From a virus, in the IMG/VR virus record IMGVR_UViG_3300035698_012088, positions 62,001 to 126,000 of that record: a stretch of 64,000 nucleotides of DNA. One strand, written 5' to 3'. Shown one piece after another: positions 1 through 64,000 of this stretch (the first letter of the stretch is position 1; each line of letters begins with the position of its first letter). Under the pieces are notes generated by a model. The model worked only from the letters and a program-made list of their open reading frames with translations, did no database searches and was not told the origin of the DNA. A program made the position numbers and the translations under genes.

Positions 1-536
1 ACTGGAATAGACTGTCCAGGTCCCATAAAACTCTTCCCGAGATGTGGGATACTGAATGGTTTAAGTATTATAAGAACCAAGATTTAACATATATTACTGT
101 AGTTAGGAATCCTTGGGATAGGCTTGTATCTGTCTATAAATTTAGCTTCATACATAAGTGGTATAAAAATACTTCTTTGACTTTTAAAGAATGGGTAGAA
201 AAAGAACCTTTGGATAGATTAGAGGAATACTACCCAAAAGAGGAGTACGTTCTAAAAAGCAAAAAGCTAGGTCAGAGAGGAGACATACTACATCTATATA
301 GCCCTCAGTACAGATTTGTTTACGACGAAAACATGAACACCCATATGGACCATATACTTAGATATGAAACTTTAGATAGGGATTTGGAGAAAATAGACAC
401 GACCTTCCTCCCCTTACCTAAAAGCAATATAAGTAAAGATAAAACGCCATATCAGGAATTTTACACAGATGAGTTGAGAGAAAGAGTAGGAGAGATATAC
501 TCAAAGGATATAGAGGTATTTGACTATGAGTTCTAG
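1..536 (+). CDS. Sulfotransferase family protein (5' end outside window)
   Basis: The frame is open from the window edge, so the true start lies upstream; the first internal ATG is at 42. The segment VVRNPWDRLVSVYKF is the RNPxxRxxSxY element typical of PAPS-dependent sulfotransferases of the carbohydrate type, which move sulfate from PAPS to a sugar hydroxyl. The P-loop that binds the 5' phosphosulfate would be in the missing N-terminal part. It heads a run of glycosyltransferase and methyltransferase genes, which supports a role in glycan decoration. The acceptor is unknown. Confidence 0.7.
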   Translation, partial: WNRLSRSHKTLPEMWDTEWFKYYKNQDLTYITVVRNPWDRLVSVYKFSFIHKWYKNTSLTFKEWVEKEPLDRLEEYYPKEEYVLKSKKLGQRGDILHLYSPQYRFVYDENMNTHMDHILRYETLDRDLEKIDTTFLPLPKSNISKDKTPYQEFYTDELRERVGEIYSKDIEVFDYEF

Positions 537-1179
537 TATTTACGCACCATGTGGAAAAGGCTTAGGAGACTGTTGGGCATCTATTAGTTATGCACTGTTG
601 GAGTCAGAGAAACTAGGAGAACCAGTTAAGTTTTCAGATCACTACTTTAATAGAAAGGGTAAGAGGAGAAATATATCCTATAAGTTACATGAGATAATCC
701 CTTTATTTGACACTACAGGGGAGATTCTAATAACCCCCCAAGATCCAGATAGATACCTCCTATGGAGTGAGGTATATGCTAGACCTTATCTTCCAACTAA
801 AAAGAAATGGAATAGAGGCTCTATAGTCACATATCAGTTCGACGGGAAATCACATTCCTGTAAGAACCTACCTAGCTTTGCTATGGAGGAGAGGGTATTG
901 GGAGTAATAGAAAACATTGGACACAAAGTATATAAACTAGGTGGAGATATGTCTTTAAAAGATGCAATTGTCCTCTTAGCAGGATCAGCCTATTTTGTAG
1001 GAGTAGATTCTGGATTTGCACATATGGCACATAGTGTAAGAGTACCTGTGTATATGATTAGAAATGGAAGAACAGTAGATAACATTACTATGGAATCTCA
1101 TAAGTATAAACCTATGGTCCTAGTAGAAACACCAGAGGAATTCATAGAAGTGATTGGAGACAGTAGATATGGGGTATGA
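526..1179 (+). CDS. Glycosyltransferase family 9-like protein
   Basis: The C-terminal half contains LKDAIVLLAGSAYFVGVDSG followed by FAHMAHSV. This matches the nucleotide-sugar binding region of heptosyltransferase-type (GT9/GT-B) enzymes, where a D-S-G-hydrophobic-H-A/M motif closes the active site. About 218 residues is short for GT9, so the N-terminal acceptor domain is reduced. ATG 526 follows a GAGG ribosome site; TTG 520 is the alternative. It overlaps the sulfotransferase end by 11 bases. Role inferred: part of a surface or virion glycan pathway. Confidence 0.55.
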   Translation: MSSSIYAPCGKGLGDCWASISYALLESEKLGEPVKFSDHYFNRKGKRRNISYKLHEIIPLFDTTGEILITPQDPDRYLLWSEVYARPYLPTKKKWNRGSIVTYQFDGKSHSCKNLPSFAMEERVLGVIENIGHKVYKLGGDMSLKDAIVLLAGSAYFVGVDSGFAHMAHSVRVPVYMIRNGRTVDNITMESHKYKPMVLVETPEEFIEVIGDSRYGV

Positions 1180-1762
1180 TAGAAAATACTACAAGAGACA
1201 CTTAGACCAGTATCATGAGTGGGAGCAAGCTTTAGCCTTGGATTACTTTGTTCACTACGCCCCCAACTCAGTATTAGATCTAGGCTGTGGCATAGGCTCC
1301 TACCTATTAGGATTTAAGAAGTGTGGGCTGGAAGAAGTTAAGGGTATAGAGTATAACTATGAAATAGCTAAAGAGTTTATGGATAAAGACATCATAGACC
1401 ATATAGTCCAAGGGGATGTTACAGAAGATGATGTTATGCATCCCTATAGATGGATACAGTGTATATGGTGTATAGAAGTAGCAGAGCATATTAAGCCAGA
1501 ATCAACAGATAGTTTCTTAGATGTATTAACTAGCCACGCTTTACAGAAGATAGTATTATCCGCAGCGCCTCCTGGACAGAAAGGAACGGGACATATTAAT
1601 TGTAGACCTCGGAACTTCTGGATAAATGAATTAGACAAGAGAGACTTCATATATCTTAAGGATGAGTCAAGGCTTATGGCACTAAGATGGGAAATTCTTG
1701 GAGCACCAGAATATATAGTAGACAATATCATGCTATTTAAAAGGAACATTCATGTCAACTAG
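1169..1762 (+). CDS. SAM-dependent class I methyltransferase
   Basis: Motif I VLDLGCGIGSYLLGF (about residue 36) and the acidic residue ending strand 2 in GIEYN identify a Rossmann-fold SAM methyltransferase. The later CIEVAEHI segment resembles the post-I region of Methyltransf_11/23 proteins. ATG 1169 is chosen because GGAGA sits 9 bases upstream; TTG 1154 would add five residues. It overlaps both neighbours and lies inside the sugar-modification operon, so a glycan or small-molecule substrate is more likely than DNA. This is inferred from context only. Confidence 0.7.
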   Translation: MGYDRKYYKRHLDQYHEWEQALALDYFVHYAPNSVLDLGCGIGSYLLGFKKCGLEEVKGIEYNYEIAKEFMDKDIIDHIVQGDVTEDDVMHPYRWIQCIWCIEVAEHIKPESTDSFLDVLTSHALQKIVLSAAPPGQKGTGHINCRPRNFWINELDKRDFIYLKDESRLMALRWEILGAPEYIVDNIMLFKRNIHVN

Positions 1763-2576
1763 TTTAATTTACATGTCAGGGTTTGGGCCTACACATGCTT
1801 CTATGTGTAATACTTTAGTAAAGTCACTTAGGGTCTTTGGAGAGTATAGTGGAGATATTTTAGTCTTTACAGATATCCCAGATATCTTTGATAAGGACAC
1901 TAGGTTACATGTTAAGAATATACCAGGACTGACCACTAGACATGAGAGAGGTAATTTAAGACTTAAATGTACAGAGCTGTTTCCCTTTGAGAACTATAGA
2001 ACAGTTATGTATCTAGATGCAGATGTTCTCTGTGTTAATCCAGTACAGCCTATTTTTGATCATTATGCTAAAAGATTCTATACTTCCCAAAAGTTTGCCT
2101 ATGTGAGAGATCAATTACCTATGGACTGCAAATACTATAATGTATGTCTAAAGGATCAAGAGATTCCCAAAGGTACTCTTGGTATTAGTTCAGCTATGTT
2201 CATTGTCCACGGAACCAAGTTCAAGGAATACTTAAATATATGGAACCATGCTCATCAAGGCCTAGAGGGTAAGTTTAGGTGGATGCACGACCAGCATACT
2301 TTAAACTATGTTCTATGGCATGAACTTATTCCTGCAGAGGAGTTACCTGGTAAGTGGTTTGAGATACCTTATTACTATAAGAAACATGGTCAAGAAGATC
2401 AGTTTGAGGACAGAATAGGACCTAAAAACATATTCTGGCATTTTGTAGCATTCAACGGTGACCATAAAGCAGACTACTGCATGAAGCACCATTTCAACAA
2501 GTTATTAGATAGAGAAAGGTTCCCAGACATTGTTCTAGATAAACCCTGGGTCATTGATGAAGGAGTAGTTAGATGA
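1752..2576 (+). CDS. Glycosyltransferase, GT-A fold, GT8-like
   Basis: The protein starts with a hydrophobic strand, then SLRVFGEYSGDILVFTD, and carries YLDADVLCVNP near residue 92. That D-x-D with the following V-x-P is the metal and nucleotide-sugar site of GT8 (glycogenin/LPS glucosyl- or galactosyltransferase) enzymes. The C-terminal half has HDQHTLNYV, the second conserved GT8 block, and IFWHFVAFNGDHKAD, which fits the terminal H-x-x-G-x-x-K/H block. 274 residues is a normal single-domain size. It overlaps the genes on both sides by 4 to 11 bases. Confidence 0.75.
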   Translation: MSTSLIYMSGFGPTHASMCNTLVKSLRVFGEYSGDILVFTDIPDIFDKDTRLHVKNIPGLTTRHERGNLRLKCTELFPFENYRTVMYLDADVLCVNPVQPIFDHYAKRFYTSQKFAYVRDQLPMDCKYYNVCLKDQEIPKGTLGISSAMFIVHGTKFKEYLNIWNHAHQGLEGKFRWMHDQHTLNYVLWHELIPAEELPGKWFEIPYYYKKHGQEDQFEDRIGPKNIFWHFVAFNGDHKADYCMKHHFNKLLDRERFPDIVLDKPWVIDEGVVR

Positions 2577-3247
2577 TTAGCAATAAAAAGAAACACGGGT
2601 TCTCAGATATCAAAGTTGTATTACATAGAGACGGATATGGAATTAGAGACTATCCAAAAGACCACTTTGATTTTATCTTTGACATTGGGGGCAATATTGG
2701 CCTCTTCAGTATCTATGCCAGGATGTTAAACCCTGAGACTAAGATCGTGGCCTTAGAGCCCTGTAAGGAGACTTATGGGTATATGTGTAAGAACCTGGAT
2801 GGATTGGACGTAGAGACACTCCAAGAGGCCTTAGGCAACGGGGATCCCCTTTACTTTAAGGACATTAAACATTTAACAGGTAACATGTTTTTAGAAGATG
2901 AGGATACTGCTGGAGGGTATGAAGTAACCAGTATGACTTTGAAGCAACTATTTACTAAGTACAGAGTAGATCTCAAGAAACATAAGGTCTATCTTAAATT
3001 AGACTGTGAGGGCGGGGAGGTTCATCTTATGGATACAGAGTCCACTACTATAATGAAGCAATTAGACCATGTAGGTATGGAGATTCACTTTGCATATAAG
3101 AATCCTAATTTTATGCATTTACCTAATTGGGAACAGTATGTAGCTTGGGTAGAGAATAACTTTACTAAGACTCATGTGGTCAAGTATGGTAACTCCAATA
3201 GAAGCAAATCTGTGGGGATGTACAATATAGTAAAAAGGATAGGTTAA
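2573..3247 (+). CDS. FkbM family methyltransferase (copy 1)
   Basis: FDFIFDIGGNIGLFSIYAR is the FkbM SAM-binding motif I, followed by IVALEPCKETYGYMCKNL and, near residue 143, YLKLDCEGGEVHLM, the family signature K-x-D-x-E-G-x-E. FkbM proteins are usually sugar O-methyltransferases. AGGAG precedes the ATG, and the start and stop overlap both neighbours. It is paralogous along its whole length to the interrupted gene at 4218-4901, so a duplication has occurred within this island. Confidence 0.85.
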   Translation: MISNKKKHGFSDIKVVLHRDGYGIRDYPKDHFDFIFDIGGNIGLFSIYARMLNPETKIVALEPCKETYGYMCKNLDGLDVETLQEALGNGDPLYFKDIKHLTGNMFLEDEDTAGGYEVTSMTLKQLFTKYRVDLKKHKVYLKLDCEGGEVHLMDTESTTIMKQLDHVGMEIHFAYKNPNFMHLPNWEQYVAWVENNFTKTHVVKYGNSNRSKSVGMYNIVKRIG

Positions 3248-4215
3248 TGGGATACTATCAATCAATAGGTACTAATAAAGGTTCCAGGGACTGTGAAGAG
3301 AGGTGGGAAGTTATTAAACCTTATATCCCGGAACACGGAGTTGTATTGGATATTGGGTGTGCAGAGGGATTCTTCTGTAAGAGAATAGCAGAGGAGACCA
3401 AGTGCCTAGTAGTGGGTCTTGAGAAGTCCAAGAACTGCCTCAAGAGACTTAATAACTGGTACACAGACTACTACAAGGGTAAAGTTGTTATCTGTAACAC
3501 GACCATAGATGACATAAAGGCTCAGAGAATGGCCAAAGCCTGTGACTGGGTAAACATGTCCATGCTGCTCAGTGTGTTACATTGGATTCCAAATCCAGGG
3601 GAAGTGCTTAAACATGTATCTTCTTTTTCAGAACAGGTATTAGTAGAACTACCTGATCTAGAAGATACTAGAGCTTGTGGTCAGGCCTATATGAATGAGC
3701 TTAGGGAAATAGGAGATATCAAAACATATCTAGAGAGCTGTACAGGTAGAGATGTTACTTTCATTAAAGCAGTTAAAGCCCACACCAGTGCCACCAGAAA
3801 CATTTGGCTAATTGGGGGAGATGTAGAGAGAACTTGCAGAGTTCCCCATGTAGATATGAAACTTCCTACTGCTAAGGACTGTCACAAATACCCAATTTAC
3901 AAACATACCTATGAGAAGGGGGTCCACACATTTAACCTTAAAGGCCACCACAGGCTCTTTTGGAAATCTGGAATCAACTTAGCAACCTTGAATTATCTCA
4001 ATGTAATCAAACCTACCAAGGAGTGGTTTCTGGATTGTGCCAGAGCAGAACTAGAGATCCACAAAAGAAGCAAACCCTTTAAAGGCGATGCCAGATATCG
4101 TAACATCGTAGTGGAAAGAGATGGAGTATACTGGATTGACTTAACTGATAAAGGCGGGAAGAATAGATATGAAGCAGAGATCCTTGCAATAGGACAACCT
4201 AAGGAGAGAAAGTAA
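3247..4215 (+). CDS. Methyltransferase fused to kinase-like domain (WbdD-like layout)
   Basis: Residues about 30-190 are a class I methyltransferase with VVLDIGCAEGFFCKRIAEE and VVGLEKSKNCL. The C-terminal 120 residues hold FKGDARYRNIVVERDGVYW, then IDLTDKG. This reads as a protein-kinase catalytic loop (D-x4-N) followed by a DFG-like IDL-T-D motif, as in LPS kinases. The order methyltransferase then kinase is that of WbdD, the bifunctional enzyme that caps O-antigen chains in E. coli O9a. The kinase part is short and lacks an obvious glycine-rich loop, so activity is uncertain. Confidence 0.6.
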   Translation: MGYYQSIGTNKGSRDCEERWEVIKPYIPEHGVVLDIGCAEGFFCKRIAEETKCLVVGLEKSKNCLKRLNNWYTDYYKGKVVICNTTIDDIKAQRMAKACDWVNMSMLLSVLHWIPNPGEVLKHVSSFSEQVLVELPDLEDTRACGQAYMNELREIGDIKTYLESCTGRDVTFIKAVKAHTSATRNIWLIGGDVERTCRVPHVDMKLPTAKDCHKYPIYKHTYEKGVHTFNLKGHHRLFWKSGINLATLNYLNVIKPTKEWFLDCARAELEIHKRSKPFKGDARYRNIVVERDGVYWIDLTDKGGKNRYEAEILAIGQPKERK

Positions 4216-4217
4216 CT

Positions 4218-4901
4218 ATGATTGGGGACCCAAAAGGAATAGCATTTACAGAGATTAAAACAATACTCTATAAAGATGCATATAAAATAAGAAAGTACCC
4301 TAGGGATTCCTTTGACGTTATAGTGGATGTAGGGGCCAATATAGGTTACTTTTCTATGACAGCTAGAATACTCCAACCTATGGCTAAAATTATTGCTCTT
4401 GAGCCTTGCATAGAAACCTTTGAATACCTAGCCTCTAATATGGCAGGACTTAATGTGGAATGTGTACAGGAGGCTCTAGGAAAAGATAGTCCTTTGTATT
4501 TTAGAGAGATGGTGGACTGTAGAGTTAATAGGTTTATATAGAAGGATGAATTGGGAGAAGAGGGATATGAGGTAAATAGCATTTCATTATCTACCCTTTT
4601 TAAAAGATATGACATTAACCCTAAAGAACAAAAGGTTTATTTAAAACTAGACTGTGAAGGTGGAGAAAGATTTCTGATTAACCCAGAGGATGAGGCACTC
4701 TTAAAAGATATTGAACATATAGGATTTGAACTTCATTTTCAAGGAGAAGATGGTATACACCACCTTACCATGCTTCCTTGGAAAACCTATTTTGAGTGGA
4801 TAAATCGCTTATTTAGTGAAACACATAACATAGAGTATTCTCTATCTAGAAAAAAGAATGGATACGGTACGTTTAATATAATTAAAAAGGAGACGGACTA
4901 A
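4218..4901 (+). pseudogene. FkbM family methyltransferase (copy 2) with in-frame TAG
   Basis: One continuous frame encodes a full FkbM protein: FDVIVDVGANIGYFSMTAR, IIALEPCIETFEYLASNM, then after the break VYLKLDCEGGERFLINPE. It is interrupted only by TAG at 4539-4541. Aligned with copy 1, the TAG falls where copy 1 has a glutamate (NMFLEDE versus NRFI-stop-KDE), so a single G to T change of GAG would explain it. TAG is an ordinary stop elsewhere here. The downstream half could restart at TTG 4551 after AAGG. Decayed gene, readthrough or sequencing error are all possible. Confidence 0.75.
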
Positions 4902-5218
4902 TGGCAGAGACAGTAGGAGATTTAGTAGACAGACTTTGTATAGCCAACATTAGACTTTGGCATATAGAAGATGAGAGAAGGGCCTATGCTACAACAGCAA
5001 AAGAGTTCCCTGGAGATGTTACTAAAGAACAGGGCGTAGAACTTCTGGATAAGGTATCTCAGACCAACAAGGAGAGGAATAGTCTTATAGATCAGATCAA
5101 TGCAGCCTTTAGGGTTATAATCGATAAGGCTGTAGCTAAAGACTCTACTTTTGAGTTAACTGCAGAGGAACTCCTTGGTACTGGGAAGAATAAACATTAC
5201 AAAACAGAAGATACGTAG
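4901..5218 (+). CDS. Small helical protein of the glycan island, unknown function
   Basis: 105 residues beginning ETVGDLVDRLCIANIRLWHI with a later LLDKVSQTNKERNSLIDQIN segment; it looks all-helical with two antiparallel helices. From memory, similar small proteins are found next to sugar-nucleotide and glycosyltransferase genes in phages and bacteria, but I know no function for them. The start overlaps the TAA of the preceding FkbM gene (TAATG), so it belongs to the same operon and is the last gene before the regulatory genes. Confidence 0.6.
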   Translation: MAETVGDLVDRLCIANIRLWHIEDERRAYATTAKEFPGDVTKEQGVELLDKVSQTNKERNSLIDQINAAFRVIIDKAVAKDSTFELTAEELLGTGKNKHYKTEDT

Positions 5219-5247
5219 TATATTAGTGTAAACTCTAAAGGTGTTAT

Positions 5248-5424
5248 ATGATGTACTTAGAATATTTAAGAAGGCAAGGACTTATAGCTAGATTGGTTAA
5301 TAGAGCTAAAAGATATGATGTTAAGTTATTAAAGTCCCATAAGCGACCTTCATACAGAGAGGATTACCCAGGGGACGACGATCCCTCAACTAGAGGTATT
5401 ACTCAGGAGAACAACGATGCTTAA
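5248..5424 (+). CDS. Small basic protein, unknown function
   Basis: A 58-residue frame starting MMYLEYLRRQGLIARLVNRA after an AAAGGTG ribosome site. It is rich in R and K in the first 40 residues and ends in an acidic/polar tail. Its last codons overlap the ATG of the sigma factor gene (ATGCTTAA), so the two are probably translationally coupled. I do not recognise the family. Confidence 0.55.
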   Translation: MMYLEYLRRQGLIARLVNRAKRYDVKLLKSHKRPSYREDYPGDDDPSTRGITQENNDA

Positions 5425-6139
5425 AACTAATTTTGGAATACATACTAAGCAGAAGACGACTCCTCTACAGGAATACATAAGCTGGCAAGAGGACCCCTCT
5501 GATGACAATTATGAAAAGCTTTTTGAACAACTTAAGCCTACAGTGAATACTGCCTTAACCTCTTTTGGAGGAGGAGATAAAACTTTAAAAACTAGAGCTA
5601 ATATCCTAACAGCTAAAGCTATAAAGTCCTATGATGCTAATAAAGGAGCTTCTCTAAAAACACATGTATACACTACTCTCCAGAGACTAAAGAGATTTAA
5701 TGCGGAAAGAGGTAGAGTTGTACATATACCTGAAAATGTAAGACTAGACAATAATATGATAGATGGGTTCATGAACGAATATAGAGATAAGAATAGAGGA
5801 GTAGATCCGTCTATTGCAGAGATTTCTGATGGGACAGGCCTATCTAAGATCAAAGTGAAAAGGGCTACTATACAGGCTTCTGAATTACCCACCTCTTTCA
5901 TGGAAACTGAGAAGGGGGATATTCTGAACTTTGAAGATAGATCAGAAGCAGCTATATGGAAAGATTATGTCTACCATGATTTGGACAATATAGGAAAGAA
6001 GATTTTTGAGCACACTACAGGATACATGGGATCCAAAGTCCTACCTAAAAAAGAAATAGCAGCAAAGTTAAAAATCACTCCTGCTGCTGTAAGCAGTAGA
6101 ATTAATACAATTACAAAGAGACTACAACAGGTCCCTTGA
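5417..6139 (+). CDS. RNA polymerase sigma factor (sigma-70 family, phage type)
   Basis: Residues about 60-100 (ILTAKAIKSYDANKGASLKT and HVYTTLQRLKRF) match sigma region 2, with promoter-melting aromatic/basic residues, followed by VVHIPENVRLD typical of the region 2 to 3 junction. Residues about 120-150 (DPSIAEISDGTGLSKIKVKR) are region 3, and the C-terminal KKEIAAKLKITPAAVSSRIN is the region 4 helix-turn-helix. It likely redirects host RNA polymerase to phage middle or late promoters. It sits just upstream of the minus-strand virion genes, as expected for a late regulator. Confidence 0.85.
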   Translation: MLKTNFGIHTKQKTTPLQEYISWQEDPSDDNYEKLFEQLKPTVNTALTSFGGGDKTLKTRANILTAKAIKSYDANKGASLKTHVYTTLQRLKRFNAERGRVVHIPENVRLDNNMIDGFMNEYRDKNRGVDPSIAEISDGTGLSKIKVKRATIQASELPTSFMETEKGDILNFEDRSEAAIWKDYVYHDLDNIGKKIFEHTTGYMGSKVLPKKEIAAKLKITPAAVSSRINTITKRLQQVP

Positions 6140-6153
6140 CAAGAAAGAATAAA

Positions 6154-6570
6154 ATGGAAAATTATCTAGACGGCTTTTTAAAAGACAGTAGACTTACCTT
6201 TAAATCAGTTACAGAGGCACTAGTGACTGCTAAGAATGATGATGTAGTTCTTACCCTTAACTCTGAGACAGGTGAGATAGAAGAAGATACTGTGGATGAT
6301 ACCTACTTTGGGTATGTATCCTATATCTATACTGTTAGAGCCGGAGACTATTTCTTAGCTGCAGGGCCAGAACAGGAAGTATATGTGGTAGGGCAAGAGT
6401 ACTACATGATGAACGAACTTGAAGCTGGACATTTCCTTTTTACAGAGTATCTTGAGTCAGTGGAAGTGGAAGAAGTGAAAAGGATATATGTGGCAGCTCC
6501 AGTAGCAACAGTATCCTTAGCAAATAGCGAAGTTATGTTTGTAAACGGTATTCTTGTAAGAACAATGTAA
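6154..6570 (+). CDS. Unknown acidic protein
   Basis: About 138 residues, strongly acidic, with alternating hydrophobic segments (YFGYVSYIYTVRAGDYFLAA; EVYVVGQEYYMMNELEAG) that suggest a compact beta-rich fold. ATG 6154 is used here; TTG 6136 overlaps the sigma-factor stop (TTGA) and would add six residues (TRKNK after the start), so coupled initiation there is a real alternative. No known domain is visible. Confidence 0.6.
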   Translation: MENYLDGFLKDSRLTFKSVTEALVTAKNDDVVLTLNSETGEIEEDTVDDTYFGYVSYIYTVRAGDYFLAAGPEQEVYVVGQEYYMMNELEAGHFLFTEYLESVEVEEVKRIYVAAPVATVSLANSEVMFVNGILVRTM

Positions 6571-6580
6571 AGGAAGTATT

Positions 6581-7090
6581 ATGTCACGGAAAAAGAAAGT
6601 CACTAAGAATCAAAAGACTAGATCAGTTGTAAAAGACAATTTCTCAGTAATTGAAAGAGTATGGGCAGAAGACGGGATTGTAAAGACTCAGCTCAAAGAT
6701 GGTCAGATTAAATCCCTATCCCCAACAGATGCGGCAATGAGAGCAAGGTCAATTAATGAAATGCCTTTACCCCCAAATCTAAAAGGTCCAGCTCTAGAGT
6801 TAGTAGAGAAGATCATAGAAGCAGTTAGGGAAGCTAAGCATCAGGTAGAAGATCCTTTTAAAAACAAAAAAACAGAGATCATTGCCAACATGTATGCAGG
6901 TAAATCCCCTGATGGTAGTGAAATGACTGAAACAGAAGATCAAAAGCTACTAAGATATACTTTTATGTATCCTACTCTGAAAGAACAAGAGATTGAAGTC
7001 ATCCATAAGGATAAAAGGCTAGTAGATAGTCAGAAGGCCGTATTAATGGAAGAGATGCATAAGAGAAGACTAGCCGGCATCCCTACCTAA
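6581..7090 (+). CDS. Unknown protein, basic N-terminus
   Basis: 169 residues preceded by GGAAG. The N-terminal 15 residues are mostly lysine and arginine (SRKKKVTKNQKTRS), followed by a helical acidic body. It ends convergently with, and overlaps by about 20 bases, the minus-strand gene at 7070-7744. Position between sigma factor and structural genes suggests a regulatory or packaging accessory role, but no motif confirms this. Confidence 0.6.
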   Translation: MSRKKKVTKNQKTRSVVKDNFSVIERVWAEDGIVKTQLKDGQIKSLSPTDAAMRARSINEMPLPPNLKGPALELVEKIIEAVREAKHQVEDPFKNKKTEIIANMYAGKSPDGSEMTETEDQKLLRYTFMYPTLKEQEIEVIHKDKRLVDSQKAVLMEEMHKRRLAGIPT

Positions 7091-7744
7091 ACTATCTCTT
7101 ACTTTAGATGTAAATCCCTTATCGATATCCCCTACATCTACTTCATCAAGCTGGGTAAACAAATCTCTCAATCTCTTTTGAGCTAGGATTTCTAACCCGG
7201 CTTTTTTATCTTCTTGTCCTTTCCAGAAGGATTGGAAGAAGATAGGATCATCTGCTATTACATCTTCAACAGACTCCTCATCAGGGAATATAGCAAAACT
7301 TAGAGCACTAGGTGGCTTATAGATCCCCTCATTAGATAAGAGCATCCCTACAAAGGTGGCAATGTCAGGAGTGAAGTCCTGTTTATTATACTCATCCCCC
7401 TCCAAGAGCTTAACTTCTATGCAGCCCCACATGCAATCATCTATGTCAGCAGGGATGAAGATATCAGTACTATACCCTACATTAAAAGATAAGGTGTTAC
7501 ATATAGAAGAGAAGATTTCTATAGAGTTATAAAATGCTGTAGAAGTGAAGATAGAGATTCCAGCTTGGATCTTGTCATTCAAATCAGCAGTAACCTCATC
7601 TATAGCAAAGTCTAATACTATTTGCTGAGCTAAGACTGCAGGATCCCATTCCATGAACTCAGTTCCATATTTATCCATAAGAATAGCTAATACAACTGTG
7701 GTATAGGTTCCTGTGTTATCTAACATTTCAGCTGTATTTTTCAT
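7070..7744 (-). CDS. Unknown protein of the minus-strand virion module
   Basis: 224 residues, acidic, with a helical N-terminus (YTTVVLAILMDKYGTEFMEW) and a central beta-rich region. Its start touches the stop of the 631-residue gene at 7744-9639, so the three minus-strand genes form one operon read toward lower coordinates. I see no catalytic motif. A virion or neck/tail accessory role is inferred only from its operon. Confidence 0.55.
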   Translation of the reverse strand: MKNTAEMLDNTGTYTTVVLAILMDKYGTEFMEWDPAVLAQQIVLDFAIDEVTADLNDKIQAGISIFTSTAFYNSIEIFSSICNTLSFNVGYSTDIFIPADIDDCMWGCIEVKLLEGDEYNKQDFTPDIATFVGMLLSNEGIYKPPSALSFAIFPDEESVEDVIADDPIFFQSFWKGQEDKKAGLEILAQKRLRDLFTQLDEVDVGDIDKGFTSKVRDSLGRDAG

Positions 7745-9639
7745 TATCTACCTACTATGAGGTCCAGAGCCTTTCTTCTGTTTTGGGAACTGTGTTCTTC
7801 AGGAGCCACAATAGGGCCAAAGACATTAGACCAAGAAGAGTTGAAGTCGTTCTTGAGTTCTGGGCTATTAGAAACCTGATGTAACTGCGACATATCTTTT
7901 GCTGTGATATCTCTATCTTTCCCTAGTACCCCAGAGATCCAATCAGAGTATTTACCTTTATCTGCTAAGATGGTATCTTGTAGTCCTCTGATGCCAGATC
8001 TCTTTCCTCTTCTTTCCAAGGCTTTCTCTATTCTAGTCCTTCCTTGGATGTGTTCTCTCATTTGTTTCATCTCAGGAGTTTTTTGGGCTGTAGCAATAAA
8101 GTTGTCCGCCAACCTATTATTTTGGAATCCTGCTTGTACAGAGATATTAGAGAACAATTGGTTTATTTTACTCAACTGTCCTCTCCTAGCAGAAGCATTA
8201 GCAAAAGGCTTAGAGTTAATATATTTCTCTACACCTGTTTGGGTTAACCCTCCCATAGATTTCATCTCTTCTATATCTTGGTAGTTATACCCTAGTTTCT
8301 TTAAAGCCTTTTCTCTTTGGCTAAGAAGCTTAGTAGCCTGGTGGGATAGGATATTCAAAGTCCCAGAACCCATAGCAGTATATTTCTTAGCTACATCAGA
8401 GTCTAAGTAGTTTCTAAGAGTATCTTTAGATAACCAGTCACTAGCAGGGAGTCTTCTATTTATAGCCCCCAAAAATCCCTTTACAGATCTGAAGTTTTTA
8501 CTATTCTTCTTAACATGGTCTACCATACTTTTGGCTCTCTTTTCTCCATATAGATCTGTCAAAGCAGCATAGGAGGTAGCTAAGAGCTGAGACCCTAAAC
8601 TATTACTGGATTGCTTTATCTTAGAGAAGAGAGAAGAATTAACTTGTCCCTTATCTAGGCCCCTCATATCTTGTCCCTTTCCTGCAGCTGCGGCCAAGAT
8701 AAAGTTCTGAGTATTGGCTAAAGCAGACTCCGGAGACCCTGTAGTAGCATAGATTTGCTTTGCTTGCCCCAATAGCTGTCCCATTTGCTCATCACTAATA
8801 CCTGCTATCTCTGCACTACCTCTAAGATTTCTAAACATTTCTACAGTCTTGTCCATACCTAATGTTTTGATAGGGTCAAATCCTAGTTTAGAGATAGCTG
8901 TTGGCATAGCTGCACCAGGAGGTACACCTAAGAAGTCTCCCATCTCTGAAGCTGCTTTAGTATACCCGGACATGCTTTTAAACAGACTCTCTTTTGCCTT
9001 CCTAGAAAAGTTACCTCTCCTATCAAAGCTATAAGGATCGCTAATAATATGATTAAAAGACCCATTCAAAAACTGTTGGAATATAACATTAGCTGCATCA
9101 GGGGCATTAATGGCTCCCATCTTGTTAGTATTCTTTGGGTTCATAAGGACATTAACAGTGTGATCCATAAAAGCTGAGGCTCTTCTGTTTCTAGCCATTG
9201 TAGCTCTTCCCGCTAATCCAGGAGCTACTATTGGAGAATACACCCCAGCCTTCCTCATAGTATCCTCAGCAGACTCTAGCATCTTGTCTACCCCATTAGC
9301 CTTAAGCATTCCCCAAGCTAACATAGACCCCATTGAGGGACCATAGGCTGCTTGTTCAGCTTCTTCAGGAGACATACCAAATCTTTGCTGGTTTATCTTA
9401 GTAGCTAGGTTGACTTGAAACTCTTTCATCTTCCTAGCAATAGGAGTCATGCTTCTTTCTATTTCTTTAGTTCTTAGAAAGTTTAGATACTGCTTCCCCA
9501 CATTTTGGGGTCCATAGAGACCACCCTTTCCAAAAGTGTCAGATCCTTCATCAGATGTTACCTGATTACCAGTTAATTTTGGAAGGAAGGCTCCCATGGC
9601 AGGGAAATATTGTTGAAGTACATCGCCTAATCCGGGCAT
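7744..9639 (-). CDS. Probable virion structural or internal virion protein
   Basis: 631 residues, almost entirely alpha-helical, rich in A, G, K, S and M, with many GM and AxG steps (YGPSMGSMLAWGMLKANG; ILAAAAGKGQDMRG). No enzyme motif is visible. Such long, repetitive-looking helical proteins downstream of head or portal-type genes are often internal virion or tape-measure-like proteins. It is the largest gene of a three-gene minus-strand operon. Function is inferred from composition and context. Confidence 0.5.
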   Translation of the reverse strand: MPGLGDVLQQYFPAMGAFLPKLTGNQVTSDEGSDTFGKGGLYGPQNVGKQYLNFLRTKEIERSMTPIARKMKEFQVNLATKINQQRFGMSPEEAEQAAYGPSMGSMLAWGMLKANGVDKMLESAEDTMRKAGVYSPIVAPGLAGRATMARNRRASAFMDHTVNVLMNPKNTNKMGAINAPDAANVIFQQFLNGSFNHIISDPYSFDRRGNFSRKAKESLFKSMSGYTKAASEMGDFLGVPPGAAMPTAISKLGFDPIKTLGMDKTVEMFRNLRGSAEIAGISDEQMGQLLGQAKQIYATTGSPESALANTQNFILAAAAGKGQDMRGLDKGQVNSSLFSKIKQSSNSLGSQLLATSYAALTDLYGEKRAKSMVDHVKKNSKNFRSVKGFLGAINRRLPASDWLSKDTLRNYLDSDVAKKYTAMGSGTLNILSHQATKLLSQREKALKKLGYNYQDIEEMKSMGGLTQTGVEKYINSKPFANASARRGQLSKINQLFSNISVQAGFQNNRLADNFIATAQKTPEMKQMREHIQGRTRIEKALERRGKRSGIRGLQDTILADKGKYSDWISGVLGKDRDITAKDMSQLHQVSNSPELKNDFNSSWSNVFGPIVAPEEHSSQNRRKALDLIVGR

Positions 9640-9651
9640 AGGGTCTTCTCC

Positions 9652-10677
9652 TTAAACTAGAGAATTGCAGAGAATATCTGCTTGTTTCTTGGATAGAGAA
9701 GCCGTCTTTTCAATGGCATCACTTGTGTTAGCTACATGAGCACCAAAGACGTTTTTGAATATATCTTTTACCAATGTACCTTGTTTTCTCAGAGCTTGTT
9801 TTGAAATCATCTGTCCATTAGCTAATATACAGGCTTCTTTCCTAAGGGTTTGAGAGTCCTGTAGAGTAACTGTGATGAGATCTCTCTCAGGGGCCTGGAA
9901 GCCATCATCATATCTGAGGTTAAGCCCATAGGCTCTATCAATAACATCTAAAGCAGCGGCAACCTTTTGTAAGACATCTGGAGAAATCAGGTCATCTTGA
10001 GCCTTTATAAAGGATCCCATCTTCTCAAATCTCTCTGAAATCTCTGGGTAGTCTCTTTTAAGGGCGAAGTGTCTCATCTGTATCACACCAAGAGCGTTCT
10101 CTTTTGTGGTAGTTCCCCAACCAGCAGTCTTTTGTAGATTTTGTTCTGCTTCTTTGCTAAAGACATTTACTTTACCTAAGAGCTGTTGAGCAACCTTCTG
10201 CCTTGTCTCATAGATATAGTTATCTGGGTGGCATATAATATCCATAGCGATCTTTTGTAAATGAGTAGGTTGGTCAACTTCCACTTCAGTAACCGCATCT
10301 CCATTAACAATATACTGAATAGTCTCAGCTTTTGATGCTTTTTTCTCAAAGGAGTCTTCTAACTGTTTCTGTAACTTTTCTCTTTCACCATCAAGTTCCC
10401 ACAATTTAGCAGCCTTTTCCAGAATCTTATCAATGGTCTTTTGTTGACCAAAGGCAGTACCATACTTAGAGAAGAAGGCCATGCTTAGATAGGTGTCTGC
10501 TTTTGTGTGAATAGGAAATTCTCTATTCTCTTGATCTGCAAAAGATCTAGTAGGTAATTCTTTAACATCCTCTTCACTAGATAGTTCTGCTTTCTTAAGA
10601 AACTCTGGAAACTCAATCTGACTATATAAAGCATATAGTCTCTGGTGGTTCTTGTCGTTGATATGATCTGACATCAT
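9652..10677 (-). CDS. Probable head-associated structural protein
   Basis: 341 residues; ATG at 10677 is preceded on the minus strand by AAGGAG. The segment RSFADQENREFPIHTKADTY resembles the FADPxxRxFPIHT block that I remember from capsid- or prohead-associated proteins of large phages. The rest is helical and charged. It is the first gene of the minus-strand operon and its upstream region forms one arm of a divergent promoter region. A scaffold, protease-cofactor or minor head role cannot be separated from sequence alone. Confidence 0.5.
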   Translation of the reverse strand: MMSDHINDKNHQRLYALYSQIEFPEFLKKAELSSEEDVKELPTRSFADQENREFPIHTKADTYLSMAFFSKYGTAFGQQKTIDKILEKAAKLWELDGEREKLQKQLEDSFEKKASKAETIQYIVNGDAVTEVEVDQPTHLQKIAMDIICHPDNYIYETRQKVAQQLLGKVNVFSKEAEQNLQKTAGWGTTTKENALGVIQMRHFALKRDYPEISERFEKMGSFIKAQDDLISPDVLQKVAAALDVIDRAYGLNLRYDDGFQAPERDLITVTLQDSQTLRKEACILANGQMISKQALRKQGTLVKDIFKNVFGAHVANTSDAIEKTASLSKKQADILCNSLV

Positions 10678-10866
10678 AATCTCCTTATATGGGTGTATTA
10701 TTTAAACTTACAACTACACTTATACAATATACACCTCTTTTAGTACTATTTCTAAAGAGTTATAGTTTTGTAAAAGATCTAGGTGGGTTGTATATTTACT
10801 GTATAATATACATCCTCTTGTCTCAAAAAGAATTAGCGAGTCGATTCATACTCAGGAATTTACCAA
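10678..10866. promoter_or_regulatory. Divergent promoter region with palindromic TATA element
   Basis: The gap between the divergent genes holds GTATATT and AATATAC as a 7-base inverted repeat spaced by 8 bases (10790-10811), enclosing a TATAAT. A related element, GTATATT then TGTATAA, reads on the minus strand near 10727-10745. The plus-strand core TATATTTACTGTA recurs at 14622 in the next intergenic region. This looks like paired phage promoters or operators firing outward. A 62-codon frame here begins inside the minus-strand ribosome-site region and is not credible. Confidence 0.45.
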
Positions 10867-11634
10867 ATGATAGATAGAATTGTGCAACAGTATTCCTCCA
10901 CTCCCTCTAGTTTAAGAAAGACTGCCCTAGCAGTAATACATAAAGATCTCAGCTGGTTAGAGAAGATATCTAAGCTGTATAAAGATATGAACATTAGTAT
11001 GAAAACCTATACCTCAGATAGTTTGGAGAGGTTTAAAGAGGATGCAATGTATTTTGATGTTGTATTGATAGGAGAAGAAGAGGAGACTACGGGGCAGGAT
11101 ACAATTAAGAGTATTCTATCTAAGCAGTATAGAGGTATGGCCTATCTGATAACAGATATAGATACAGAAACAAAGTACAGTATCAAAAAAGAGTCTTTGT
11201 TAGAGGACCCCTGTCAAATATTATCAACAACTATGAACTTGGAAAAGCTTAGAAGCCTTACAGAGAGATTACCTAAAATAGACACTATGTCTACTGAATT
11301 AGAAGGTAACACAAAGAGATTGATGGAGGGATGGGCTCTACCTTGGGTAGCCCTATTAAATCAACCCTCCTGTGGGATTGTTCACGCACATCACACCAAA
11401 GGAGACACTCAGAAAGGGTACCATGTAGAATCAAAGGTGGCTATTGTTTTAATCCGTGGCCACATAGAGTTTGATACTAGTCAGGATGGTTTTCTAACTC
11501 ATTATTCCTTAATGCCCGGGGATGTAGCAGTTATACCACCTGGCTCTAACCACCATACTATGACATGGTTAGAAAACGGTGAGTCACTCTTTATAAGTTT
11601 GCCTTGCTGGGAAGGAACCCCCAAGGTTAAATAA
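10867..11634 (+). CDS. Cupin-domain protein with alpha/beta N-terminal domain
   Basis: The C-terminal 90 residues are a cupin barrel: GIVHAHHTKGDTQKGYHVES (metal-ligand-like HxH and later H) and LMPGDVAVIPPGSNHHTMTW, the conserved G-D-x-x-x-x-P-P-G-x-x-H block. The N-terminal part has short strands such as YFDVVLIGEEE and MAYLITDI that resemble a receiver- or Rossmann-like fold without clear catalytic residues. The cupin could be a sugar-binding, sensor or isomerase-type domain; the substrate is unknown. Confidence 0.6.
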   Translation: MIDRIVQQYSSTPSSLRKTALAVIHKDLSWLEKISKLYKDMNISMKTYTSDSLERFKEDAMYFDVVLIGEEEETTGQDTIKSILSKQYRGMAYLITDIDTETKYSIKKESLLEDPCQILSTTMNLEKLRSLTERLPKIDTMSTELEGNTKRLMEGWALPWVALLNQPSCGIVHAHHTKGDTQKGYHVESKVAIVLIRGHIEFDTSQDGFLTHYSLMPGDVAVIPPGSNHHTMTWLENGESLFISLPCWEGTPKVK

Positions 11635-11635
11635 T

Positions 11636-12058
11636 ATGAGCAATGTTGGATGGACTGAATGGTCAAAATATGTACTTATTGAATTGGAGAGACTGAATGT
11701 TGATATGAAGGCTCTGGACAATAGACTAGACCATATTATCTTAGATACAACCAAAACCGAGATTCAAAAAGAAGCAGAGATTACCGAGATAAGAAAAGAT
11801 ATCGATATAGTACAAGACACTATACGCAATATCAAGAAAGAGCTTAAATTAGCCCAAGAGAGTCAAATATCTATAGCTGAGGTTAGAGGGCAATTAAGTG
11901 TTTGGGTAAAGGTTTGGTTAGCTATACTTAGTTTCTTAGTATTAGCAACTATAACTAAGATCTGGTCAACACCTTCTGGGTTAGAGGTTCAACCTAAAGA
12001 TGTACTGGAATTCTTAAGGGGATCTCACCCAGCTTCAAAAGTACCTAATGGTAATTGA
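11636..12058 (+). CDS. Coiled-coil membrane protein
   Basis: Residues 1-80 form heptad-like coiled coil (LERLNVDMKALDNRLDHIIL; IRKDIDIVQDTIRNIKKELK). One transmembrane helix follows at about 90-112 (VWLAILSFLVLATITKIW) with a short polar tail. The layout resembles small phage coiled-coil plus transmembrane proteins of the XhlA or spanin-accessory kind, but no lysis gene is adjacent. It starts 1 base after the cupin gene, so the two share an operon. Confidence 0.6.
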   Translation: MSNVGWTEWSKYVLIELERLNVDMKALDNRLDHIILDTTKTEIQKEAEITEIRKDIDIVQDTIRNIKKELKLAQESQISIAEVRGQLSVWVKVWLAILSFLVLATITKIWSTPSGLEVQPKDVLEFLRGSHPASKVPNGN

Positions 12059-12761
12059 TAAATATATAGAAGAATTCAATCTCGAGCCTTTTACATTCCT
12101 TAGAAAGAAGATATACAAAGGCACATGTAAGTTCTGTGCTCAAGATACTCTCCTAGCCTTCCCTAAACTGAACAATGTATGGTCTTTTTGTCCTGAGTGT
12201 TCCTTGGGGTGTAGTTTAGAAAAGATTACAGATAGGAAGACCTATACCTCCTTAAAGGAAAAGCTTTGGTCCCACTATCTAAAGTCTTTAGAACTATTCT
12301 CTATATACACCATACCTCATAACCTCTTGTCTCAACTAGGTCTCTCCTCTGATGTAGAAGATCCCTTTAGACAACACTTAGCTAATGGAGTGGTAGCATA
12401 TGTTCCATCTTTTGCTCAATTCACCAAAGGTCTAAGGGATTACCACATAAATGTGTCATGTAGAGGACTGTCTAAACAGAAAAGACATGAACCTGCCTTA
12501 TTGATACCTAGATGTACCTCTCCTGGTATGATATTTGGGTATGAAGTAGTACACTCAGAGGGTATCTACACCCTATCTCTCCCCCAGTACACTCCATCTG
12601 AACCTATTAAAATATACCTCTCTGTGCACCTTGGGGCTAAGACTCTCTACTTTAACTCAATAGAAGAGGCCTTCCAGGAGATGAGACCTATCATCTTAGG
12701 GGATCCTACAAAGTACACTGTAGTGGTTAGGCCGACCAATCCTCAACAGTCAAAGTCCTAG
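12048..12761 (+). CDS. Zinc-ribbon protein, unknown function
   Basis: 237 residues with an N-terminal zinc ribbon: CKFC near residue 26 and CPEC near residue 48, followed by CSL. The remainder is mixed alpha/beta and resembles no family I know. It overlaps the coiled-coil gene start-to-stop. At its 3' end it overlaps the terminase gene by 35 bases in convergent orientation, so there is no room for a terminator between them. Confidence 0.6.
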   Translation: MVIDKYIEEFNLEPFTFLRKKIYKGTCKFCAQDTLLAFPKLNNVWSFCPECSLGCSLEKITDRKTYTSLKEKLWSHYLKSLELFSIYTIPHNLLSQLGLSSDVEDPFRQHLANGVVAYVPSFAQFTKGLRDYHINVSCRGLSKQKRHEPALLIPRCTSPGMIFGYEVVHSEGIYTLSLPQYTPSEPIKIYLSVHLGAKTLYFNSIEEAFQEMRPIILGDPTKYTVVVRPTNPQQSKS

Positions 12762-14526
12762 GAGTAATACTCTTCAGGTCTTCAGCTGTTAATCTGATGT
12801 TCTCAGCTTCAGCTAAATTGGGATACTTCTGCATAGTGTGCCAAATGCTACTACACATGTAATTTATAGCATGTGCAAGGTCATCTGACTTCTTAGGTTT
12901 CTTTTGGATGAAGATTATATCAGATCCTCTAGGTCTTTCCTGTCTATCCTCATACAAATGGACCCAATCCAGCAAAAGGGACACTTCTTTGCCCCCTAGA
13001 GACATATATTGCATTGTTTCCCATCTAGGGAACTTGATCTTCCCTGCCTTGATCATTGTGGACGTTACAATGAGGCTTCTAGCCTTATCAAGGGAATAGC
13101 TGTGTCTATACCCGGATTTAGGTGGATTGTAGCTTATAATAGCCTTATTCGCACTGCAAACATAGGTAAACGGCACCATCTTCTCATATGGAACCCCTGC
13201 TTGGAGTAAAAGTGTCTCTCTGAGGGCTCCTGCACCCCCATAATCATGTGCAACGAACTTAGGTTTGAACTTTTTGAACAATTCTAGGATATATTTGGTC
13301 TCTATATGGGGTTCTAGGCTCTTATTAGTCTTAGTTGCATAGATACATTCCACTATATCCTGCCCAGGTCTCACTCCACCTATGGCTACAGCAGTATAAG
13401 AGTCACTTTCTTCTCCTCCTCCTCCCCAGTCAATGCCCATAGTGAGGATTTTGAAGTCTTTTGCGACCTCTAAAGCCTTCTCTATGGTATTATCTTCCCC
13501 ACATGCCGCTTCTTGTAGCTGGGATTGGGTGATTAATTGCTCAGCAGAGTCACATTCTACCCCTAATATCTCATTATAGAACTTAGATTGGCTATAAACA
13601 CGCCTTTTATACAGTAATTCGTCCCATTTAGCCGGGAAATTGTAGTGAAGAGGGTGAGTTATCTGTGAAACATGGTACCCAACAAAGGTAGATCTCTTGT
13701 CTGGGAACTTATGTACATACTGACCGAACTCACAGTTGAGAGGTTTGCCACATTTACAGCAAATACAGGTCTTTTTACCTATCATATTGAGTAAATCGTG
13801 TTCAATATCGGGTATATTGTACTTATTACAGTGTTGACATTGTACAATCCACTCTGCTTGAGAGGAATCATTCCATAATTCAGTCAATGTGTTGTCTAAT
13901 GTCTTAGGTGTGCCTGTGAAATTAAGGAAACCTAGGTCTTCTACAGCTGATGTTACCTCAGTTATAACAGGAATGAAGTCCCAATTGATGTCCTGAGCCT
14001 CATCGAAGTACAAATCTTGTATTGCAGAGATACCACGTACTCTATCTGCATCAAGGAAGGCATAGGAGAAGTACTGAATTGACCTATTTAGGTAGGTTCT
14101 CTGCAAAACTGAGGACTCACAGGTCTTATCATGGAAACAATCTTTGAATTCCGACTCCTCAATGAACTCTTTTACCACGTCATTGCTTAATCTCTTAGAT
14201 TGTTCAAATCTTGGCAGTACAAATAGGCTTCTAAACTTGGGTATTGCCCAAGAGGAGATTATATTCTTACCACATACATTTTGAGTCTTACCAACCTGCC
14301 TAGCACATTTGAGGACCATTCTCTTAGGTCGGACTAGGGAAAAGATAGGCTCAAACTGAAAATGTTTTCTCAAATTGTAGGGTGTACCCCTTAAATTGAG
14401 CAAAATCATTAAAGGAATTAATGTCTTGCAATCTGTGTCTTGATAGATTTTGGCTATTTTACCAAAATATTCATCGGCCTTATTAGTCATGTGTTTACAC
14501 CTTAAATACCCTTGTTTTTGTGGCAT
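12727..14526 (-). CDS. terL: Terminase large subunit (DNA packaging ATPase/nuclease)
   Basis: 599 residues. Walker A is ARQVGKT (residues 75-81), Walker B is DLYFDEAQD (about 175), and the coupling motif is FTGTPKT. The RNase H-like nuclease domain shows MGIDWGGGGEESDSYTAV with the first acidic residue and FVAHDYGGAGALRE with the second. Between the two domains lies a cysteine cluster (CQHC, then CICCKCGKPLNC) that probably binds zinc. ATG 14526 gives MPQKQGYL; a later in-frame Met at residue 13 is an alternative. It is the only clear packaging gene in the window. Confidence 0.93.
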   Translation of the reverse strand: MPQKQGYLRCKHMTNKADEYFGKIAKIYQDTDCKTLIPLMILLNLRGTPYNLRKHFQFEPIFSLVRPKRMVLKCARQVGKTQNVCGKNIISSWAIPKFRSLFVLPRFEQSKRLSNDVVKEFIEESEFKDCFHDKTCESSVLQRTYLNRSIQYFSYAFLDADRVRGISAIQDLYFDEAQDINWDFIPVITEVTSAVEDLGFLNFTGTPKTLDNTLTELWNDSSQAEWIVQCQHCNKYNIPDIEHDLLNMIGKKTCICCKCGKPLNCEFGQYVHKFPDKRSTFVGYHVSQITHPLHYNFPAKWDELLYKRRVYSQSKFYNEILGVECDSAEQLITQSQLQEAACGEDNTIEKALEVAKDFKILTMGIDWGGGGEESDSYTAVAIGGVRPGQDIVECIYATKTNKSLEPHIETKYILELFKKFKPKFVAHDYGGAGALRETLLLQAGVPYEKMVPFTYVCSANKAIISYNPPKSGYRHSYSLDKARSLIVTSTMIKAGKIKFPRWETMQYMSLGGKEVSLLLDWVHLYEDRQERPRGSDIIFIQKKPKKSDDLAHAINYMCSSIWHTMQKYPNLAEAENIRLTAEDLKSITPRTLTVEDWSA

Positions 14527-14860
14527 AATATAATGTACTGCTATGGGATCTACAAAACAAGATCCACTTTTTTGTCAACACTAACCGTGTTTTTTTTGCG
14601 CTATCTGAGATAAAGGATAGCTATATTTACTGTACAACAACAGCAAATGTAGTAAATCTTTTACTTAGATCAAGCTCAGAAAACAAGGTCAGTTGGATAC
14701 TGGTCCCAACTAAACTATTATTTTTCTTAGCTATAACTTGAAAAACAACTAAATACCCCAACAAGCTCCAGCTACCCAAAAACTCTAAACTTATTTGTAA
14801 AAATTTATAAGTAAACAAGTATAAGAGAGTATCGAGATTAAACTGGGAGCCATATAATAA
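14527..14860. promoter_or_regulatory. Intergenic region with promoters and hairpins
   Basis: This 334-base gap separates terL from the plus-strand replication genes. On the minus strand a perfect TTGACA (14573-14578) lies upstream of terL. On the plus strand TATATTTACTGTA (14622-14634) repeats the core of the 10.79 kb element. AACAC and GTGTT around TAACC followed by a T-run (14577-14600) form a small hairpin, and AGTTGG/CCAACT (14691-14711) another. I see no convincing gene in it; frames on the minus strand lack ribosome sites. Confidence 0.4.
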
Positions 14861-15067
14861 ATGGTAGAATTTGAAGACGACACAATAGAAAGGGCTGCTT
14901 TATTAAAGGCAGGATTGAAGGTCTCTAATAAAAAATATAAAAAAAGATATAACAAATATGCAGAGAAAGTCAATAACAGAAAAAGCACCAAAAGACCCAA
15001 ACAAACTAAAAATCCATTCAAAACCGCAATACATAAGATATGCAGAATCCTCGTTAAGTTGAAGTAA
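14861..15067 (+). CDS. Small highly basic protein
   Basis: 68 residues, acidic for the first 10 and then strongly basic (SNKKYKKRYNKYAEKVNNRK; RPKQTKNPFKTAIHK). Such composition fits nucleic-acid binding. A weak GGGAG lies 10 bases or more upstream of the ATG. It is the first gene downstream of the shared TATATTTACTGTA element and leads into the SbcD-like gene. No family recognised. Confidence 0.45.
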   Translation: MVEFEDDTIERAALLKAGLKVSNKKYKKRYNKYAEKVNNRKSTKRPKQTKNPFKTAIHKICRILVKLK

Positions 15068-15082
15068 CAATAGGAGAAAGAT

Positions 15083-16141
15083 ATGATAGCGGTATCAGCC
15101 GACTTGCACCTTGGACACTGTCTGAGAAAGAGTATCAAAGAGCTAAAAAATGATAGTTATGTTTTTTTGCAAATGTTTCTGGACAAGCTACTACAATTGA
15201 GGAGGCAGTACAATATCACCTCACTTGTGTTAGCTGGAGACATTTTCGATAAAAGAACCATTGACGGCAAAGCACTCAAAAACTTCACAAACTTTATAGA
15301 CCAACTACACCAAGTAGGAATCAAGACTTATACCATACAAGGTAATCATGACAAAGGTGAGATATCCATTCCCGATATTGAAGGGGGATATAACCTGCAT
15401 GACACTCTATTGGAAATTGATGGACACACTCTTTTTGGCCTTGACTCTATGTCAGCTGAAGACCTTAAAGAGAAGTTGACCACAGTTCCTAAATGTGACT
15501 TTCTTGTACTCCACGCACCATTTCAACACCTATTGGGGTTTGAAGGTGCCTATGATATATCACTTGAGGATATCCCAAAACAAGCCAAGAATGTACTTGT
15601 AGGGGATGTTCACACAGTTGATATCACTAAATTCAAACACAAAGATGGATACTGTCTCAGCCCAGGAGCACTATTTCCTTGTAACATATCTCAAGGAAAC
15701 AACCACGGTTTCTACCTCATTGGAGGGAAGGAGCCCGAGTTTGTGAGACTGGATGTTAGAAAGGTATTCATACATAAAATATACACTAAAAAAGACATCG
15801 ACCCGATTAGGAAAATATTGAAAGATAATATGAATGAGCAGATGAAACCAGTAGCAGAGCTTCGATACCCAGTAGATATGATGGAGTCAGTCAACAAATT
15901 GAAGACTGATTTCATCTCTAAGTATATCCTTTTAGATAAGGTGTGCTCAAATCTAGATGGAGTTAACTCTCTAGCAGAACTGGATGAAGTATATGATAAA
16001 GCCACTCTATCAGAATTGCTTAAATTTGCAATAGATGGAGAGAAAGAACCCGAAGTATTTACATTTCTAAAAGAACTATTAGACTCAGATAGTCCAGGAG
16101 AGATTATCGAAACAAAACTAGAGGAATACGCAGTGACATGA
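15083..16141 (+). CDS. SbcD/Mre11-like nuclease subunit (T4 gp47-like)
   Basis: 352 residues with all calcineurin-like phosphoesterase motifs in order: SADLHLGH (motif I), LAGDIFDKR (II), IQGNHDKG (III), VLHAPFQH (IV) and GDVHTVD (V). This is the Mn-dependent nuclease that works with the SbcC/Rad50 ATPase two genes downstream to process DNA ends in recombination-dependent replication. GGAGAAA precedes the ATG. Its stop overlaps the next start (ATGA). Confidence 0.9.
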   Translation: MIAVSADLHLGHCLRKSIKELKNDSYVFLQMFLDKLLQLRRQYNITSLVLAGDIFDKRTIDGKALKNFTNFIDQLHQVGIKTYTIQGNHDKGEISIPDIEGGYNLHDTLLEIDGHTLFGLDSMSAEDLKEKLTTVPKCDFLVLHAPFQHLLGFEGAYDISLEDIPKQAKNVLVGDVHTVDITKFKHKDGYCLSPGALFPCNISQGNNHGFYLIGGKEPEFVRLDVRKVFIHKIYTKKDIDPIRKILKDNMNEQMKPVAELRYPVDMMESVNKLKTDFISKYILLDKVCSNLDGVNSLAELDEVYDKATLSELLKFAIDGEKEPEVFTFLKELLDSDSPGEIIETKLEEYAVT

Positions 16142-16935
16142 CAGTTAATGAAGTTTTACGTAAAACAAGATATGTGTCAGATACCCCATGCAGAGTATGG
16201 GTACCCGGCTCGATAAATTCAAATGAAGTAGAAGCCCTATCCTATGGGTATTCCAGAAACTACGCCGTTGTAGTATATAGATCAGACCCTTATACCTTAA
16301 AAGCTATAAGAGCAGATATATCAGATTTTATTAATAGAGATCACCCTAGTGTACATGAGATTCCTGTATCCAGGGCAGAAGAAGTACTAGGGTGGCCAGA
16401 TTTCTTTAGAGTACAGGTATTAAATAAAGAGGCACATATAGTAAACCTTAGACCTTCAAAGCAATTACCTGTTGTAGGTAAATATGTAGGCTTTTCCTTC
16501 ACCTATGGGTCAGTCCATGAGGGCCGTCCATTTTTCATGGTATTGAGACAATATAAGAATGGCAAGATAAAAATAGAGACTTACTTACCTAGGCAGAAAA
16601 TGCCTGTGTTGCCAGGGGGCAAGAAATTGTTGGGTTATTCCTATGTTAGTTCCCAGATAGATGAAGAAGTATTTACTCAGGTAGAAGAAGCTATAACAGC
16701 TAAGCTACCAGAGTATGGGCTCTTTATAGACCAAAAGATTAACAAGTTCAAAGGAACTAGAGACAATAAAACATTTTACAACTTTATACATGGCCCAGAT
16801 ATGGTAAGAGCTAAACCCGGTGATCACTATTATGCACGTGGCAACAGATATCCTTATGTGGTGGTTCCTATCTTAGAGGCATCAGAAGAAGTACAAGACA
16901 AATTATCTTTACAGGTAGTATGCGGTGAGATATGA
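16138..16935 (+). CDS. Unknown protein between SbcD and SbcC, tail-family member (VVCGEI)
   Basis: 265 residues, beta-rich, no known domain. It contains KYVGFSFTYGSVHEGRPFFM and FKGTRDNKTFYNFIHG, and ends SLQVVCGEI. That end resembles the C-termini IVCEEL, VVCEEL and VVEEL of several other unknown proteins here (19416, 55416, 56531). It is start-stop coupled to the SbcD-like gene and lies immediately before the SbcC-like gene, so it may accompany the nuclease complex. No catalytic residues could be proposed. Confidence 0.65.
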   Translation: MTVNEVLRKTRYVSDTPCRVWVPGSINSNEVEALSYGYSRNYAVVVYRSDPYTLKAIRADISDFINRDHPSVHEIPVSRAEEVLGWPDFFRVQVLNKEAHIVNLRPSKQLPVVGKYVGFSFTYGSVHEGRPFFMVLRQYKNGKIKIETYLPRQKMPVLPGGKKLLGYSYVSSQIDEEVFTQVEEAITAKLPEYGLFIDQKINKFKGTRDNKTFYNFIHGPDMVRAKPGDHYYARGNRYPYVVVPILEASEEVQDKLSLQVVCGEI

Positions 16936-16958
16936 AGAAATATTCAAGGAGGTAGATT

Positions 16959-19004
16959 TTGATTCCAGTAGAGTTACAGGTGACCAACCTATGTCAGTAT
17001 AAAAAGTATAACCTTAAATATAAACCAGGGATCACCGGCATTGTAGGCAATAATGGAAAAGGCAAATCCAATCTCTTAGACGCAGCTCAGTTCTTTGCTA
17101 TCACGGGGTTAACACCTCCTAAGTACACAAAGTCTGAGTTGTTGAGATGGAAGAGTAACTCCGGACATACAGTGTTTAAGTTCCTACACAACAATATCAA
17201 CTATAGATTATCTAGAAATATCCACGACTCCAAAACAGTCTTATCTTGGAAAGACTCCAAAGGTAACTCCCAAAGTATTAAGAAACTGGCTGAAGTGAAT
17301 GATGAGATGGAAAAGATCTTAGGCATGAACTTCACTATTTTTAGAGAGACTTGTTTTGTAGGTCAGGGGTATCTGTCTAATATTGTAGATATGGCTCATT
17401 CCCCAAGGATGGCCTATTTCCAGAAGATCAGCAATGTAGCTAAAGCAGAGACTATTAGAAGCTCTCTACAAGGCTACTTAAATAAGATGGTAGTGTATCC
17501 AGATAGAACTGCAGATATAGCTGAATTGAGAGACATAGTAGATCAGAGTAAAATTAGACATAGTAGTAATTTATTAGCCATAAAAGAATTAGAGATAGAA
17601 TTAGATAGATTTAATGAGATCCTTCCTATGGCAAAAGATGCTATAAAAGGAACTACAGAGAAAGAATATAAAACTAAGATAAAAGATATAGATAGAAAGA
17701 TAGATGCAGTAGAAAAAGAGATGAAAGGGTTACAGAATAAAATAAGAAGACTTAAGATTTCAGAAGTAACTCCATTGACTGAAGAAGAAATAAAGCTAAA
17801 GCAAAAGTTAATAGAGAAAGAGAGTATAGAAAAAGCACTTAAAAAAGAACAAATAGATTTAGCTAAACATATGACAACAAAACCTGAAGTTAGCGAAGAT
17901 GAAGAAAAGTTAACAACAGATCTTAAAGAGGTAAAAGATCAATTAAGGGTCTTAAACTTAAAAACAAAGGCATCAGAAGATGGCACATGTCCTGTTTGTG
18001 AATCCAATTATAATACACCTACCTCGGCGTTCAGTAAAGATCTCGACTTCTGGGCAACTGCGCTCAGGGAAATGGAAGGGCGTAGGGAACACTTTGACAC
18101 TAGTTCCAAACTATTATCAAAGTGGAGTTATATCAAGGAAGACTTTAATAGACGTTGCGGGGATCTCTTGCAAAGAAGTAGAGAAATCACTCCTAAAGGA
18201 GGAAAAGCTTTTACAAGAGAGGAACTCAATACAAGAGAAGAAGCCTTAAGCAGCTACTTAGATAAACTTAAGCAGAAGCAAGAGATCAACTTAAAAGTAA
18301 ATAAAAAGAGAGTAGCATTAACTACATATAAGACTGAAAAGGTAATGGCTGAAAAGGAAACTTTTTTCCCAGAGGCTTTGAGAAAATCTGCAGAGATACA
18401 AATAGATACACATCAAAAATATGAAGATAGAGTAGCAGCTAAACTATTAGAGCAGCAAGAGCTATTAACAAGAGTAGAGGAATGTGAAAAACAGATCCTC
18501 AAGTATATGACTGAACAGACCTTAGCAGACAACATAAAGAAAGTAGAAGCTCTCTTTGAAAGAAGCAAAGAAGTTCTACATAGAGAAAACCTCCCCAAGC
18601 TGGCCATGAGGAGAATGTTATTAGCCCTAAATACTAAACTGGCCTTCTACCTAGAACAATTTCAAACTGTATTCACAGCACAGATAAATGATCAATTTGA
18701 TTTCATCTGTGATTTTGTAAGTTCCAATGACAACAAGAAATCTGCTAGAGCTTTATCTGGTGGACAAAAAGTAGCATTGGCCTTGGCATTCAGGTTTGCT
18801 TTAACAGATGTGCTGAGTTCTTCAGTACCTATACTCATCCTGGACGAACCAACAGTCCATCTTGATGAGGAAAACATCCAATGTGTCAGGAATGTAATTC
18901 TAGAGGTAAGGAGACATACTGAAAAGGGTATGTATGTTCTCATAGCAACACATGAACCCATTTTGTACTCAGCATTTAGCAGAGTAATTGATGTAGGAGT
19001 ATAA
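16959..19004 (+). CDS. SbcC/Rad50-like ATPase (T4 gp46-like), TTG start
   Basis: 681 residues: Walker A GIVGNNGKGKSNLLDA (about residue 30), two long coiled-coil stretches, a zinc hook CPVC (about residue 345), the ABC signature ALSGGQKVALALAF and Walker B ILILDEPTVHLD. It is the SMC-like ATPase partner of the nuclease at 15083. The start is TTG 16961-adjacent (TTG at 16959-16961), preceded by a strong AAGGAGG at 7 bases; no ATG fits upstream. A rare start with a strong ribosome site may tune its amount relative to SbcD. Confidence 0.92.
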   Translation: MIPVELQVTNLCQYKKYNLKYKPGITGIVGNNGKGKSNLLDAAQFFAITGLTPPKYTKSELLRWKSNSGHTVFKFLHNNINYRLSRNIHDSKTVLSWKDSKGNSQSIKKLAEVNDEMEKILGMNFTIFRETCFVGQGYLSNIVDMAHSPRMAYFQKISNVAKAETIRSSLQGYLNKMVVYPDRTADIAELRDIVDQSKIRHSSNLLAIKELEIELDRFNEILPMAKDAIKGTTEKEYKTKIKDIDRKIDAVEKEMKGLQNKIRRLKISEVTPLTEEEIKLKQKLIEKESIEKALKKEQIDLAKHMTTKPEVSEDEEKLTTDLKEVKDQLRVLNLKTKASEDGTCPVCESNYNTPTSAFSKDLDFWATALREMEGRREHFDTSSKLLSKWSYIKEDFNRRCGDLLQRSREITPKGGKAFTREELNTREEALSSYLDKLKQKQEINLKVNKKRVALTTYKTEKVMAEKETFFPEALRKSAEIQIDTHQKYEDRVAAKLLEQQELLTRVEECEKQILKYMTEQTLADNIKKVEALFERSKEVLHRENLPKLAMRRMLLALNTKLAFYLEQFQTVFTAQINDQFDFICDFVSSNDNKKSARALSGGQKVALALAFRFALTDVLSSSVPILILDEPTVHLDEENIQCVRNVILEVRRHTEKGMYVLIATHEPILYSAFSRVIDVGV

Positions 19005-19005
19005 T

Positions 19006-19416
19006 ATGTCATTATCCGTAAAAGAGCAAGAGAGAGTTGATGAGTTCCGAGATGAATTCAATATAGAAGATGTGTTCTCAGAGGAAGAGATCTTAGAAGC
19101 AACTGGGGACATGATCAATAAGGCTAACTGGTCAGACAGCATCATAGATGATTTTAAGGAAGTGATTAGAGGTTTCTTTGAGTGTGATGACCTATATGAT
19201 GAAGAGGTATTGGGAGAGTGGGTTGGAGACAACATGTCCATCACAGAGGTCTTCAGAGATAATAATATTGAAGAAGCTGCATTGAACCTTGGGTTAGTAA
19301 ATAAAGAGGATGGTTTAGAAAATATATTTGATGTAGAAGAAATAGAAGAGTTTGCCAGCAGTGTTTTAAACATGGTAAATCCCTCAGATATAGTGGATGA
19401 CCTGGAGGAAGATTAA
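19006..19416 (+). CDS. Acidic protein, unknown function
   Basis: 136 residues with roughly a third D or E, predicted mostly helical (ERVDEFRDEFNIEDVFSEEE). Such composition could mimic DNA or act as an inhibitor, but nothing specific supports this. AGGAG precedes ATG; its stop overlaps the next start (TAATG). It links the SbcC gene to the cluster of short tail-family paralogues. Confidence 0.6.
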   Translation: MSLSVKEQERVDEFRDEFNIEDVFSEEEILEATGDMINKANWSDSIIDDFKEVIRGFFECDDLYDEEVLGEWVGDNMSITEVFRDNNIEEAALNLGLVNKEDGLENIFDVEEIEEFASSVLNMVNPSDIVDDLEED

Positions 19417-19727
19417 TGAGCTGGAGTAAAGCAGGAGTAGGAGATGAGATACAGAAATCCTATCCTACTATGACATCAGGTATATGGAAGATACGATACT
19501 TTATATATAAACCTTATAATATAGGCACAGTCTGGGTACATGCATTTGAAGTGGAAGCTAATGATAGACATTGGATGACCTTAAAAAAGACTGAAGTGCC
19601 AGGTGGAGACTTAAGGAACTGTGTTCCCTATGTTATAGGTGGCCACCCTGGATTTGAAAGATTTCTAGAAAGAGTAGACAGATATGAAAACTACATGGAT
19701 CTTGAGATTGTTTGTGAAGAACTGTAG
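19416..19727 (+). CDS. Tail-family paralogue 1 (IVCEEL), unknown function
   Basis: 103 residues: PTMTSGIWKIRYFIYKPYN, a beta-hairpin region, then FERFLERVDRYENYMDLEIV and CEEL at the end. The last 24 residues are nearly identical to those of the next gene. Predicted layout is N-terminal beta sheet and one C-terminal amphipathic helix. It is the first of four related genes in a row; members elsewhere in the window share only the last few residues. No function is known to me. Confidence 0.7.
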   Translation: MSWSKAGVGDEIQKSYPTMTSGIWKIRYFIYKPYNIGTVWVHAFEVEANDRHWMTLKKTEVPGGDLRNCVPYVIGGHPGFERFLERVDRYENYMDLEIVCEEL

Positions 19728-19738
19728 AGGAACATAAT

Positions 19739-20050
19739 ATGAGTTTTAGTATCCTTGGAGCACAGGATAAAACACAAAAGAAAGATCCTACTATGAAAGT
19801 GGGCCCTTGGAGTATTGTGTATGAGATATATCAACAATATAACCGCCCAACTAAATGGAACAGGGCATTTTATGTCTGTTATAAAGGTAATATAAAAAAT
19901 AGATATGATAGAGAAGATATGACTGACTACGGAGTAGAAATCCTTCCTTATCTTTTTGTATCCCGTAAAAAGCTATTTGAAAGATTTCTAGAAAGAGTGG
20001 ACAGATATGAAAACTACACGGATCTTGAAATTGTTTGCAGAACATTATAG
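19739..20050 (+). CDS. Tail-family paralogue 2 (IVCRTL), unknown function
   Basis: 103 residues, the same length as its upstream paralogue: DPTMKVGPWSIVYEIYQQYN, then FERFLERVDRYENYTDLEIV and CRTL. The helix is conserved almost residue for residue while the beta-rich middle has diverged, so the C-terminal part is under the stronger constraint. GAGGAAC lies upstream of the ATG. Arisen by tandem duplication. Confidence 0.7.
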   Translation: MSFSILGAQDKTQKKDPTMKVGPWSIVYEIYQQYNRPTKWNRAFYVCYKGNIKNRYDREDMTDYGVEILPYLFVSRKKLFERFLERVDRYENYTDLEIVCRTL

Positions 20051-20058
20051 GAGTAGGA

Positions 20059-20334
20059 ATGAATAAGAAAGACACACCAAAGCTCAGGCTGACTCCTCCC
20101 ACCTTCAAGGTAGGTAAATGGTCAATTAGGTATTCAGCTAGAAAATATAGACAAAGGGCTTTTAGCCTTAATCACCCAAGTCTTAATCATAGATGGGTAA
20201 TTTCTAGAGGTGAGTATAAAAAAGAGTTGTTCCCTTATGAAGTAATGATGGATGAGGGATTTGCAGAATTTCTAAAAAAAGTCAAAGAGTACAATAGAGG
20301 TATGGACCTTAAAGATATTGTACAGGAACTGTAA
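20059..20334 (+). CDS. Tail-family paralogue 3 (IVQEL), unknown function
   Basis: 91 residues from ATG 20059, chosen because AGGAG is 8 bases upstream; TTG 20035 lies inside the previous gene. It keeps PPTFKVGKWSIRYSARKY and FAEFLKKVKEYNRGMDLKDI with VQEL at the end. It is more diverged and more basic than paralogues 1 and 2. Confidence 0.7.
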   Translation: MNKKDTPKLRLTPPTFKVGKWSIRYSARKYRQRAFSLNHPSLNHRWVISRGEYKKELFPYEVMMDEGFAEFLKKVKEYNRGMDLKDIVQEL

Positions 20335-20377
20335 AGTAGAAGAACGACTTATGACACAAACTAGAGATAATACTACT

Positions 20378-20402
20378 TAACTTGTCGCACTAGAACAAGT
20401 TA
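20378..20402. repeat. 8-base inverted repeat before paralogue 4
   Basis: TAACTTGT and ACAAGTTA are a perfect inverted repeat around a 9-base loop, in the 84-base gap between genes 20059-20334 and 20419-20808. No T-run follows, so it is more likely an operator or RNA hairpin than a terminator. Confidence 0.45.
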
Positions 20403-20418
20403 GATACAAAGGACTAAA

Positions 20419-20808
20419 ATGAGTATTACTGTATCAGAAGAGAAACAAAAACTAAGAGAGATGGCAACCAATATGAGGGGTGTAGAACCTGTTCAGCATT
20501 CCCTAGTGACTATGAAAGTAGATTCCCACATATTAACTTATACTCCTTATATAGACTGGACCAAGACACAGTGGGATTCTAAGGCAGGAGAGATGAAATA
20601 CACGTTCTCTACTATATTCACTGTCATATTTTTTAAGAACAAATCTTATGAGTATCGCCCAAAGTGGACCAAAGAGAATTATGAGAAAAGTGAAGGTAAG
20701 TGCCTTCCAGACATCTTTGTAGAACATAAGAGATTCAAATCTTTTATGGAGAGAGTAGATAAGCTCGATAACCTACTGATGTTGCAAGCTACATTCAATG
20801 AAATCTAA
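20419..20808 (+). CDS. Tail-family paralogue 4 (ATFNEI), unknown function
   Basis: 129 residues. VTMKVDSHILTYTPYIDWTK corresponds to the PTMxxGxWxIxY block of the three genes upstream, and FKSFMERVDKLDNLLMLQAT with FNEI corresponds to their FLERVDRYEN helix and tail. It is the longest and most diverged of the four and stands apart behind an inverted repeat. Confidence 0.65.
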   Translation: MSITVSEEKQKLREMATNMRGVEPVQHSLVTMKVDSHILTYTPYIDWTKTQWDSKAGEMKYTFSTIFTVIFFKNKSYEYRPKWTKENYEKSEGKCLPDIFVEHKRFKSFMERVDKLDNLLMLQATFNEI

Positions 20809-20817
20809 GGAGCTAAA

Positions 20818-21147
20818 ATGCTTAAAGTTGGAGAAATCACAGACTTAGAAGGAGGCGGAGCTAAACTTCAAGTAGAGTTAAATGGAAGGGATGAGCAAGT
20901 TATATTGTACCACGGCATGGAATTATTGGTAGAAGACTATAATAAAACTGCGGACCAGAAGGTTAAGGTATTAATGCCAGAAGACATAGATGCTTTATAC
21001 GGAGATACTGAAAAGCCAAAGATGAAAACTTTTGAGATGGATGAAGAGCTGTACACCAGCTTAATTCAAATCTCACTAGTAGACATTATTACTAACTCTA
21101 TTAAGGAAATGGATAATGAATCTGAATTTGGAGAAGAAGCTGGCTGA
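20818..21147 (+). CDS. Unknown small acidic protein
   Basis: 109 residues preceded by AAGGAG. The N-terminal half looks like a small beta barrel (GEITDLEGGGAKLQVELNGR), the C-terminal half is helical and acidic. Its 3' end overlaps the next gene by 32 bases in another frame. No known family recognised. Confidence 0.6.
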   Translation: MLKVGEITDLEGGGAKLQVELNGRDEQVILYHGMELLVEDYNKTADQKVKVLMPEDIDALYGDTEKPKMKTFEMDEELYTSLIQISLVDIITNSIKEMDNESEFGEEAG

Positions 21148-21583
21148 AGAGTTCTCTTTCATGAGACATTATGACTCTTCGTCAAACCCAATTATCGAGC
21201 ATACTCCTTACCCCGCTGCCTGTAATGATGGGTGGTTTGGCCTCATTCATGAGATATGTGCCTTTTTAGAGAAAGAGGCTAAAGAGGTAGAGGTACTTCA
21301 GATCAAGGAGAAATTTGGATACTTATGCTTTTATTTCAGTGCAGAGTCTAAGAGAGATGATATAGACTTATTTGATGAAATAGGCAAGATAGCCAATAGA
21401 TCATCAAAAACCTGTGAATTCTGTGGAGACACTACTACAGCTAAAATAAGAGGTGGTGGTTGGATACAGTGCAAGTGTAATAAATGTCAACATACCCAGT
21501 TAATGGAGAAAGTTACGGGGAGACTAGAAGGCTGTGCAAGAAGAAAAAGAAACTACGGAACAGTTGTGCCAAGTATGTCATGA
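21116..21583 (+). CDS. Conserved phage-type protein with C-terminal zinc ribbon
   Basis: 155 residues. The pattern NDGWFGLIHEICAFLEKEAK, then IKEKFGYLCFYFSA and TCEFCGDTTTAKIRGGG followed by CKCNKC, matches a widespread phage/prophage protein family of unknown function in which a GWxxLI helix and a KFGxLRFY strand precede a CxxC-x(n)-CxxC ribbon. Probably binds zinc. AAGGAAA lies upstream of ATG 21116. Confidence 0.65.
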   Translation: MNLNLEKKLAEEFSFMRHYDSSSNPIIEHTPYPAACNDGWFGLIHEICAFLEKEAKEVEVLQIKEKFGYLCFYFSAESKRDDIDLFDEIGKIANRSSKTCEFCGDTTTAKIRGGGWIQCKCNKCQHTQLMEKVTGRLEGCARRKRNYGTVVPSMS

Positions 21584-21791
21584 GAACACCGTAGATCTAC
21601 ATGTTCCTATTGGAGGAGATGAGGTCTCTGGTGTTTGTGAAGACTGCTTAGCACAGATGATGAATCCTAAACCCTATAAGAGAGAATTTAAGAAGATAGG
21701 TAGAAACGATCTTTGTCCTTGGTGTGCCCATGAGGGAGAGTCCAAGAAGTGGAAGAAATGTGCTGAACATCAACATCATTTGGAGAGATAG
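21534..21791 (+). CDS. Small protein with SEC-C-like zinc motif
   Basis: 85 residues from GTG 21534 (no ATG available upstream of the first cysteines). It has an N-terminal CxxC pair (CQVC, CEDC) and a C-terminal GRNDLCPWCAHEGE segment with KKWKKC. That matches the SEC-C motif (GRNDPCPCGSGKKYKKC) known from SecA and from nuclease- or toxin-linked proteins, with WCAHEGE replacing CGSG. It overlaps the previous gene by 50 bases. Confidence 0.6.
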   Translation: MQEEKETTEQLCQVCHENTVDLHVPIGGDEVSGVCEDCLAQMMNPKPYKREFKKIGRNDLCPWCAHEGESKKWKKCAEHQHHLER

Positions 21792-22289
21792 ATGCCAGAG
21801 AAGAATCTGATTGAAGAAAAAGTAAAGATAGACACTGAGACGTTACAACATCTTAACACTATAGTACATAAATGGTTACAGAAGAAGGAATCCAAAGCGT
21901 CCATGAAGAGAGATGTGGATAGTATCTTAGATAAATGGTTTGAGAAGATTGTGTCAAGAGCAATGGGGATAGATGAGTCTTGGTCTAGACCTGAATTAAA
22001 AAAAGATAGCCCTTTGGGGATTCATGTGAATAAACATCTTGATGGACTCATAGATGCCAAACTCACAAAGAAGATGGTTGAAGACGCCATCCCTGATCTT
22101 ACAAAAAACAAAATTAGTAAAGCTATATCTAAATATGTAGGGGATCAGTTTCACTATAAAATAGAACAAAGGGTCAGGGAACGCCTTAATGATAGAATGG
22201 ACGATGAAATAGAGAAAATCTTTGATGAAGTGACAAAAGGTGGAGCCCAGACCTTAGTTGATTTTATAAGTATAAATAAGGAGCTATAG
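21792..22289 (+). CDS. Charged helical protein, unknown function
   Basis: 165 residues, start directly after the previous stop. Rich in K, E and D with long amphipathic helices (IDTETLQHLNTIVHKWLQKK; MVEDAIPDLTKNKISKAISK). No domain recognised. It lies just upstream of two NTPase-type genes. Confidence 0.55.
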   Translation: MPEKNLIEEKVKIDTETLQHLNTIVHKWLQKKESKASMKRDVDSILDKWFEKIVSRAMGIDESWSRPELKKDSPLGIHVNKHLDGLIDAKLTKKMVEDAIPDLTKNKISKAISKYVGDQFHYKIEQRVRERLNDRMDDEIEKIFDEVTKGGAQTLVDFISINKEL

Positions 22290-22296
22290 TACTCCC

Positions 22297-22623
22297 ATGG
22301 AACTAACTCTTCTTGTAGGCCTACCTGGTTCAAAAGGAAAAGTAAAGCAAATAGAGAGGTTCAAAGAAAATGGTTTTACAGTTCTTAAAGAGGGTGATGT
22401 TTTATCTCCGTCAAACAAAACCAAGATATTGGATATAAACCCTTGGTTATGCCTTAAAAGCATATTGAAGAAGAACCTTCATCTATATAATCTCCAGTTC
22501 CCCGGAGTTAGAGTTCATGTTGTATACTGCAAAGATGATACCCCAGATGAAGTACCTTACTTCACTAGACAATTAAAAGAAAGGTATGAGATACCCCAAT
22601 CTCTTATGATTAGAAAAAAATGA
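22297..22623 (+). CDS. Small protein with degenerate P-loop
   Basis: 108 residues beginning with a hydrophobic strand and GLPGSKGK. This strongly resembles the Walker A of nucleotide/polynucleotide kinases (GLPGSGKS) but has an inserted lysine and no S/T after the last K. Later strands (VRVHVVYCKDDTP) fit a small P-loop kinase core that is much shorter than active enzymes. It is probably a reduced, possibly inactive, member. Start-stop overlap with the helicase gene. Confidence 0.5.
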   Translation: MELTLLVGLPGSKGKVKQIERFKENGFTVLKEGDVLSPSNKTKILDINPWLCLKSILKKNLHLYNLQFPGVRVHVVYCKDDTPDEVPYFTRQLKERYEIPQSLMIRKK

Positions 22624-24065
22624 TAACAATAGGTAAGTTTGGACATGTAGTTTCTGTGAATCCTTGGGTTCCTCAATTGGCAGAAGAATTGACCTGCTAT
22701 AGGCAGATCACTACTCCTAATTGGAGATCAAAGTCTGGCTTGGATTTTAGTTATCAAGCAGAACCTTTGTACTCTTTAGAAAAGAGACCTGATGGGGGAA
22801 CCCAAGGATTAGTGTTTGGGGGCCTCTTTGTGAGGCTTGTTAAAAAACTTAAAGAGTTAAATATAAAATATACAGTGAAGGACTACCAAGCACCCCTTCC
22901 AGATCCTGACTTTGATAGGCTAGCTAATATGCTAAGACCTAAGCAGAATAAGATCCTGGCTGCAATATGTTCCTCACATAGAGGCGTCATTGTAGCTCCT
23001 CCTGCTATAGGGAAGACATATGTACTAGAGCAACTATGTAGAGTATATAAGAATACTAAGATTCTAATAACCACTCCTAAAAAGGAGGTACTTAGAGATA
23101 TCTATGATAGAGTCACTATTTCAAATCCAAGGAAAAAAGTTATACAAGTACATGCTACTGCGTCTTTTGATCCCGATGCTGATGTTGTAATATGCTCATC
23201 TAAATCGCTTCACAAAGTGCCCCCAGACTGGGCCTCCCTACTTCTATTTGATGAAGTCCATGGAGCAGCAGCACCAAAGATTTCTAAGGTTCTATCTCAG
23301 TTCACAGGCTGTAGGCGATTTGGTTTCACAGCCTCCCCAAGTGGAAGATCAGATGCATCTGAGATATACATTGAGGCCCTATTTGGACCTGTTATATGTG
23401 AGGTTCATTATACCGAGGCTGAGGGCGATAAAACAGTAGCCCCAATAGAAGTAGTTATGCTTGACATGGATAACATAGCAGAGATACAGAAGAAGAACCC
23501 TATAGCTAAAGAGAGGCACAATATCTGGAGAAATAGGACAAGGAATACTTTAATAGCTGATGCTGCACACACCTTTGACAAAGAGGAACAGATTCTCATT
23601 CTGGTGAAGACAATTGAACATGCTTTACATTTGAGATTGATGCTTCCCAACTACACCTTAGTACATGCTGGGATGACACAGGATAGATATGATCAATTCA
23701 ATAAGATGAACCTACTTGAGGTAGATGATCTTCTGAAACCTGACATAGAGCAGTTCAAGAAAGATTTCAGAGATGGGGATCTAAGACATGTAATAGCCAC
23801 TATGTGCTGGAGAGAAGGGATTGATTTCCCAGACCTTAGTATTCTGATTAGAGCAGATGGATTAGCAGGAGCTATCCCCGCTATTCAGATAGGTGGAAGA
23901 CTATCTAGAGTGTCTAATGGTAAAAAAGAAAAGGGACTTATAATTGACTTCAATGATAAATTTAGTGAGACCTTCCTAGCAAGAAGTAAAAAAAGAATGG
24001 CACATTATAAAAAACAAGGGTGGTCAATTAGAAGAACCACAAATATTAAAGGACTAAGTCTCTAA
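22620..24065 (+). CDS. SF2 DNA helicase (UvsW-like)
   Basis: 481 residues. Motif I is APPAIGKT, II is LLFDEVHGA, III is FGFTASPSG, and VI is IQIGGRLSRVSNGK with IIDFND at the end. An N-terminal accessory domain of about 95 residues precedes RPKQNKILAAI, a Q-motif-like segment. This fits the phage UvsW/ComF-like family that unwinds branched DNA during recombination-dependent replication. Confidence 0.85.
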   Translation: MITIGKFGHVVSVNPWVPQLAEELTCYRQITTPNWRSKSGLDFSYQAEPLYSLEKRPDGGTQGLVFGGLFVRLVKKLKELNIKYTVKDYQAPLPDPDFDRLANMLRPKQNKILAAICSSHRGVIVAPPAIGKTYVLEQLCRVYKNTKILITTPKKEVLRDIYDRVTISNPRKKVIQVHATASFDPDADVVICSSKSLHKVPPDWASLLLFDEVHGAAAPKISKVLSQFTGCRRFGFTASPSGRSDASEIYIEALFGPVICEVHYTEAEGDKTVAPIEVVMLDMDNIAEIQKKNPIAKERHNIWRNRTRNTLIADAAHTFDKEEQILILVKTIEHALHLRLMLPNYTLVHAGMTQDRYDQFNKMNLLEVDDLLKPDIEQFKKDFRDGDLRHVIATMCWREGIDFPDLSILIRADGLAGAIPAIQIGGRLSRVSNGKKEKGLIIDFNDKFSETFLARSKKRMAHYKKQGWSIRRTTNIKGLSL

Positions 24066-24583
24066 TGAATAAACTTGATGAAATCTTTGAAGCTATCTGT
24101 ATGTACACAGAGAGTGGTTTTATACCTAATAGAAAATATATGGGTAAGAATTATGGGAAATTAGCCAAGAACCTAGAGACTTGGGACTGTTGTGCCTTTG
24201 AGTTCTGTTTCTTCATCTCCTTTTTCAAGAGAGGTGTGGCTCACCAAGGACCGTATAGGCTGAAGTTCACAAACATGTTGAATGCTGAGTCTACTTGGAA
24301 AGAGTACATTAAGTTCTCTAAAACAAGATCTACTCAGATCAAGACCCTAGCTAAGTTAGCAGAAGAGACTTTTGAAAATAATGTAAAGGTATACAATGAT
24401 GTGTCCTTTGTGTTGCATAGCATAGCAGTTCCCTTGAACTCTGTGTTTAGGGTAGAGTATGCCTTGAAGCATAAGCTACAGGATATTGTAGATGAGTATA
24501 TCCATACAGTGGAATACATTGTAATGGGATGCCCCGAGTATCTAAAATATTGTCCTTTAGTAAAGGAGTATTTAATTGATTAG
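24065..24583 (+). CDS. Unknown helical protein
   Basis: 172 residues, overlapping the helicase stop (TAATG). Several aromatic-rich helices (CCAFEFCFFISFFKRG) and clusters of cysteine without clear metal spacing. Placement between two helicases suggests a replication accessory role, but no motif supports it. Confidence 0.55.
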   Translation: MNKLDEIFEAICMYTESGFIPNRKYMGKNYGKLAKNLETWDCCAFEFCFFISFFKRGVAHQGPYRLKFTNMLNAESTWKEYIKFSKTRSTQIKTLAKLAEETFENNVKVYNDVSFVLHSIAVPLNSVFRVEYALKHKLQDIVDEYIHTVEYIVMGCPEYLKYCPLVKEYLID

Positions 24584-24591
24584 GAGTCTAT

Positions 24592-26088
24592 ATGACAGAA
24601 ATTACAAGAGACCTTCCTGTACTTGAGGAGGGTGTGGAAACACAAGCAGATTATATAAAGAAAAGTACTATACTAAAACATTTATTGAGACTCCCTGGTA
24701 CAGTAGAGGCAGTCCACCCAAGAATAAAGAAATACAAGATATTTGAGGATCACCTTGACCTAGAGCTTATCTGGGGAAGCATGTCTGACTTCTATGAAAC
24801 AGCAAAGGTGAGGGTATTTAAGCCCCAAGCCTTGAAGACTGATCTAGACCTGAAGCTACTGGTAGAAGATAAAGAAACAGGAGTGCATACCCGTGCACTT
24901 TTAGATTCGTGGTTCAAGATTCCAGTAGAAGAGTTCTCAGAAGATCTGTTGCAGATACTTTTGAAACAAGTCTTTGAAGAATACATCTCTGTAGATATAC
25001 AAGAGAAATTAGCTGAAGGAACCTGTGATGTCAATGAACTCCTAGAGTCATCCAGGATGTCTTTGATGGATCCTTTACAGCTTCCTCCAGATGAAAACCC
25101 TTTTGATGGAGAACCCTTAGAATCCCTACAGGCAGCTGAGAGACAACCTCTTGGAATGCCTTTTATAGACCAAGCTCTTGATGGTGGATACATACCTGGG
25201 GAGCTAATAGGCTTTGTGATGCCTACAGGGGGTGGTAAGACCACTATAGTGTGGCAAGGCGTACATGAGTGCATAAAGAAGGGTAAAGACGTTGTAGTGG
25301 CCTCTTTTGAGCAACCACTGAAGGGTGATCTTGCTTTAAGAGCCCATGTCTTGGCTTCAGCCTCTACAAGAGGAGACTGGAATGAGACAAACCTGAGGAA
25401 CATTAAACCTGATGTATTACAGAGATATAGGGACTCTAGAGCAGCATGGAAGAAGCATTTACATTTCTTTTCATGGGTAGATGCTAGACAGCCCTTCAAC
25501 TCCCCTTATGACATTTTTAGAGCAATAGATGGACTAATCTCTAAAGGTAAGAAGCCTGAGGTATTGTTCATAGACTGGTGGGGAGCAATGAAACTTAAGC
25601 TATTTGCCTACAATCCTACAGCATCAGATTTCATGAGAAGAGCGCAACAACAGATGTGGTTACTTGAGCTTAAGGGCTTGGCTACTGCATATAACCTACC
25701 TATATTTGTGTTCCATCAATTAGCTGGAGCTGTAGCTGGAGTAGATAAAATAGCTAGTGCTCATGACGCCCAAGAAGACAAAAACTTTGCGAACATGTTG
25801 GATTTCTGCTTTGTTTCCACTAGGAAGGATAGTGAAGGCACTGTGACTTTTAGACTAGATAAAGCTAGAGCAGCAGATAATACAACTGTTGAGGTCATCC
25901 TTGATGGGGCTAGATGTATGTTCAGAGGTGCTGGACCAGACCATAACACAATCTTACTGAGGGAAGAGATTCCAGAAGAAGTAAATGAAGAAATCCCTGA
26001 TACGCCTCTTGATCTACCTCCTATTGCAGAAGCAGGGTTTTTATTTGATGAAGGTGTTGGGGGAGCATATGACATAGAAGAAGAATGA
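24592..26088 (+). CDS. Replicative DNA helicase, DnaB/RecA-fold (SF4)
   Basis: 498 residues. Residues about 180-430 are a RecA-type ATPase: LGMPFIDQALDGGYIPGEL, Walker A MPTGGGKTT, ASFEQPLKGDLALR, Walker B VLFIDWWGAM, and IFVFHQLAG (motif III/H4). The N-terminal 170 residues are a separate domain without similarity I can name, and the C-terminus is acidic. It is the likely replication fork helicase, lying just upstream of a palindromic repeat array and two genes before a string of replication genes. Confidence 0.85.
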   Translation: MTEITRDLPVLEEGVETQADYIKKSTILKHLLRLPGTVEAVHPRIKKYKIFEDHLDLELIWGSMSDFYETAKVRVFKPQALKTDLDLKLLVEDKETGVHTRALLDSWFKIPVEEFSEDLLQILLKQVFEEYISVDIQEKLAEGTCDVNELLESSRMSLMDPLQLPPDENPFDGEPLESLQAAERQPLGMPFIDQALDGGYIPGELIGFVMPTGGGKTTIVWQGVHECIKKGKDVVVASFEQPLKGDLALRAHVLASASTRGDWNETNLRNIKPDVLQRYRDSRAAWKKHLHFFSWVDARQPFNSPYDIFRAIDGLISKGKKPEVLFIDWWGAMKLKLFAYNPTASDFMRRAQQQMWLLELKGLATAYNLPIFVFHQLAGAVAGVDKIASAHDAQEDKNFANMLDFCFVSTRKDSEGTVTFRLDKARAADNTTVEVILDGARCMFRGAGPDHNTILLREEIPEEVNEEIPDTPLDLPPIAEAGFLFDEGVGGAYDIEEE

Positions 26089-26209
26089 GACTCAAACACT
26101 GGAATGAACGAAGTGAATGGAATGGAGCTGCTGAAAGCGGCGACTCTTCTCTTCTCCCTAACGACTAAAATGATGAAGCGATCCCAAGAGAGCTGAAGAA
26201 CCTTTTTAG

Positions 26210-26238
26210 GAGTTAATAGCTTATTAGCTCTTTAACTC
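26210..26238. repeat. Imperfect palindrome upstream of the repeat array
   Basis: GAGTTAA-T-AGCT and AGCTC-TTTAACTC form an imperfect inverted repeat around TATT. It lies within a 403-base stretch (26089-26491) that has no convincing gene; a 30-codon frame at 26104-26196 lacks a clear ribosome site. Confidence 0.4.
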
Positions 26239-26241
26239 TAG

Positions 26242-26346
26242 GATACCCGCAAATCCAGGGTATCTTAACATACCCCGGAATCCAGGGTATGGGAACCGCA
26301 AATCCAGGGTATGACATTCTACCATACCTACAAATCCAGGGTATGG
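26242..26346. repeat. Four iteron-like palindromic repeats, candidate replication origin or operator
   Basis: Four copies of AATCCAGGGTAT begin at 26252, 26279, 26301 and 26333. In copies 1, 2 and 4 the repeat is preceded by ATACC or ATACCC, so each is also a hairpin ATACC(C)-loop-GGGTAT; copy 3 keeps only ACC. Spacing (27, 22, 32) is irregular. Position between the DnaB-like helicase and a small HTH protein gene suits an origin bound by an initiator or an operator of the HTH protein. AT-rich sequence follows at 26347-26420. Confidence 0.6.
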
Positions 26347-26491
26347 GATTCTTTAACATTTTCTAATTCCTATCTACCAACCCCTTATGACTATTCCTGT
26401 GATTATTTTAGGATAATTGTGTTTAAAAGGTGTTGTGTTTAGATATCTACCCCTGTATATTGATTAGTAGAACAACATAAGGAGACAAGAG

Positions 26492-26656
26492 ATGAAACAA
26501 AGAGTAAACTGGCTGAAACCCCAAGAAGTCGCAGATGCTTTAGGAGTAACTAAGAGAACAGTGTATGCCTGGATAGCAGAAGGGAAGATCAGGTACAAGA
26601 CTATTGGGAAGACATACCGGCTCCCTGATACTGTTTTGATGGACGATGTGGAATAG
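26492..26656 (+). CDS. Small excisionase/MerR-type HTH protein
   Basis: 54 residues: WLKPQEVADALGVTKRTVYA, then WIAEGKIRYKTIGKTYRLP. This is the classic HTH_17 (excisionase family) winged helix-turn-helix, with the L-x-x-x-E-V-A-x-x-L-x-V-x-x-x-T-V-x-x-W pattern. AAGGAG is upstream of the ATG. It follows directly on the four-copy repeat array, which is its most obvious candidate binding site. In phages such proteins act as excisionases, repressors or origin binders; no integrase is visible here. Confidence 0.8.
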   Translation: MKQRVNWLKPQEVADALGVTKRTVYAWIAEGKIRYKTIGKTYRLPDTVLMDDVE

Positions 26657-26672
26657 ATATAACAAAATAAAA

Positions 26673-26691
26673 CCCCCTGGGCTAGAGGGGG
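26673..26691 (+). terminator. GC-rich hairpin after the HTH gene
   Basis: CCCCCT and AGGGGG pair around a 7-base loop in the 52-base gap after the HTH gene. There is no T-run, so it may act as an attenuator or RNA stability element rather than a full terminator. The next gene's AAAGGAA follows directly. Confidence 0.5.
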
Positions 26692-26708
26692 CTTAAAGGA
26701 ACTGAACA

Positions 26709-27371
26709 ATGAATAATATACAACATCTACGGGTAAAAATCTACCCTCAGAGACATTATGATACGTGGAAGTTTTTTAATTCGCCCACTGTCCAAATGAT
26801 ATTAGATGTAATGCTGTACAGCCTTCAGAGCTGCAAAGACTTTGATCAATTTTTGGAAGGGACTTCTGAAGGTAAGTTCAGATTTCAAAGGAGCCAAGTT
26901 CTAGCATTATCTGGAATGTGTGAAGATAGTTATGATAGAGCTCTAGCTAAGCTTCAACCTTATATCAAATCTAAAGAGCACGTGAACAAGTTTGAATGGT
27001 TATACCAGATAGACCTAAAAAAACTAGTTACTGTTATGCATGAAGCAGACCTGGAACTTAACTCTTTAAAATTAGCTCCTACAGTTAAAACTAAATTTAA
27101 GAATAGAGTGGTTACTTGGGAAGATCTATTAGAAGCCTATAACCTTATTACAGAAGAGAATATAGAGGTTAAAAAGGAAGAGCCCAAAGCTATAACTGTT
27201 AAAAAGGAAGCTCTTAAAGTTATATACACTACTCCTGAAGAAGTTAAGTTGGTTAAGTTATGGAAGACCATTAATAGAATTGATGTGAAGCCAGAAGAAT
27301 ATGACGTTGCAATGAGAGCGTATATTTCACTAAAAAACAACATCAAAGAGAAGCAGTATGTCGACAATTAA
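26709..27371 (+). CDS. Unknown protein, possible winged-helix replication factor
   Basis: 220 residues. The segment FQRSQVLALSGMCEDSYDRA followed by LAKLQPYIKSK resembles a winged helix (helix, recognition helix, wing). The C-terminal part is basic with repeated VKKEE/VKKEA runs. Its position after the repeat array and HTH gene and before the primase makes an initiator or helicase-loader role conceivable; this is inference only. Confidence 0.55.
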   Translation: MNNIQHLRVKIYPQRHYDTWKFFNSPTVQMILDVMLYSLQSCKDFDQFLEGTSEGKFRFQRSQVLALSGMCEDSYDRALAKLQPYIKSKEHVNKFEWLYQIDLKKLVTVMHEADLELNSLKLAPTVKTKFKNRVVTWEDLLEAYNLITEENIEVKKEEPKAITVKKEALKVIYTTPEEVKLVKLWKTINRIDVKPEEYDVAMRAYISLKNNIKEKQYVDN

Positions 27372-27466
27372 ATGAGAACAAACTAATGTTAATTCTACCA
27401 CACCCCCTGGATTAGGTTTTCTACTAGATGATAAAAAGGGCGGAACTTTTGGGATAGGAGAGTAAA

Positions 27467-27622
27467 ATGAGATGCTCTATACAGGCAGAGAAATATAATC
27501 AGGAAAAAAGAAAAAGAGATAAGATACATAAGGCCAGCAAAAAGAATCTTAAGAAGTTAGGCTGCAAAAAGAAAAAGAAAGCCAAGAACCAGTACGGTTT
27601 GGTAGAGGAGATAATAAAATGA
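27467..27622 (+). CDS. Small lysine-rich protein
   Basis: 51 residues after AGGAG: very basic with a KKKKKAK run and two cysteines. Probably nucleic-acid binding by charge; no family recognised. The 95 bases upstream hold no other feature that I can support. Confidence 0.5.
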   Translation: MRCSIQAEKYNQEKRKRDKIHKASKKNLKKLGCKKKKKAKNQYGLVEEIIK

Positions 27623-27650
27623 GACAAGTGCAATTACTAGAGTTGACCGG

Positions 27651-27668
27651 CCTCAGGACTGACTGAGG
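27651..27668 (+). promoter_or_regulatory. Hairpin upstream of gene 27685
   Basis: CCTCAG and CTGAGG are a perfect 6-base inverted repeat around GACTGA, ending 16 bases before the ATG at 27685. The right arm overlaps the GAGG that would be the ribosome site, so folding could block translation. Confidence 0.4.
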
Positions 27669-27684
27669 GGATGATGATATTAAG

Positions 27685-28035
27685 ATGTCAGATCCTAGAG
27701 AGAAGGCCTGGGTAGAAGTTGATGACGCTGAATATAAGACTCTTAAAGAGTACTTTAGAGACTATTCCCACAGAGTGAATGATAGAGAATATTATGTCCT
27801 GGCCACTAGAATGGACGGAGTAACTGCAAAAGAAAAAATAGCTGAAGTCCTAGAGCTTGCTAAGATAGTTATAGAGCAACAGAGAATCACTGATGAGAAA
27901 GCTGTAAGAGCTATTGAAAAGAGAAAGAAAGCTGCAGAAAAGAAGAAGAAAGAAAAAGAAGCTCTAAAGGCAAAGACTGATAGAGAAAAGTTGGATGTCC
28001 TTGCTGCCAAATTAGGATTGAAGATAGGAGATTGA
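27685..28035 (+). CDS. Charged paralogue A, coiled-coil tail
   Basis: 116 residues: WVEVDDAEYKTLKEYFRDYS followed by a lysine/glutamate coiled coil. The first block is matched in the next gene (WIEVSQEEYEILKRYFLEYD), so the two are tandem paralogues. A possible regulatory hairpin masks its ribosome site. Function unknown. Confidence 0.6.
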   Translation: MSDPREKAWVEVDDAEYKTLKEYFRDYSHRVNDREYYVLATRMDGVTAKEKIAEVLELAKIVIEQQRITDEKAVRAIEKRKKAAEKKKKEKEALKAKTDREKLDVLAAKLGLKIGD

Positions 28036-28036
28036 G

Positions 28037-28465
28037 ATGAAAAAAGAAAAGAAGGTACAGGTCCAGATAGTGGATATTTATACTTATAATGGATGCTATG
28101 AATGTGGAGAGGAGATACATCTGAACTCTTTGGAGGATGCAGATTGGATAGAGGTTTCCCAAGAAGAGTATGAAATTTTAAAGAGATATTTTCTAGAATA
28201 TGATATAAAAAGAAGACAACCTAAGGGATTTGCAGATACAGAAAGATCCATTCTTGTAGAGAAAATTCCTAAAGAATCTGCTTTAGAGAAAATCAAAGCG
28301 ACTATAGCATATGCCGATGATATAATAAAAGACAGAGAAAAAGCTAAGATTAAAAGAGCAGAAGCTAAGGAAAGAAAAGCTAAAAAAGCAGAAGCAGAAA
28401 AATCAAAGAATATGGAAGTTGAGTTTAAAAGACTAGCTAAGAAATTAGGGAAGACTATAACATGA
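28037..28465 (+). CDS. Charged paralogue B with CxxC
   Basis: 142 residues, 1 base after paralogue A. It adds an N-terminal YNGCYECGEEIHLN segment (CxxC) that A lacks, then the shared WIEVSQEEYEILKRYF block and a K/E-rich coiled coil. The cysteine pair could hold half of a metal site in a dimer. Function unknown. Confidence 0.6.
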   Translation: MKKEKKVQVQIVDIYTYNGCYECGEEIHLNSLEDADWIEVSQEEYEILKRYFLEYDIKRRQPKGFADTERSILVEKIPKESALEKIKATIAYADDIIKDREKAKIKRAEAKERKAKKAEAEKSKNMEVEFKRLAKKLGKTIT

Positions 28466-28731
28466 AGCCAGAGATAAATAAATGGTATAAAATAAAGTAC
28501 CTGAAGTCCTCTAGCAAAAGGGGGTTCCATGGTAAAGCTAAATGTATAAAGTATGAAAAATCTGAAAAGGCTTGGCACTTTAGAAAAGCAGATGAACCCG
28601 ATGTAATGAACTACTTTAACTACATGCTCTTTAGGGAAGAAGAGATCAAAGAGGAATGTAGTTCTGAGCCTACCTATGCCGAATTGCTTGATAAAGTAAA
28701 GGAACTGGAGACTCAATTAGAAGGAGATTAA
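28462..28731 (+). CDS. Small protein, beta domain plus coiled coil
   Basis: 89 residues, start overlapping the previous stop (ATGA). Residues 1-50 look like a small beta barrel (NKWYKIKYLKSSSKRGFHGK); the last 25 form a coiled coil (AELLDKVKELETQLEG). It directly precedes the primase gene. No function assignable. Confidence 0.55.
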   Translation: MKPEINKWYKIKYLKSSSKRGFHGKAKCIKYEKSEKAWHFRKADEPDVMNYFNYMLFREEEIKEECSSEPTYAELLDKVKELETQLEGD

Positions 28732-28732
28732 C

Positions 28733-29812
28733 ATGCTTAATCCTAAACTGTATAATGCACTGAACAAGATGTTTGGTGATGTTAGAATATCCAGAGAAGA
28801 TGATGAAGCAGAGTATAGTATCCCAGCAGGGAGGTACTCTTGTTTTACCCCTAAGCAGAATAAGTATGCTGATCTAGAAGATTGGGGTGAGTCTTATGAA
28901 GTGTCTTGTCCAGTTTGTGGAGATACAAGACATAGACTAAGATTCTGTCATCTCTGGGGAGAGAAAGTAATACCTAAAGGCACAAAGAAACCTGTGTACT
29001 TTGGTAAATATTGTATGCATTGCTATAATGAGGAATGCCATAAGACTGAAAAGATATGGACACATTTAAACAAATTAGACTTTACCTCTACAGAGGTTGA
29101 AGTTGCCGCATCCTATACTGCTAAGAATGTACCTTTTAAGAAGATGCTGGATATAGAAATTCCAGTAGTGAAGGGGGCCTTGCCTCTTATTGATTCAGCC
29201 CTTCCTGGATATGTAAGGGATTATCTCCAAGAGAGACATTTCTATATCCAAGAGCTTAATGACCACTATATGTGTAAGTATATACCTGCTGGACTTGATT
29301 GGCATAATGAGGACAAATCAAAAACTGTATCATTCTATGAGGACAGGCTCTTCATTCCTATTATCCAAAGGCAAGTCCAAGTATCTTGGCAGGCTAGGAG
29401 AATAGTAGAGAACGGGATGCCTTTGAAATATCTCTTCCCTCCTGGATGCAGGAAGAGTACCTATGTATATAATATGGATAATGCCCTATTACATAATGAG
29501 ATTGTTATATGTGAAGGAGTTACAGATGTGTGGAGAATTGGTCCCCATGCTGTAGCTATATTTGGTAAGAGTTTAAGTCTTGCCCAATTAGAGATAATGA
29601 GAGTGCTGTGGGGATTTGATGGTAAAGCTGTAATTGCTTTAGACCCAGATGCCAAAAAAGCTGCACACAATATTGCAAAGATGCTTAGGTTTAAAGAGAT
29701 ATTCCCAGGAGGAGTGTCTGTACTAGACTTAGAAAAAGGCGATCCGGATAATTACTCTAGAGAGGAGATAAACTCTCTTATTTCTGAAAAAATGAAGGAA
29801 ACACATAACTGA
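28733..29812 (+). CDS. DNA primase with TOPRIM domain
   Basis: 359 residues. An N-terminal zinc-binding part (CPVCGDTRHRLRFC, then CMHCYNEEC) recalls the CHC2 finger. The C-terminal TOPRIM domain shows EIVICEGVTDVWR (catalytic Glu and D) and VIALDPDAKKAA (DxD-like). LSLAQLEIMRVL lies between, as in DnaG/phage primases. Stop overlaps the next start (TGATGG). It works with the helicase at 24592 and the polymerase at 30718. Confidence 0.85.
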   Translation: MLNPKLYNALNKMFGDVRISREDDEAEYSIPAGRYSCFTPKQNKYADLEDWGESYEVSCPVCGDTRHRLRFCHLWGEKVIPKGTKKPVYFGKYCMHCYNEECHKTEKIWTHLNKLDFTSTEVEVAASYTAKNVPFKKMLDIEIPVVKGALPLIDSALPGYVRDYLQERHFYIQELNDHYMCKYIPAGLDWHNEDKSKTVSFYEDRLFIPIIQRQVQVSWQARRIVENGMPLKYLFPPGCRKSTYVYNMDNALLHNEIVICEGVTDVWRIGPHAVAIFGKSLSLAQLEIMRVLWGFDGKAVIALDPDAKKAAHNIAKMLRFKEIFPGGVSVLDLEKGDPDNYSREEINSLISEKMKETHN

Positions 29813-30708
29813 TGGATATTGAACTAACAGGTAAATACAAAAAACATTCCTTAGCTTGGTTACTGCAAAGAACCTACACTAAGACCCTTAAACCAAAAGA
29901 GGGTGTAACAAAGTTGCACATAGATATCCCAACACACTTGGATGCTAGAGCAAACCAACCCCTATTAGGATATACCTTTGAGTATACCACATCTTTAGAA
30001 CAAGTACCCCAGGAGTTTAAATATAATAATGTCTGTACCTATCTGTCTAAAGAGATAGAGGGGACACAGGCCTTTAAGGCTCTCAATGGGTTTATACAAA
30101 TCAGACCTGGAAGAGTTATTGGGTTTGATATTAGAGAAGGGTACAACTACAACAGACAGGATGATATACAATATATGCAAGGATATGGACATGAAGATTA
30201 TTCTAATTTCTATAATGACCTCTTAGATGCAAAAATAGACCAGGAGATAAAGGAACATCAAAGCAGGCCAAGGGTAGGGTACAGCAGCTCCACTAGGAAA
30301 CAGCTTTTCTTTGATGAGGAAAGGTACACCCAAGCTTTAGTAGTACCTGATATTATATATGAATATGCAGTTCCCTCTAGTTCTAGTAGTGACTGCACTG
30401 ACTTTTTTCATGCCTTTATCACCAAACCTAAAAGAGGTAAATACCATGCCTATAGAGAAAAGAGCACAACCAGTTATTATGGAAAAAGAATAAAACAATT
30501 CCAAGAGACCTCATTGGCAGCTTTCTATAGTATCCATGAAAAAGATAAAAAAAGAGCAGGAGAATATAGAACTTATGATTTGAAAACAGATCCCGTGACA
30601 TTTCAGAGAGAACATATAGACGTTGTATGGGATCTATTTGAAGAACCTGAGATGGATGGAAATCTACAAGAGATTTTAGAGACAGCTATGGTAGTAGAGG
30701 AATTATAA
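29812..30708 (+). CDS. Tail-family protein (VVEEL) between primase and polymerase
   Basis: 298 residues, no known domain. It has beta-rich blocks (AFITKPKRGKYHAYREKSTT; FKALNGFIQIRPGRVIGFDI), a serine-rich linker and a final helix NLQEILETAMVVEEL. The last five residues equal those of the 346-residue protein at 56531, and the helix resembles NLKDILKTKLVVEEL there. Located between primase and polymerase, so a replisome-associated role is plausible but unproven. Confidence 0.65.
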   Translation: MDIELTGKYKKHSLAWLLQRTYTKTLKPKEGVTKLHIDIPTHLDARANQPLLGYTFEYTTSLEQVPQEFKYNNVCTYLSKEIEGTQAFKALNGFIQIRPGRVIGFDIREGYNYNRQDDIQYMQGYGHEDYSNFYNDLLDAKIDQEIKEHQSRPRVGYSSSTRKQLFFDEERYTQALVVPDIIYEYAVPSSSSSDCTDFFHAFITKPKRGKYHAYREKSTTSYYGKRIKQFQETSLAAFYSIHEKDKKRAGEYRTYDLKTDPVTFQREHIDVVWDLFEEPEMDGNLQEILETAMVVEEL

Positions 30709-30717
30709 GGAGAATAG

Positions 30718-32401
30718 ATGCAACCATTTAAGATAACAGTAGCACATAGAACATGGACCATCAAATCTTGGGATGGTATTTCTGATCCAGTAGAGGCAGC
30801 AGATGAGGAGTTCGCAGCACTAGATACTGAGACAGAAATGATCAAAGAGGGATCCCCCATAGTGCCTGTAATCCTACAGGTGTGTTTCCCCAGATCTAGC
30901 ACTGTATATGTTACTACTGCAAAACAAATGCCTGACTTCATTAGGAGAATGGATACACTAAATCCTGAATTGGAATATGTGTTTCACACCGCCCCCTTTG
31001 ACCTCAATGTATTAGACTTTAGAAATAACACACTATTCGCTGCCCTTAGAGAGGGTAGGGTTACAGATGTGTACTTGAGATATATGATGGAGAGCCTTGA
31101 TAGAGGCAGATTCAATTCCAATGCTTCTCTAAAGGCAATGGCGAAACAGCTGTTGAAAATAGAGTTAGATAAGAATTCAGATATCAGATGCACCTTTACA
31201 CTAGACGCTCCCTTAACAAAGGAACATATAGAGTATGCTGCAATTGATAGTATCGTAACAGCCCTAATCAGAGACATTCTAGTATCTAAATATGAGACTG
31301 AGCAGCTACAGCTACTCGGATATATAGCCTTGAACTCCATAGGGAGAAATGGCTTCCTAATAGACAGAGAGTATCTAGATAAGGTTAGGAAAGATGTAAA
31401 AGACGACATAGAATCCAAACTATATGTATTGAATACCTTTGGCTTTTGGCCAGGGAAAAAGAACAACACCCATGTGCTACAGAAGCTATTGGCTAGTTTT
31501 GAGACAAGATATAATCTGACATTCCCTAAGACGCCAACAGGGAAGATATCAACTACAGATGCCTTATTGGAGAAGCTGGGAGATAATTGCCCACCTTTCC
31601 TACACTGCTATAAAGAATATGTTCACTTGAACAAGATGATGAAAAACTTTTTAAGTGATAAATATATTTATGCAGATGGAAGAGCTCATCCACATTTTAG
31701 GCCACTTGTGGCTACAGGTAGAACAAGCTGCAGTAAAGTTAATATTCAGCAAGTGCCTAGAAAAGAGGGAATGAGGGGAATATATGTAGCTCCAGAAGGC
31801 AAGGTTCTATTAGCAGTAGACTATTGTCAAGCGGAGCTATGTGCTTTAGCTGAACACTGTTTACTAAATTATGGTGAGTCAAGAATGGCTGAGATTATTA
31901 ACTCAGGGACCGATCTTCATAGTTGGTTTGGTAAAGTATTGATGAAAGAGTCTGGATTAAATCCTGAAAATGAGTCCAAAGAGGTATTAAAAGAGTTCAG
32001 GCAGATGTCAAAATCTGCAAGCTTCGGATATCCTGGAGGCCTTGGGCCACAGACATTTATGGAATATGCAAAAGGATATGGGTTAGATATAGATTTAGAT
32101 GGAGCAAGGAAATTAAAAGAGGTTTGGCTAAATACCTTTCCTGAGATGAAGTATCATCTGAAACCCACAGAAGATACAATTAGCACAAGTAAAGAAGTAA
32201 AGAAGTATTGTAAAGAGCATTTAGATAGAATGTATTGGGACACAGAAACAATACAGGACTTATCTGGAGTTTTAAAGCAAACTGGTAAAACAGAAAAAGA
32301 GATAAGAGACATCACATTTAAGATGAATAGATATATGTCAACGACCTTAACAGGAAGAGTTAAAAGAAACTCAACTTATTCAGCAGCGTTGAACTATGTG
32401 T
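30718..32401 (+). CDS. DNA polymerase, family A - exon 1
   Basis: Exon 1 encodes residues 1-561 of a 660-residue spliced protein. The 3'-5' exonuclease shows FAALDTETEM (ExoI), VFHTAPFDLNVLDF (ExoII) and YAAIDSIVTALIRD (ExoIII). The polymerase domain shows VLLAVDYCQAELCALAEHC (motif A) and RQMSKSASFGYPGGLG (motif B). The unspliced frame meets TAA at 32401-32403. Exon 1 ends with T32401, so the joined sequence reads NYVFQGLAADGAK, the conserved FQGxxADxxK block. AAGGAG precedes the ATG. Confidence 0.93.
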
Positions 32402-33459
32402 AAACTTGTTGCACATATAAAATTGGGTGAATTCGGTGGAAGCCAACTTGACAATCTGCTTAGTAACTTGTATGTTATTAAAGGCAGATGGTAATACCGA
32501 GCCAAGCTTAAGCAGCAATGCTTTTGAAGGTGTAGAGACTAACTCCCGACTCCCTAGAGGAGAGTAATGGAGACAAGAGCGCCCAGCCCCTAGAAATAGG
32601 GTGATGATATAGTCCAGACTTACACAATGTCAAGGAGATAATATAATGTCAGGTTCTAAAAAGAAAGAGACTCAAGAAGAGTATCTAAGTAAACGTAGAG
32701 ACAGATATAGAGAGAAGAGAGCTTCCCTTACACTTGAAGATACTGAAAAGGAGAGGGTGAAAAATAGGAAGAGAAATAGAAAGTATAGATCACACCTCTC
32801 TCCAGAGAAAAAGAAAGAAAAGTATTTAAGAGACTGTGAGGCATCTAAGAATAAGAAGTTGGGTAATTTAACTAGCATTAATCTTATTTTAGAGACAGCG
32901 GGCAAACGGATTTGTTCTGTTTGCTCGAGCAAGAAAAAACTTTCAGAATTTTCTAAAAAAACCAAAGGTACGTGGAAGAAGATTTGTGATCTATGTTTGG
33001 TACAGAATTATAAAAATTCCTGCAGAAGGGAGTTTAAAGATATAAGTTCTCCTGTATTTTGGAGAACAAAAGCCTACTCAGTTAATTCAGGAGCCTTAAT
33101 TCGACTCAGGAAGAGACATGACCCGGCACTTACAATTCAAACATTAGATTACAAGACCTCTGGCGAAGATCTAATAAATCTTTTTTATAGGCAAGATAGT
33201 AAATGCCTTTACTGTGATATAGAATTAACTGAAGAGAATTTACATATAGATCATAAAGAGGCTCTTTTGGGACCTGACACCCATGCTTTAGATAATTTGG
33301 CTATGTCCTGTAATATATGTAACAGGGCCAAATCTAATCTAAACGAGGAAGAGTTTGTAGAATTATTAAAGGAATTATCTAAGAGAGTATGTGAAAAACA
33401 CTCTCTATCTCCAAGTGTAAGAGCGTAGTATAAAGAGACTACGGAGAATACGATTTTCG
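32402..33459 (+). mobile_element. Group I intron 1 in DNA polymerase gene
   Basis: 1058 bases. Exon end TATGTGT pairs with GCACATA at 32412-32418, giving a 7-bp P1 with the required U-G at the splice site; the intron ends with G33459. Core elements are visible: GGGTGAATTCGG with AAGCC (P), ACCGAGCCAAGC (Q), GTAGAGACTAA (R) and GATATAGTCC (S); R and S form P7. The HNH gene lies downstream of S, in the P9 side. Exon joining restores the frame and the FQG motif. Confidence 0.9.
32646..33428 (+). CDS. HNH homing endonuclease in intron 1
   Basis: 260 residues after AAGGAG. The N-terminal 80 residues are very basic. CSVCSSKKKLSEF and CDLC form a zinc site. The C-terminal HNH module is CLYCDIELTEENLHIDHKEA, with ALDNLAMSCNICNRAKSNLN (HNH with two CxxC knuckles). 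It would cut intronless polymerase alleles and so move the intron. No sign of decay. Confidence 0.88.
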   Translation: MSGSKKKETQEEYLSKRRDRYREKRASLTLEDTEKERVKNRKRNRKYRSHLSPEKKKEKYLRDCEASKNKKLGNLTSINLILETAGKRICSVCSSKKKLSEFSKKTKGTWKKICDLCLVQNYKNSCRREFKDISSPVFWRTKAYSVNSGALIRLRKRHDPALTIQTLDYKTSGEDLINLFYRQDSKCLYCDIELTEENLHIDHKEALLGPDTHALDNLAMSCNICNRAKSNLNEEEFVELLKELSKRVCEKHSLSPSVRA

Positions 33460-33542
33460 TTCAAGGCTTAGCAGCTGATGGAGCAAAATACGCCCTATGG
33501 TATTTATACTTAGCTGATTATAAGATGGTTAACTTTATCCAT
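33460..33542 (+). CDS. DNA polymerase, family A - exon 2
   Basis: An 83-base exon between the two introns coding FQGLAADGAKYALWYLYLAD and YKMVNFIH. FQGLAADGAK is the conserved helix after the O-helix. The exon ends on the H of the HDE motif (motif C), whose D and E begin exon 3. 1684 + 83 bases is a multiple of three, so the frame continues correctly. Confidence 0.9.
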
Positions 33543-33591
33543 AATAGACACGTCTCTTTCTAATGCTATATTAGTATAGGAAGGAGACATC

Positions 33592-34227
33592 ATGTATTCT
33601 GTATATATGTACACGCACACAAAAAGTAATAAAAAGTATATAGGTCTTACAAAATATACTTTAGAAAAGAGAGCCGGTAAAGAAGGCTGCAACTATAAAG
33701 GTTGTCCTAGATTTTACGATGCCATCCAACAATTTGGCATGTCTGCATTTAAAGCAGAAGTGGTAAAATCAGAACTAACTAGAAAAGAAGCAGCTGATTT
33801 AGAGAAAAAGATGATAAGGAAACTTAAAACCAGAGACCGATCTCTAGGCTATAATCTTCAACCAGGTGGATTTTGTTATCGTAGAACCAAAAGCTCTGAA
33901 AGGAGAAGGCGGCAACGAATAAAAACCACCTTGAGGAAACAAAGGTCTAGTTCTAAAGTAAGAAAGACAATGAGTAATAGAATGAAGGATGTATGGAGCG
34001 ATCCTATTTTTAGAGAAAAACAACTAAATATCCTTCAAACCTCTCCCACAGGAAAACCTAAAAAGAGACTTCAATGCCGCGAAACTGGAGAGGTGTATTC
34101 TTCTCAAGCCGAAGCAGCTAAAGTTTGGGGGCTTAGCAAGAGCTATATAAGCCGTTCTTTAAAGGAAAAGGATTTTGTTAGAGTTAACAAGTCCTGTGGA
34201 GATTATGTGCATTTATATAGATACTAA
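33592..34227 (+). CDS. GIY-YIG homing endonuclease in the P1 loop of intron 2
   Basis: 211 residues after GGAAGGAG. The GIY-YIG fold is seen in YSVYMYTHTKSNKKYIGLTK (V-Y-x(11)-Y-I-G), FYDAIQQFGMSAFKAEVV and the catalytic Glu region EAADLEKKMI followed by YNLQPGG. The C-terminal half is a basic DNA-binding part with a NUMOD/IENR1-like block (RETGEVYSSQAEAAKVWGLS). It sits between the 5' splice site and the internal guide sequence. Confidence 0.88.
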   Translation: MYSVYMYTHTKSNKKYIGLTKYTLEKRAGKEGCNYKGCPRFYDAIQQFGMSAFKAEVVKSELTRKEAADLEKKMIRKLKTRDRSLGYNLQPGGFCYRRTKSSERRRRQRIKTTLRKQRSSSKVRKTMSNRMKDVWSDPIFREKQLNILQTSPTGKPKKRLQCRETGEVYSSQAEAAKVWGLSKSYISRSLKEKDFVRVNKSCGDYVHLYRY

Positions 34228-34350
34228 ACATTGTGGATGTAAAACAGGGTGAATTGCTGGAAAATCCTAAAGCCTTTTGTACTATAGTGGTTGCACTTTC
34301 AAATAGGGTGCAGTACATTATCACTAAGTAACAATCAAAAGGATATTAAA

Positions 34351-34767
34351 ATGGACAATCAGCAGGCAAGCTCGAACCTAATACCTCTCCCAGGCCTATC
34401 TCACTATTATACAGATGGAGTCGGGAATATTTACAGTACAAAGAGAGGAGACACCAAAAAATTGAAGACTAGACTACACTATGGAAGAAGTGCTTCGCCC
34501 TACATAAGAGTGAAGGCAGCAGCGAAGAATTATTTACTGCATAGGTTAGTAGCATCTGTCCATCTTAAAAGGCCCCTTGCCAAAGAGGAGAGGGTAAACC
34601 ACAAAGATGGCGATACTGTAAACAACAGTCTGAACAATTTAGAGGTATTGTCTCACAGGGAGAATGTTGCTCATGCCGTGAGAAACAATCTCTACTGCTC
34701 CGGTAAAGAATGGTATAAGGCCAGAGAAGCTTCAACGACTATTCCGCGAGGAAGTACACTCAAGTGA
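34351..34767 (+). CDS. HNH endonuclease in the core of intron 2
   Basis: 138 residues from ATG 34351, chosen because AAAGGA lies 8 bases upstream; TTG 34291 would add 20 residues from intron core sequence. It has YYTDGVGNIYSTKRG (NUMOD4-like), then YLLHRLVASVHLKRP and RVNHKDGDTVNNSLNNLEVL with HRENVAHA, the HNH module of the I-TevIII/I-HmuI type. Its 3' end is also part of the ribozyme's P7 strand, so its coding and RNA constraints overlap. Confidence 0.85.
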   Translation: MDNQQASSNLIPLPGLSHYYTDGVGNIYSTKRGDTKKLKTRLHYGRSASPYIRVKAAAKNYLLHRLVASVHLKRPLAKEERVNHKDGDTVNNSLNNLEVLSHRENVAHAVRNNLYCSGKEWYKAREASTTIPRGSTLK

Positions 34768-34880
34768 GTGGAAGCGCCCTGCCCCTAGTAACTTAGGGTG
34801 ATGATATAGTCTGATCTGAATGGAAACATTCAGCAGCTGTAAAGCGAGCAAAGAGCAACGACCTTTGCTGAACATGAATG

Positions 34881-35096
34881 GATGAGATAATAGTAGAGTT
34901 GCCTCTAGGAGACGAGCTTCAAGCCAATGTCAAAAAAGTGGAAAAATATATGATTCTAGGTATGGAAAAAGTGATTAAACACGTTACAATAAAGGTAGAA
35001 CCCACACTAATGACTAGATGGTACAAAGAAGCTGAACCCGTGTATGATGAGGAGGATAATCTTCTCCTCTGGACACCTAAGATGAAAGAAATGTGA
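34881..35096 (+). CDS. DNA polymerase, family A - exon 3
   Basis: Exon 3 starts GAT GAG, giving DEIIVELP, the D and E of motif C directly after the H encoded at the end of exon 2. The following 63 residues (LQANVKKVEKYMILGMEKVI) match the C-terminal helices of family A polymerases. Ends TGA at 35094-35096, overlapping the next gene. Confidence 0.9.
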   Translation, partial: DEIIVELPLGDELQANVKKVEKYMILGMEKVIKHVTIKVEPTLMTRWYKEAEPVYDEEDNLLLWTPKMKEM

Positions 35097-35098
35097 TT

Positions 35099-35329
35099 AT
35101 GAAACAGACTTGTCATTTCTGCCAGAAGACTAAAGCAGCAGCATCAATGTTCCCTCTGAAGAAAGGAGAGAATATCATAGTATGGGGCTGTAAACATCAC
35201 CCTGGAATACCAGAACAATTTGCATTAGATAAAGAATATCTAAAAGAACTCATAAAAAAACCTACAAGGAATATTTTACCAAATGGCATTCAGAAAAATG
35301 TCCGACACCGGACAAAGTACAAACACTAA
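35099..35329 (+). CDS. Small cysteine/histidine protein, unknown
   Basis: 76 residues from ATG 35099 (GTG 35093 possible). TCHFCQKTKAAASMFPLK and WGCKHHPGIPEQF give CxxC plus C-x-H-H, a likely single zinc site. It overlaps polymerase at its start and the next gene at its end by 47 bases. Function unknown. Confidence 0.6.
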   Translation: MKQTCHFCQKTKAAASMFPLKKGENIIVWGCKHHPGIPEQFALDKEYLKELIKKPTRNILPNGIQKNVRHRTKYKH

Positions 35330-36467
35330 TAGTTTTTCTAATTTAAACTTAATAGTAAAACCCGACTCAGGATTTGAGATCCTTATCCCCTATTTGAAAG
35401 AAGATGACCTGGAAACAGAAATCAGAGTTTTCAATTCATTTGATGAAGATGGAGATGAGGACTTGGTCCTTAACCCAGATGGAAACGTCGAAGACCCTTT
35501 CAATAGCCTTGGCTGTGCATTCTACTATGCAGAAGTATGTACAATCTGGAAGAATGGTAGGACCATGTTGGTCTCATCAGTCCAACCAGAAGATGAAGCA
35601 GGAAATCCAGTTCCTGGGAGTAACTACAGCCCAGCTGCCCATTTCATGAGGAGACTCAGCTACAAGATCTTTGTAGAGAATGAAAAGCAGCAGCGCGGTA
35701 TGGAGACAAACATTCCTAAGCATTGGATGCCCTGGACATCTAAAGGTACTATTGTAAGACCCCAGCCCATGTTTATGGTTCAGTGCATGGCTTCAAAAGT
35801 AAATGGAGAAGTCAAAAGGGATATGAAAAAGAAGATGCAATGGCAAGGTCCATATGTCTTCCTCATTCCCAAAAGTGCTGAAGGCGTTTTCCTGAACAAC
35901 GTACTAAAGAAAGAGGATGAAGATGAGATGCTCAGTCTTGGCAATAATCGTTTAGGCGATTTCTGCTCCTGTGCTGAAGGTCACCTCTTAAGACTCTCAA
36001 GATTTACTCAAAAATCAGGTGGTGGAAAAAGAGGCAAGATCAGTTATTCTCTGTCTCTAGGTAAGAAAACACCATTTAGAGAAGATCAAGTCAAAGGTAT
36101 TGTGAGACCCTGGGATGAACTTATTCATCTCCCCACAGTTGATGAAACTGTTAGGGTCTTGTCAAAACTCTTTGAGCCTGCTGTGATAGACTTCGGTTTT
36201 AGAAACACAGCATATACTTCTTATGTCCCTGAAGAGTTCCTCGGAGCTGCAGATGACATTCCAGAAGCAGAAGATATTAGAGAGATTAGAGCCAAGAACG
36301 GGCCAATCCAAGAGGAGCGTACCGCCCCAAGACTCAAAGCTCCTTCTATTGCTGATGGAGATGATATTGACTTACCCAAAGTCTCAGATGATAGTGAACT
36401 AAGCCCAGAAGCGTTCAAGAAGAACTTGGATAAGCTCCAGGGTCACACTATGCCTATGGCAGACTAA
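35283..36467 (+). CDS. Probable single-stranded DNA-binding protein
   Basis: 394 residues, beta-rich, with a long C-terminal acidic region (AADDIPEAEDIREIRAKNG; SIADGDDIDLPKVSDDSELS). This layout, and the place between polymerase and RecA-type recombinase, fits a T4 gp32-like or other phage SSB. A basic stretch (RFTQKSGGGKRGKISY) could contact DNA. No zinc site is clear and I cannot identify an OB-fold with certainty. Confidence 0.45.
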   Translation: MAFRKMSDTGQSTNTNSFSNLNLIVKPDSGFEILIPYLKEDDLETEIRVFNSFDEDGDEDLVLNPDGNVEDPFNSLGCAFYYAEVCTIWKNGRTMLVSSVQPEDEAGNPVPGSNYSPAAHFMRRLSYKIFVENEKQQRGMETNIPKHWMPWTSKGTIVRPQPMFMVQCMASKVNGEVKRDMKKKMQWQGPYVFLIPKSAEGVFLNNVLKKEDEDEMLSLGNNRLGDFCSCAEGHLLRLSRFTQKSGGGKRGKISYSLSLGKKTPFREDQVKGIVRPWDELIHLPTVDETVRVLSKLFEPAVIDFGFRNTAYTSYVPEEFLGAADDIPEAEDIREIRAKNGPIQEERTAPRLKAPSIADGDDIDLPKVSDDSELSPEAFKKNLDKLQGHTMPMAD

Positions 36468-36480
36468 CAAGTCTATATGT

Positions 36481-36505
36481 GCCGGGGCAAATGTCCCGGC
36501 TTTTC
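36481..36505 (+). terminator. Rho-independent terminator
   Basis: GCCGGG and CCCGGC pair around GCAAATGT and are followed by TTTTCCTC. It closes the transcript after the putative SSB gene, just before the recombinase. Confidence 0.85.
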
Positions 36506-36530
36506 CTCTTTCTACATATAGGAGATTACT

Positions 36531-37727
36531 ATGGCCAGAGGTCGTAAAGCAGCAACAGCATTAACCAATGCTACACCTACAGGATTCGCCAATGCACTCA
36601 GAGACAATGCTATCAAAGAGTGGGGCACAACCAATGTAGCAGATGCAGATACCTTCTTGGATTCTGTATATGGCATACCAGTAGGGAATGATAAACTCCC
36701 TCTTCAATACCTTTTAGGCATTGACGTCTTAGCTTTAGAGAGATGTATTACCTTAGTAGGGTCTTGGGGAACAACCAAGTCTTCCCTAGGATGGTACTTT
36801 GCTAAGCTATTTTTAGAACATAACAGTCAAGTAGTATTTATTGATACTGAACATAAAACTAATCCTGATCAGGTCAGGGCTATTATTAACAACGATGAAC
36901 TCTTAAAGAATATCCTGTTTACAGAAGTGGACTCTTTAGATAAGATGCTCCATGCCTTATTCTATTATACAGAAGAATACAACAAACTGATTCCAGACAA
37001 AAGCATCCCTATGTTGCTTTTTGTAGATTCCTTAAATGCTGTCACATCAGAAGATGTAGCATCTAAGATCATGGCACAGGAAGATGTAGCCGGTTTTAGT
37101 GGAGCCAGGAATGCAGGACAGATACAAGAACATATGCAGACATTTGTTCCTAAGTGCCTAAAAGGTAACCCAATATCCCTGGTGGTAGTAAACCATCAGA
37201 AGTTAGATATTGGCGCCACAGCACGATCCCCCTTTATGCCAGCAATCAAAAAGGAAGCTGGAGGAGGACACAAAGATTTCGCCTACACTTGGAAATTTGA
37301 GTTGATGAAGGCTGGTTCTAAGAAATCAGTCCATGGGAATATTCCCTGCTACAAGATGAAAATAGGTAAGAGTTCTCTAGGTTCAGGTGAGAGATTGCCT
37401 ATCCTAGTTCCATATACCAGCACCTTCAAAGAAGATGGTGTTGAGATAATTGAATATGACTGGGACTCTGCTTTGGTAGACCTATTGACTGATAATAAGA
37501 TATCAGCCACTGCGGTCAAAGAAGTAATACAGTTTACTAGAAGTGGATCTAAGTGCTCAAGCAAGCAACTTGGGCTAACAGATGTTTCTGCAAAAGAGAT
37601 GGGAAAAGCCATACATGCAGATGCAGATATAGTTAAAGCACTACAAGACAATGTCTTACACATTAGGAGAAAAAGGGTATTTGGATGTCAATCTTTGGAA
37701 ATAGCGAAAAGCGATTCAAAAAGCTAG
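36531..37727 (+). CDS. RecA/UvsX-like recombinase with unusual Walker A
   Basis: 398 residues. Layout is RecA-like: LALERCITLVGSWGTTKSSL (Walker A position), VVFIDTEHKTNPDQVRAI, MLLFVDSLNAVTSED (Walker B), a mobile loop, and PISLVVVNHQKLDI (switch Gln-like). The P-loop reads GSWGTTKSS, with threonine where the nearly invariant glycine of GxxxxGK(S/T) is expected. The C-terminal 120 residues (LLTDNKISATAVKEVIQFTR) are a helical domain. Likely strand-exchange protein of the phage. Confidence 0.8.
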   Translation: MARGRKAATALTNATPTGFANALRDNAIKEWGTTNVADADTFLDSVYGIPVGNDKLPLQYLLGIDVLALERCITLVGSWGTTKSSLGWYFAKLFLEHNSQVVFIDTEHKTNPDQVRAIINNDELLKNILFTEVDSLDKMLHALFYYTEEYNKLIPDKSIPMLLFVDSLNAVTSEDVASKIMAQEDVAGFSGARNAGQIQEHMQTFVPKCLKGNPISLVVVNHQKLDIGATARSPFMPAIKKEAGGGHKDFAYTWKFELMKAGSKKSVHGNIPCYKMKIGKSSLGSGERLPILVPYTSTFKEDGVEIIEYDWDSALVDLLTDNKISATAVKEVIQFTRSGSKCSSKQLGLTDVSAKEMGKAIHADADIVKALQDNVLHIRRKRVFGCQSLEIAKSDSKS

Positions 37728-38080
37728 AGAAGCAGAGAGCTATAGATAAGTTCACTGCAAAAGTAAAGAAGATCATAGAGAAGGAAGTAATAGTTGATTT
37801 AGATATGGAGATCATGGACACTGTCCTCACCATGTCAGAGATCTTTTCAGGAAAGTATCAAGAGACGAAGATGTGGGGTAAGTTCAAGAAAGCTTTGGCT
37901 GTCACGCCTTACCCCATAATGATCTTTAAGATAAAGAGAAGTGGTCCTTGGGTCTTAACCAACGCCACTGTGCCCAATCAGCAGTCTGGAAGGGCCAGGA
38001 TAGAGATACCTGCAAAGGGAACAGCCCAGAATGCATATGTCTATCCCCTAGAGTTATTTTGTAAGGAGTATAAAGTATGA
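37685..38080 (+). CDS. Unknown protein downstream of recombinase
   Basis: 131 residues, overlapping the recombinase end by 43 bases with AGGAG upstream in that gene. Helical basic N-terminus (EKRFKKLEKQRAIDKFTAKV), beta-rich C-terminus. No family recognised; a recombinase accessory role is possible by position. Confidence 0.55.
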   Translation: MSIFGNSEKRFKKLEKQRAIDKFTAKVKKIIEKEVIVDLDMEIMDTVLTMSEIFSGKYQETKMWGKFKKALAVTPYPIMIFKIKRSGPWVLTNATVPNQQSGRARIEIPAKGTAQNAYVYPLELFCKEYKV

Positions 38081-38364
38081 GTAATCTAAGAGATAAGACC
38101 TACAGAGAGAAGATGAAAACCTGTAGTCACTTGTTACCCGATCCAGGAGGAGAGGTAGTGAGGGAGTGTCTTGAGTACATAGAGGAGTTAGTCGAAAAGC
38201 TTGCAATTCCTCAGTATAGATCCATTGAGGACAAAATTGCTACTGTCCGGGTAGCTCTCTCTCAAACGGCGATCTCGGCCCTGAGCGATAGAGAAATCGG
38301 TAGACAGTGTGCAGTTAGCCATACCTTTGTGGGTAAGGTTCGTAGAAGTATGGAAAAGGAATAG
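38077..38364 (+). CDS. Helix-turn-helix DNA-binding protein
   Basis: 95 residues. SDREIGRQCAVSHTFVGKVR near the C-terminus is a clear HTH (D-R-E-I-G-x-x-C-x-V-S-x-x-F-V-x-x-V-R), similar to the HTH of ParB-like and phage regulatory proteins. AGGAG precedes the ATG. It is probably a transcriptional regulator. Confidence 0.7.
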   Translation: MSNLRDKTYREKMKTCSHLLPDPGGEVVRECLEYIEELVEKLAIPQYRSIEDKIATVRVALSQTAISALSDREIGRQCAVSHTFVGKVRRSMEKE

Positions 38365-38367
38365 AAA

Positions 38368-39153
38368 ATGGGTGCAGTTAAAATAGTAGAAGCTGAATTG
38401 ATTGGGGACCTCCCAGCAGTAGTTCCTAAGCAGTTCCAGATCTTTGTGGATGAAGTCCCAAAGAAGAAAGAAGACTGCTTTACTCTGATCAAGAGTAATC
38501 TGATCGATGCAGCCAGGTATGCCACACTAAGGCATTGGAATGTAGGAAGGGTCATCGATACCCTAAAGGATAGAGGTGAAAAGGATGTACTCACTCAGGT
38601 CATGGAGAAGACCCAGTATGAGAAGAGACATCTTCAGTACACCCTATCTGTCTTCAGGAAGTTTCCCTCCTTTGAGGAAGTACACGATCTCTGTGTAAAA
38701 GGCCTTGAATGGACACAGTTCAAAATGTTGACTGCTGTCAAAGAAGATGGGGATAGAGAAGAGATTGTAGAGAAGATCATGGAAGACAGGATTGATAAGT
38801 ATGATCTTGGAGATGAGATCAAGAAGGCTAACAGCAGCGGACTACCTGCCCTCCCCGCTCTCCCAGAAGTCCCTGAGACTGATGGCACAATAGAAACTGC
38901 AGAGCCTCTTAAGTTCTTCCAGAAGATGCATGATGCCCTGGAGAAGACCTATCACCACTTCACGGACAAGCTCATGGAAAGTAAAGACTACTTGGATGTA
39001 GCCACTGATGACATGAGAACAACAGATGAAGTGTACAACAAAGTAATTGAACAGATTGCAGTGATCAGAAATGACACAGCAGACTGCCAGGATACTTTGA
39101 TGAGTCTTCTAGAGTTTTGTGATACCACGGCCAAGGATCATGCAGAAGAATAA
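38368..39153 (+). CDS. Unknown DNA-metabolism protein, DUF1016-like N-terminus (weak)
   Basis: 261 residues. AARYATLRHWNVGRVIDTLK, HLQYTLSVFRKFPSFEEVHD and GLEWTQFKML recall the order W-x-I-G-x-x-I, then a mid-helix with F-Y and L-x-W-x-H of DUF1016/YhcG-N domains, which are linked to nucleases. A proline-rich linker (SSGLPALPALPEVPETD) and a coiled-coil C-terminal domain follow. The match is by eye and weak. Confidence 0.45.
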   Translation: MGAVKIVEAELIGDLPAVVPKQFQIFVDEVPKKKEDCFTLIKSNLIDAARYATLRHWNVGRVIDTLKDRGEKDVLTQVMEKTQYEKRHLQYTLSVFRKFPSFEEVHDLCVKGLEWTQFKMLTAVKEDGDREEIVEKIMEDRIDKYDLGDEIKKANSSGLPALPALPEVPETDGTIETAEPLKFFQKMHDALEKTYHHFTDKLMESKDYLDVATDDMRTTDEVYNKVIEQIAVIRNDTADCQDTLMSLLEFCDTTAKDHAEE

Positions 39154-40003
39154 TCTACCCAGCTTTAGTGTACCTAGATTCAACAAGCTCTCCGCTAAGA
39201 TTAAAAGTGCTCTTATCGAAGATGGTCTACAGGATGCAACCATCCAACAGGCTAACATGAAAAGAGTGCTAGATGCTATAGTTTCTAATCTCCCAAAGAG
39301 AAAAGGGCTATCTAAAGATGACAAGTATATGAGGAGGAAGTCTGTAACAAGCATTCTCTCCCATTACATTGGAACACCTTTAGATGTATTAACTATAGAT
39401 GTCCTATGCAAACACATTGCTGGATGCGTAGATACCATCTTAGACGGTGAACTATATTGCCAATGGTCACCTAAGAGTCCAGCTAACTGGGCCTTCATAA
39501 AGGTAATAAGTATAGAGAGGGACTTTACAGAGAGAAAGACATATAAATGTAGACTAGAGTCCTGTGGTGGAAACACTTATGGAACTACATGGATTGTGAA
39601 CTTCTCTTCTAAATTTGTATATAGAATCCTAAAGGCTTGTGGAACTAGATGGAAAGATGAGCATATTCCAGAAGATCTATTTGATCTATGGCTAACTGCT
39701 AAGATAGGATATAAGAGCTATAAAACCACATTTACAGACATATATGCTTCCAACAGTCAACAGGTTTATAATAAGAATATACTAAAAAAAAGAATAGGTC
39801 CCTGCATTCAGGGCTTGACAAATAAGTGTATGAACTGTCAATTACCTAAGAAGCTGTGTGCTTTATCTAGACACACTGCAGAATACCCTAAAGAGGTATG
39901 TAAAAACACTAAACCAACTAAACATTATGGATACATTGTAAGGGATAAAATATGCCTTGGGTGTATTAATGTTGGTAGATTTCCACATAAGGAGAAAAGA
40001 TGA
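39140..40003 (+). CDS. Cysteine-cluster protein, unknown
   Basis: 287 residues from ATG 39140 (AAGGAT upstream; GTG 39119 possible). The C-terminal third has eight cysteines: GPCIQGLTNKCMNCQLPKKL followed by C, KEVC and ICLGC, suggesting two zinc ions or an iron-sulfur cluster. C-x(6)-CxxC plus a following SRH resembles a cysteine block I recall in other large phages, but I know no function. Overlaps both neighbours. Confidence 0.55.
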   Translation: MQKNNLPSFSVPRFNKLSAKIKSALIEDGLQDATIQQANMKRVLDAIVSNLPKRKGLSKDDKYMRRKSVTSILSHYIGTPLDVLTIDVLCKHIAGCVDTILDGELYCQWSPKSPANWAFIKVISIERDFTERKTYKCRLESCGGNTYGTTWIVNFSSKFVYRILKACGTRWKDEHIPEDLFDLWLTAKIGYKSYKTTFTDIYASNSQQVYNKNILKKRIGPCIQGLTNKCMNCQLPKKLCALSRHTAEYPKEVCKNTKPTKHYGYIVRDKICLGCINVGRFPHKEKR

Positions 40004-40632
40004 AACCAAATACATTTACCAAAGGAGGATCTACAATGGGAATGAGAATTCCAGGAGCAGGGCCCCCAATGGTTTTCCAGAGAGACCTGGCACTATGCCT
40101 ACCTTTTTTGATGAAGAATGCTACGATTATGTGCCAAGGCATATATGAGGGCCAAAAAGCAGAATTGGAGATTTTAGACACTATAATCCAGTTCTTCCAT
40201 AGAACCTATGAGGATTCTAGAGCAGATAGAATGAAAGGCCTCAATCAGCTTAGACACTTGTTTGAGTATATTGAGACTAAGGGAGCTATGGGCACAGAGC
40301 TGTTAGCTACCTTTTCTACACTGTTCATGACATCCATTTTTACTTACATATATGGTAGTAAGCAAATGGCCATTGCATCCCCAGACAGTCTAGACACAGA
40401 AGAGTGTTACGATTTTCAACAAGTAACCTCTATGCTATCTTTGATGGGTAAAGAAACAGCCAACTCTTTTATTGATGAAGTGAAAAGCTGTGGGGCTCTC
40501 CCTACAGGATATGACCTCAATCCATTAAAGAAATCAGTAGATAACTATCTAATTGATATACAGAAAAATCAGGAAGAAAGATATGCCGCAAACACTACAG
40601 ACTCTGACAAAGAAGCTCCAGCAGAGTCCTGA
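40000..40632 (+). CDS. Unknown helical protein
   Basis: 210 residues, AAGGAG upstream, start overlapping the previous stop. Helical throughout with a hydrophobic stretch ELLATFSTLFMTSIFTYIYG that could be a membrane segment or a buried helix. Acidic C-terminal tail. No family recognised. Confidence 0.5.
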   Translation: MKPNTFTKGGSTMGMRIPGAGPPMVFQRDLALCLPFLMKNATIMCQGIYEGQKAELEILDTIIQFFHRTYEDSRADRMKGLNQLRHLFEYIETKGAMGTELLATFSTLFMTSIFTYIYGSKQMAIASPDSLDTEECYDFQQVTSMLSLMGKETANSFIDEVKSCGALPTGYDLNPLKKSVDNYLIDIQKNQEERYAANTTDSDKEAPAES

Positions 40633-41320
40633 TACAATATACTACAGATGGTATGGTACTATCTTCTCTGAGCAGGATGTCTTCACTAGATTGGATAAAA
40701 CATATCTCTATGTAGTTAAAGATAACATTATCCAAAGAGTGATAGGATATTCTAGTAAGACAGAAGATCAAGAGCCAATCCTCAAGTATTCAACAGAGAC
40801 TTGTTATAGAATCATGTCTGGAAACAGGAAGGGAAGAGTACTCCCCTCTAGTAGAATATTTCAGAATGAGACTTGTGAGATAGCTGGAATAAAAAAAGAC
40901 CTAGAGGAAGGAACCTCAAAGAACCAAATTAATGAAGATAAGCCTTCAGATTCATACCTATTAGAGATACTCGGGGAATTAGAAGTTCCTCCTCATACAA
41001 TACCTAAGATGGTACATCCTCAGTTCTACTTGAGCTGCCCCTCTAATAATAAGATTCTATATCCTAGAAAGGGAGAGGCAACCTTAGAGGCTATCAAGGC
41101 TACAGGTGCCTACAATGAGAGCCTACCTTTGGAGACATGCCTTAGGAGATGCTTACCTGACTTTGCAGAAGATGCAGGGAAAGGAAGAAGTGCTTACCCT
41201 TTTGAGCACATTTATGGAAAAGGGATAGTGGTTGCAGATCCTTCAATCTATGGCACATGGTTTGCAGTAGATAAGAAAGATGTAGCTAATACAAAAACAG
41301 TGGAGTTTACATTTACATGA
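40583..41320 (+). CDS. Unknown protein
   Basis: 245 residues from ATG 40583 (AGGAAG upstream); an earlier in-frame start at 40553 lies deeper in the previous gene. It contains DTIYYRWYGTIFSEQDVFTR and ESLPLETCLRRCLPDFAEDA. Mixed alpha/beta, no motif recognised. Translationally coupled to both neighbours. Confidence 0.55.
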   Translation: MPQTLQTLTKKLQQSPDTIYYRWYGTIFSEQDVFTRLDKTYLYVVKDNIIQRVIGYSSKTEDQEPILKYSTETCYRIMSGNRKGRVLPSSRIFQNETCEIAGIKKDLEEGTSKNQINEDKPSDSYLLEILGELEVPPHTIPKMVHPQFYLSCPSNNKILYPRKGEATLEAIKATGAYNESLPLETCLRRCLPDFAEDAGKGRSAYPFEHIYGKGIVVADPSIYGTWFAVDKKDVANTKTVEFTFT

Positions 41321-41913
41321 GATTAGGAGAGTGGTTAGCAAGTAGAGAGTATATAACAAATAAAGCATGTGTTTTAACTGTAGGCTCAGATGGTCTCAAA
41401 CCGTCCCAGAATAATCTAATGTCAATTGGATTGCATACAGGTAAAGAACACTCTATAACATACATAACCGGAGCAGACCCTAGTGCTGTTGTACAGTACA
41501 CAGGAGTATCTCCGTCTTCCTATACGGAAAGAGCAGTGGGGGCAGACAGAGCAAAGGAACTTATTCTTCCTATTCTGTACAGTATGGATTTCTATGTGGT
41601 ATTTAACAAAGCCTTTGTAGAAGGATGGCTTGATGATTTTGATCCTAAGATGTTTGAGGATAAAGAGGTCTTGGACTTGTCCAGCTTCTTTAAGCTAAAG
41701 GATATGGGAGAAGATATCCCACCAGATGTGGAAAACCTTACAGACTTAAATGAAAGAATAAGTGCCTGCCTTGTAGGTACTAAGTACAGGAAGGGTTATA
41801 AGTTAGAAGACTTACAAGCCCGGTATTTAGGAGATATGGAAGACTATCTCCCTGCTTTAGAGATGAAGCCCCTAAAGCTATATAAATTATATGAAACTGC
41901 ATTAATGCTATAA
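41317..41913 (+). CDS. Degenerate DnaQ/RNase H-fold exonuclease-like protein
   Basis: 198 residues. VLTVGSDGLKPSQNNLMSIG mirrors the DnaQ ExoI region (V-x-D-x-E-T-T-G-L-x-P-x-x-x-x-I), YVVFNKAFVEGWLDDF mirrors ExoII (V-x-H-N-A-x-F-D-x-x-F-L), and VLDLSSFFKLKD mirrors the DTxxLxR block after it. However, the catalytic D and E of ExoI and the D of ExoII are not conserved, so a non-catalytic role (structural proofreading mimic) is likely. The alignment is by eye. Confidence 0.45.
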   Translation: MRLGEWLASREYITNKACVLTVGSDGLKPSQNNLMSIGLHTGKEHSITYITGADPSAVVQYTGVSPSSYTERAVGADRAKELILPILYSMDFYVVFNKAFVEGWLDDFDPKMFEDKEVLDLSSFFKLKDMGEDIPPDVENLTDLNERISACLVGTKYRKGYKLEDLQARYLGDMEDYLPALEMKPLKLYKLYETALML

Positions 41914-42081
41914 GGTGTATTCAGAGTTTAAAGCTTTATGTACTCTTTCATCAGATAATTCTGCAAAACCCCCAGATAGGGATTTGATAATCTTCTTACA
42001 TTTAGTACATATATAAAGTCCTTCAGGGGCTTTGTTCTGCTTACATCTCATGCACGTTCTACGTGGTCTACGCTTTGCCAT
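41908..42081 (-). CDS. Small zinc-ribbon protein, isolated minus-strand gene
   Basis: 57 residues: AKRRPRRTCMRCKQNKAPEG, then LYICTKCKKIIKSLSGGFAE. Two CxxC pairs make a compact zinc ribbon. The minus-strand ATG at 42081 has AAAGGA upstream; longer versions start in sequence without a ribosome site. It is the only minus-strand gene between 14.5 and 64 kb and sits back to back with the gene at 42146. Confidence 0.65.
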   Translation of the reverse strand: MAKRRPRRTCMRCKQNKAPEGLYICTKCKKIIKSLSGGFAELSDERVHKALNSEYTL

Positions 42082-42145
42082 GATGTAATCCTTTCCGTAA
42101 AAATTCAATATATTGGCGATCCAGGATATTACAACAGGAGACTCC

Positions 42146-43237
42146 ATGAGGATAGATATCGAAACTAAACCTTTCAAAGAGTTTATTAAGACTTTTGAAA
42201 AGCATCCAAAGCATAAAAATATGCAAGCTTATTTAACAGCTACAGAGGACTCTACTATCAATGTAGCAGTACCAACTGAAGACAATATACAAGATAAACA
42301 ATATGACCCTATTTATATAATGACTGAAATATCAGGTATGTCAGATACCACGGACAAAGATATGTCCTTTGACTTACAAGTTTTAAATGATGCACTTAAG
42401 AATACAGATGCAAAGATTATAACCCTAAAGCAAAATAACACAAAAATTGATATAGGTGTAGAGAGTTCAGCTCCATCAGGAGGTGTAATCTTTGAAGCCG
42501 TAGATACCGTTGAGGGGACTGTTTTAGAAACAGTCATGCCTAAGGGATTGGCAGGATTTGATTACGACAAAAAGTTTGACTTCTATTCCAATAAGGAATC
42601 AGAACAATTTGGGGTGAAGCTTATAAATAGGAATGTTGTTCTCATAGCAGACTGGTACACTCCAGGAGACATCAGTGAGATTGATGCAGTGATGAGCGTT
42701 TTTGTAAAAGATTACGAACCTAGAGCTATTAAAAAGGATAAGAAAAAGATGCCCGCAGCAAGAAGAGCAAAAAAAGCAGCAGAAGCTACCTTAGATTTAC
42801 CGGAGATTACAGATGAAGAAAATATTAAAAGTGGAGATGAGGATTCCGGTCCTAGTGGTGATAAAGTACTGGGAGAAGGAGCTGAGCAGGTGGATGAGGA
42901 TACCGAGACAGTACCTGGGAATGAATCTGAAAGGGACACTGACAGGAAGGACACAGTCAAAGATCCCAAACCTGACAAGCCTGCCAAAAGGAAGCCCAGG
43001 AGAACTGCAGAAGAAATACTTAAAACAGATATCGCAAAGGCGATCACGAAGTTAGAGGAAAACGGGTATACAGTGTCCTTGGAAGATGAACAAGAGTATC
43101 CCCCAACTGTTCTTGGAAAGGTCGGTTCTGCTATGTCTTTAATGGCAGCAGCAACAGTGGCACTAAAAGATGTTGCAGCAATGACAGAGAATCTCGTTGA
43201 CAAAGACGAATTCATTGCTAAACTAAGAGATCTCTAA
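42146..43237 (+). CDS. Unknown two-domain protein with charged linker, possibly clamp-like
   Basis: 363 residues from ATG 42146 (AGGAG upstream). Residues 1-200 are a beta-rich domain; FDLQVLNDALKNTDAKIITL with KIDIGVESSAPSGG resembles, by pattern only, a sliding-clamp subdomain (F-x-x-D-x-L-x-x-A-L-K). Residues about 200-290 are a K/D/E/P-rich linker, and the end (AEEILKTDIAKAITKLEENG) is helical. A clamp has not otherwise been seen in this replication module, which makes the idea worth testing. Confidence 0.45.
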   Translation: MRIDIETKPFKEFIKTFEKHPKHKNMQAYLTATEDSTINVAVPTEDNIQDKQYDPIYIMTEISGMSDTTDKDMSFDLQVLNDALKNTDAKIITLKQNNTKIDIGVESSAPSGGVIFEAVDTVEGTVLETVMPKGLAGFDYDKKFDFYSNKESEQFGVKLINRNVVLIADWYTPGDISEIDAVMSVFVKDYEPRAIKKDKKKMPAARRAKKAAEATLDLPEITDEENIKSGDEDSGPSGDKVLGEGAEQVDEDTETVPGNESERDTDRKDTVKDPKPDKPAKRKPRRTAEEILKTDIAKAITKLEENGYTVSLEDEQEYPPTVLGKVGSAMSLMAAATVALKDVAAMTENLVDKDEFIAKLRDL

Positions 43238-43238
43238 A

Positions 43239-43448
43239 ATGAGTTCCATTGACAAGTTTCTAAGAGACTGGTGGAGACAAACTGAGCAGATCCTCAGGGC
43301 TAGGTATAAATACAGCCTAAAGGATGTGAACAAGCAGTACTTAGATGACTGCTTTGAGGTCAGCCTGAGACCGGATCAGGCAGTAAATTATATGGCAGAA
43401 TTTTATCAGTTCCATAAACTTAGAGGGAAAAAACCACCCCGGTACTAA
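43239..43448 (+). CDS. Small basic protein, unknown
   Basis: 69 residues starting 1 base after the previous gene: SIDKFLRDWWRQTEQILRAR, helical and rich in W, Y and R. No family recognised. It ends 13 bases before a tRNA gene. Confidence 0.55.
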   Translation: MSSIDKFLRDWWRQTEQILRARYKYSLKDVNKQYLDDCFEVSLRPDQAVNYMAEFYQFHKLRGKKPPRY

Positions 43449-43461
43449 AAGAAAAATATGT

Positions 43462-43536
43462 GCGCCATTGGTGTTAGAGATAGCATAGGGCCCCTCCAAG
43501 GCTCGGGCATCGGTTTGAATCCGATATGGCGCTCCA
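43462..43536 (+). tRNA. tRNA-Gly (anticodon UCC), atypical
   Basis: 75 bases. Acceptor GCGCCAT/ATGGCGC pairs fully, the T-arm ATCGG-TTTGAAT-CCGAT is canonical, the anticodon stem is GGGCC/GGCTC, and CCA is encoded. The anticodon loop CCTCCAA gives UCC, with C instead of U at position 33. The D-loop TAGAGATA lacks the usual GG pair, and the D-stem has G-U pairs. Fold is convincing but the atypical features leave activity open. Confidence 0.8.
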
Positions 43537-43564
43537 CAACCTATAAGGAAATGTAAGAAATAAT

Positions 43565-43777
43565 ATGTATGGAGATTATGATTTTTGGATAGTCTCAAAT
43601 AGCAAAGAGACCTTATTGTTTTATGGACCCAAGCCTGAAAAAGTAAATGGAAAGTGGTCCTCAGTATATGGCCCAGTAGGGCAGTTACCTAATAAGAAGT
43701 TTAAACCTAACCAGTTCAAAGAACCGGTACACCTCACCTTATACGAAGAAGATATGTGTAAGTTAGAGGACTCTTGA
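43565..43777 (+). CDS. Small protein, unknown
   Basis: 70 residues: YGDYDFWIVSNSKETLLFYG is beta-rich and aromatic, with a proline/lysine-rich loop after it. GGAAAT lies upstream of the ATG. Located between the tRNA-Gly and an HNH gene. No function assignable. Confidence 0.5.
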   Translation: MYGDYDFWIVSNSKETLLFYGPKPEKVNGKWSSVYGPVGQLPNKKFKPNQFKEPVHLTLYEEDMCKLEDS

Positions 43778-43830
43778 TAATGATGAGATACTGTGGTATA
43801 TTTATAGTAAACCCACAATAGGAGATCATT

Positions 43831-44481
43831 ATGAGAACAATTAAGAAAAACTGCATAAATGGACATGAGGTACATATAAGTAGGATGAAATGTCCAGAGT
43901 GCGGAATAGGTAAATTTGAAAAAGTATATAATACCTGTGAAAACTGCAAAGAGTCTTTTCCTGTTAGACAAAAAATAGGAGGTAAGGCTCTTACAGCATA
44001 TAATAGAAAATACTGCTACACCTGTTCCCCACCTCGCTCTATGAAGTATTGGGATTATATGTCCCCTGCTAAGGAAAAGGTCTGCTCTTGCTGTAAAGAA
44101 AAGAAACCTTTAGAAGAATATGTTAAAGAGAGAATAAGCGTTACAGGTAGACAGCTATACAGTGTTTGGTGTAAAAGATGTAAAAGCTCCTATAGTGTAC
44201 ATTTAAGACGTAGATATAAGCAGGATATGGTAGACTATAAAGGAGGAGAGTGCTCCCACTGCGGCTATGCTAAATGTTTAAGTGCCTTGGACTTCCATCA
44301 CGTCGATCCTTCAAAAAAGGAATTCTCGCTAAAAGAGTACACCACAAGAAAATTATCAGCAGTCTGTAAAAAAGAATTAGATAAGTGTATACTATTATGC
44401 GCCACATGCCATAGAGCAGAACATGATAGGCTTTTCTTAAAAGATAGGGACTTTTCTAGATTTAAAAAGGAGAATAAATGA
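43831..44481 (+). CDS. Free-standing HNH endonuclease
   Basis: 216 residues after AGGAG. Three CxxC zinc knuckles (CPEC, CENC, CSCC/CKRC) precede an HNH module: CSHCGYAKCLSALDFHHVDP, then KCILLCATCHRAEHDR. No intron signals flank it, so it is probably a free-standing homing endonuclease. It is paralogous in the HNH part to the gene at 58741, which also lies next to tRNAs. Confidence 0.85.
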   Translation: MRTIKKNCINGHEVHISRMKCPECGIGKFEKVYNTCENCKESFPVRQKIGGKALTAYNRKYCYTCSPPRSMKYWDYMSPAKEKVCSCCKEKKPLEEYVKERISVTGRQLYSVWCKRCKSSYSVHLRRRYKQDMVDYKGGECSHCGYAKCLSALDFHHVDPSKKEFSLKEYTTRKLSAVCKKELDKCILLCATCHRAEHDRLFLKDRDFSRFKKENK

Positions 44482-45221
44482 AGATATTTGGAGTGGATCC
44501 AGGAACATCAGAATCTGGATATGTAGTATATGATACAGAGACAGAAGATATAATATCGTTTGGTAAAATAGACAACGATGCCTTGCTAAAGATTATTGTT
44601 GAAAATCCTGACGAAGCAGATGTGATGGCCATAGAAATTATTACATCATATGGCCAGAGAGTTGGAAAAGAGACATTCCAAACCTGTTTCTTCATTGGAA
44701 AATGTATGCAAGGGTTTAGGAAAAAGCATTATAGAATTAAGAGAGTAGATGAAAAGAAGTACATATGTGGCACAGGTGCTGCCAAAGATAGTGGAATAAG
44801 ACAAGAATTGCTTGATAGATTTGAGCCAGACTTGATTGCAGGGAAGAGACCCAAAGGTAAACTCAAAGGATTCAAGGCTGATATCTATTCAGCCCTTGCA
44901 GTGGCCATAACCTGTGAAGAACAGTATTTGAAAACACAAAGAATGAAAACACCCATACAGACAGAGGATGAATTAGTAGAGAATTTAATGAAATTGTGGA
45001 ACGAGCTTTGTGGGCCTCCCCCCAGTGGATCATCACCTCCAGCTGGAGAGTTTTTTAGATCAGAAAAGAAGTTAACCAATATAGAGATAGGAGACCTAGG
45101 GACTGCCCTGGAGAAATTCAACGGAGAGACAGGTGTATTCTTTAGTGATGGGCTACTAAATATCTACTACTCTCTACATCCTGTAACCAAATCAGATAGA
45201 ATTGAAGGAAGAGTAATGTGA
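44478..45221 (+). CDS. RuvC-like Holliday junction resolvase with C-terminal extension
   Basis: 247 residues. IFGVDPGTSESGYVVYD holds the first catalytic Asp, VMAIEIITSYGQRVGKETFQ the Glu and the G-x-x-V-G-x-E block of phage RuvC proteins, and KGFKADIYSALAVAI the terminal Asp. Residues 1-155 are the usual full domain; the last 80 residues, starting after a GPPPSGSSPPAGE linker, are an unexplained extension. Resolves branched DNA before packaging. Confidence 0.8.
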   Translation: MKIFGVDPGTSESGYVVYDTETEDIISFGKIDNDALLKIIVENPDEADVMAIEIITSYGQRVGKETFQTCFFIGKCMQGFRKKHYRIKRVDEKKYICGTGAAKDSGIRQELLDRFEPDLIAGKRPKGKLKGFKADIYSALAVAITCEEQYLKTQRMKTPIQTEDELVENLMKLWNELCGPPPSGSSPPAGEFFRSEKKLTNIEIGDLGTALEKFNGETGVFFSDGLLNIYYSLHPVTKSDRIEGRVM

Positions 45222-45291
45222 CTTCTAAGAAACTAACTTCTCTAGAGGTCTCGGACAAAAAGCATTGGAAAAAGTACAAGGAGAGCAATCT

Positions 45292-45573
45292 ATGACAAGA
45301 GAAACTATATTAGAGGACAGCAGGAATATGATTAATACTGGTGCAGCAAGAGCAACAGCTCTGATAAAGGCTAATCCAGCAGTGATCGGTTTAGGTCTTG
45401 TGATTATAGCAGGTATCATACAGCCTATTGCAGCAGTTCTAGGCGCAGCAGGTTTAGCAGCATTATCCTCTAATACCCCAGAGGCAAAAGTAGAAGCAGA
45501 AGAAGACGCTGTGGTCGTGCCTGATCAGGATACAGTGACTCCAGTTGAAGGAGCCCCAGATAGAGAGGAATAA
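45292..45573 (+). CDS. Small membrane protein
   Basis: 93 residues from ATG 45292 with AAGGAG upstream. A hydrophobic region of about 30 residues (PAVIGLGLVIIAGIIQPIAA, VLGAAGLAAL) spans the membrane once or as a hairpin. The tail is acidic (AKVEAEEDAVVVPDQDT). Function unknown; size and shape would also fit a pinholin-like protein, without other support. Confidence 0.55.
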   Translation: MTRETILEDSRNMINTGAARATALIKANPAVIGLGLVIIAGIIQPIAAVLGAAGLAALSSNTPEAKVEAEEDAVVVPDQDTVTPVEGAPDREE

Positions 45574-46054
45574 GAACATTAATGGTAATACACAAGTTAG
45601 GCTGGAAAAGGTAATACCTCATTTCAGTGAACTGTTTTCTAATTTTATTCTTATAGGGGTCCTCTTCAAAAGGGAGGACCCCTATGGGGGATCCAGTAAT
45701 CAAATAGGCTATTCTTCTTTGACCTATGGTACAAAGAAGGCACTATATGCTTTGTGTAAGAGTCTAATGTTAGTGTCTTTTCAAGAGGAAGTTCAAAAGA
45801 CTACTATGGAAGATACTAAATTAGAAGTTATCAAGAAATGTACACCTATAATAGAAACGGAATTTAAAGATTATATCTTAGCAGGAATAAAATTAGAGAA
45901 CCCTAAGACCTGGGGGTATTATGTGAATTTTAGACACAAAGGCCTGGACAGATTTGATTTAGGAAGAGCTGTTCTCTGGGCCATGGAACAAATATCCAAT
46001 AACAACTATGAAGATGAAGACGATAAAGATAAACCAGAAGAACTACTAAACTAA
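45545..46054 (+). CDS. Unknown protein with uncertain start
   Basis: Up to 169 residues. The body (IGYSSLTYGTKKALYALCKS; WGYYVNFRHKGLDRFDLGRA) looks genuine. TTG 45545 is the only standard in-frame start before a 12-bp hairpin at 45653; an AGAGAGGAAT ribosome site points instead to ATT at 45578 or to no standard codon. No known domain. The C-terminus is acidic. Confidence 0.5.
   Translation: MKEPQIERNKNINGNTQVRLEKVIPHFSELFSNFILIGVLFKREDPYGGSSNQIGYSSLTYGTKKALYALCKSLMLVSFQEEVQKTTMEDTKLEVIKKCTPIIETEFKDYILAGIKLENPKTWGYYVNFRHKGLDRFDLGRAVLWAMEQISNNNYEDEDDKDKPEELLN
45653..45685. repeat. Perfect 12-bp hairpin inside coding sequence
   Basis: ATAGGGGTCCTC and GAGGACCCCTAT are exact reverse complements around a 9-base loop. 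There is no T-run on either strand. It lies in the first third of the gene at 45545 and could be a regulatory RNA hairpin or protein-binding palindrome. Confidence 0.6.
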
Positions 46055-46062
46055 ACTATATA

Positions 46063-46074
46063 CCTATTCGTAAA
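46063..46074 (+). promoter_or_regulatory. Recurrent motif CCTATTCGTAAA (copy 1)
   Basis: The 12-base motif occurs in the short gap before the Gp88-like gene, directly next to a GAGGAG ribosome site. The same string is at 46844 and TTATTCGTAAA at 62561, all in intergenic gaps. Role unknown: promoter element, transcript-processing site or operator. Confidence 0.35.
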
Positions 46075-46117
46075 GAGGAGAGTGCTCCCATTATCTGTAA
46101 ATAATAAGTATTGTAAA

Positions 46118-46825
46118 ATGATAAGAATGACGATTAAAGAAGCCACTAAATTAACAGGTGGTTTATCCAATCCCTCCAAGATGCCAGGATATGGTTACTC
46201 TGTATCTAAAGATACATGTCCGGTTATAGCTAAACATAGTGACTGTGACTCTATATGCTCCAAATGCTATGCTAAGAAAGGGAGATATAATTTCCCCAAG
46301 GTACAAGCAGCTATGAAGCTCAGAGCCCAAAAGAGAATGTTTTCTTTGGAATGGCAGAAAGGTATGGAACACCTTATATCCAAGAGATGTACAGGCTGGT
46401 ATGGTAATGTCCCTTATTTCAGATGGCATGACTGTGGAGATATAGAATATGTAGAGGATCTTTTGTCTATCATGAGTATAGCAAAGAATTTACCTAAAGT
46501 ACACTTTTGGTTACCCACCAAGAGATATGAATTAGTAGAAATGATAGATAAAAAAGATGTACCAAAGAACTTAACTATAAGACTCTCTGCACATTATATA
46601 GATAGAAAGCCAATGTATGACTGTGCTATTGGTTCCCAGGATGGCACATCATTTAAAGTAGAAGACCCTGGTAAACTGAAGAAGTACCCCTTCTCAACAG
46701 TTATCAAAGAAATATCATATAAAGATGCTAGAATATGTCCCGCCACAAATGGGCAAAAGGGATGTCAAGAGTGTAGAAAATGCTGGGATTCCAAGGTAAA
46801 ACATATTTCTTACAAGATTCACTAA
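46118..46825 (+). CDS. Gp88-like cysteine-rich phage protein
   Basis: About 235 residues. GLSNPSKMPGYGYSVSKDTC followed by CDSICSKCYAKKGRYNF, then YFRWHDCGDIEYVEDLL and CPATNGQKGCQECRKCW. From memory this matches the mycobacteriophage L5 gene product 88 family, where C-x2-C-Y-A and the late cysteine cluster are conserved; function is unknown, and a metal or iron-sulfur cofactor is likely. GTG 46082 is an alternative start close to the ribosome site. Confidence 0.6.
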   Translation: MIRMTIKEATKLTGGLSNPSKMPGYGYSVSKDTCPVIAKHSDCDSICSKCYAKKGRYNFPKVQAAMKLRAQKRMFSLEWQKGMEHLISKRCTGWYGNVPYFRWHDCGDIEYVEDLLSIMSIAKNLPKVHFWLPTKRYELVEMIDKKDVPKNLTIRLSAHYIDRKPMYDCAIGSQDGTSFKVEDPGKLKKYPFSTVIKEISYKDARICPATNGQKGCQECRKCWDSKVKHISYKIH

Positions 46826-46843
46826 AAAAGATTTAGAGCTTAA

Positions 46844-46855
46844 CCTATTCGTAAA
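46844..46855 (+). promoter_or_regulatory. Recurrent motif CCTATTCGTAAA (copy 2)
   Basis: Exact second copy, at the beginning of the 169-base leader of the ribonucleotide reductase gene and about 140 bases before its start codon. Confidence 0.35.
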
Positions 46856-46941
46856 AAAGCAGTTCCAGATGTTATGAAATTTTGATCAATTTTTCCCCTA
46901 TTGATAGATGCGAAATTGACTAGTAGAGTAAGGACATACAG

Positions 46942-46969
46942 CGGGCCACACTGGGTCCGTATTTTTATT
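46942..46969 (+). terminator. Terminator or attenuator in the nrdD leader
   Basis: CGGGCC and GGTCCG (one G-U pair) form a hairpin followed by TATTTTTATT. It lies between the motif at 46844 and the nrdD ribosome site, so it either ends upstream transcription or attenuates nrdD. Confidence 0.55.
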
Positions 46970-46994
46970 CAAAAGAGAAGGATAGGAGAAAATA

Positions 46995-49900
46995 ATGATA
47001 GAAGAAATGACATTCCAGAAGTTCCAGAAGAGAGACGGCAAGATAGTAAACTTTGATGAAGCTAAGATTGAGGCAGCAGTGCACAAAGCATATATAGCAG
47101 CCAGAGGGTCTAATCACTCCTTAGTTCCTAGTATAGTATCAGAAAAAGTGGCAGAAAAAGTATATGGTGAGGACGAAGCAATATGGCACATCAATCAGGT
47201 TCATGATCTAGTTGCTATGTACTTAAAGGAAGTGGGATGTGACGATGTAGGAGTAGCTTATACAGAGTATAGACTTAAGAGGGATAAAGCTAGGAAAGAG
47301 ATAAAGGTAAAGAATACAACCAAGTCCAAGAAGAGTATCACAGATGCATCTTTACTATTAGTAGAGGCCTCTGATTGTTATACCACTACTTGGGATAGAA
47401 ATGAGATAGAGAAGACCTTAGAGACCCAGACAGAACTAGACTCTGATACTAGAGAAGCAATAGCAAAATTAGTAGAGAACAAGGTAATAGACTCAGGACT
47501 AAAAACTATAACTACAGCTTTTGTAAGAGAGCTAATTAACACTGTACTACATGAGGGCAACTATGGGTGTGAGGTACAGGACTTAACAGTATATAGAATT
47601 TCAAGAGATTTTGTAGACAATTTGATGTATGACAAGGTAGATGAAAACAGTAACATCTCCAACAACAACCCAGAGGCAGTCTCTATGGCTATCTCTGAAG
47701 TAGTGCTCAAGGAATGGGCTTTAGATACAGTGTTTTCAGATGAATTGAAGAGAGCCCACTTAACAGGGGCAATCCATTTACATGACTTAGGTTATCCTCA
47801 TAGAGTATACTGCTCATCCCACAGTATTGAGTATTTGAAGAAATACGGCCTTGTAGGGCATGACAACCTTAATACGGAGTCAGCCCCGGCTAAGAGTGCT
47901 AGTGTCCTTACAGGGCATCTAAACACGTATCTAGCTAGTATGCAGGCTAACTATGCCGGTGCACTAGGTCTCGGCTATGTTAACATCTTCTATGCACCCT
48001 ACTTAGTGGGCAAAACAGACAAGGAAATGAAACAGGTTGCACAAGAGTTAATCTTTAATGGTTCTCAGAATGCATTCAGCAGAGGAGGACAGACCCTTTT
48101 CTTAGATTTCAATATCCATAGTGGAGTACCAAGTTACCTCAGAGATGTTCCTGTAATAGGACCAGGAGGTAAGTATAAAGCAACCATGAATGGTCACGAT
48201 GCCCTCTTAGAGGATAGATATGAAAAAGAGGAAGATCCTAATGGAAATAAGCTAATGAGCTTATGGCATGGCGATCTTTGTGTATATAAAGAAGTGTACA
48301 CTAAACACGGATATAAAGTTGAATATCCCTATACTGATATTAAACTAATGACATATAAAGATTACGAAGTAGAGTCTCGGAGATTCTGCTCAGCCCTACT
48401 TAAAGTATGGGAAGAAGGAGATAAGAATGGCAATATATTTCCGTTTCCAAAATGCGATTTTCACGTTGATGCGGACACCTTCCTTAAGGAAGAAAATCAC
48501 AAACTGTTTTCTAAAGCCTGTGAACTATCTTCTGTTAATGGCTCCACGTATTTTGTGTTTGACAGAGATGCTGTTACCTTGTCTGCCTGTTGTTTTTCAG
48601 GTGACCAAGATATACTAATAAAAGGCAGTGCTAAAGTAACCAAAACAAAGTTTAAAGACTTTAAAGATTTAGACTACGAAGCATATAAAAGAAATTTGAC
48701 TATTTTTCATAATGGTGCTTGGTGTAAGGGTAAATATATAGAGACAGATTCTACAGATGTAGATTTCTATAAAATTAAGACAACAAATAACAAAGAGATG
48801 GTAGTAACAGCGGACCATATATTCCCCACCTGGGGGGGAGATACAGTGGCGTGTCAGTTAGATGTAGAAGACTATCTGCAGTTTAACACACTAGAGTTAG
48901 ATAAACTAGCCACACAGGATCTAGGCCTAACTTTTGAACAAGGGTTCTTGATAGGTCTATATTTAGGCGATGGGAGTTTAGATAAATCAGGTAGAAAACA
49001 TGATGTATGTTTTTCACTTAATGAGCGAGATTATAATATAGCTCTACCTTATCTGACTAAAGCTCTAGAAGACTGGAATATTTCTGCAAACATATGCCTC
49101 AACACCCCCTATAATAATGTTCATCCTGTAAGGATATCCTCTGCAGAACTTATAGACTTTATTAGAGTATGGATAGCCGGGAACCATTGTTATGAAAAAG
49201 AATTGGACTTAAACGCTCTTGTGCAGTCAACGGAGTTTAGAGAAGGCATAGTGCACGGGTATTACACCTCTGATGGAGGAAACTCCAATAGGATCTACTC
49301 AACATCTAAAAAGTTGATTGATCAGATGGAGTGTGTTTTTACTAGCTTAGGGATGCAGACAACTATAGACGTATCAGATAGGACAGACGAACCTGTAATT
49401 ATAAGGGGAGAGCAGTTCAAGAGAAACCACCCCCTATACTGCATAAGATGGTTTAACCTAAAGAATAGAAGAGCATATCCAGAGCATTATAAAGTACATA
49501 ATAATAGCGTATATTTCAAAATTGAATCTATAGAAAACCTTGGAACTATTTCCGACAAAGCGTATTGTTTTGAAATGGACAATACAGAAGAGCCATATTT
49601 TACCCTACCTAGTGGAGTAATCACACACAACTGTAGACTGCGCACTACACTGGACGATAAGTATGCTTTAATGCATCCTGAATTAGTGTCTTTTTGTGGG
49701 TTTCAGAATGTAACTGTAAATCTACCCCAAGCTGCATATAGAGCAGCAAGGAAAGGTAATAAGTCCATAGAGGGATTCCTAGAAGAGATAGATAATACAA
49801 TGAGTCTGTGTGTACAGGCCCATCTACAGAAGAAAGATAAGATAGCACAGCTTCTAGACAAACCAGGGAAGCCTTTATACCAAATAGGTAAAATAGCTGC

Positions 49901-50606
49901 CCATGGTAAACCTTTTGTTGAGTTAGACAAATGTACATATATCATAGGTATCATAGGACTTAACGATGCACTCAACTATATGTATGGTAAAGAGATGCAC
50001 GATGACCCAGAGATTATGGACAAGGCACTCAAAGTAGTAGCCCATATGTACCATAAGACTCAGAACTACACAAAGAAACATGGACTCAAGTTTACTCTTG
50101 AAGAGACTCCAGCTGAATCCGCTGCAAGAAGATTAGCCAAAACTGATCTTAAGTTCTACCCAGAATCTGCAGGAGTGATCAAAGGTGGAGAGGACACAGA
50201 GTATTATACCAATAGCATCCATCTCAGTGCAGATGCAGATGTATCTCTCATAGAGAGGATTAGAGAACAAGCCAAGTTTCACTCCCTAATTGAATCTGGG
50301 GCCATAACCCATGCTTTTGTGGGCGAGGAAAATCCAGATCCCAAGACAATAGAGACATTAGTAGAGAGGGTGTTCTTAGATACCCAATCTGCACAGATCA
50401 CAATATCCCCTGAGTTTACAATCTGTGACCGCTGTAAAAAGCAAAGTAGAGGACTGGAAGACACATGTGTTCATTGTGGAAGCCCAGAGGTGAAACACTT
50501 AACACGAGTTGTGGGTTATTTCTCTCTGATAGAAAACTGGAATAAGTCTAAGAGAGAAGGAGAACTCAATGCAAGACATACAGGAGAATATAGAGTCGGA
50601 ACCTGA
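46995..50606 (+). CDS. nrdD: Anaerobic (class III) ribonucleotide reductase with intein
   Basis: 1203 residues: an N-terminal ATP-cone (FQKFQKRDGKIVNFDEAKIE), the ten-stranded barrel with NLNTESAPAKSASVLTGHLN, and a C-terminal zinc site (CDRCKKQ, CVHCGSP) followed by TRVVGYFSLIENWN, the glycyl-radical loop (Gly near residue 1174). It reduces ribonucleoside triphosphates without oxygen and needs an activase (NrdG), which is not seen in the window. Residues 533-879 are an intein inserted in the SAC|CRLRTT segment; the spliced enzyme would be 856 residues. AGGAG precedes the ATG. Confidence 0.92.
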   Translation: MIEEMTFQKFQKRDGKIVNFDEAKIEAAVHKAYIAARGSNHSLVPSIVSEKVAEKVYGEDEAIWHINQVHDLVAMYLKEVGCDDVGVAYTEYRLKRDKARKEIKVKNTTKSKKSITDASLLLVEASDCYTTTWDRNEIEKTLETQTELDSDTREAIAKLVENKVIDSGLKTITTAFVRELINTVLHEGNYGCEVQDLTVYRISRDFVDNLMYDKVDENSNISNNNPEAVSMAISEVVLKEWALDTVFSDELKRAHLTGAIHLHDLGYPHRVYCSSHSIEYLKKYGLVGHDNLNTESAPAKSASVLTGHLNTYLASMQANYAGALGLGYVNIFYAPYLVGKTDKEMKQVAQELIFNGSQNAFSRGGQTLFLDFNIHSGVPSYLRDVPVIGPGGKYKATMNGHDALLEDRYEKEEDPNGNKLMSLWHGDLCVYKEVYTKHGYKVEYPYTDIKLMTYKDYEVESRRFCSALLKVWEEGDKNGNIFPFPKCDFHVDADTFLKEENHKLFSKACELSSVNGSTYFVFDRDAVTLSACCFSGDQDILIKGSAKVTKTKFKDFKDLDYEAYKRNLTIFHNGAWCKGKYIETDSTDVDFYKIKTTNNKEMVVTADHIFPTWGGDTVACQLDVEDYLQFNTLELDKLATQDLGLTFEQGFLIGLYLGDGSLDKSGRKHDVCFSLNERDYNIALPYLTKALEDWNISANICLNTPYNNVHPVRISSAELIDFIRVWIAGNHCYEKELDLNALVQSTEFREGIVHGYYTSDGGNSNRIYSTSKKLIDQMECVFTSLGMQTTIDVSDRTDEPVIIRGEQFKRNHPLYCIRWFNLKNRRAYPEHYKVHNNSVYFKIESIENLGTISDKAYCFEMDNTEEPYFTLPSGVITHNCRLRTTLDDKYALMHPELVSFCGFQNVTVNLPQAAYRAARKGNKSIEGFLEEIDNTMSLCVQAHLQKKDKIAQLLDKPGKPLYQIGKIAAHGKPFVELDKCTYIIGIIGLNDALNYMYGKEMHDDPEIMDKALKVVAHMYHKTQNYTKKHGLKFTLEETPAESAARRLAKTDLKFYPESAGVIKGGEDTEYYTNSIHLSADADVSLIERIREQAKFHSLIESGAITHAFVGEENPDPKTIETLVERVFLDTQSAQITISPEFTICDRCKKQSRGLEDTCVHCGSPEVKHLTRVVGYFSLIENWNKSKREGELNARHTGEYRVGT
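48591..49631 (+). mobile_element. Intein with LAGLIDADG endonuclease in NrdD
   Basis: 347 residues from Cys (CFSGDQDILI, block A) to HN before Cys+1 (GVITHN|CRLR). Block B-like MVVTADHIF follows the N-terminal part, and two LAGLIDADG motifs are present: FLIGLYLGDGSLD and IVHGYYTSDGG, each with its acidic residue. All splice-junction residues are intact, so it should be active for splicing and probably for homing. Confidence 0.92.
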
Positions 50607-50784
50607 ATGGGATGTTCCCCCAAAGGAATTTCAGGAAGTGATATTAACAATTTTAAAACAGGGACATAAGAATAGAGATCAGGGGTTTAGAGACGAGTTC
50701 CCTGAGGAAGTTAAAGAAGGTTTACGTAGAATGGAGGACCCAGATGATGATTGGGTTCCCCCAGGGTGGGAGAAAGATGTATAA
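50569..50784 (+). CDS. Small acidic protein overlapping nrdD end
   Basis: 71 residues, starting inside nrdD (AAGGAG upstream) and overlapping the next start by 8 bases (ATGTATAA). Rich in D, E and P (RRMEDPDDDWVPPGWEKD). No family recognised. The nested arrangement suggests coupled translation with nrdD. Confidence 0.55.
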   Translation: MQDIQENIESEPEWDVPPKEFQEVILTILKQGHKNRDQGFRDEFPEEVKEGLRRMEDPDDDWVPPGWEKDV

Positions 50785-51157
50785 CATAGTAATATTTGGT
50801 AAGAAGGGTTGCGCTAAATGTAAAATCCTGAAGAAGAGAATAGCTAAAGTCTTAGAAGATGAAAAATACAGTGCATACCTGTGCACTGAAAAAGATATAA
50901 CACTAGATAATGACTTAGTAGACTTATGTAATGCTGAGTGTATTAACCCCCAACAGATACCTGCATTTTATGTAGAGACAGAGGGGAAACCTATTGTTAG
51001 GACAAGCCACTTTTCACAGATAGAATTATCTTGTTTATATGGAGTGTATACTAATTACAGTACTACAGGTACAATATTAGAGGAAGACATAAGAAATATA
51101 CTTGATCAAGTTCTAGCCCTAAAACTAGGAAATGAAAAAATGAAGAAAGATCCCTAA
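50777..51157 (+). CDS. Thioredoxin/glutaredoxin-like protein
   Basis: 126 residues from ATG 50777 (GGGAG upstream). YNIVIFGKKGCAKCKILKKR is a thioredoxin-fold start with a CxxC active site (CAKC). PQQIPAFYVETEGKPIV holds the conserved cis-proline. It probably supplies electrons to a reductase. Its place directly after nrdD suits a redox partner, though class III enzymes commonly use formate. Confidence 0.75.
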   Translation: MYNIVIFGKKGCAKCKILKKRIAKVLEDEKYSAYLCTEKDITLDNDLVDLCNAECINPQQIPAFYVETEGKPIVRTSHFSQIELSCLYGVYTNYSTTGTILEEDIRNILDQVLALKLGNEKMKKDP

Positions 51158-51178
51158 CACAAACTATCAGGAAATAGA

Positions 51179-51907
51179 ATGACATTCAACACTTATTTGC
51201 AAAAAGTAACAGGGTTAACCAAAGAGGAAATCCCTAAGAGATTAAATGGAAAATACTTAACCAATAAGAATACCTTTAAGGAAGGACTGGACACAACTCT
51301 CTTGGCTTATGGTATATATGGAGAAGAGGGACTACTAGGGATATACAAAGGACCTCGATCTCTGCAATGTTGGTTGGTGACACTTCCACACAACGTAGAG
51401 CTGAGAGCAACCTTGGGCCTAATTGAAGCTCCCAGTGAAAAGCATGAAATAAATGTAGAGAAGTTTAACGCAGATAAAGTACTTGCTACTCTCCTTACAA
51501 AAAAGGACATGTTTAGTAAGGTATATTTAACTGAAAAGAACTTAGACATCCTAGAAGCAGCAATAGTTAAATATACAGTGGATGTTTTAGCAGAGTTTAC
51601 TATAACAAGCGACGCGACCAACTGGAAACCCACTAAGCTGTATGCCTTAGGAAAGAAACCTGGCCACAGTACATTAGGACTATACGAGAAGACCACTGTT
51701 TATGAAAGAGATAGGTATACTTCGGTGTATAAACCTAGTCAGAAAAACTTACTCTTAGCTTTTATTCACAATGTACATACATATAATTATTATGGTAGAG
51801 ATCAAACCTACAAAATGCATAAACAGAGTATAGAGCTTAAAACCGACAAAACCCTAAAAGAACTCAAAGAACAGGTCAGCGTAGAGCTGGCCATAATGGA
51901 GCTGTAA
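51179..51907 (+). CDS. Tail-family candidate (LAIMEL), unknown
   Basis: 242 residues after AGGAAA. Beta-rich body (LLGIYKGPRSLQCWLVTLPH; TLGLYEKTTVYERDRYTSVY) and a final helix LKELKEQVSVELAIMEL. The ending resembles VVEEL/IVCEEL tails, but less closely than the core members. It sits just before the MoxR-type ATPase gene. Confidence 0.6.
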   Translation: MTFNTYLQKVTGLTKEEIPKRLNGKYLTNKNTFKEGLDTTLLAYGIYGEEGLLGIYKGPRSLQCWLVTLPHNVELRATLGLIEAPSEKHEINVEKFNADKVLATLLTKKDMFSKVYLTEKNLDILEAAIVKYTVDVLAEFTITSDATNWKPTKLYALGKKPGHSTLGLYEKTTVYERDRYTSVYKPSQKNLLLAFIHNVHTYNYYGRDQTYKMHKQSIELKTDKTLKELKEQVSVELAIMEL

Positions 51908-51915
51908 AGAAAACA

Positions 51916-53088
51916 ATGGACGTTAATCACAACACCCTAGCAAAGCTTATTCACAAGTCATATTACACCACAATCCCTCTCTTTGTTAAAGGGACTACTG
52001 GTATCGGAAAATCCCATACTATCAGAGAACAGGCAAAGATCATTGCTGCAAAGGAAGATCGGGAACTGGTAGACTGGAATTACCTTAGCAAAGAAGAGCA
52101 TATCGCTTTGGCCACTGAGCCTGATAAGCTGAAGAAGCTTTTTATCCTTGCTGATGTAAGAATCAGTCAGATGGATCCCGGTGATCTCCGTGGTCTGCCA
52201 TTCATGGTAACACATGACATGGACGTAGCCAACAACTCAAAAATCTCTGACAAGAGGTTTGCCCGGTATGTAGAGTGGAGTCCTATGGCTTTGTTCCAGT
52301 GCATGTCACAGCATGAGTGCAAAGGTCTTCTCTTCTTTGATGAGATGAACTTGGCCTCCCCCGCTGTACAGGCTGCTGCATATCAGATCATCTTGGATAG
52401 GTGCATTGGTGAGATTTCCCTCTCCCCTGGTGTTTCCGTCCTTGCTGCAGGTAATAGGGTTGAAGATAGAGCTAATGTATTCGAGATGGCAGCGCCCCTC
52501 AAGAATAGGTTCTCCCATATTAACTTAACACCCCCCACCATCAAAGAGTGGACTGATTTTGCCATTAAGGCAGATGTGGACTCTAGGATCATTACGTTCC
52601 TGCAGTTCAAGCCCAGCCTCTTGATGGCAGATCTGAGTAAGTTGGCTAAGTCCAAGACTGATGCCTTCCCTACTCCCAGATCTTGGGTATACTGCTCAAA
52701 ACTTATCAGGGACGAGAAGGGCATGGACTTTGTCCACACTCTTGCAGCCACGGCCATTGGAGATGGACCTGCCCTAGAATTTAAAGCATATGTCAAGCTG
52801 AATGATACCTTGGACATTAACGATCTCCTGAATCATCCAGAGAAGGTGAAGAAGATCGGGGCTTTGGACCTTAAGTGGTCCTTTGTGTCCGCAGTGTCTG
52901 AGATGTACAGAGCTGACAAGAAGCTCCTTACAAAGGTTATTGAAGTGTGTCCTCACATGGACCCAGACTTCAGCGTTAACTTACTTAGAATGATGAAAGC
53001 ACATAACAAGACATCCTTTGTCACAGCCCTGACAAAGTCTCCTGAGTGCATTAAGATCGTAAAGCGGTACGCCAAGTACTTGGTGTAA
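51916..53088 (+). CDS. MoxR-type AAA+ ATPase
   Basis: 390 residues. Walker A KGTTGIGKSHT (about residue 26), a region around MDPGDLRGLPFM typical of MoxR proteins, Walker B GLLFFDEMNLA, sensor 1 VLAAGNR and a NRF arginine finger in PLKNRFSHI. MoxR ATPases act as chaperones, usually with a VWA protein encoded next door, which is the case here (53290). GC content of this gene looks higher than that of its neighbours. Confidence 0.88.
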   Translation: MDVNHNTLAKLIHKSYYTTIPLFVKGTTGIGKSHTIREQAKIIAAKEDRELVDWNYLSKEEHIALATEPDKLKKLFILADVRISQMDPGDLRGLPFMVTHDMDVANNSKISDKRFARYVEWSPMALFQCMSQHECKGLLFFDEMNLASPAVQAAAYQIILDRCIGEISLSPGVSVLAAGNRVEDRANVFEMAAPLKNRFSHINLTPPTIKEWTDFAIKADVDSRIITFLQFKPSLLMADLSKLAKSKTDAFPTPRSWVYCSKLIRDEKGMDFVHTLAATAIGDGPALEFKAYVKLNDTLDINDLLNHPEKVKKIGALDLKWSFVSAVSEMYRADKKLLTKVIEVCPHMDPDFSVNLLRMMKAHNKTSFVTALTKSPECIKIVKRYAKYLV

Positions 53089-53102
53089 TCCTAGTAGTTT
53101 GT

Positions 53103-53133
53103 GGGGAGTGGTGTAAAAACCCTCCCCTTTTTA
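53103..53133 (+). terminator. Rho-independent terminator
   Basis: GGGGAG and CTCCCC pair around a 13-base loop and are followed by TTTTTA. It ends transcription after the MoxR-type gene or reduces the level of its VWA partner. Confidence 0.8.
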
Positions 53134-53148
53134 TTCAAGGAGAGTAGC

Positions 53149-53274
53149 ATGTTAAGATTTTTCATGTGGACAATATTGTGGATTATCTGTTTAGGGTTTC
53201 CCACAATAAAAGTAAGCTATACTGATGGGTTGAATATACATCTTCATGGCTGGCAAGAATTAATTTTTAAGTAG
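53149..53274 (+). CDS. Small membrane or secreted peptide
   Basis: 41 residues after AAGGAG: LRFFMWTILWIICLGFPTIK is a single hydrophobic helix after a basic residue, followed by a short polar tail. It could be a membrane-anchored peptide or signal-bearing product. It is placed between the MoxR and VWA genes and may be a membrane link of that system; this is inference. Confidence 0.5.
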   Translation: MLRFFMWTILWIICLGFPTIKVSYTDGLNIHLHGWQELIFK

Positions 53275-53289
53275 TAGGAAGGAAAAACA

Positions 53290-54534
53290 GTGGAAAGTAA
53301 ATTGTCCCCAATTGATAAGATTATGAGGGCTAAGATTAAGCTTCAAGATGAGAAGCCGTTCTTCAGCTTTCTGATTATGCATCTCAATATTAAGAGAGAT
53401 GATGTGAAGGTACCCACAATGGGAGTGGATGCCAGAGGAAACCTATTTTATAATGAGTCTTTTATCGAGACCCTCTCAGAATCCCAACTCAAAGCAGTCT
53501 TGTGTCACGAAGTAGGTCACATTGTCTTTGAGCACTTAATGAGATATCAGGGCTTTGATCCTAAGGTTAAGAACATAGCAGATGACATAAAAGTTAATGA
53601 TGTACTGGTAGATGATGGAATCACTGATCTCCCCCAAGGAGGTCTGATCCCCAATAGACACCAGATCAATATTGGCGGGGTTAGTGTGGACAATATCCAT
53701 GAAAAGACCTCAGAAGAGATCTATACAGAAATCTTTAAGATCAATAAGTCAAAGCTTCCAAAGGGCTTTGATATCCATTTTCCAGGCACTGGGGATGAAG
53801 ACGGAGAAGGAGATGGAGAAGGAGAGGGTGATGGAGAAGGCAATGACGGCCATACCCCAGGCATGAAGGGTCTCTCTGAACAAGAGGTCAAGAATAAATG
53901 GAAAGAAGTTATCACCCAAGCCGCGACAATTGCTAGACAGAGAGGTACTCTCCCTGCTGGTATTGCCATTGCTATGGATGACTTACTTGAACCTAAGATG
54001 GACTGGAAGTCGATGTTGTACAATTTCATCACCCAGGATATCATCTATGACTTCAATTATATGAGACCACATAAGAAATCTCACTCCACGGGTTTCTACT
54101 TCCCTCAAATTTACAAAGAGAATATTGATCTAGTAGTACACTGGGATACTTCAGGCTCCATGCAGGGAGATACTCAGGAATGCCTAGATCAAATGTATGG
54201 GCTACTTAATGCCTTTAACAATATCAGAATTGACTGGGTCATCTGCGATGCAGCTATCCAGGGACATTTTGAACTGAATAGAGAAGATAGACTTGATCTC
54301 ACAAGCTTTGATATCAGAGGTTGGGGTGGAACATCCCATATCCCTGTGGTGGACTGGATCAATGAAAATAGACCAAGCTGTAGACTTTTCATCTCCATGA
54401 CAGATGGGTATTCCGATATCCAAAATTGTTATGATGAGCTACCTCCTTGTCACAAGATTATCTTGCTGCCTAAGGACTATGCTGGGATGAGAGAGCAACT
54501 AGAGGACTATGGTACCTGCATAGTTATGGAATAA
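53290..54534 (+). CDS. Metalloprotease-like/VWA protein (MoxR partner, DUF2201-like)
   Basis: 414 residues from GTG 53290. The N-terminal part has KAVLCHEVGHIVFEHLMR, an HExxH zinc-protease motif, with further histidine/acidic residues after it. A D/G/E-rich low-complexity linker (about residues 170-190) precedes a C-terminal VWA domain with a MIDAS site: VVHWDTSGSMQGD (DxSxS-like) and later WGGTSH and MTDGYSD. This matches DUF2201 proteins that pair with MoxR ATPases. Confidence 0.85.
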   Translation: MESKLSPIDKIMRAKIKLQDEKPFFSFLIMHLNIKRDDVKVPTMGVDARGNLFYNESFIETLSESQLKAVLCHEVGHIVFEHLMRYQGFDPKVKNIADDIKVNDVLVDDGITDLPQGGLIPNRHQINIGGVSVDNIHEKTSEEIYTEIFKINKSKLPKGFDIHFPGTGDEDGEGDGEGEGDGEGNDGHTPGMKGLSEQEVKNKWKEVITQAATIARQRGTLPAGIAIAMDDLLEPKMDWKSMLYNFITQDIIYDFNYMRPHKKSHSTGFYFPQIYKENIDLVVHWDTSGSMQGDTQECLDQMYGLLNAFNNIRIDWVICDAAIQGHFELNREDRLDLTSFDIRGWGGTSHIPVVDWINENRPSCRLFISMTDGYSDIQNCYDELPPCHKIILLPKDYAGMREQLEDYGTCIVME

Positions 54535-54561
54535 TGAAAAAGATATTAGAGATACATACAA

Positions 54562-54606
54562 GGGCTCCTCCTTCCTACCATTATGGAGGGAGGAGTTCCT
54601 TTTCTG
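54562..54606 (+). terminator. Rho-independent terminator after the VWA gene
   Basis: CTCCTCCTTCC and GGAGGGAGGAG form an 11-bp stem with one G-U pair around a 9-base loop, followed by TTCCTTTTC. An 88-codon frame covering this hairpin (54534-54800) is therefore rejected as a gene. Confidence 0.8.
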
Positions 54607-54664
54607 ATAGTTCAACCTCCACTACCCCAGTATTCAATTCACTAAGGAATAGAAAGCCAGGACT

Positions 54665-55093
54665 ATGCGTGAAATCTGCACAGAATGCGGTGAAATTAAA
54701 GAAGTTGAGGAAGTACTCTTCCAAAGCTACTTTGCTCCCCCAGAACACCCAAAAGGCACAAAAATGTCAGACATCACTGACCAAGAAGCCTTTGAATTAG
54801 TAAGAGGAGAGGGAGCAGTATCTAGACTTTTATGCGAAGCATGTAAAACCTTACTCATAGATGTTTTTGAATTCCCTCTATATGAAGAGGTGCTAATGGA
54901 AGAAGTCACAGAGGAACATACCCCAACACCATTTACTGGAGAGCAGATGGAAGAAGCTAAGGCACAGCTGAAAACTATCTTCGGAGAAGGTGATGAATTA
55001 GACAAAGCTATGGAAGCATTAGAGAAACAACAGAAGGACCTCTTAGAGGCTAATGAAAAAGCTGAAGAAACAACAGTGGAGGAAGACACATGA
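54665..55093 (+). CDS. Zinc-binding acidic protein
   Basis: 142 residues: REICTECGEIKEVEEVLFQS, then LLCEACKTLLIDVFEF give two CxxC pairs (one zinc site). The C-terminal 60 residues are an acidic helix (EQMEEAKAQLKTIFGEGDEL). A weak AGGA precedes the ATG. Start of a new transcript after the terminator at 54562; it overlaps the next gene by 4 bases. Confidence 0.6.
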   Translation: MREICTECGEIKEVEEVLFQSYFAPPEHPKGTKMSDITDQEAFELVRGEGAVSRLLCEACKTLLIDVFEFPLYEEVLMEEVTEEHTPTPFTGEQMEEAKAQLKTIFGEGDELDKAMEALEKQQKDLLEANEKAEETTVEEDT

Positions 55094-55413
55094 CAGATAT
55101 CGTAGCCCAATATTCCATTACAGATACAACTAGGAACCAAAAGGTTGTCTTCACATTAAAAGATGTGACAGAAGACACAACCCTAACAATGCATATAGAT
55201 ATCACCAAAGCGTCAACCGGTGTCTCTATAATGGATAGAACGTGTAAGAACTGGCCGCTCAAGAAAGCGCTTAAAACAATAGATACCTTAAGGGGCGTAA
55301 ATAAAAAGATGTACTCCCCTCAGCTAAATATGAGAGGCCAGGTAGAAGTTCTTAAGGATATATCTGAAGAAGATAGAGTAGAGATGGTAGCAATGATAGC
55401 GAGCAAGGAGTAA
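55090..55413 (+). CDS. Tail-family candidate, tandem pair member 1
   Basis: 107 residues: IVAQYSITDTTRNQKVVFTL, then KMYSPQLNMRGQVEVLKDIS and the ending VEMVAMIASKE. It aligns along its length with the next gene (TAKYSISDKNKNKKAVFTFS; VYSPQLHLRGESEIIKDLS), so the two are tandem paralogues. Its ending is the least similar to the EEL consensus and may have lost it. Confidence 0.65.
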   Translation: MTDIVAQYSITDTTRNQKVVFTLKDVTEDTTLTMHIDITKASTGVSIMDRTCKNWPLKKALKTIDTLRGVNKKMYSPQLNMRGQVEVLKDISEEDRVEMVAMIASKE

Positions 55414-55415
55414 CA

Positions 55416-55745
55416 ATGGGCAAAAAGAACGTGACAGCAAAGTATTCTATATCAGATAAGAATAAGAATAAGAAAGCGGTATTTACTTTCTCATATGTTC
55501 CCGGGGAAACTAAGGTTTCTGTAGGGATTGAGATCTCCAGCCTGGACGATGATAAGACCCTGCTGGACAGAGAAGTATCTGGATATCCTATCTCCAGAGT
55601 ACTTAAACTGGTAGATAAGTTCAATAATTCAGAAGTAGTGTATTCTCCTCAGCTCCACCTTAGAGGCGAATCAGAAATTATTAAAGACCTTAGTCAAGCA
55701 GACAAAGACCTAATGGCAGCCAGTGTGGTATGTGAGGAGCTATAA
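55416..55745 (+). CDS. Tail-family protein (VVCEEL), tandem pair member 2
   Basis: 109 residues after AAGGAG. Beta-rich body as in member 1, then IIKDLSQADKDLMAASVVCE and EL at the end. VCEEL is shared with the otherwise dissimilar 103-residue protein at 19416, 36 kb away. Its final bases overlap the next ATG. Confidence 0.7.
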   Translation: MGKKNVTAKYSISDKNKNKKAVFTFSYVPGETKVSVGIEISSLDDDKTLLDREVSGYPISRVLKLVDKFNNSEVVYSPQLHLRGESEIIKDLSQADKDLMAASVVCEEL

Positions 55746-56518
55746 TGTGTTTTGGACGAGGCATCTTGGGAACAGTGTTCTCTAAGTTTGGAACAGGTAC
55801 AGGTGATGTAAAAGCCACCTTGCCTGACCCTGAGTTCTTTTCCCATTCTGAGTACTATATGGATAACCTAGAAGCCGTAGAGAGCACTAAAAATACTATA
55901 AAGAATACACAGAGATATACAGGAATATTCAATGATATGGTCCTGGGCATGGGCATATTCACAACAAAGAAGACTGTGGATAGTGTAGGTGTAACATCTG
56001 CTAAGTATATGCATCACCAGCGCACATTTGACACCGGCTTCAACCAAGGTACCTTCTCAAGTGCCCCAGACCATGAGAAGTTAGTTAGAGCAATGGCCCA
56101 TAAGCCTGACTCTAAAGGCGCCCAGATGGAGTACTATAAGGTTAAGAAGAAATCTAAACCTTTAGGACATGTGCATTTAGAATGTAAGACATGGGTCTAC
56201 CAGGATAGTGACTTTAAGGAACACACCCTTAAGCTTAACCTGGTGAAGTCCAAGAATAGCCCTGATCTTGAAGAGGGTACACGAGATGCATTACTCATGC
56301 TTCTACAGTACTCTTCTGAAGACACAAAACATTATGGGATATTTAGAGACCCTTTGGGCTATTACTTTAGAGGCCTCTATTACTTACTTTACTCCCAGGC
56401 AATGCACTCTATGGCGTATATGAATAGCCTAAGAGTGTTCCCTACTAAGCTAGACTTGAGCTTACCTAATAAGTCTAATGACTACCTAACAGTATTACAA
56501 AGCGTAGAACAGCTATAG
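55745..56518 (+). CDS. Tail-family protein (SVEQL), unknown
   Basis: 257 residues; GAGGAG upstream. The body contains SAKYMHHQRTFDTGFNQGTF and KPLGHVHLECKTWVYQDSDF, with no known motif. It ends NDYLTVLQSVEQL. It lies between two other tail-family genes in one operon (55090-57571). Confidence 0.6.
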   Translation: MCFGRGILGTVFSKFGTGTGDVKATLPDPEFFSHSEYYMDNLEAVESTKNTIKNTQRYTGIFNDMVLGMGIFTTKKTVDSVGVTSAKYMHHQRTFDTGFNQGTFSSAPDHEKLVRAMAHKPDSKGAQMEYYKVKKKSKPLGHVHLECKTWVYQDSDFKEHTLKLNLVKSKNSPDLEEGTRDALLMLLQYSSEDTKHYGIFRDPLGYYFRGLYYLLYSQAMHSMAYMNSLRVFPTKLDLSLPNKSNDYLTVLQSVEQL

Positions 56519-56530
56519 AAAGAGAGGATT

Positions 56531-57571
56531 ATGTATTTTTCTGAACGCGGCCTAGAAGCCGTAGCATGTGATGATAACAGTTTCTTATATCTTGTAAAAG
56601 ATTTATTCTTGGATGAGGAGGACGCTATAGAAGAAAGACACTCTGTATCTGGCTCCGGTGAGACCAAGGGTACAAACTATACAGGATATATATCTAACAT
56701 ATATAAAAGGGATATGGAGACTGTATGTAATAGTAAACTGATAGCCTATGCAGTATTCTTCAATAAAACCTTAACTGGAATGAAGTTTGGATTATCTGAA
56801 GAGAAGTGTCTTTTCTTAACTACTGAGGGAGAGGGTGGAAAAGAGGAGACCCTAGGCATCTCCTCCGTAGTTTGTGAGCATAAGGAAACATATGAATCTC
56901 CCTCAATATATGCAGTAGTCCAAACACCTAAAGGTAAATATAAGGGGATCATGGTACATAAATCCCAGACCCCTAAAGATAAAACATCTGCGCAGTTGTA
57001 TGCGGTTTTGAAGGGAGATTATGGTATAACTAGTAATCAGGGCTTCAATATCTCAGATAATACCAAATCCAATAAGGTAATTATGTTTAGAGAGACAAAG
57101 GATATCTGGACAGCAGTATATCAGATAAAAAGAGCATATGAAACCTCTCCTAAAAATCTCTTAAGTGTAAAATGTAGTAAAGGTCTAGTACCTAGAATAA
57201 GGAGAGCTATGGAAAAGGAAACTCCAGTCAACGGAGATGTCATTTGGACAGGAGTATTTGATATTCCTGAGAAGAAAGATGCACTAACAAGTCACCGATT
57301 TATATTTAGCATTGCAGAAAAAGATAATAACTTTAGCTATTATGAAGTATCCCATAGAACTAAAGGTAAACATAAGAAAATACAGACTAATACCTTTATG
57401 AAGGTATATAAGGGGATGAGAGTTATGGATAAACAAACTGAGAATTTAACAGACTCACCGGAGAACAAAGTACTCCTGGCCTTAGGGGTAAGACTTGTAG
57501 CAGAGTCTAATGACATGCCTGAAAACCTTAAGGATATTCTAAAGACAAAGCTGGTAGTAGAGGAGCTGTAA
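56531..57571 (+). CDS. Tail-family protein (VVEEL), unknown
   Basis: 346 residues after AGAGAGGA. Two similar beta-rich parts may exist: SIYAVVQTPKGKYKGIMVHK and FIFSIAEKDNNFSYYEVSHR with KGKHKKIQTNTF. The end NLKDILKTKLVVEEL matches NLQEILETAMVVEEL of the protein between primase and polymerase (29812). No catalytic motif. Confidence 0.65.
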   Translation: MYFSERGLEAVACDDNSFLYLVKDLFLDEEDAIEERHSVSGSGETKGTNYTGYISNIYKRDMETVCNSKLIAYAVFFNKTLTGMKFGLSEEKCLFLTTEGEGGKEETLGISSVVCEHKETYESPSIYAVVQTPKGKYKGIMVHKSQTPKDKTSAQLYAVLKGDYGITSNQGFNISDNTKSNKVIMFRETKDIWTAVYQIKRAYETSPKNLLSVKCSKGLVPRIRRAMEKETPVNGDVIWTGVFDIPEKKDALTSHRFIFSIAEKDNNFSYYEVSHRTKGKHKKIQTNTFMKVYKGMRVMDKQTENLTDSPENKVLLALGVRLVAESNDMPENLKDILKTKLVVEEL

Positions 57572-58437
57572 TGAAAAAAGGTATAGGTGTAGGCGTAATA
57601 ACTTGTGAAAGCCCTAAATTCTTATCTGGATGTATGTTTACTCTTCCCGATTCAGAGTATTTAACTTTAGTGAATGACGGAACAGAAGAGAGCCTAGCCC
57701 CTGCCTTAATAGATATCCCCTCTGCAGCCCATATAATGACTACACCTAAACCTAGAAGTGGGGTAGCCATAGCAAAGAACATGGCTATAAAAGATCTTCT
57801 TGATAAAGGATGTGATCATATCTTTATAGTAGAAGATGACATGGTATTCCTAAGACACTATACTTGGGAAAAATATATAGAACTATCTAAGATAACAGGT
57901 ATACAGCATTTCAACTTTGGGTTCCACGGTAAAGGGAACATGGATATGGAGTATAAACCTGCTCCTAAGTATGTACTAGAGTACCCCGGAGCAACTCTGT
58001 GTATAAATAGTGTTGTAACAGGTGCGTGTTCATACTATAGTAGAGTTTCTTTAGAAGAGATTGGATATATGGATACTAAGTTCTATAATGCTTGGGAACA
58101 CATAGAACATACTTACAGAATGTCTCTGGCAGGGTTCACTACACCCTTTTGGAACTTCGCAGACTTAGGAAGGAGTTATCAGTATATAGAGGAGCAGGAG
58201 ACATCTGGGTTTGTAGTAAAGAATGAAGAACATGTTATGTCAGGTTTACATTGGTTTAAATATAAGCACAACTTAGCACATGGCCCCAATAAGAATTCAG
58301 GACTTCCTATAGAATACGCGTCAACAGATGAGGTATATAAGTCTTTAAGAGCTATACATAGTAAGTACAGTGAAGTCGAGATGCAGGAGGACCAATGGTT
58401 GACTATAAAACACACCTTAGATGAAAAAGATGGATAA
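57571..58437 (+). CDS. Glycosyltransferase family 2-like (GT-A)
   Basis: 288 residues. IGVGVITCESPKFLSGCMFT, then RSGVAIAKNMAIKDLLDKGC and HIFIVEDDMVFLRH: the ED-D motif is the metal/nucleotide-sugar site, and YNAWEHIEHTYRMSLAG matches the acceptor-side block (W-E-x-x-E). It is distant from the glycan island at 1-5 kb, following an operon of unknown genes. Likely substrate: phage or host surface glycan, or modified DNA bases; undecided. Confidence 0.75.
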   Translation: MKKGIGVGVITCESPKFLSGCMFTLPDSEYLTLVNDGTEESLAPALIDIPSAAHIMTTPKPRSGVAIAKNMAIKDLLDKGCDHIFIVEDDMVFLRHYTWEKYIELSKITGIQHFNFGFHGKGNMDMEYKPAPKYVLEYPGATLCINSVVTGACSYYSRVSLEEIGYMDTKFYNAWEHIEHTYRMSLAGFTTPFWNFADLGRSYQYIEEQETSGFVVKNEEHVMSGLHWFKYKHNLAHGPNKNSGLPIEYASTDEVYKSLRAIHSKYSEVEMQEDQWLTIKHTLDEKDG

Positions 58438-58600
58438 AGAGGATAAAGAAAACCTAATATCTATATTAGAGTTCTGTACAGAAACTGTAGAAGCCTTAAA
58501 AAGAATGGACGCAGAAACAAAAAGGTTACAAACAGAAGTAGCCAAGTGCAGAAGAGAACTACATGACATTAAAACCAAAAATCCATACTTAGAACTATAG
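58421..58600 (+). CDS. Small coiled-coil protein
   Basis: 59 residues overlapping the previous gene by 17 bases. Heptad pattern in LISILEFCTETVEALKRMDA and KRLQTEVAKCRRELHDI. ATG 58430 is an alternative start. The stop codon is immediately before the tRNA-Gln gene. Confidence 0.5.
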   Translation: MKKMDKEDKENLISILEFCTETVEALKRMDAETKRLQTEVAKCRRELHDIKTKNPYLEL

Positions 58601-58601
58601 A

Positions 58602-58678
58602 TTCCCTGTAGTGTAATGGTTTTAGCACAGAATCCTTTGGAGATTTTAGTCTTGGTTCGAGTCCAGGCAGGGAAGCCA
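58602..58678 (+). tRNA. tRNA-Gln (anticodon UUG)
   Basis: 77 bases. Acceptor TTCCCTG/CAGGGAA, D-stem GTGT/GCAC with GG in the loop, anticodon stem GAATC/GATTT with loop CTTTGGA, T-arm CTTGG-TTCGAGT-CCAGG, and encoded GCCA end. All stems pair, and U33 is present. The CAA codon it reads suits an AT-rich genome. Confidence 0.93.
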
Positions 58679-58740
58679 GCTTTTCATAACACTTGTATTG
58701 TGAAAACCCTTCATGTATAGTATATGTGAAGGAGACACCA

Positions 58741-59142
58741 ATGCAGAAAATATGTTGTACATGTGAGGAGAGCTTGCCTCTTGAAGCATTTAGTGTGAAT
58801 AAGTCAAAGAAAGACGGCTTAAACCTGAAGTGCAAAGAGTGTAATAAAGCTTACCAAAAAGAACACTATAAGAAGAACCCTAAATACTATAAAGAGAAGA
58901 ACACGATTAGGCGTATAGCGACACAGAAGTGGTGGCAGAAACATAAGTCATCCTTAGAATGTGAGATTTGTGGAGAAAAGTATTCTTACTGTCTCCAGTT
59001 CCACCACAAAGACCCCTCTAAGAAAGAGGGAACCATATCTAATATGATAAGGCACTGTTCTAAACAGAAGTTACTTGATGAGATAGATAAGTGTATCGTA
59101 CTTTGTGCAAACTGTCACATAAAAACCCATCACCCAGAATGA
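58741..59142 (+). CDS. Free-standing HNH endonuclease between two tRNAs
   Basis: 133 residues from ATG 58741 with AAGGAG upstream. Zinc knuckle CCTCEESLPLEAFSV with CKEC, then CEICGEKYSYCLQFHHKDPS and KCIVLCANCHIKTHH. Paralogous to the HNH gene at 43831 (FHHVDPSKKE, CILLCATCH). It sits between tRNA-Gln and tRNA-Glu, which may be its landing place. Confidence 0.85.
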   Translation: MQKICCTCEESLPLEAFSVNKSKKDGLNLKCKECNKAYQKEHYKKNPKYYKEKNTIRRIATQKWWQKHKSSLECEICGEKYSYCLQFHHKDPSKKEGTISNMIRHCSKQKLLDEIDKCIVLCANCHIKTHHPE

Positions 59143-59148
59143 ACTAAT

Positions 59149-59221
59149 GGCTCCATCATCTAGAGGCCTAGGATGCGAGATTTTCAGTCTCGTCACGCCG
59201 ATTCGAATTCGGCTGGAGCTA
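59149..59221 (+). tRNA. tRNA-Glu (anticodon UUC)
   Basis: 73 bases without encoded CCA. Acceptor GGCTCCA/TGGAGCT (first pair G-U), D-arm ATCT/GGAT with GG in the loop, anticodon stem CGAGA/TCTCG with loop TTTTCAG, T-arm GCCGA-TTCGAAT-TCGGC. CCA would be added by the host enzyme, unlike the other two tRNAs here. Confidence 0.9.
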
Positions 59222-59254
59222 AAGACCAACCTGTAAGAAAGAAAAGAAAAGAAA

Positions 59255-59809
59255 ATGCAAACAGTAAAAGACGTAGCAGAAACATTTAAGTTCAACACCA
59301 TTGATGTTGACTTTAAAGCAGCTCCCTGCATAGTTGAGTATGTGAAGGAAAGGACCTATAAAAGGGTCTTCTGCCAGGCATGTTCCACAGCACGACCAGT
59401 AGAGGCCACTTGCCCAGATTGTGGTGCCAAGCTCCTTGATCCCGAATCTGATGCCCTCCCTCTCCCAGTCTTCCTTCAGAAGGCCGGCAACAAGAGGGGG
59501 GCCATGGCAGCAGTCTATGACGAGCAAGCTGGCAAGGTATTTGTAGGGTGGAGCCTGTACAACGATAAGATGGAGGAATTCTCCTTCCAGAACTCCGAGG
59601 CTATGAAGATTGCTCTCCAGAGGGCTTGTTCTGCAGCCAAGGGAAAGACTTTTAAGACTCTCCCCCAAACAGTTCATACCCAGATGGAATTCTTTAAACA
59701 TAAGGTTGCCAGGCAGTTCGAAGTGGATGATGACAAAGTAGTGAGTATTTCAGAATATGAACCCAACCAAAAAGTCGAGAAAATCGAAAACGACGATCCC
59801 GTTGAATGA
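59255..59809 (+). CDS. Zinc-ribbon protein, unknown
   Basis: 184 residues. VFCQACSTARPVEATCPDCG is a compact CxxC-x(10)-CxxC ribbon near residue 40. The body (GNKRGAMAAVYDEQAGKVFV; MKIALQRACSAAKGKTFKTL) has no known domain. Codon use is less AT-rich than that of its neighbours, with long runs of CTC and CCC codons. It begins shortly after tRNA-Glu. Confidence 0.6.
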   Translation: MQTVKDVAETFKFNTIDVDFKAAPCIVEYVKERTYKRVFCQACSTARPVEATCPDCGAKLLDPESDALPLPVFLQKAGNKRGAMAAVYDEQAGKVFVGWSLYNDKMEEFSFQNSEAMKIALQRACSAAKGKTFKTLPQTVHTQMEFFKHKVARQFEVDDDKVVSISEYEPNQKVEKIENDDPVE

Positions 59810-60068
59810 AATAGATATAAATAAGCCGGGGATCTGGATAGTTCAACACACTAAGCATTCAAAGGAAAGTAACTATGTGTGCAGAATTGGAGAGCTTCCA
59901 GATCCCCTTAGCCGATTAAAGATAGAGATGCATAAGAAAGACTTCTTAGAGGCTATGACAGAGATACATGAGGAATGGGAGGGCAAACCTATGTCTATAA
60001 ATGAATATGCAAACAGTGTATTCAACCTGTTCCTAGAGAAATTGAATGAAAAGGAGATAGATTTGTGA
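59757..60068 (+). CDS. Small protein, unknown
   Basis: 103 residues from ATG 59757, overlapping the previous gene by 53 bases; TTG 59802 would avoid most of this. PGIWIVQHTKHSKESNYVCR is beta-rich, then FLEAMTEIHEEWEGKPMSIN is helical. No family recognised. It overlaps the next start by 4 bases. Confidence 0.5.
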   Translation: MNPTKKSRKSKTTIPLNEIDINKPGIWIVQHTKHSKESNYVCRIGELPDPLSRLKIEMHKKDFLEAMTEIHEEWEGKPMSINEYANSVFNLFLEKLNEKEIDL

Positions 60069-61156
60069 GTCAAATGAGAAAGGTACTCTCCTATGGGGAT
60101 GTACTTTTAGCCCCCAGATACTCTAAATGTAAGCACAAATCAGATGCAAATCTGGGATATCAGTATGATGCAAATATTGAATTCTGTGCAGTACCTTTGA
60201 TAAATGCCCCTATGGATACAGCAGGACATAGTGGATTAGTAGATTACTTATATCATAAATGTGATATGCCTGCAACAGTACATAGATTCTTTCCCAATGT
60301 CTCAGAGCAGATACACTTCTTAGAGGAGACCTTTGATCCAGTAGAACTAGTACATGGTTCTAAGATCTTTGTTGCTGTAGGGTCTGTATACAAATGGAAA
60401 GACTGGATTGATTCCTTATTGGAATATAGAGAAAGCAAAGACCTTAATTTTGGTATCTTAGTAGACATGGCCAATGGAGATACAGCAGCTTGTGTAGATA
60501 CAGTAAAATACCTGACAGATGTTAAGTGTTTTACAGGCAACTTAATGGCAGGTAATGTAGCCACCAAGTCTGGACTAGAGAGACTCTGGGAAGCCGGAGC
60601 TAACTTTATAAGAGTTGGAATAGGTAGTGGAAGTATCTGCAGCACAAGGATTAACACAGGGTTTGGAATTCCTGTATTTTCTTCTTTGCTAGACTGTGCT
60701 TCTATTAAACCAGATGCCTGTTACATAGTTGCTTGTGGAGGATGTGAAGAACCCGGAGATATTCTAAAAGCTATAGCTGCAGGAGCAGATATGGTTATGT
60801 GTGGTAAACTTTTTGCAGCTACAAGTTTAGCTGGAGGAGCTACCTATACTAAAGATTTAAAGGAAACATTAAAAGAAGATGAGAAATACTACAAAGCTTA
60901 TCATGGAATGGCCTCAGCAAAGGCCCAGGAGTTAATAGGAAGTGAAGAACATAAAGCAAGTATTGAAGGAGTCTCAGGTCTTATCAGATATTCTGGAAGA
61001 ACTGAAGATGTGGTACAAGGGATATTGCAAAATCTTAGATCAGCGATGACCTACTATGCCGGAGTCACCAATTGGAATGAGTTTCAAAGGAAAACCAAAT
61101 TCCTTGAGATCACCCCAGCTGGAAGAAAAGAGTCAGAAACAAGGGTGTTTGATTAA
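60065..61156 (+). CDS. IMP dehydrogenase / GMP reductase family enzyme
   Basis: 363 residues from GTG 60065 (AAGGAG at 8 bases). SYGDVLLAPRYSKCK at the N-terminus, FIRVGIGSGSICSTRINTGF with the catalytic Cys loop (GSxCxTR), CGGCEEPGDILKAIAAGADM and VMCGKLFAATSLAGG (phosphate-binding). No CBS domains, which favours the GMP reductase-like size. It would shift purine nucleotide pools for phage DNA synthesis alongside NrdD. IMPDH versus GMPR cannot be decided from sequence by eye. Confidence 0.85.
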   Translation: MSQMRKVLSYGDVLLAPRYSKCKHKSDANLGYQYDANIEFCAVPLINAPMDTAGHSGLVDYLYHKCDMPATVHRFFPNVSEQIHFLEETFDPVELVHGSKIFVAVGSVYKWKDWIDSLLEYRESKDLNFGILVDMANGDTAACVDTVKYLTDVKCFTGNLMAGNVATKSGLERLWEAGANFIRVGIGSGSICSTRINTGFGIPVFSSLLDCASIKPDACYIVACGGCEEPGDILKAIAAGADMVMCGKLFAATSLAGGATYTKDLKETLKEDEKYYKAYHGMASAKAQELIGSEEHKASIEGVSGLIRYSGRTEDVVQGILQNLRSAMTYYAGVTNWNEFQRKTKFLEITPAGRKESETRVFD

Positions 61157-61506
61157 TGAAAGAACAGTTCAGGATTGTAAGTGACAGACATATCTTAACC
61201 TATGTGATATTCTTGGGAAGCATAACAGGTGTAGCGACCTATTGTGGTTTAGGTACATTCACAAGTTTCATAGAATACATGGTATATACCATTATCATAG
61301 CTGCATGTATTTGGCACCATGGGCATGACTGTACTGATCTAGCCCTTGCAGCTAAGAAATGTAAAGGTCCACAAGATGTCCAACCATTTCTGGAAGCTGC
61401 TGTTAAGTTCTCTGGAGTACTAGATAATAACACAGGTATTGTAATAAAGAATGTTGAGGTGAAAGACCCTAAGATCGAGGAGGATTCCCCAGATGAAGGT
61501 CTTTGA
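61156..61506 (+). CDS. Membrane protein with two hydrophobic segments
   Basis: 116 residues; start overlaps the previous stop (TAATG). Two transmembrane helices at about 12-32 and 36-54 (ILTYVIFLGSITGVATYCGL; YMVYTIIIAACIW), then a histidine pair and a polar C-terminal tail. A holin is possible by shape, but no endolysin is adjacent. Confidence 0.55.
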   Translation: MKEQFRIVSDRHILTYVIFLGSITGVATYCGLGTFTSFIEYMVYTIIIAACIWHHGHDCTDLALAAKKCKGPQDVQPFLEAAVKFSGVLDNNTGIVIKNVEVKDPKIEEDSPDEGL

Positions 61507-61846
61507 AGCTACGGTATCTGTAGAATATACTTTACACATAATGGCTGAGAACGAGGCCGAGGTAGAAGAAATATCTTCTGGTATAGACCCAGGTGATTGT
61601 GGTGACGTTGAGAACAGTGTGTGGTGCAGGGAGATACTAAATCCAGAAGGTTGGGAACATAACTATCCAGACAATGGCAACGGGAAACTTACTATAGCAG
61701 ATATTATTCTTAGTCAACAAGAAGATGAAGAAGCAACTTTAGAAGAAATAGAGAAGAAGAAGTTTGATGTAGAACACCAGATGAAGTTCCCTTTTTGGGA
61801 AAACATGGGAGATGAAGATGAAAATAGTAGAGATGCCAGTATTTGA
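61493..61846 (+). CDS. Unknown acidic protein
   Basis: 117 residues: KVFEATVSVEYTLHIMAENE at the N-terminus resembles small phage beta-alpha proteins with the pattern E-V-x-A-x-x-E-x-E-V. The C-terminus is acidic. GAGGA precedes the ATG, which lies within the previous gene. Confidence 0.5.
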   Translation: MKVFEATVSVEYTLHIMAENEAEVEEISSGIDPGDCGDVENSVWCREILNPEGWEHNYPDNGNGKLTIADIILSQQEDEEATLEEIEKKKFDVEHQMKFPFWENMGDEDENSRDASI

Positions 61847-62129
61847 AGATCCTGAAGAAGTACCTGATGAACCAGTGGCCCCAGCTCTTATGTCCTCTTT
61901 GAGTAACTGTCCAGCCTGTGGTGTAAGAATAGCTCTCTGTGGATGGAAACAACATACCATTAAGGCTAAGTGGGATTCTGTCACCAGTTCAGATGGAAAC
62001 ATAAGAATCTCTGGGTTTGACATTACCTGTGATAATTGTGAGTTTACTTGGCATGAGCCACTGCCTAAATTCATAAATATCCCTGAACTCTTAGAGGCAG
62101 CAGAAAATGAAACTAAACAGGATAAGTAA
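61812..62129 (+). CDS. Zinc-binding protein, unknown
   Basis: 105 residues. NCPACGVRIALCGWKQHTIK, then FDITCDNCEFTWHE give CxxC pairs flanking a central beta region, a likely zinc ribbon. ATG 61818 is an alternative start six bases on. It overlaps both neighbours by 23-35 bases. Confidence 0.55.
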   Translation: MKMKIVEMPVFEDPEEVPDEPVAPALMSSLSNCPACGVRIALCGWKQHTIKAKWDSVTSSDGNIRISGFDITCDNCEFTWHEPLPKFINIPELLEAAENETKQDK

Positions 62130-62547
62130 GACAGGTTTTACAGATCATTTACATGTGTCTGGCCTAAAGAAGTCTCTCCTAGGAGAGACTTCTGAAGGTC
62201 AGTACTATATAGCCCTATGTATAAGAGAGATGAGAAAGACAATGTCATGGAGCAGTAAGCTAAGGAGAGAGAGCTTATACTTTGACGGCTATTGTCTAAT
62301 GATAAAGAAGGAATCCCACCGGATCTTTTGCTGTAGTATAGATGTAGAAGCAGACATACTTGCAGGGCCTCCTAATGAGATGGATTTACTTTGTACTTCA
62401 GTGCAGGGCCATGACAGAGAAGGACAAGTAGGAGATATAGAGAATATAGGAGAAGTCCTTGATAAATATGGGATCCCCGAAATGGGAGTATATTCAGATA
62501 TAGACAGAGAAGAATTCGCATTAGATCTTATTTTGTACAACCTATAG
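62107..62547 (+). CDS. Unknown protein
   Basis: 146 residues: EGQYYIALCIREMRKTMSWS and LYFDGYCLMIKKESHRIFCC indicate a beta-rich fold. It ends in FALDLILYNL. No family recognised. Last gene before an intergenic TTATTCGTAAA motif. Confidence 0.5.
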   Translation: MKLNRISKTGFTDHLHVSGLKKSLLGETSEGQYYIALCIREMRKTMSWSSKLRRESLYFDGYCLMIKKESHRIFCCSIDVEADILAGPPNEMDLLCTSVQGHDREGQVGDIENIGEVLDKYGIPEMGVYSDIDREEFALDLILYNL

Positions 62548-62560
62548 GATCTAGCAACAC

Positions 62561-62571
62561 TTATTCGTAAA
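62561..62571 (+). promoter_or_regulatory. Recurrent motif TTATTCGTAAA (copy 3)
   Basis: Third copy of the motif seen at 46063 and 46844, again in an intergenic gap and directly followed by AAGGAG. Immediately downstream is an 18-codon frame (62583-62639) on the good ribosome site, overlapping the start of the gene at 62596 in another frame. Confidence 0.35.
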
Positions 62572-62595
62572 AGGAGATAAAAATGGAAATGAATT

Positions 62596-63153
62596 ATGGT
62601 ATGGTTAGAGGATTGGATAAAGAAAGAAGTGACCCCTAAAATAAGAGAGCAAGCTAGAAAACTATCTCTTATTAGAAATGGCCCTAAGGATGGGGCTACG
62701 CAGCAATCAGGAAGAAACCACTGGCAAGGAGGCCTAGGGGAATATGAGGTTGCGGACTGGTGGGATGATCCTAATGTGAAGGTAGATGAGGACAGTTATG
62801 GCAAAGAAGGCGATGAAGGTTTTGATTTTGATATCCCAGGGGTTGGTACAGTAGATGTAAAAACTCCAGAGTATCACAAGGGAGATCCTCTCCTAAAGGT
62901 GTCCCCTGAGAAGATAGAGGAGGGTAAAGCAGATTACTATCTCCTTGCCACAGTGGACTTACAAAACTATACCTTAGAAACCGTCCCCAAGGTTGCCCTT
63001 ATAGGCATTGCCAGTAGAGAAGATATTCTGGAGAACACAAAGCCTAAAATGATAGGTGGAGTTTTAAGCCATGTTACTTCAATACATGACCCCTGGCTCA
63101 AACCCCTTAAGGAATTTAAAGCAAATGTACAAAATTATGGAAAAGAAAAATGA
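62596..63153 (+). CDS. PD-(D/E)XK nuclease-like protein
   Basis: 185 residues. HWQGGLGEYEVADWW supplies a helix with a conserved Glu; FDFDIPGVGTVDVKTPEYHK supplies a D-x(n)-D-x-K pattern (GTVDVKT) typical of the PD-(D/E)XK core. It may be a restriction- or resolvase-like enzyme. The best ribosome site (AAGGAG) points to ATG 62583 in another frame, so initiation at 62596 may depend on an 18-codon leader. Confidence 0.6.
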   Translation: MVWLEDWIKKEVTPKIREQARKLSLIRNGPKDGATQQSGRNHWQGGLGEYEVADWWDDPNVKVDEDSYGKEGDEGFDFDIPGVGTVDVKTPEYHKGDPLLKVSPEKIEEGKADYYLLATVDLQNYTLETVPKVALIGIASREDILENTKPKMIGGVLSHVTSIHDPWLKPLKEFKANVQNYGKEK

Positions 63154-63445
63154 CAGTGTGAAAACACTGTTTCACGGGATAAATAGATCCAGAACTGTAT
63201 CTCTTGGAAAGTGGCTACAAGCCGATGTAAAAGAGGTAACAGATGGGTCTAAGAACTCTACTTATATTTCTGGATGGCACATGCTCCCTACTCATAAGGA
63301 GTGTGTTGCCTACCTGGAGAAGTTCAGACATAAAGACAATAAAGTAATTGTAAAGTGTAGGACCAAGGGAAAGACTTGGCCTAAGACACAAAGCAGAGCT
63401 AATGTGATCCTAAGTGAATGGATCTATTTGGAGGCAATTGTATAG
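63137..63445 (+). CDS. Conserved phage-type small protein, unknown
   Basis: 102 residues from ATG 63137; ATG 63125 is an alternative. Residues RTVSLGKWLQADVKEVTDGS, then YISGWHMLPTHKECVAYLEK and VIVKCRTKGKTWPKTQSRAN follow a pattern I recall in many phages (GKWL, YxSGxH, then a K-S-R-x-x-V-I-L block). Function unknown. Overlaps the previous stop. Confidence 0.55.
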   Translation: MEKKNDSVKTLFHGINRSRTVSLGKWLQADVKEVTDGSKNSTYISGWHMLPTHKECVAYLEKFRHKDNKVIVKCRTKGKTWPKTQSRANVILSEWIYLEAIV

Positions 63446-63448
63446 CTC

Positions 63449-63511
63449 ATGAGTAACGTTCAGTTGGGAACCGCTGTAATAGCGGGAATAGTATATATAT
63501 ATTGGGAGTAA
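63449..63511 (+). CDS. Very small hydrophobic peptide
   Basis: 20 residues (SNVQLGTAVIAGIVYIYWE after Met), shaped like a single membrane helix. Start lies 4 bases after the previous stop; GGAGG is rather far upstream. Could be coupled to the next gene, whose TTG start it overlaps. Confidence 0.3.
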   Translation: MSNVQLGTAVIAGIVYIYWE

Positions 63512-63750
63512 TAGGACACACAATTCAATTTATGCATGAACAAGAACCTATACATGGATATTTCAAAAGAAAGATAAAATCTAAATTAGATGTTATATAC
63601 AGATTACTCTCTTCTATACTGTGGCCTTTATTCCAACTGTTCTGCCTCCTCATGTGGATGACTTCTAGAGCTAGAAAGTTATTTTCTAGTTTCTGGAAGT
63701 TACCTTTGACTCATGATCACGACCTATCAGATGTAACGGAGGAACTATGA
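63502..63750 (+). CDS. Small membrane protein
   Basis: 82 residues from TTG 63502, or 72 from ATG 63532. One hydrophobic segment (LLSSILWPLFQLFCLLMWMT) preceded by a basic stretch. It ends DVTEEL; this short match to the EEL tails may be chance. Its stop overlaps the next ATG (ATGA). Confidence 0.5.
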   Translation: MGVIGHTIQFMHEQEPIHGYFKRKIKSKLDVIYRLLSSILWPLFQLFCLLMWMTSRARKLFSSFWKLPLTHDHDLSDVTEEL

Positions 63751-64000
63751 AACCAGAAGCAACAGAAGTCTTAAGGGCAATTTTCATAGCAGCAGGAGGT
63801 ATAGCATATATCCCCATACTTTATGCTACATACATTTATCACAGAGATGAATCCCATATCTTTAATCTCTTTGAAGAAGATGAAAACTTTCCCTATCCTT
63901 GTAGCAGGGTAGAACTTCTACTTCTCTATATAGGAATAGGTTTCTGGCCTATAACTTATATTGTAGGATTATCTATAATGGGAACTGAGGTACTTAAAAA
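63747..64000 (+). CDS. Membrane protein, cut by the window end
   Basis: At least 84 residues. Two hydrophobic helices (FIAAGGIAYIPILYATYIYH; ELLLLYIGIGFWPITYIVGL) separated by an acidic loop. The frame stays open at 64000, so the C-terminus is missing. Coupled to the previous gene by ATGA. Confidence 0.55.
   Translation, partial: MKPEATEVLRAIFIAAGGIAYIPILYATYIYHRDESHIFNLFEEDENFPYPCSRVELLLLYIGIGFWPITYIVGLSIMGTEVLK

What the first reader, a model, noticed from the sequence alone, without database searches (positions are those of the whole stretch)
33543..34880. One group I intron carrying two unrelated homing endonucleases, one inside P1
The internal guide GTGGAT lies just after the stop of the GIY-YIG gene, so that gene occupies the P1 loop of nearly 700 bases. 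A separate HNH gene lies in the core, and its 3' coding end overlaps the R strand of P7. Two endonuclease families in one intron, at two insertion points, suggests successive invasion of the intron by endonuclease genes.
Basis: partly seen in the sequence, partly recalled or inferred. Interest (0 to 1): 0.7.

Follow-up and report, generated by a model that had tools for sequence, protein, structure and literature searches.

The report
Phage intron with two endonuclease genes
A self-splicing intron in a bacteriophage DNA polymerase gene carries two unrelated DNA-cutting 'homing' genes at two different places, one inside the loop that marks the splice site, which shows how selfish genes can pile up inside a catalytic RNA without, as far as the sequence shows, destroying it.

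Summary
Removing 33543-34880 (and an upstream intron, 32402-33459) restores a 660-aa family A DNA polymerase; the intron splits motif C as H|DE. Only one group I core is present (Rfam 51.5 bits). The guide GUGGAU (34233-34238) gives the best P1 in the intron: 7 bp, with an adjacent 4-bp P10. The nearest RNA relatives, phage nrdA introns, have their guide beside the identical sequence GTAAAACAGGGTGAATTGC, but with a 9-11-nt P1 loop and neither gene in P1 or P6. Here the loop is 690 nt and holds an intact GIY-YIG gene. The HNH gene starts in P5/P4 and ends beyond the R strand of P7, as in HNH-only introns of other phages. In a survey of about 70 related introns, P1-loop endonucleases recur (GIY-YIG, LAGLIDADG, HNH; P1 confirmed by compensatory changes), but no other carried two. 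Independent acquisition is therefore well supported; the order is not resolved. Added here: the GIY-YIG ribosome-binding site lies in a strong hairpin with a sigma70-like promoter inside it, the T4 I-TevI layout. P1-loop and double-endonuclease introns are known from fungal mitochondria. New variant of a known kind; splicing and cleavage untested.

The parts
30718..32401 (+). DNA polymerase (family A) exon 1
32402..33459 (+). Intron 1 of the same gene, group I, with ordinary short P1 (TATGTGT/GCACATA, 9-nt loop) and an HNH/EndoVII-type ORF 3' of its core
   Evidence: Rfam 49.9 bits, E 2e-11; P1; exon join
32646..33428 (+). HNH/endonuclease VII-like ORF of intron 1 (260 aa)
   Evidence: PF01844 8.6e-7, phrog_1035 7.7e-18
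33460..33542 (+). DNA polymerase exon 2 (83 nt), ends ...FIH
33536..33542 (+). P1 5' strand, TATCCAT (exon side)
33543..34880 (+). Intron 2: group I intron carrying two endonuclease genes
   Evidence: Rfam 51.5 bits; exon junction HDE
33545..33572 (+). Sigma70-like promoter TAGACA-16-TATATT with TG before the -10, inside the hairpin
   Evidence: 10 of 12 matches; about 0.06 per kb on the + strand of the window; inference
33552..33588 (+). RNA hairpin pairing the GIY-YIG Shine-Dalgarno (AGGAG 33582-33586)
   Evidence: -18.9 kcal/mol, z -4.7, 0 of 200 shuffles as good
33592..34227 (+). GIY-YIG endonuclease gene (211 aa) in the P1 loop
   Evidence: PF01541 1.5e-5; phrog_314 1.1e-19
34229..34232 (+). 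P10 strand CATT, pairs with 3' exon GATG 34881-34884
   Evidence: sequence
34233..34239 (+). P1 3' strand / internal guide sequence GTGGAT(G)
34244..34251 (+). P3 5' strand
   Evidence: Rfam alignment
34255..34260 (+). P4 5' strand (P element)
34351..34767 (+). HNH endonuclease gene (138 aa) in the P6 region; ATG in the P5 3' strand, first codons = Q strand, end beyond the R strand of P7
   Evidence: PF13392 2.2e-7; phrog_959 1.4e-24; I-HmuI 6.7e-5
34359..34364 (+). P4 3' strand (Q element), within codons 3-5 of the HNH gene
34737..34742 (+). P7 5' strand (R element), inside the HNH ORF
34775..34782 (+). P3 3' strand
34806..34811 (+). P7 3' strand (S element)
34881..35096 (+). DNA polymerase exon 3, starts DEIIVELPLG

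Best explanation
This is one mobile group I intron (IA-like) in motif C of a phage family A DNA polymerase gene. It has acquired two unrelated homing endonuclease genes in separate events. The GIY-YIG gene fills the P1 loop: the exon end UAUCCAU pairs with a guide 690 nt downstream, so the gene is looped out and the core is not interrupted. The HNH gene fills the P6 region and shares its ends with P5/P4 and P7. Each protein presumably cuts intron-free polymerase alleles so that repair copies the intron (inferred from family). Proposed control (inferred): long polymerase transcripts fold the GIY-YIG ribosome site into a hairpin, and a promoter inside that hairpin makes short transcripts that free it. 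The HNH ribosome site and start codon lie in the P5 region, so RNA folding and HNH translation should exclude one another.
For: Exact splice sites from the restored polymerase. Single core. Unique 7-bp P1 and 4-bp P10. Sister introns with identical sequence 3' of the guide and 9-11-nt loops. RNA tree clade, support 0.957, whose other members have no gene in P1 or P6. HNH-only relatives with the same edges. P1-loop endonucleases elsewhere, with P1 across the ORF at the same spacing and compensatory changes, e.g. L232 CAGGGCT/GGTCCTG versus L248 CTGGGCT/GGTCCAG. Hairpin and promoter.
Against: No splicing, expression or cleavage data. The GIY-YIG protein has only distant relatives (about 35-44% over 93 residues), so selection on it cannot be measured. 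The 3' end of the GIY-YIG gene has a local stretch that could pair with the guide (-5.8 kcal/mol, partly G-U). Some sister introns have an HNH-like gene downstream of the core, so they are not gene-free in every case. The autorepressor operator test was not significant. Promoter and hairpin are predictions on one sequence.
Confidence: 0.9

Rival explanations
1. Two introns or a twintron: the GIY-YIG gene belongs to its own, perhaps degenerate, intron nested in or placed before the HNH-bearing intron.
For: The same gene has another intron only 83 nt upstream, and neighbouring or tandem introns each with their own gene occur in phages (L182 with three in one gene; phiNIT1, PMC11878797).
Against: No second core between 33400 and 34200 at E 1; no coding exon between the genes; the guide and P10 strand for the 33542 splice site lie after the GIY-YIG stop; sister introns have that guide at the same place.
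Confidence: 0.03
2. The GIY-YIG gene is a passenger: a free-standing endonuclease gene that sits in the P1 loop because it tolerates insertions, and does not home this intron; HNH alone moves the intron.
For: The GIY-YIG relatives found lie in varied places, some outside introns; the HNH family is repeatedly tied to the same intron position.
Against: GIY-YIG genes repeatedly occupy the P1 loop of phage introns as the only endonuclease (L112, L232, L248), which suggests that they can mobilise introns.
Confidence: 0.3
3. The HNH and GIY-YIG genes entered together as one unit rather than successively.
For: Order cannot be resolved; only one intron with both is known here.
Against: They sit at separate loops with the core strands P3, P4 and P5 between them, and each is found alone at its position in other introns.
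Confidence: 0.08
4. The P1 loop assignment is wrong and the gene sits in P2, with a short P1 near the 5' splice site.
For: HNH-bearing relatives have a P2 stem (KP13-7, GEC).
Against: No pairing of 4 bp or more with the exon end within 200 nt; only about 5 nt separate the guide from P3, leaving no room for P2; sisters align base for base.
Confidence: 0.02

Closest known systems
T4 td intron with I-TevI (PMC2988022)
   Same: Group I intron in a phage DNA-metabolism gene; GIY-YIG endonuclease; ribosome site held in a hairpin with a promoter placed so that short transcripts escape it; an endonuclease gene overlapping the core
   Different: One endonuclease only; here the GIY-YIG gene is in the P1 loop and a second, HNH gene overlaps the core; the promoter here is sigma70-like and predicted only
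HNH-bearing phage introns: Klebsiella KP13-7 nrdA, Salmonella GEC_vB_MG and Pectobacterium CB7 DNA polymerase
   Same: Homologous HNH protein (48-61% identity) starting at M-(D/G)-N-Q-Q on the Q strand; in GEC also overlapping the R strand
   Different: Short P1 plus P2, no second gene, other genes or other sites
Phage nrdA introns L022, L042, L092, L099 (IMG/VR)
   Same: Nearest RNA core; L022, L042 and L092 have the identical GTAAAACAGGGTGAATTGC after the guide
   Different: P1 loop of 9-11 nt, P6 short, neither gene inside
Fungal mitochondrial introns with two endonuclease genes: Hypomyces cox2-i1 (PMC4964425), Chrysoporthe (PMC4894602), Agaricus cox1 iAbi11 (PMC2987802)
   Same: Two endonucleases, sometimes of two families, in one group I intron; a P1-loop LAGLIDADG is also reported (Hypomyces cox3-i2)
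   Different: Organelle introns, LAGLIDADG with GIY-YIG, sometimes one gene interrupting the other; here GIY-YIG with HNH in separate loops of a phage intron
Bastillevirinae introns (PMC11878797)
   Same: Group I introns with endonuclease genes in phage polymerases; short internal exons
   Different: Most have at most one gene; in phiNIT1 two endonuclease types were put down to two introns

Membership tests
Group I intron | P3-P4-P5-P6-P7-P8 core with P/Q and R/S | tested here: met
   RF00028 51.5 bits over the 50-bit cut-off, full model 1-253
Group I intron | U-G pair at the 5' splice site in P1, guide next to P3, G at the intron end | tested here: met
   U33542-G34233; guide 34233-34238; last intron base G34880
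Group I intron | Exact excision restores the host gene | tested here: met
   660-aa polymerase with motif C
Group I intron | Self-splicing | not testable with these tools
   needs RNA
Group IA subgroup | Extra P7.1/P7.2 pairings between P7 and P3' | tested here: inconclusive
   TTCC/GGAA and CACTCAAGTGAGTG at 34743-34771 read by eye; no subgroup model was run
GIY-YIG homing endonuclease | Catalytic domain with GIY...YIG, Arg, Glu, Asn | tested here: met
   PF01541 above cut-off (25.7 vs 22.6 bits); Y, YIG, R, E, N positions kept in the alignment
GIY-YIG homing endonuclease | Cuts the intronless allele | not testable with these tools
   needs a cleavage assay
HNH homing endonuclease (I-HmuI-like) | HNH motif and homology to I-HmuI | tested here: met
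   PF13392 above cut-off; 1u3e 6.7e-5
HNH homing endonuclease (I-HmuI-like) | C-terminal DNA-binding region of I-HmuI | tested here: inconclusive
   I-HmuI match covers residues 17-111 only; protein is 138 aa; no NUMOD hit
Twintron | Two complete cores, one inside the other or in tandem | tested here: not met
   one core in 33543-34880
I-TevI-type expression switch | Hairpin over the ribosome site plus promoter within it | tested here: met
   hairpin -18.9 kcal/mol, z -4.7; promoter inside; predicted, not measured
I-TevI-type expression switch | Operator resembling the homing site | tested here: inconclusive
   13 of 17 matches at the promoter, but 226 of 500 shuffles score as well

The most novel reading that the evidence does not exclude
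The P1 loop is a general but undescribed docking site for endonuclease genes in phage group I introns, used independently by GIY-YIG, LAGLIDADG and HNH genes. This intron is doubly occupied, with each gene under its own switch: a promoter within a hairpin for the P1-loop gene, and ribozyme folding itself for the core-overlapping gene.
Probability: 0.4. Interest if true: 0.65.

Novelty: new variant of a known kind. Interest (0 to 1): 0.47.

Why it matters
It catches intermediate stages of how mobile introns are assembled: RNA cores without genes in P1 or P6, cores with one gene at either of two places, and one core with both. It gives a natural test of whether two endonucleases in one intron cooperate, compete or replace each other. 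It also shows that a 690-nt gene can sit between the two strands of P1, the helix that chooses the 5' splice site, apparently without loss of the intron from an essential polymerase motif.

Tried and rejected
Single-sequence protein searches of viral contigs with the GIY-YIG, HNH and polymerase proteins found no relative. Rfam's own P1/P2 placement inside the GIY-YIG ORF was rejected because it ignores the exon junction. An I-TevI-like operator was looked for and is not significant. A search for the same motif C insertion (H|DE) in the loci held gave only the window itself and two false pairs. Apparent two-gene introns L093 and L182 proved, on inspection, to be neighbouring introns with one gene each. 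L106 and L111 had unreliable core assignment and were not counted. The wider literature search did not find a phage intron with two endonuclease families, but most subscription papers are not held. One read failed on a short search term and was not repeated, and the group I intron database paper held nothing on gene position.

Full report
Setting. The window is positions 62001-126000 of a 159,412-base IMG/VR virus record. A family A DNA polymerase gene runs from 30718 to 35096 and is cut by two group I introns, 32402-33459 and 33543-34880, with an 83-nt exon between them. Joining 30718-32401, 33460-33542 and 34881-35096 gives an uninterrupted 660-aa protein that matches DNA_pol_A almost to its end (110.2 bits, profile 45-380 of 381), against 80.2 bits for the first exon alone.

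One intron, one core. Rfam's group I model matches 34175-34833 with 51.5 bits, over the family cut-off. A permissive scan of 33400-35000 found no second core. The upstream intron has its own core (49.9 bits) and an ordinary P1 with a 9-nt loop.

P1 encloses the GIY-YIG gene. For the fixed splice site U33542, every G-starting stretch of the intron was scored for pairing with the exon end. The best is 34233 (GTGGATG, 7 bp, -6.2 kcal/mol); the next lie inside the GIY-YIG gene at 33866 and 34196; none with 4 or more pairs lies within 200 nt of the splice site. The four bases before the guide, CATT, pair with the first four of exon 3, GATG (P10). Independent support comes from the nearest RNA relatives. 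In a tree of core segments the window's intron falls with phage nrdA introns (support 0.957). Several of those carry GTAAAACAGGGTGAATTGC, identical to the window, directly after their own guide GCAGAA, and their P1 loop is only 9-11 nt. So the guide position is homologous and the 690-nt loop is the derived state.

P1-loop genes are recurrent. In about 70 dereplicated introns sharing the 3' core motif (76 assigned cores, of which two are copies of the window's own), eight others have an endonuclease gene whose end abuts or overlaps the guide/P3/P4 region: GIY-YIG (L089, L112, L133) and LAGLIDADG (L025, L029, L045, L048, L127). L232 and L248 (GIY-YIG) and L259, L262 and L264 (HNH) add to these. 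In L025, L029, L112, L127, L232 and L248 a 7-8-bp P1 is found with the guide 18-22 nt before the P element, as in the window (19 nt). The close pair L232/L248 shows a compensatory change (CAGGGCT/GGTCCTG versus CTGGGCT/GGTCCAG), and L029/L025 differ by several. That is direct comparative evidence that P1 can form around a whole gene. It also means that the P1 position alone is not what sets this intron apart. For L045, L048, L089 and L133 the P1 could not be fixed, so there the position upstream of the core is shown but P1 is inferred.

The HNH gene. It belongs to phrog_959 and is related to I-HmuI. Its homologues in Klebsiella phage KP13-7 (nrdA intron), Salmonella phage GEC_vB_MG and Pectobacterium phage CB7 (DNA polymerase introns) start at the same place, with M-(D/G)-N-Q-Q encoded by the P5 3' strand and the Q strand. 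GEC's gene also runs over the R strand, so this overlap is shared, not new. Those introns, and the further IMG/VR relatives L266-L276, have no recognised endonuclease gene in a P1 loop.

Two genes in one intron. Among the surveyed introns the window's is the only one with two endonuclease genes in one core. L093 and L182 looked similar but are neighbouring introns with one gene each. The caveat is that genes were recognised by similarity to seeds, so unknown kinds could be missed. The pattern of neither in P1/P6 (nrdA sisters), HNH only, P1-loop only, and both supports independent acquisition. The order is unresolved.

Expression. The GIY-YIG Shine-Dalgarno (33582-33586) lies in the 3' arm of a 10+6-bp hairpin (-18.9 kcal/mol, z -4.7). 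A sigma70-like promoter with TG before the -10 box (TAGACA-16-TATATT, 33545-33572) sits so that its start, near 33579, would leave out the 5' arm. Sites this good occur about 0.06 per kb on this strand of the window, so one landing in a given 15-nt stretch has a chance near 0.001; the site was noticed before the stretch was named, so that figure is a guide only. [quoted passage not shown] The HNH ribosome site is also paired in the P5 extension in the predicted fold. Both are predictions. An I-TevI-like operator was not supported.

Relation to what is known. Endonuclease genes overlapping the core are described (PMC3984707). Two endonucleases of two families in one group I intron, and P1-loop genes, are described in fungal mitochondria (PMC4964425; PMC4894602). 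In the Bastillevirinae study most phage introns had at most one gene, and the phiNIT1 case was put down to two introns (PMC11878797). I found no phage intron with two endonuclease families in the held literature, which is incomplete. I therefore call this a new variant of a known kind.

Noticed in passing
L259 about 2963-3889, L262 about 7439-8368, L264 (- strand) about 3649-4575: In dUTPase-like gene introns an HNH gene of about 308 aa starts in the P1 loop and stays open through the whole ribozyme core: its last residues (VKQGELLEKPEE..NQQPS...EGSTTN...TSALP...DDIV) are encoded by P3, P4, Q, R, P3', P8 and S. P1 differs in a compensatory way between L259 (AACGGT/GCCGTT) and L262/L264 (AACCTT/GAGGTT).
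   Followed up: partly
L139, L145, L164, L174, L182, L185, L194, L206 and others: Unrelated endonuclease genes (HNH, LAGLIDADG, GIY-YIG) in phage introns begin with the same peptide MDNQQ because the start codon and first codons are the P5 3' strand and Q strand (ATGGAYAATCAGCAG). The scan selected for this motif, so its frequency is not known.
   Followed up: partly
L182 3350-5600: A phage structural gene carries three neighbouring group I introns, at least two with their own LAGLIDADG-like gene.
   Followed up: no
window 32402-33459: The first intron of the polymerase gene has its endonuclease gene (endonuclease VII/HNH type) after the core; the polymerase gene thus carries three endonuclease genes of different types, and its middle exon is only 83 nt, so exon skipping of the kind reported for phages Twort and SIOphi (PMC11878797) would shift the frame.
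   Followed up: partly
window 34205-34241: The last codons of the GIY-YIG gene (TGCATTTAT) can pair with the guide (9 bp, several G-U, -5.8 kcal/mol) and could compete with P1.
   Followed up: no
L265 2550-2790: A MAG labelled Dehalococcoidia (CALGTL010000115.1) holds a contig with the same nrdA intron as phage contigs L022/L114/L122; it may be a phage contig binned with the bacterium.
   Followed up: no
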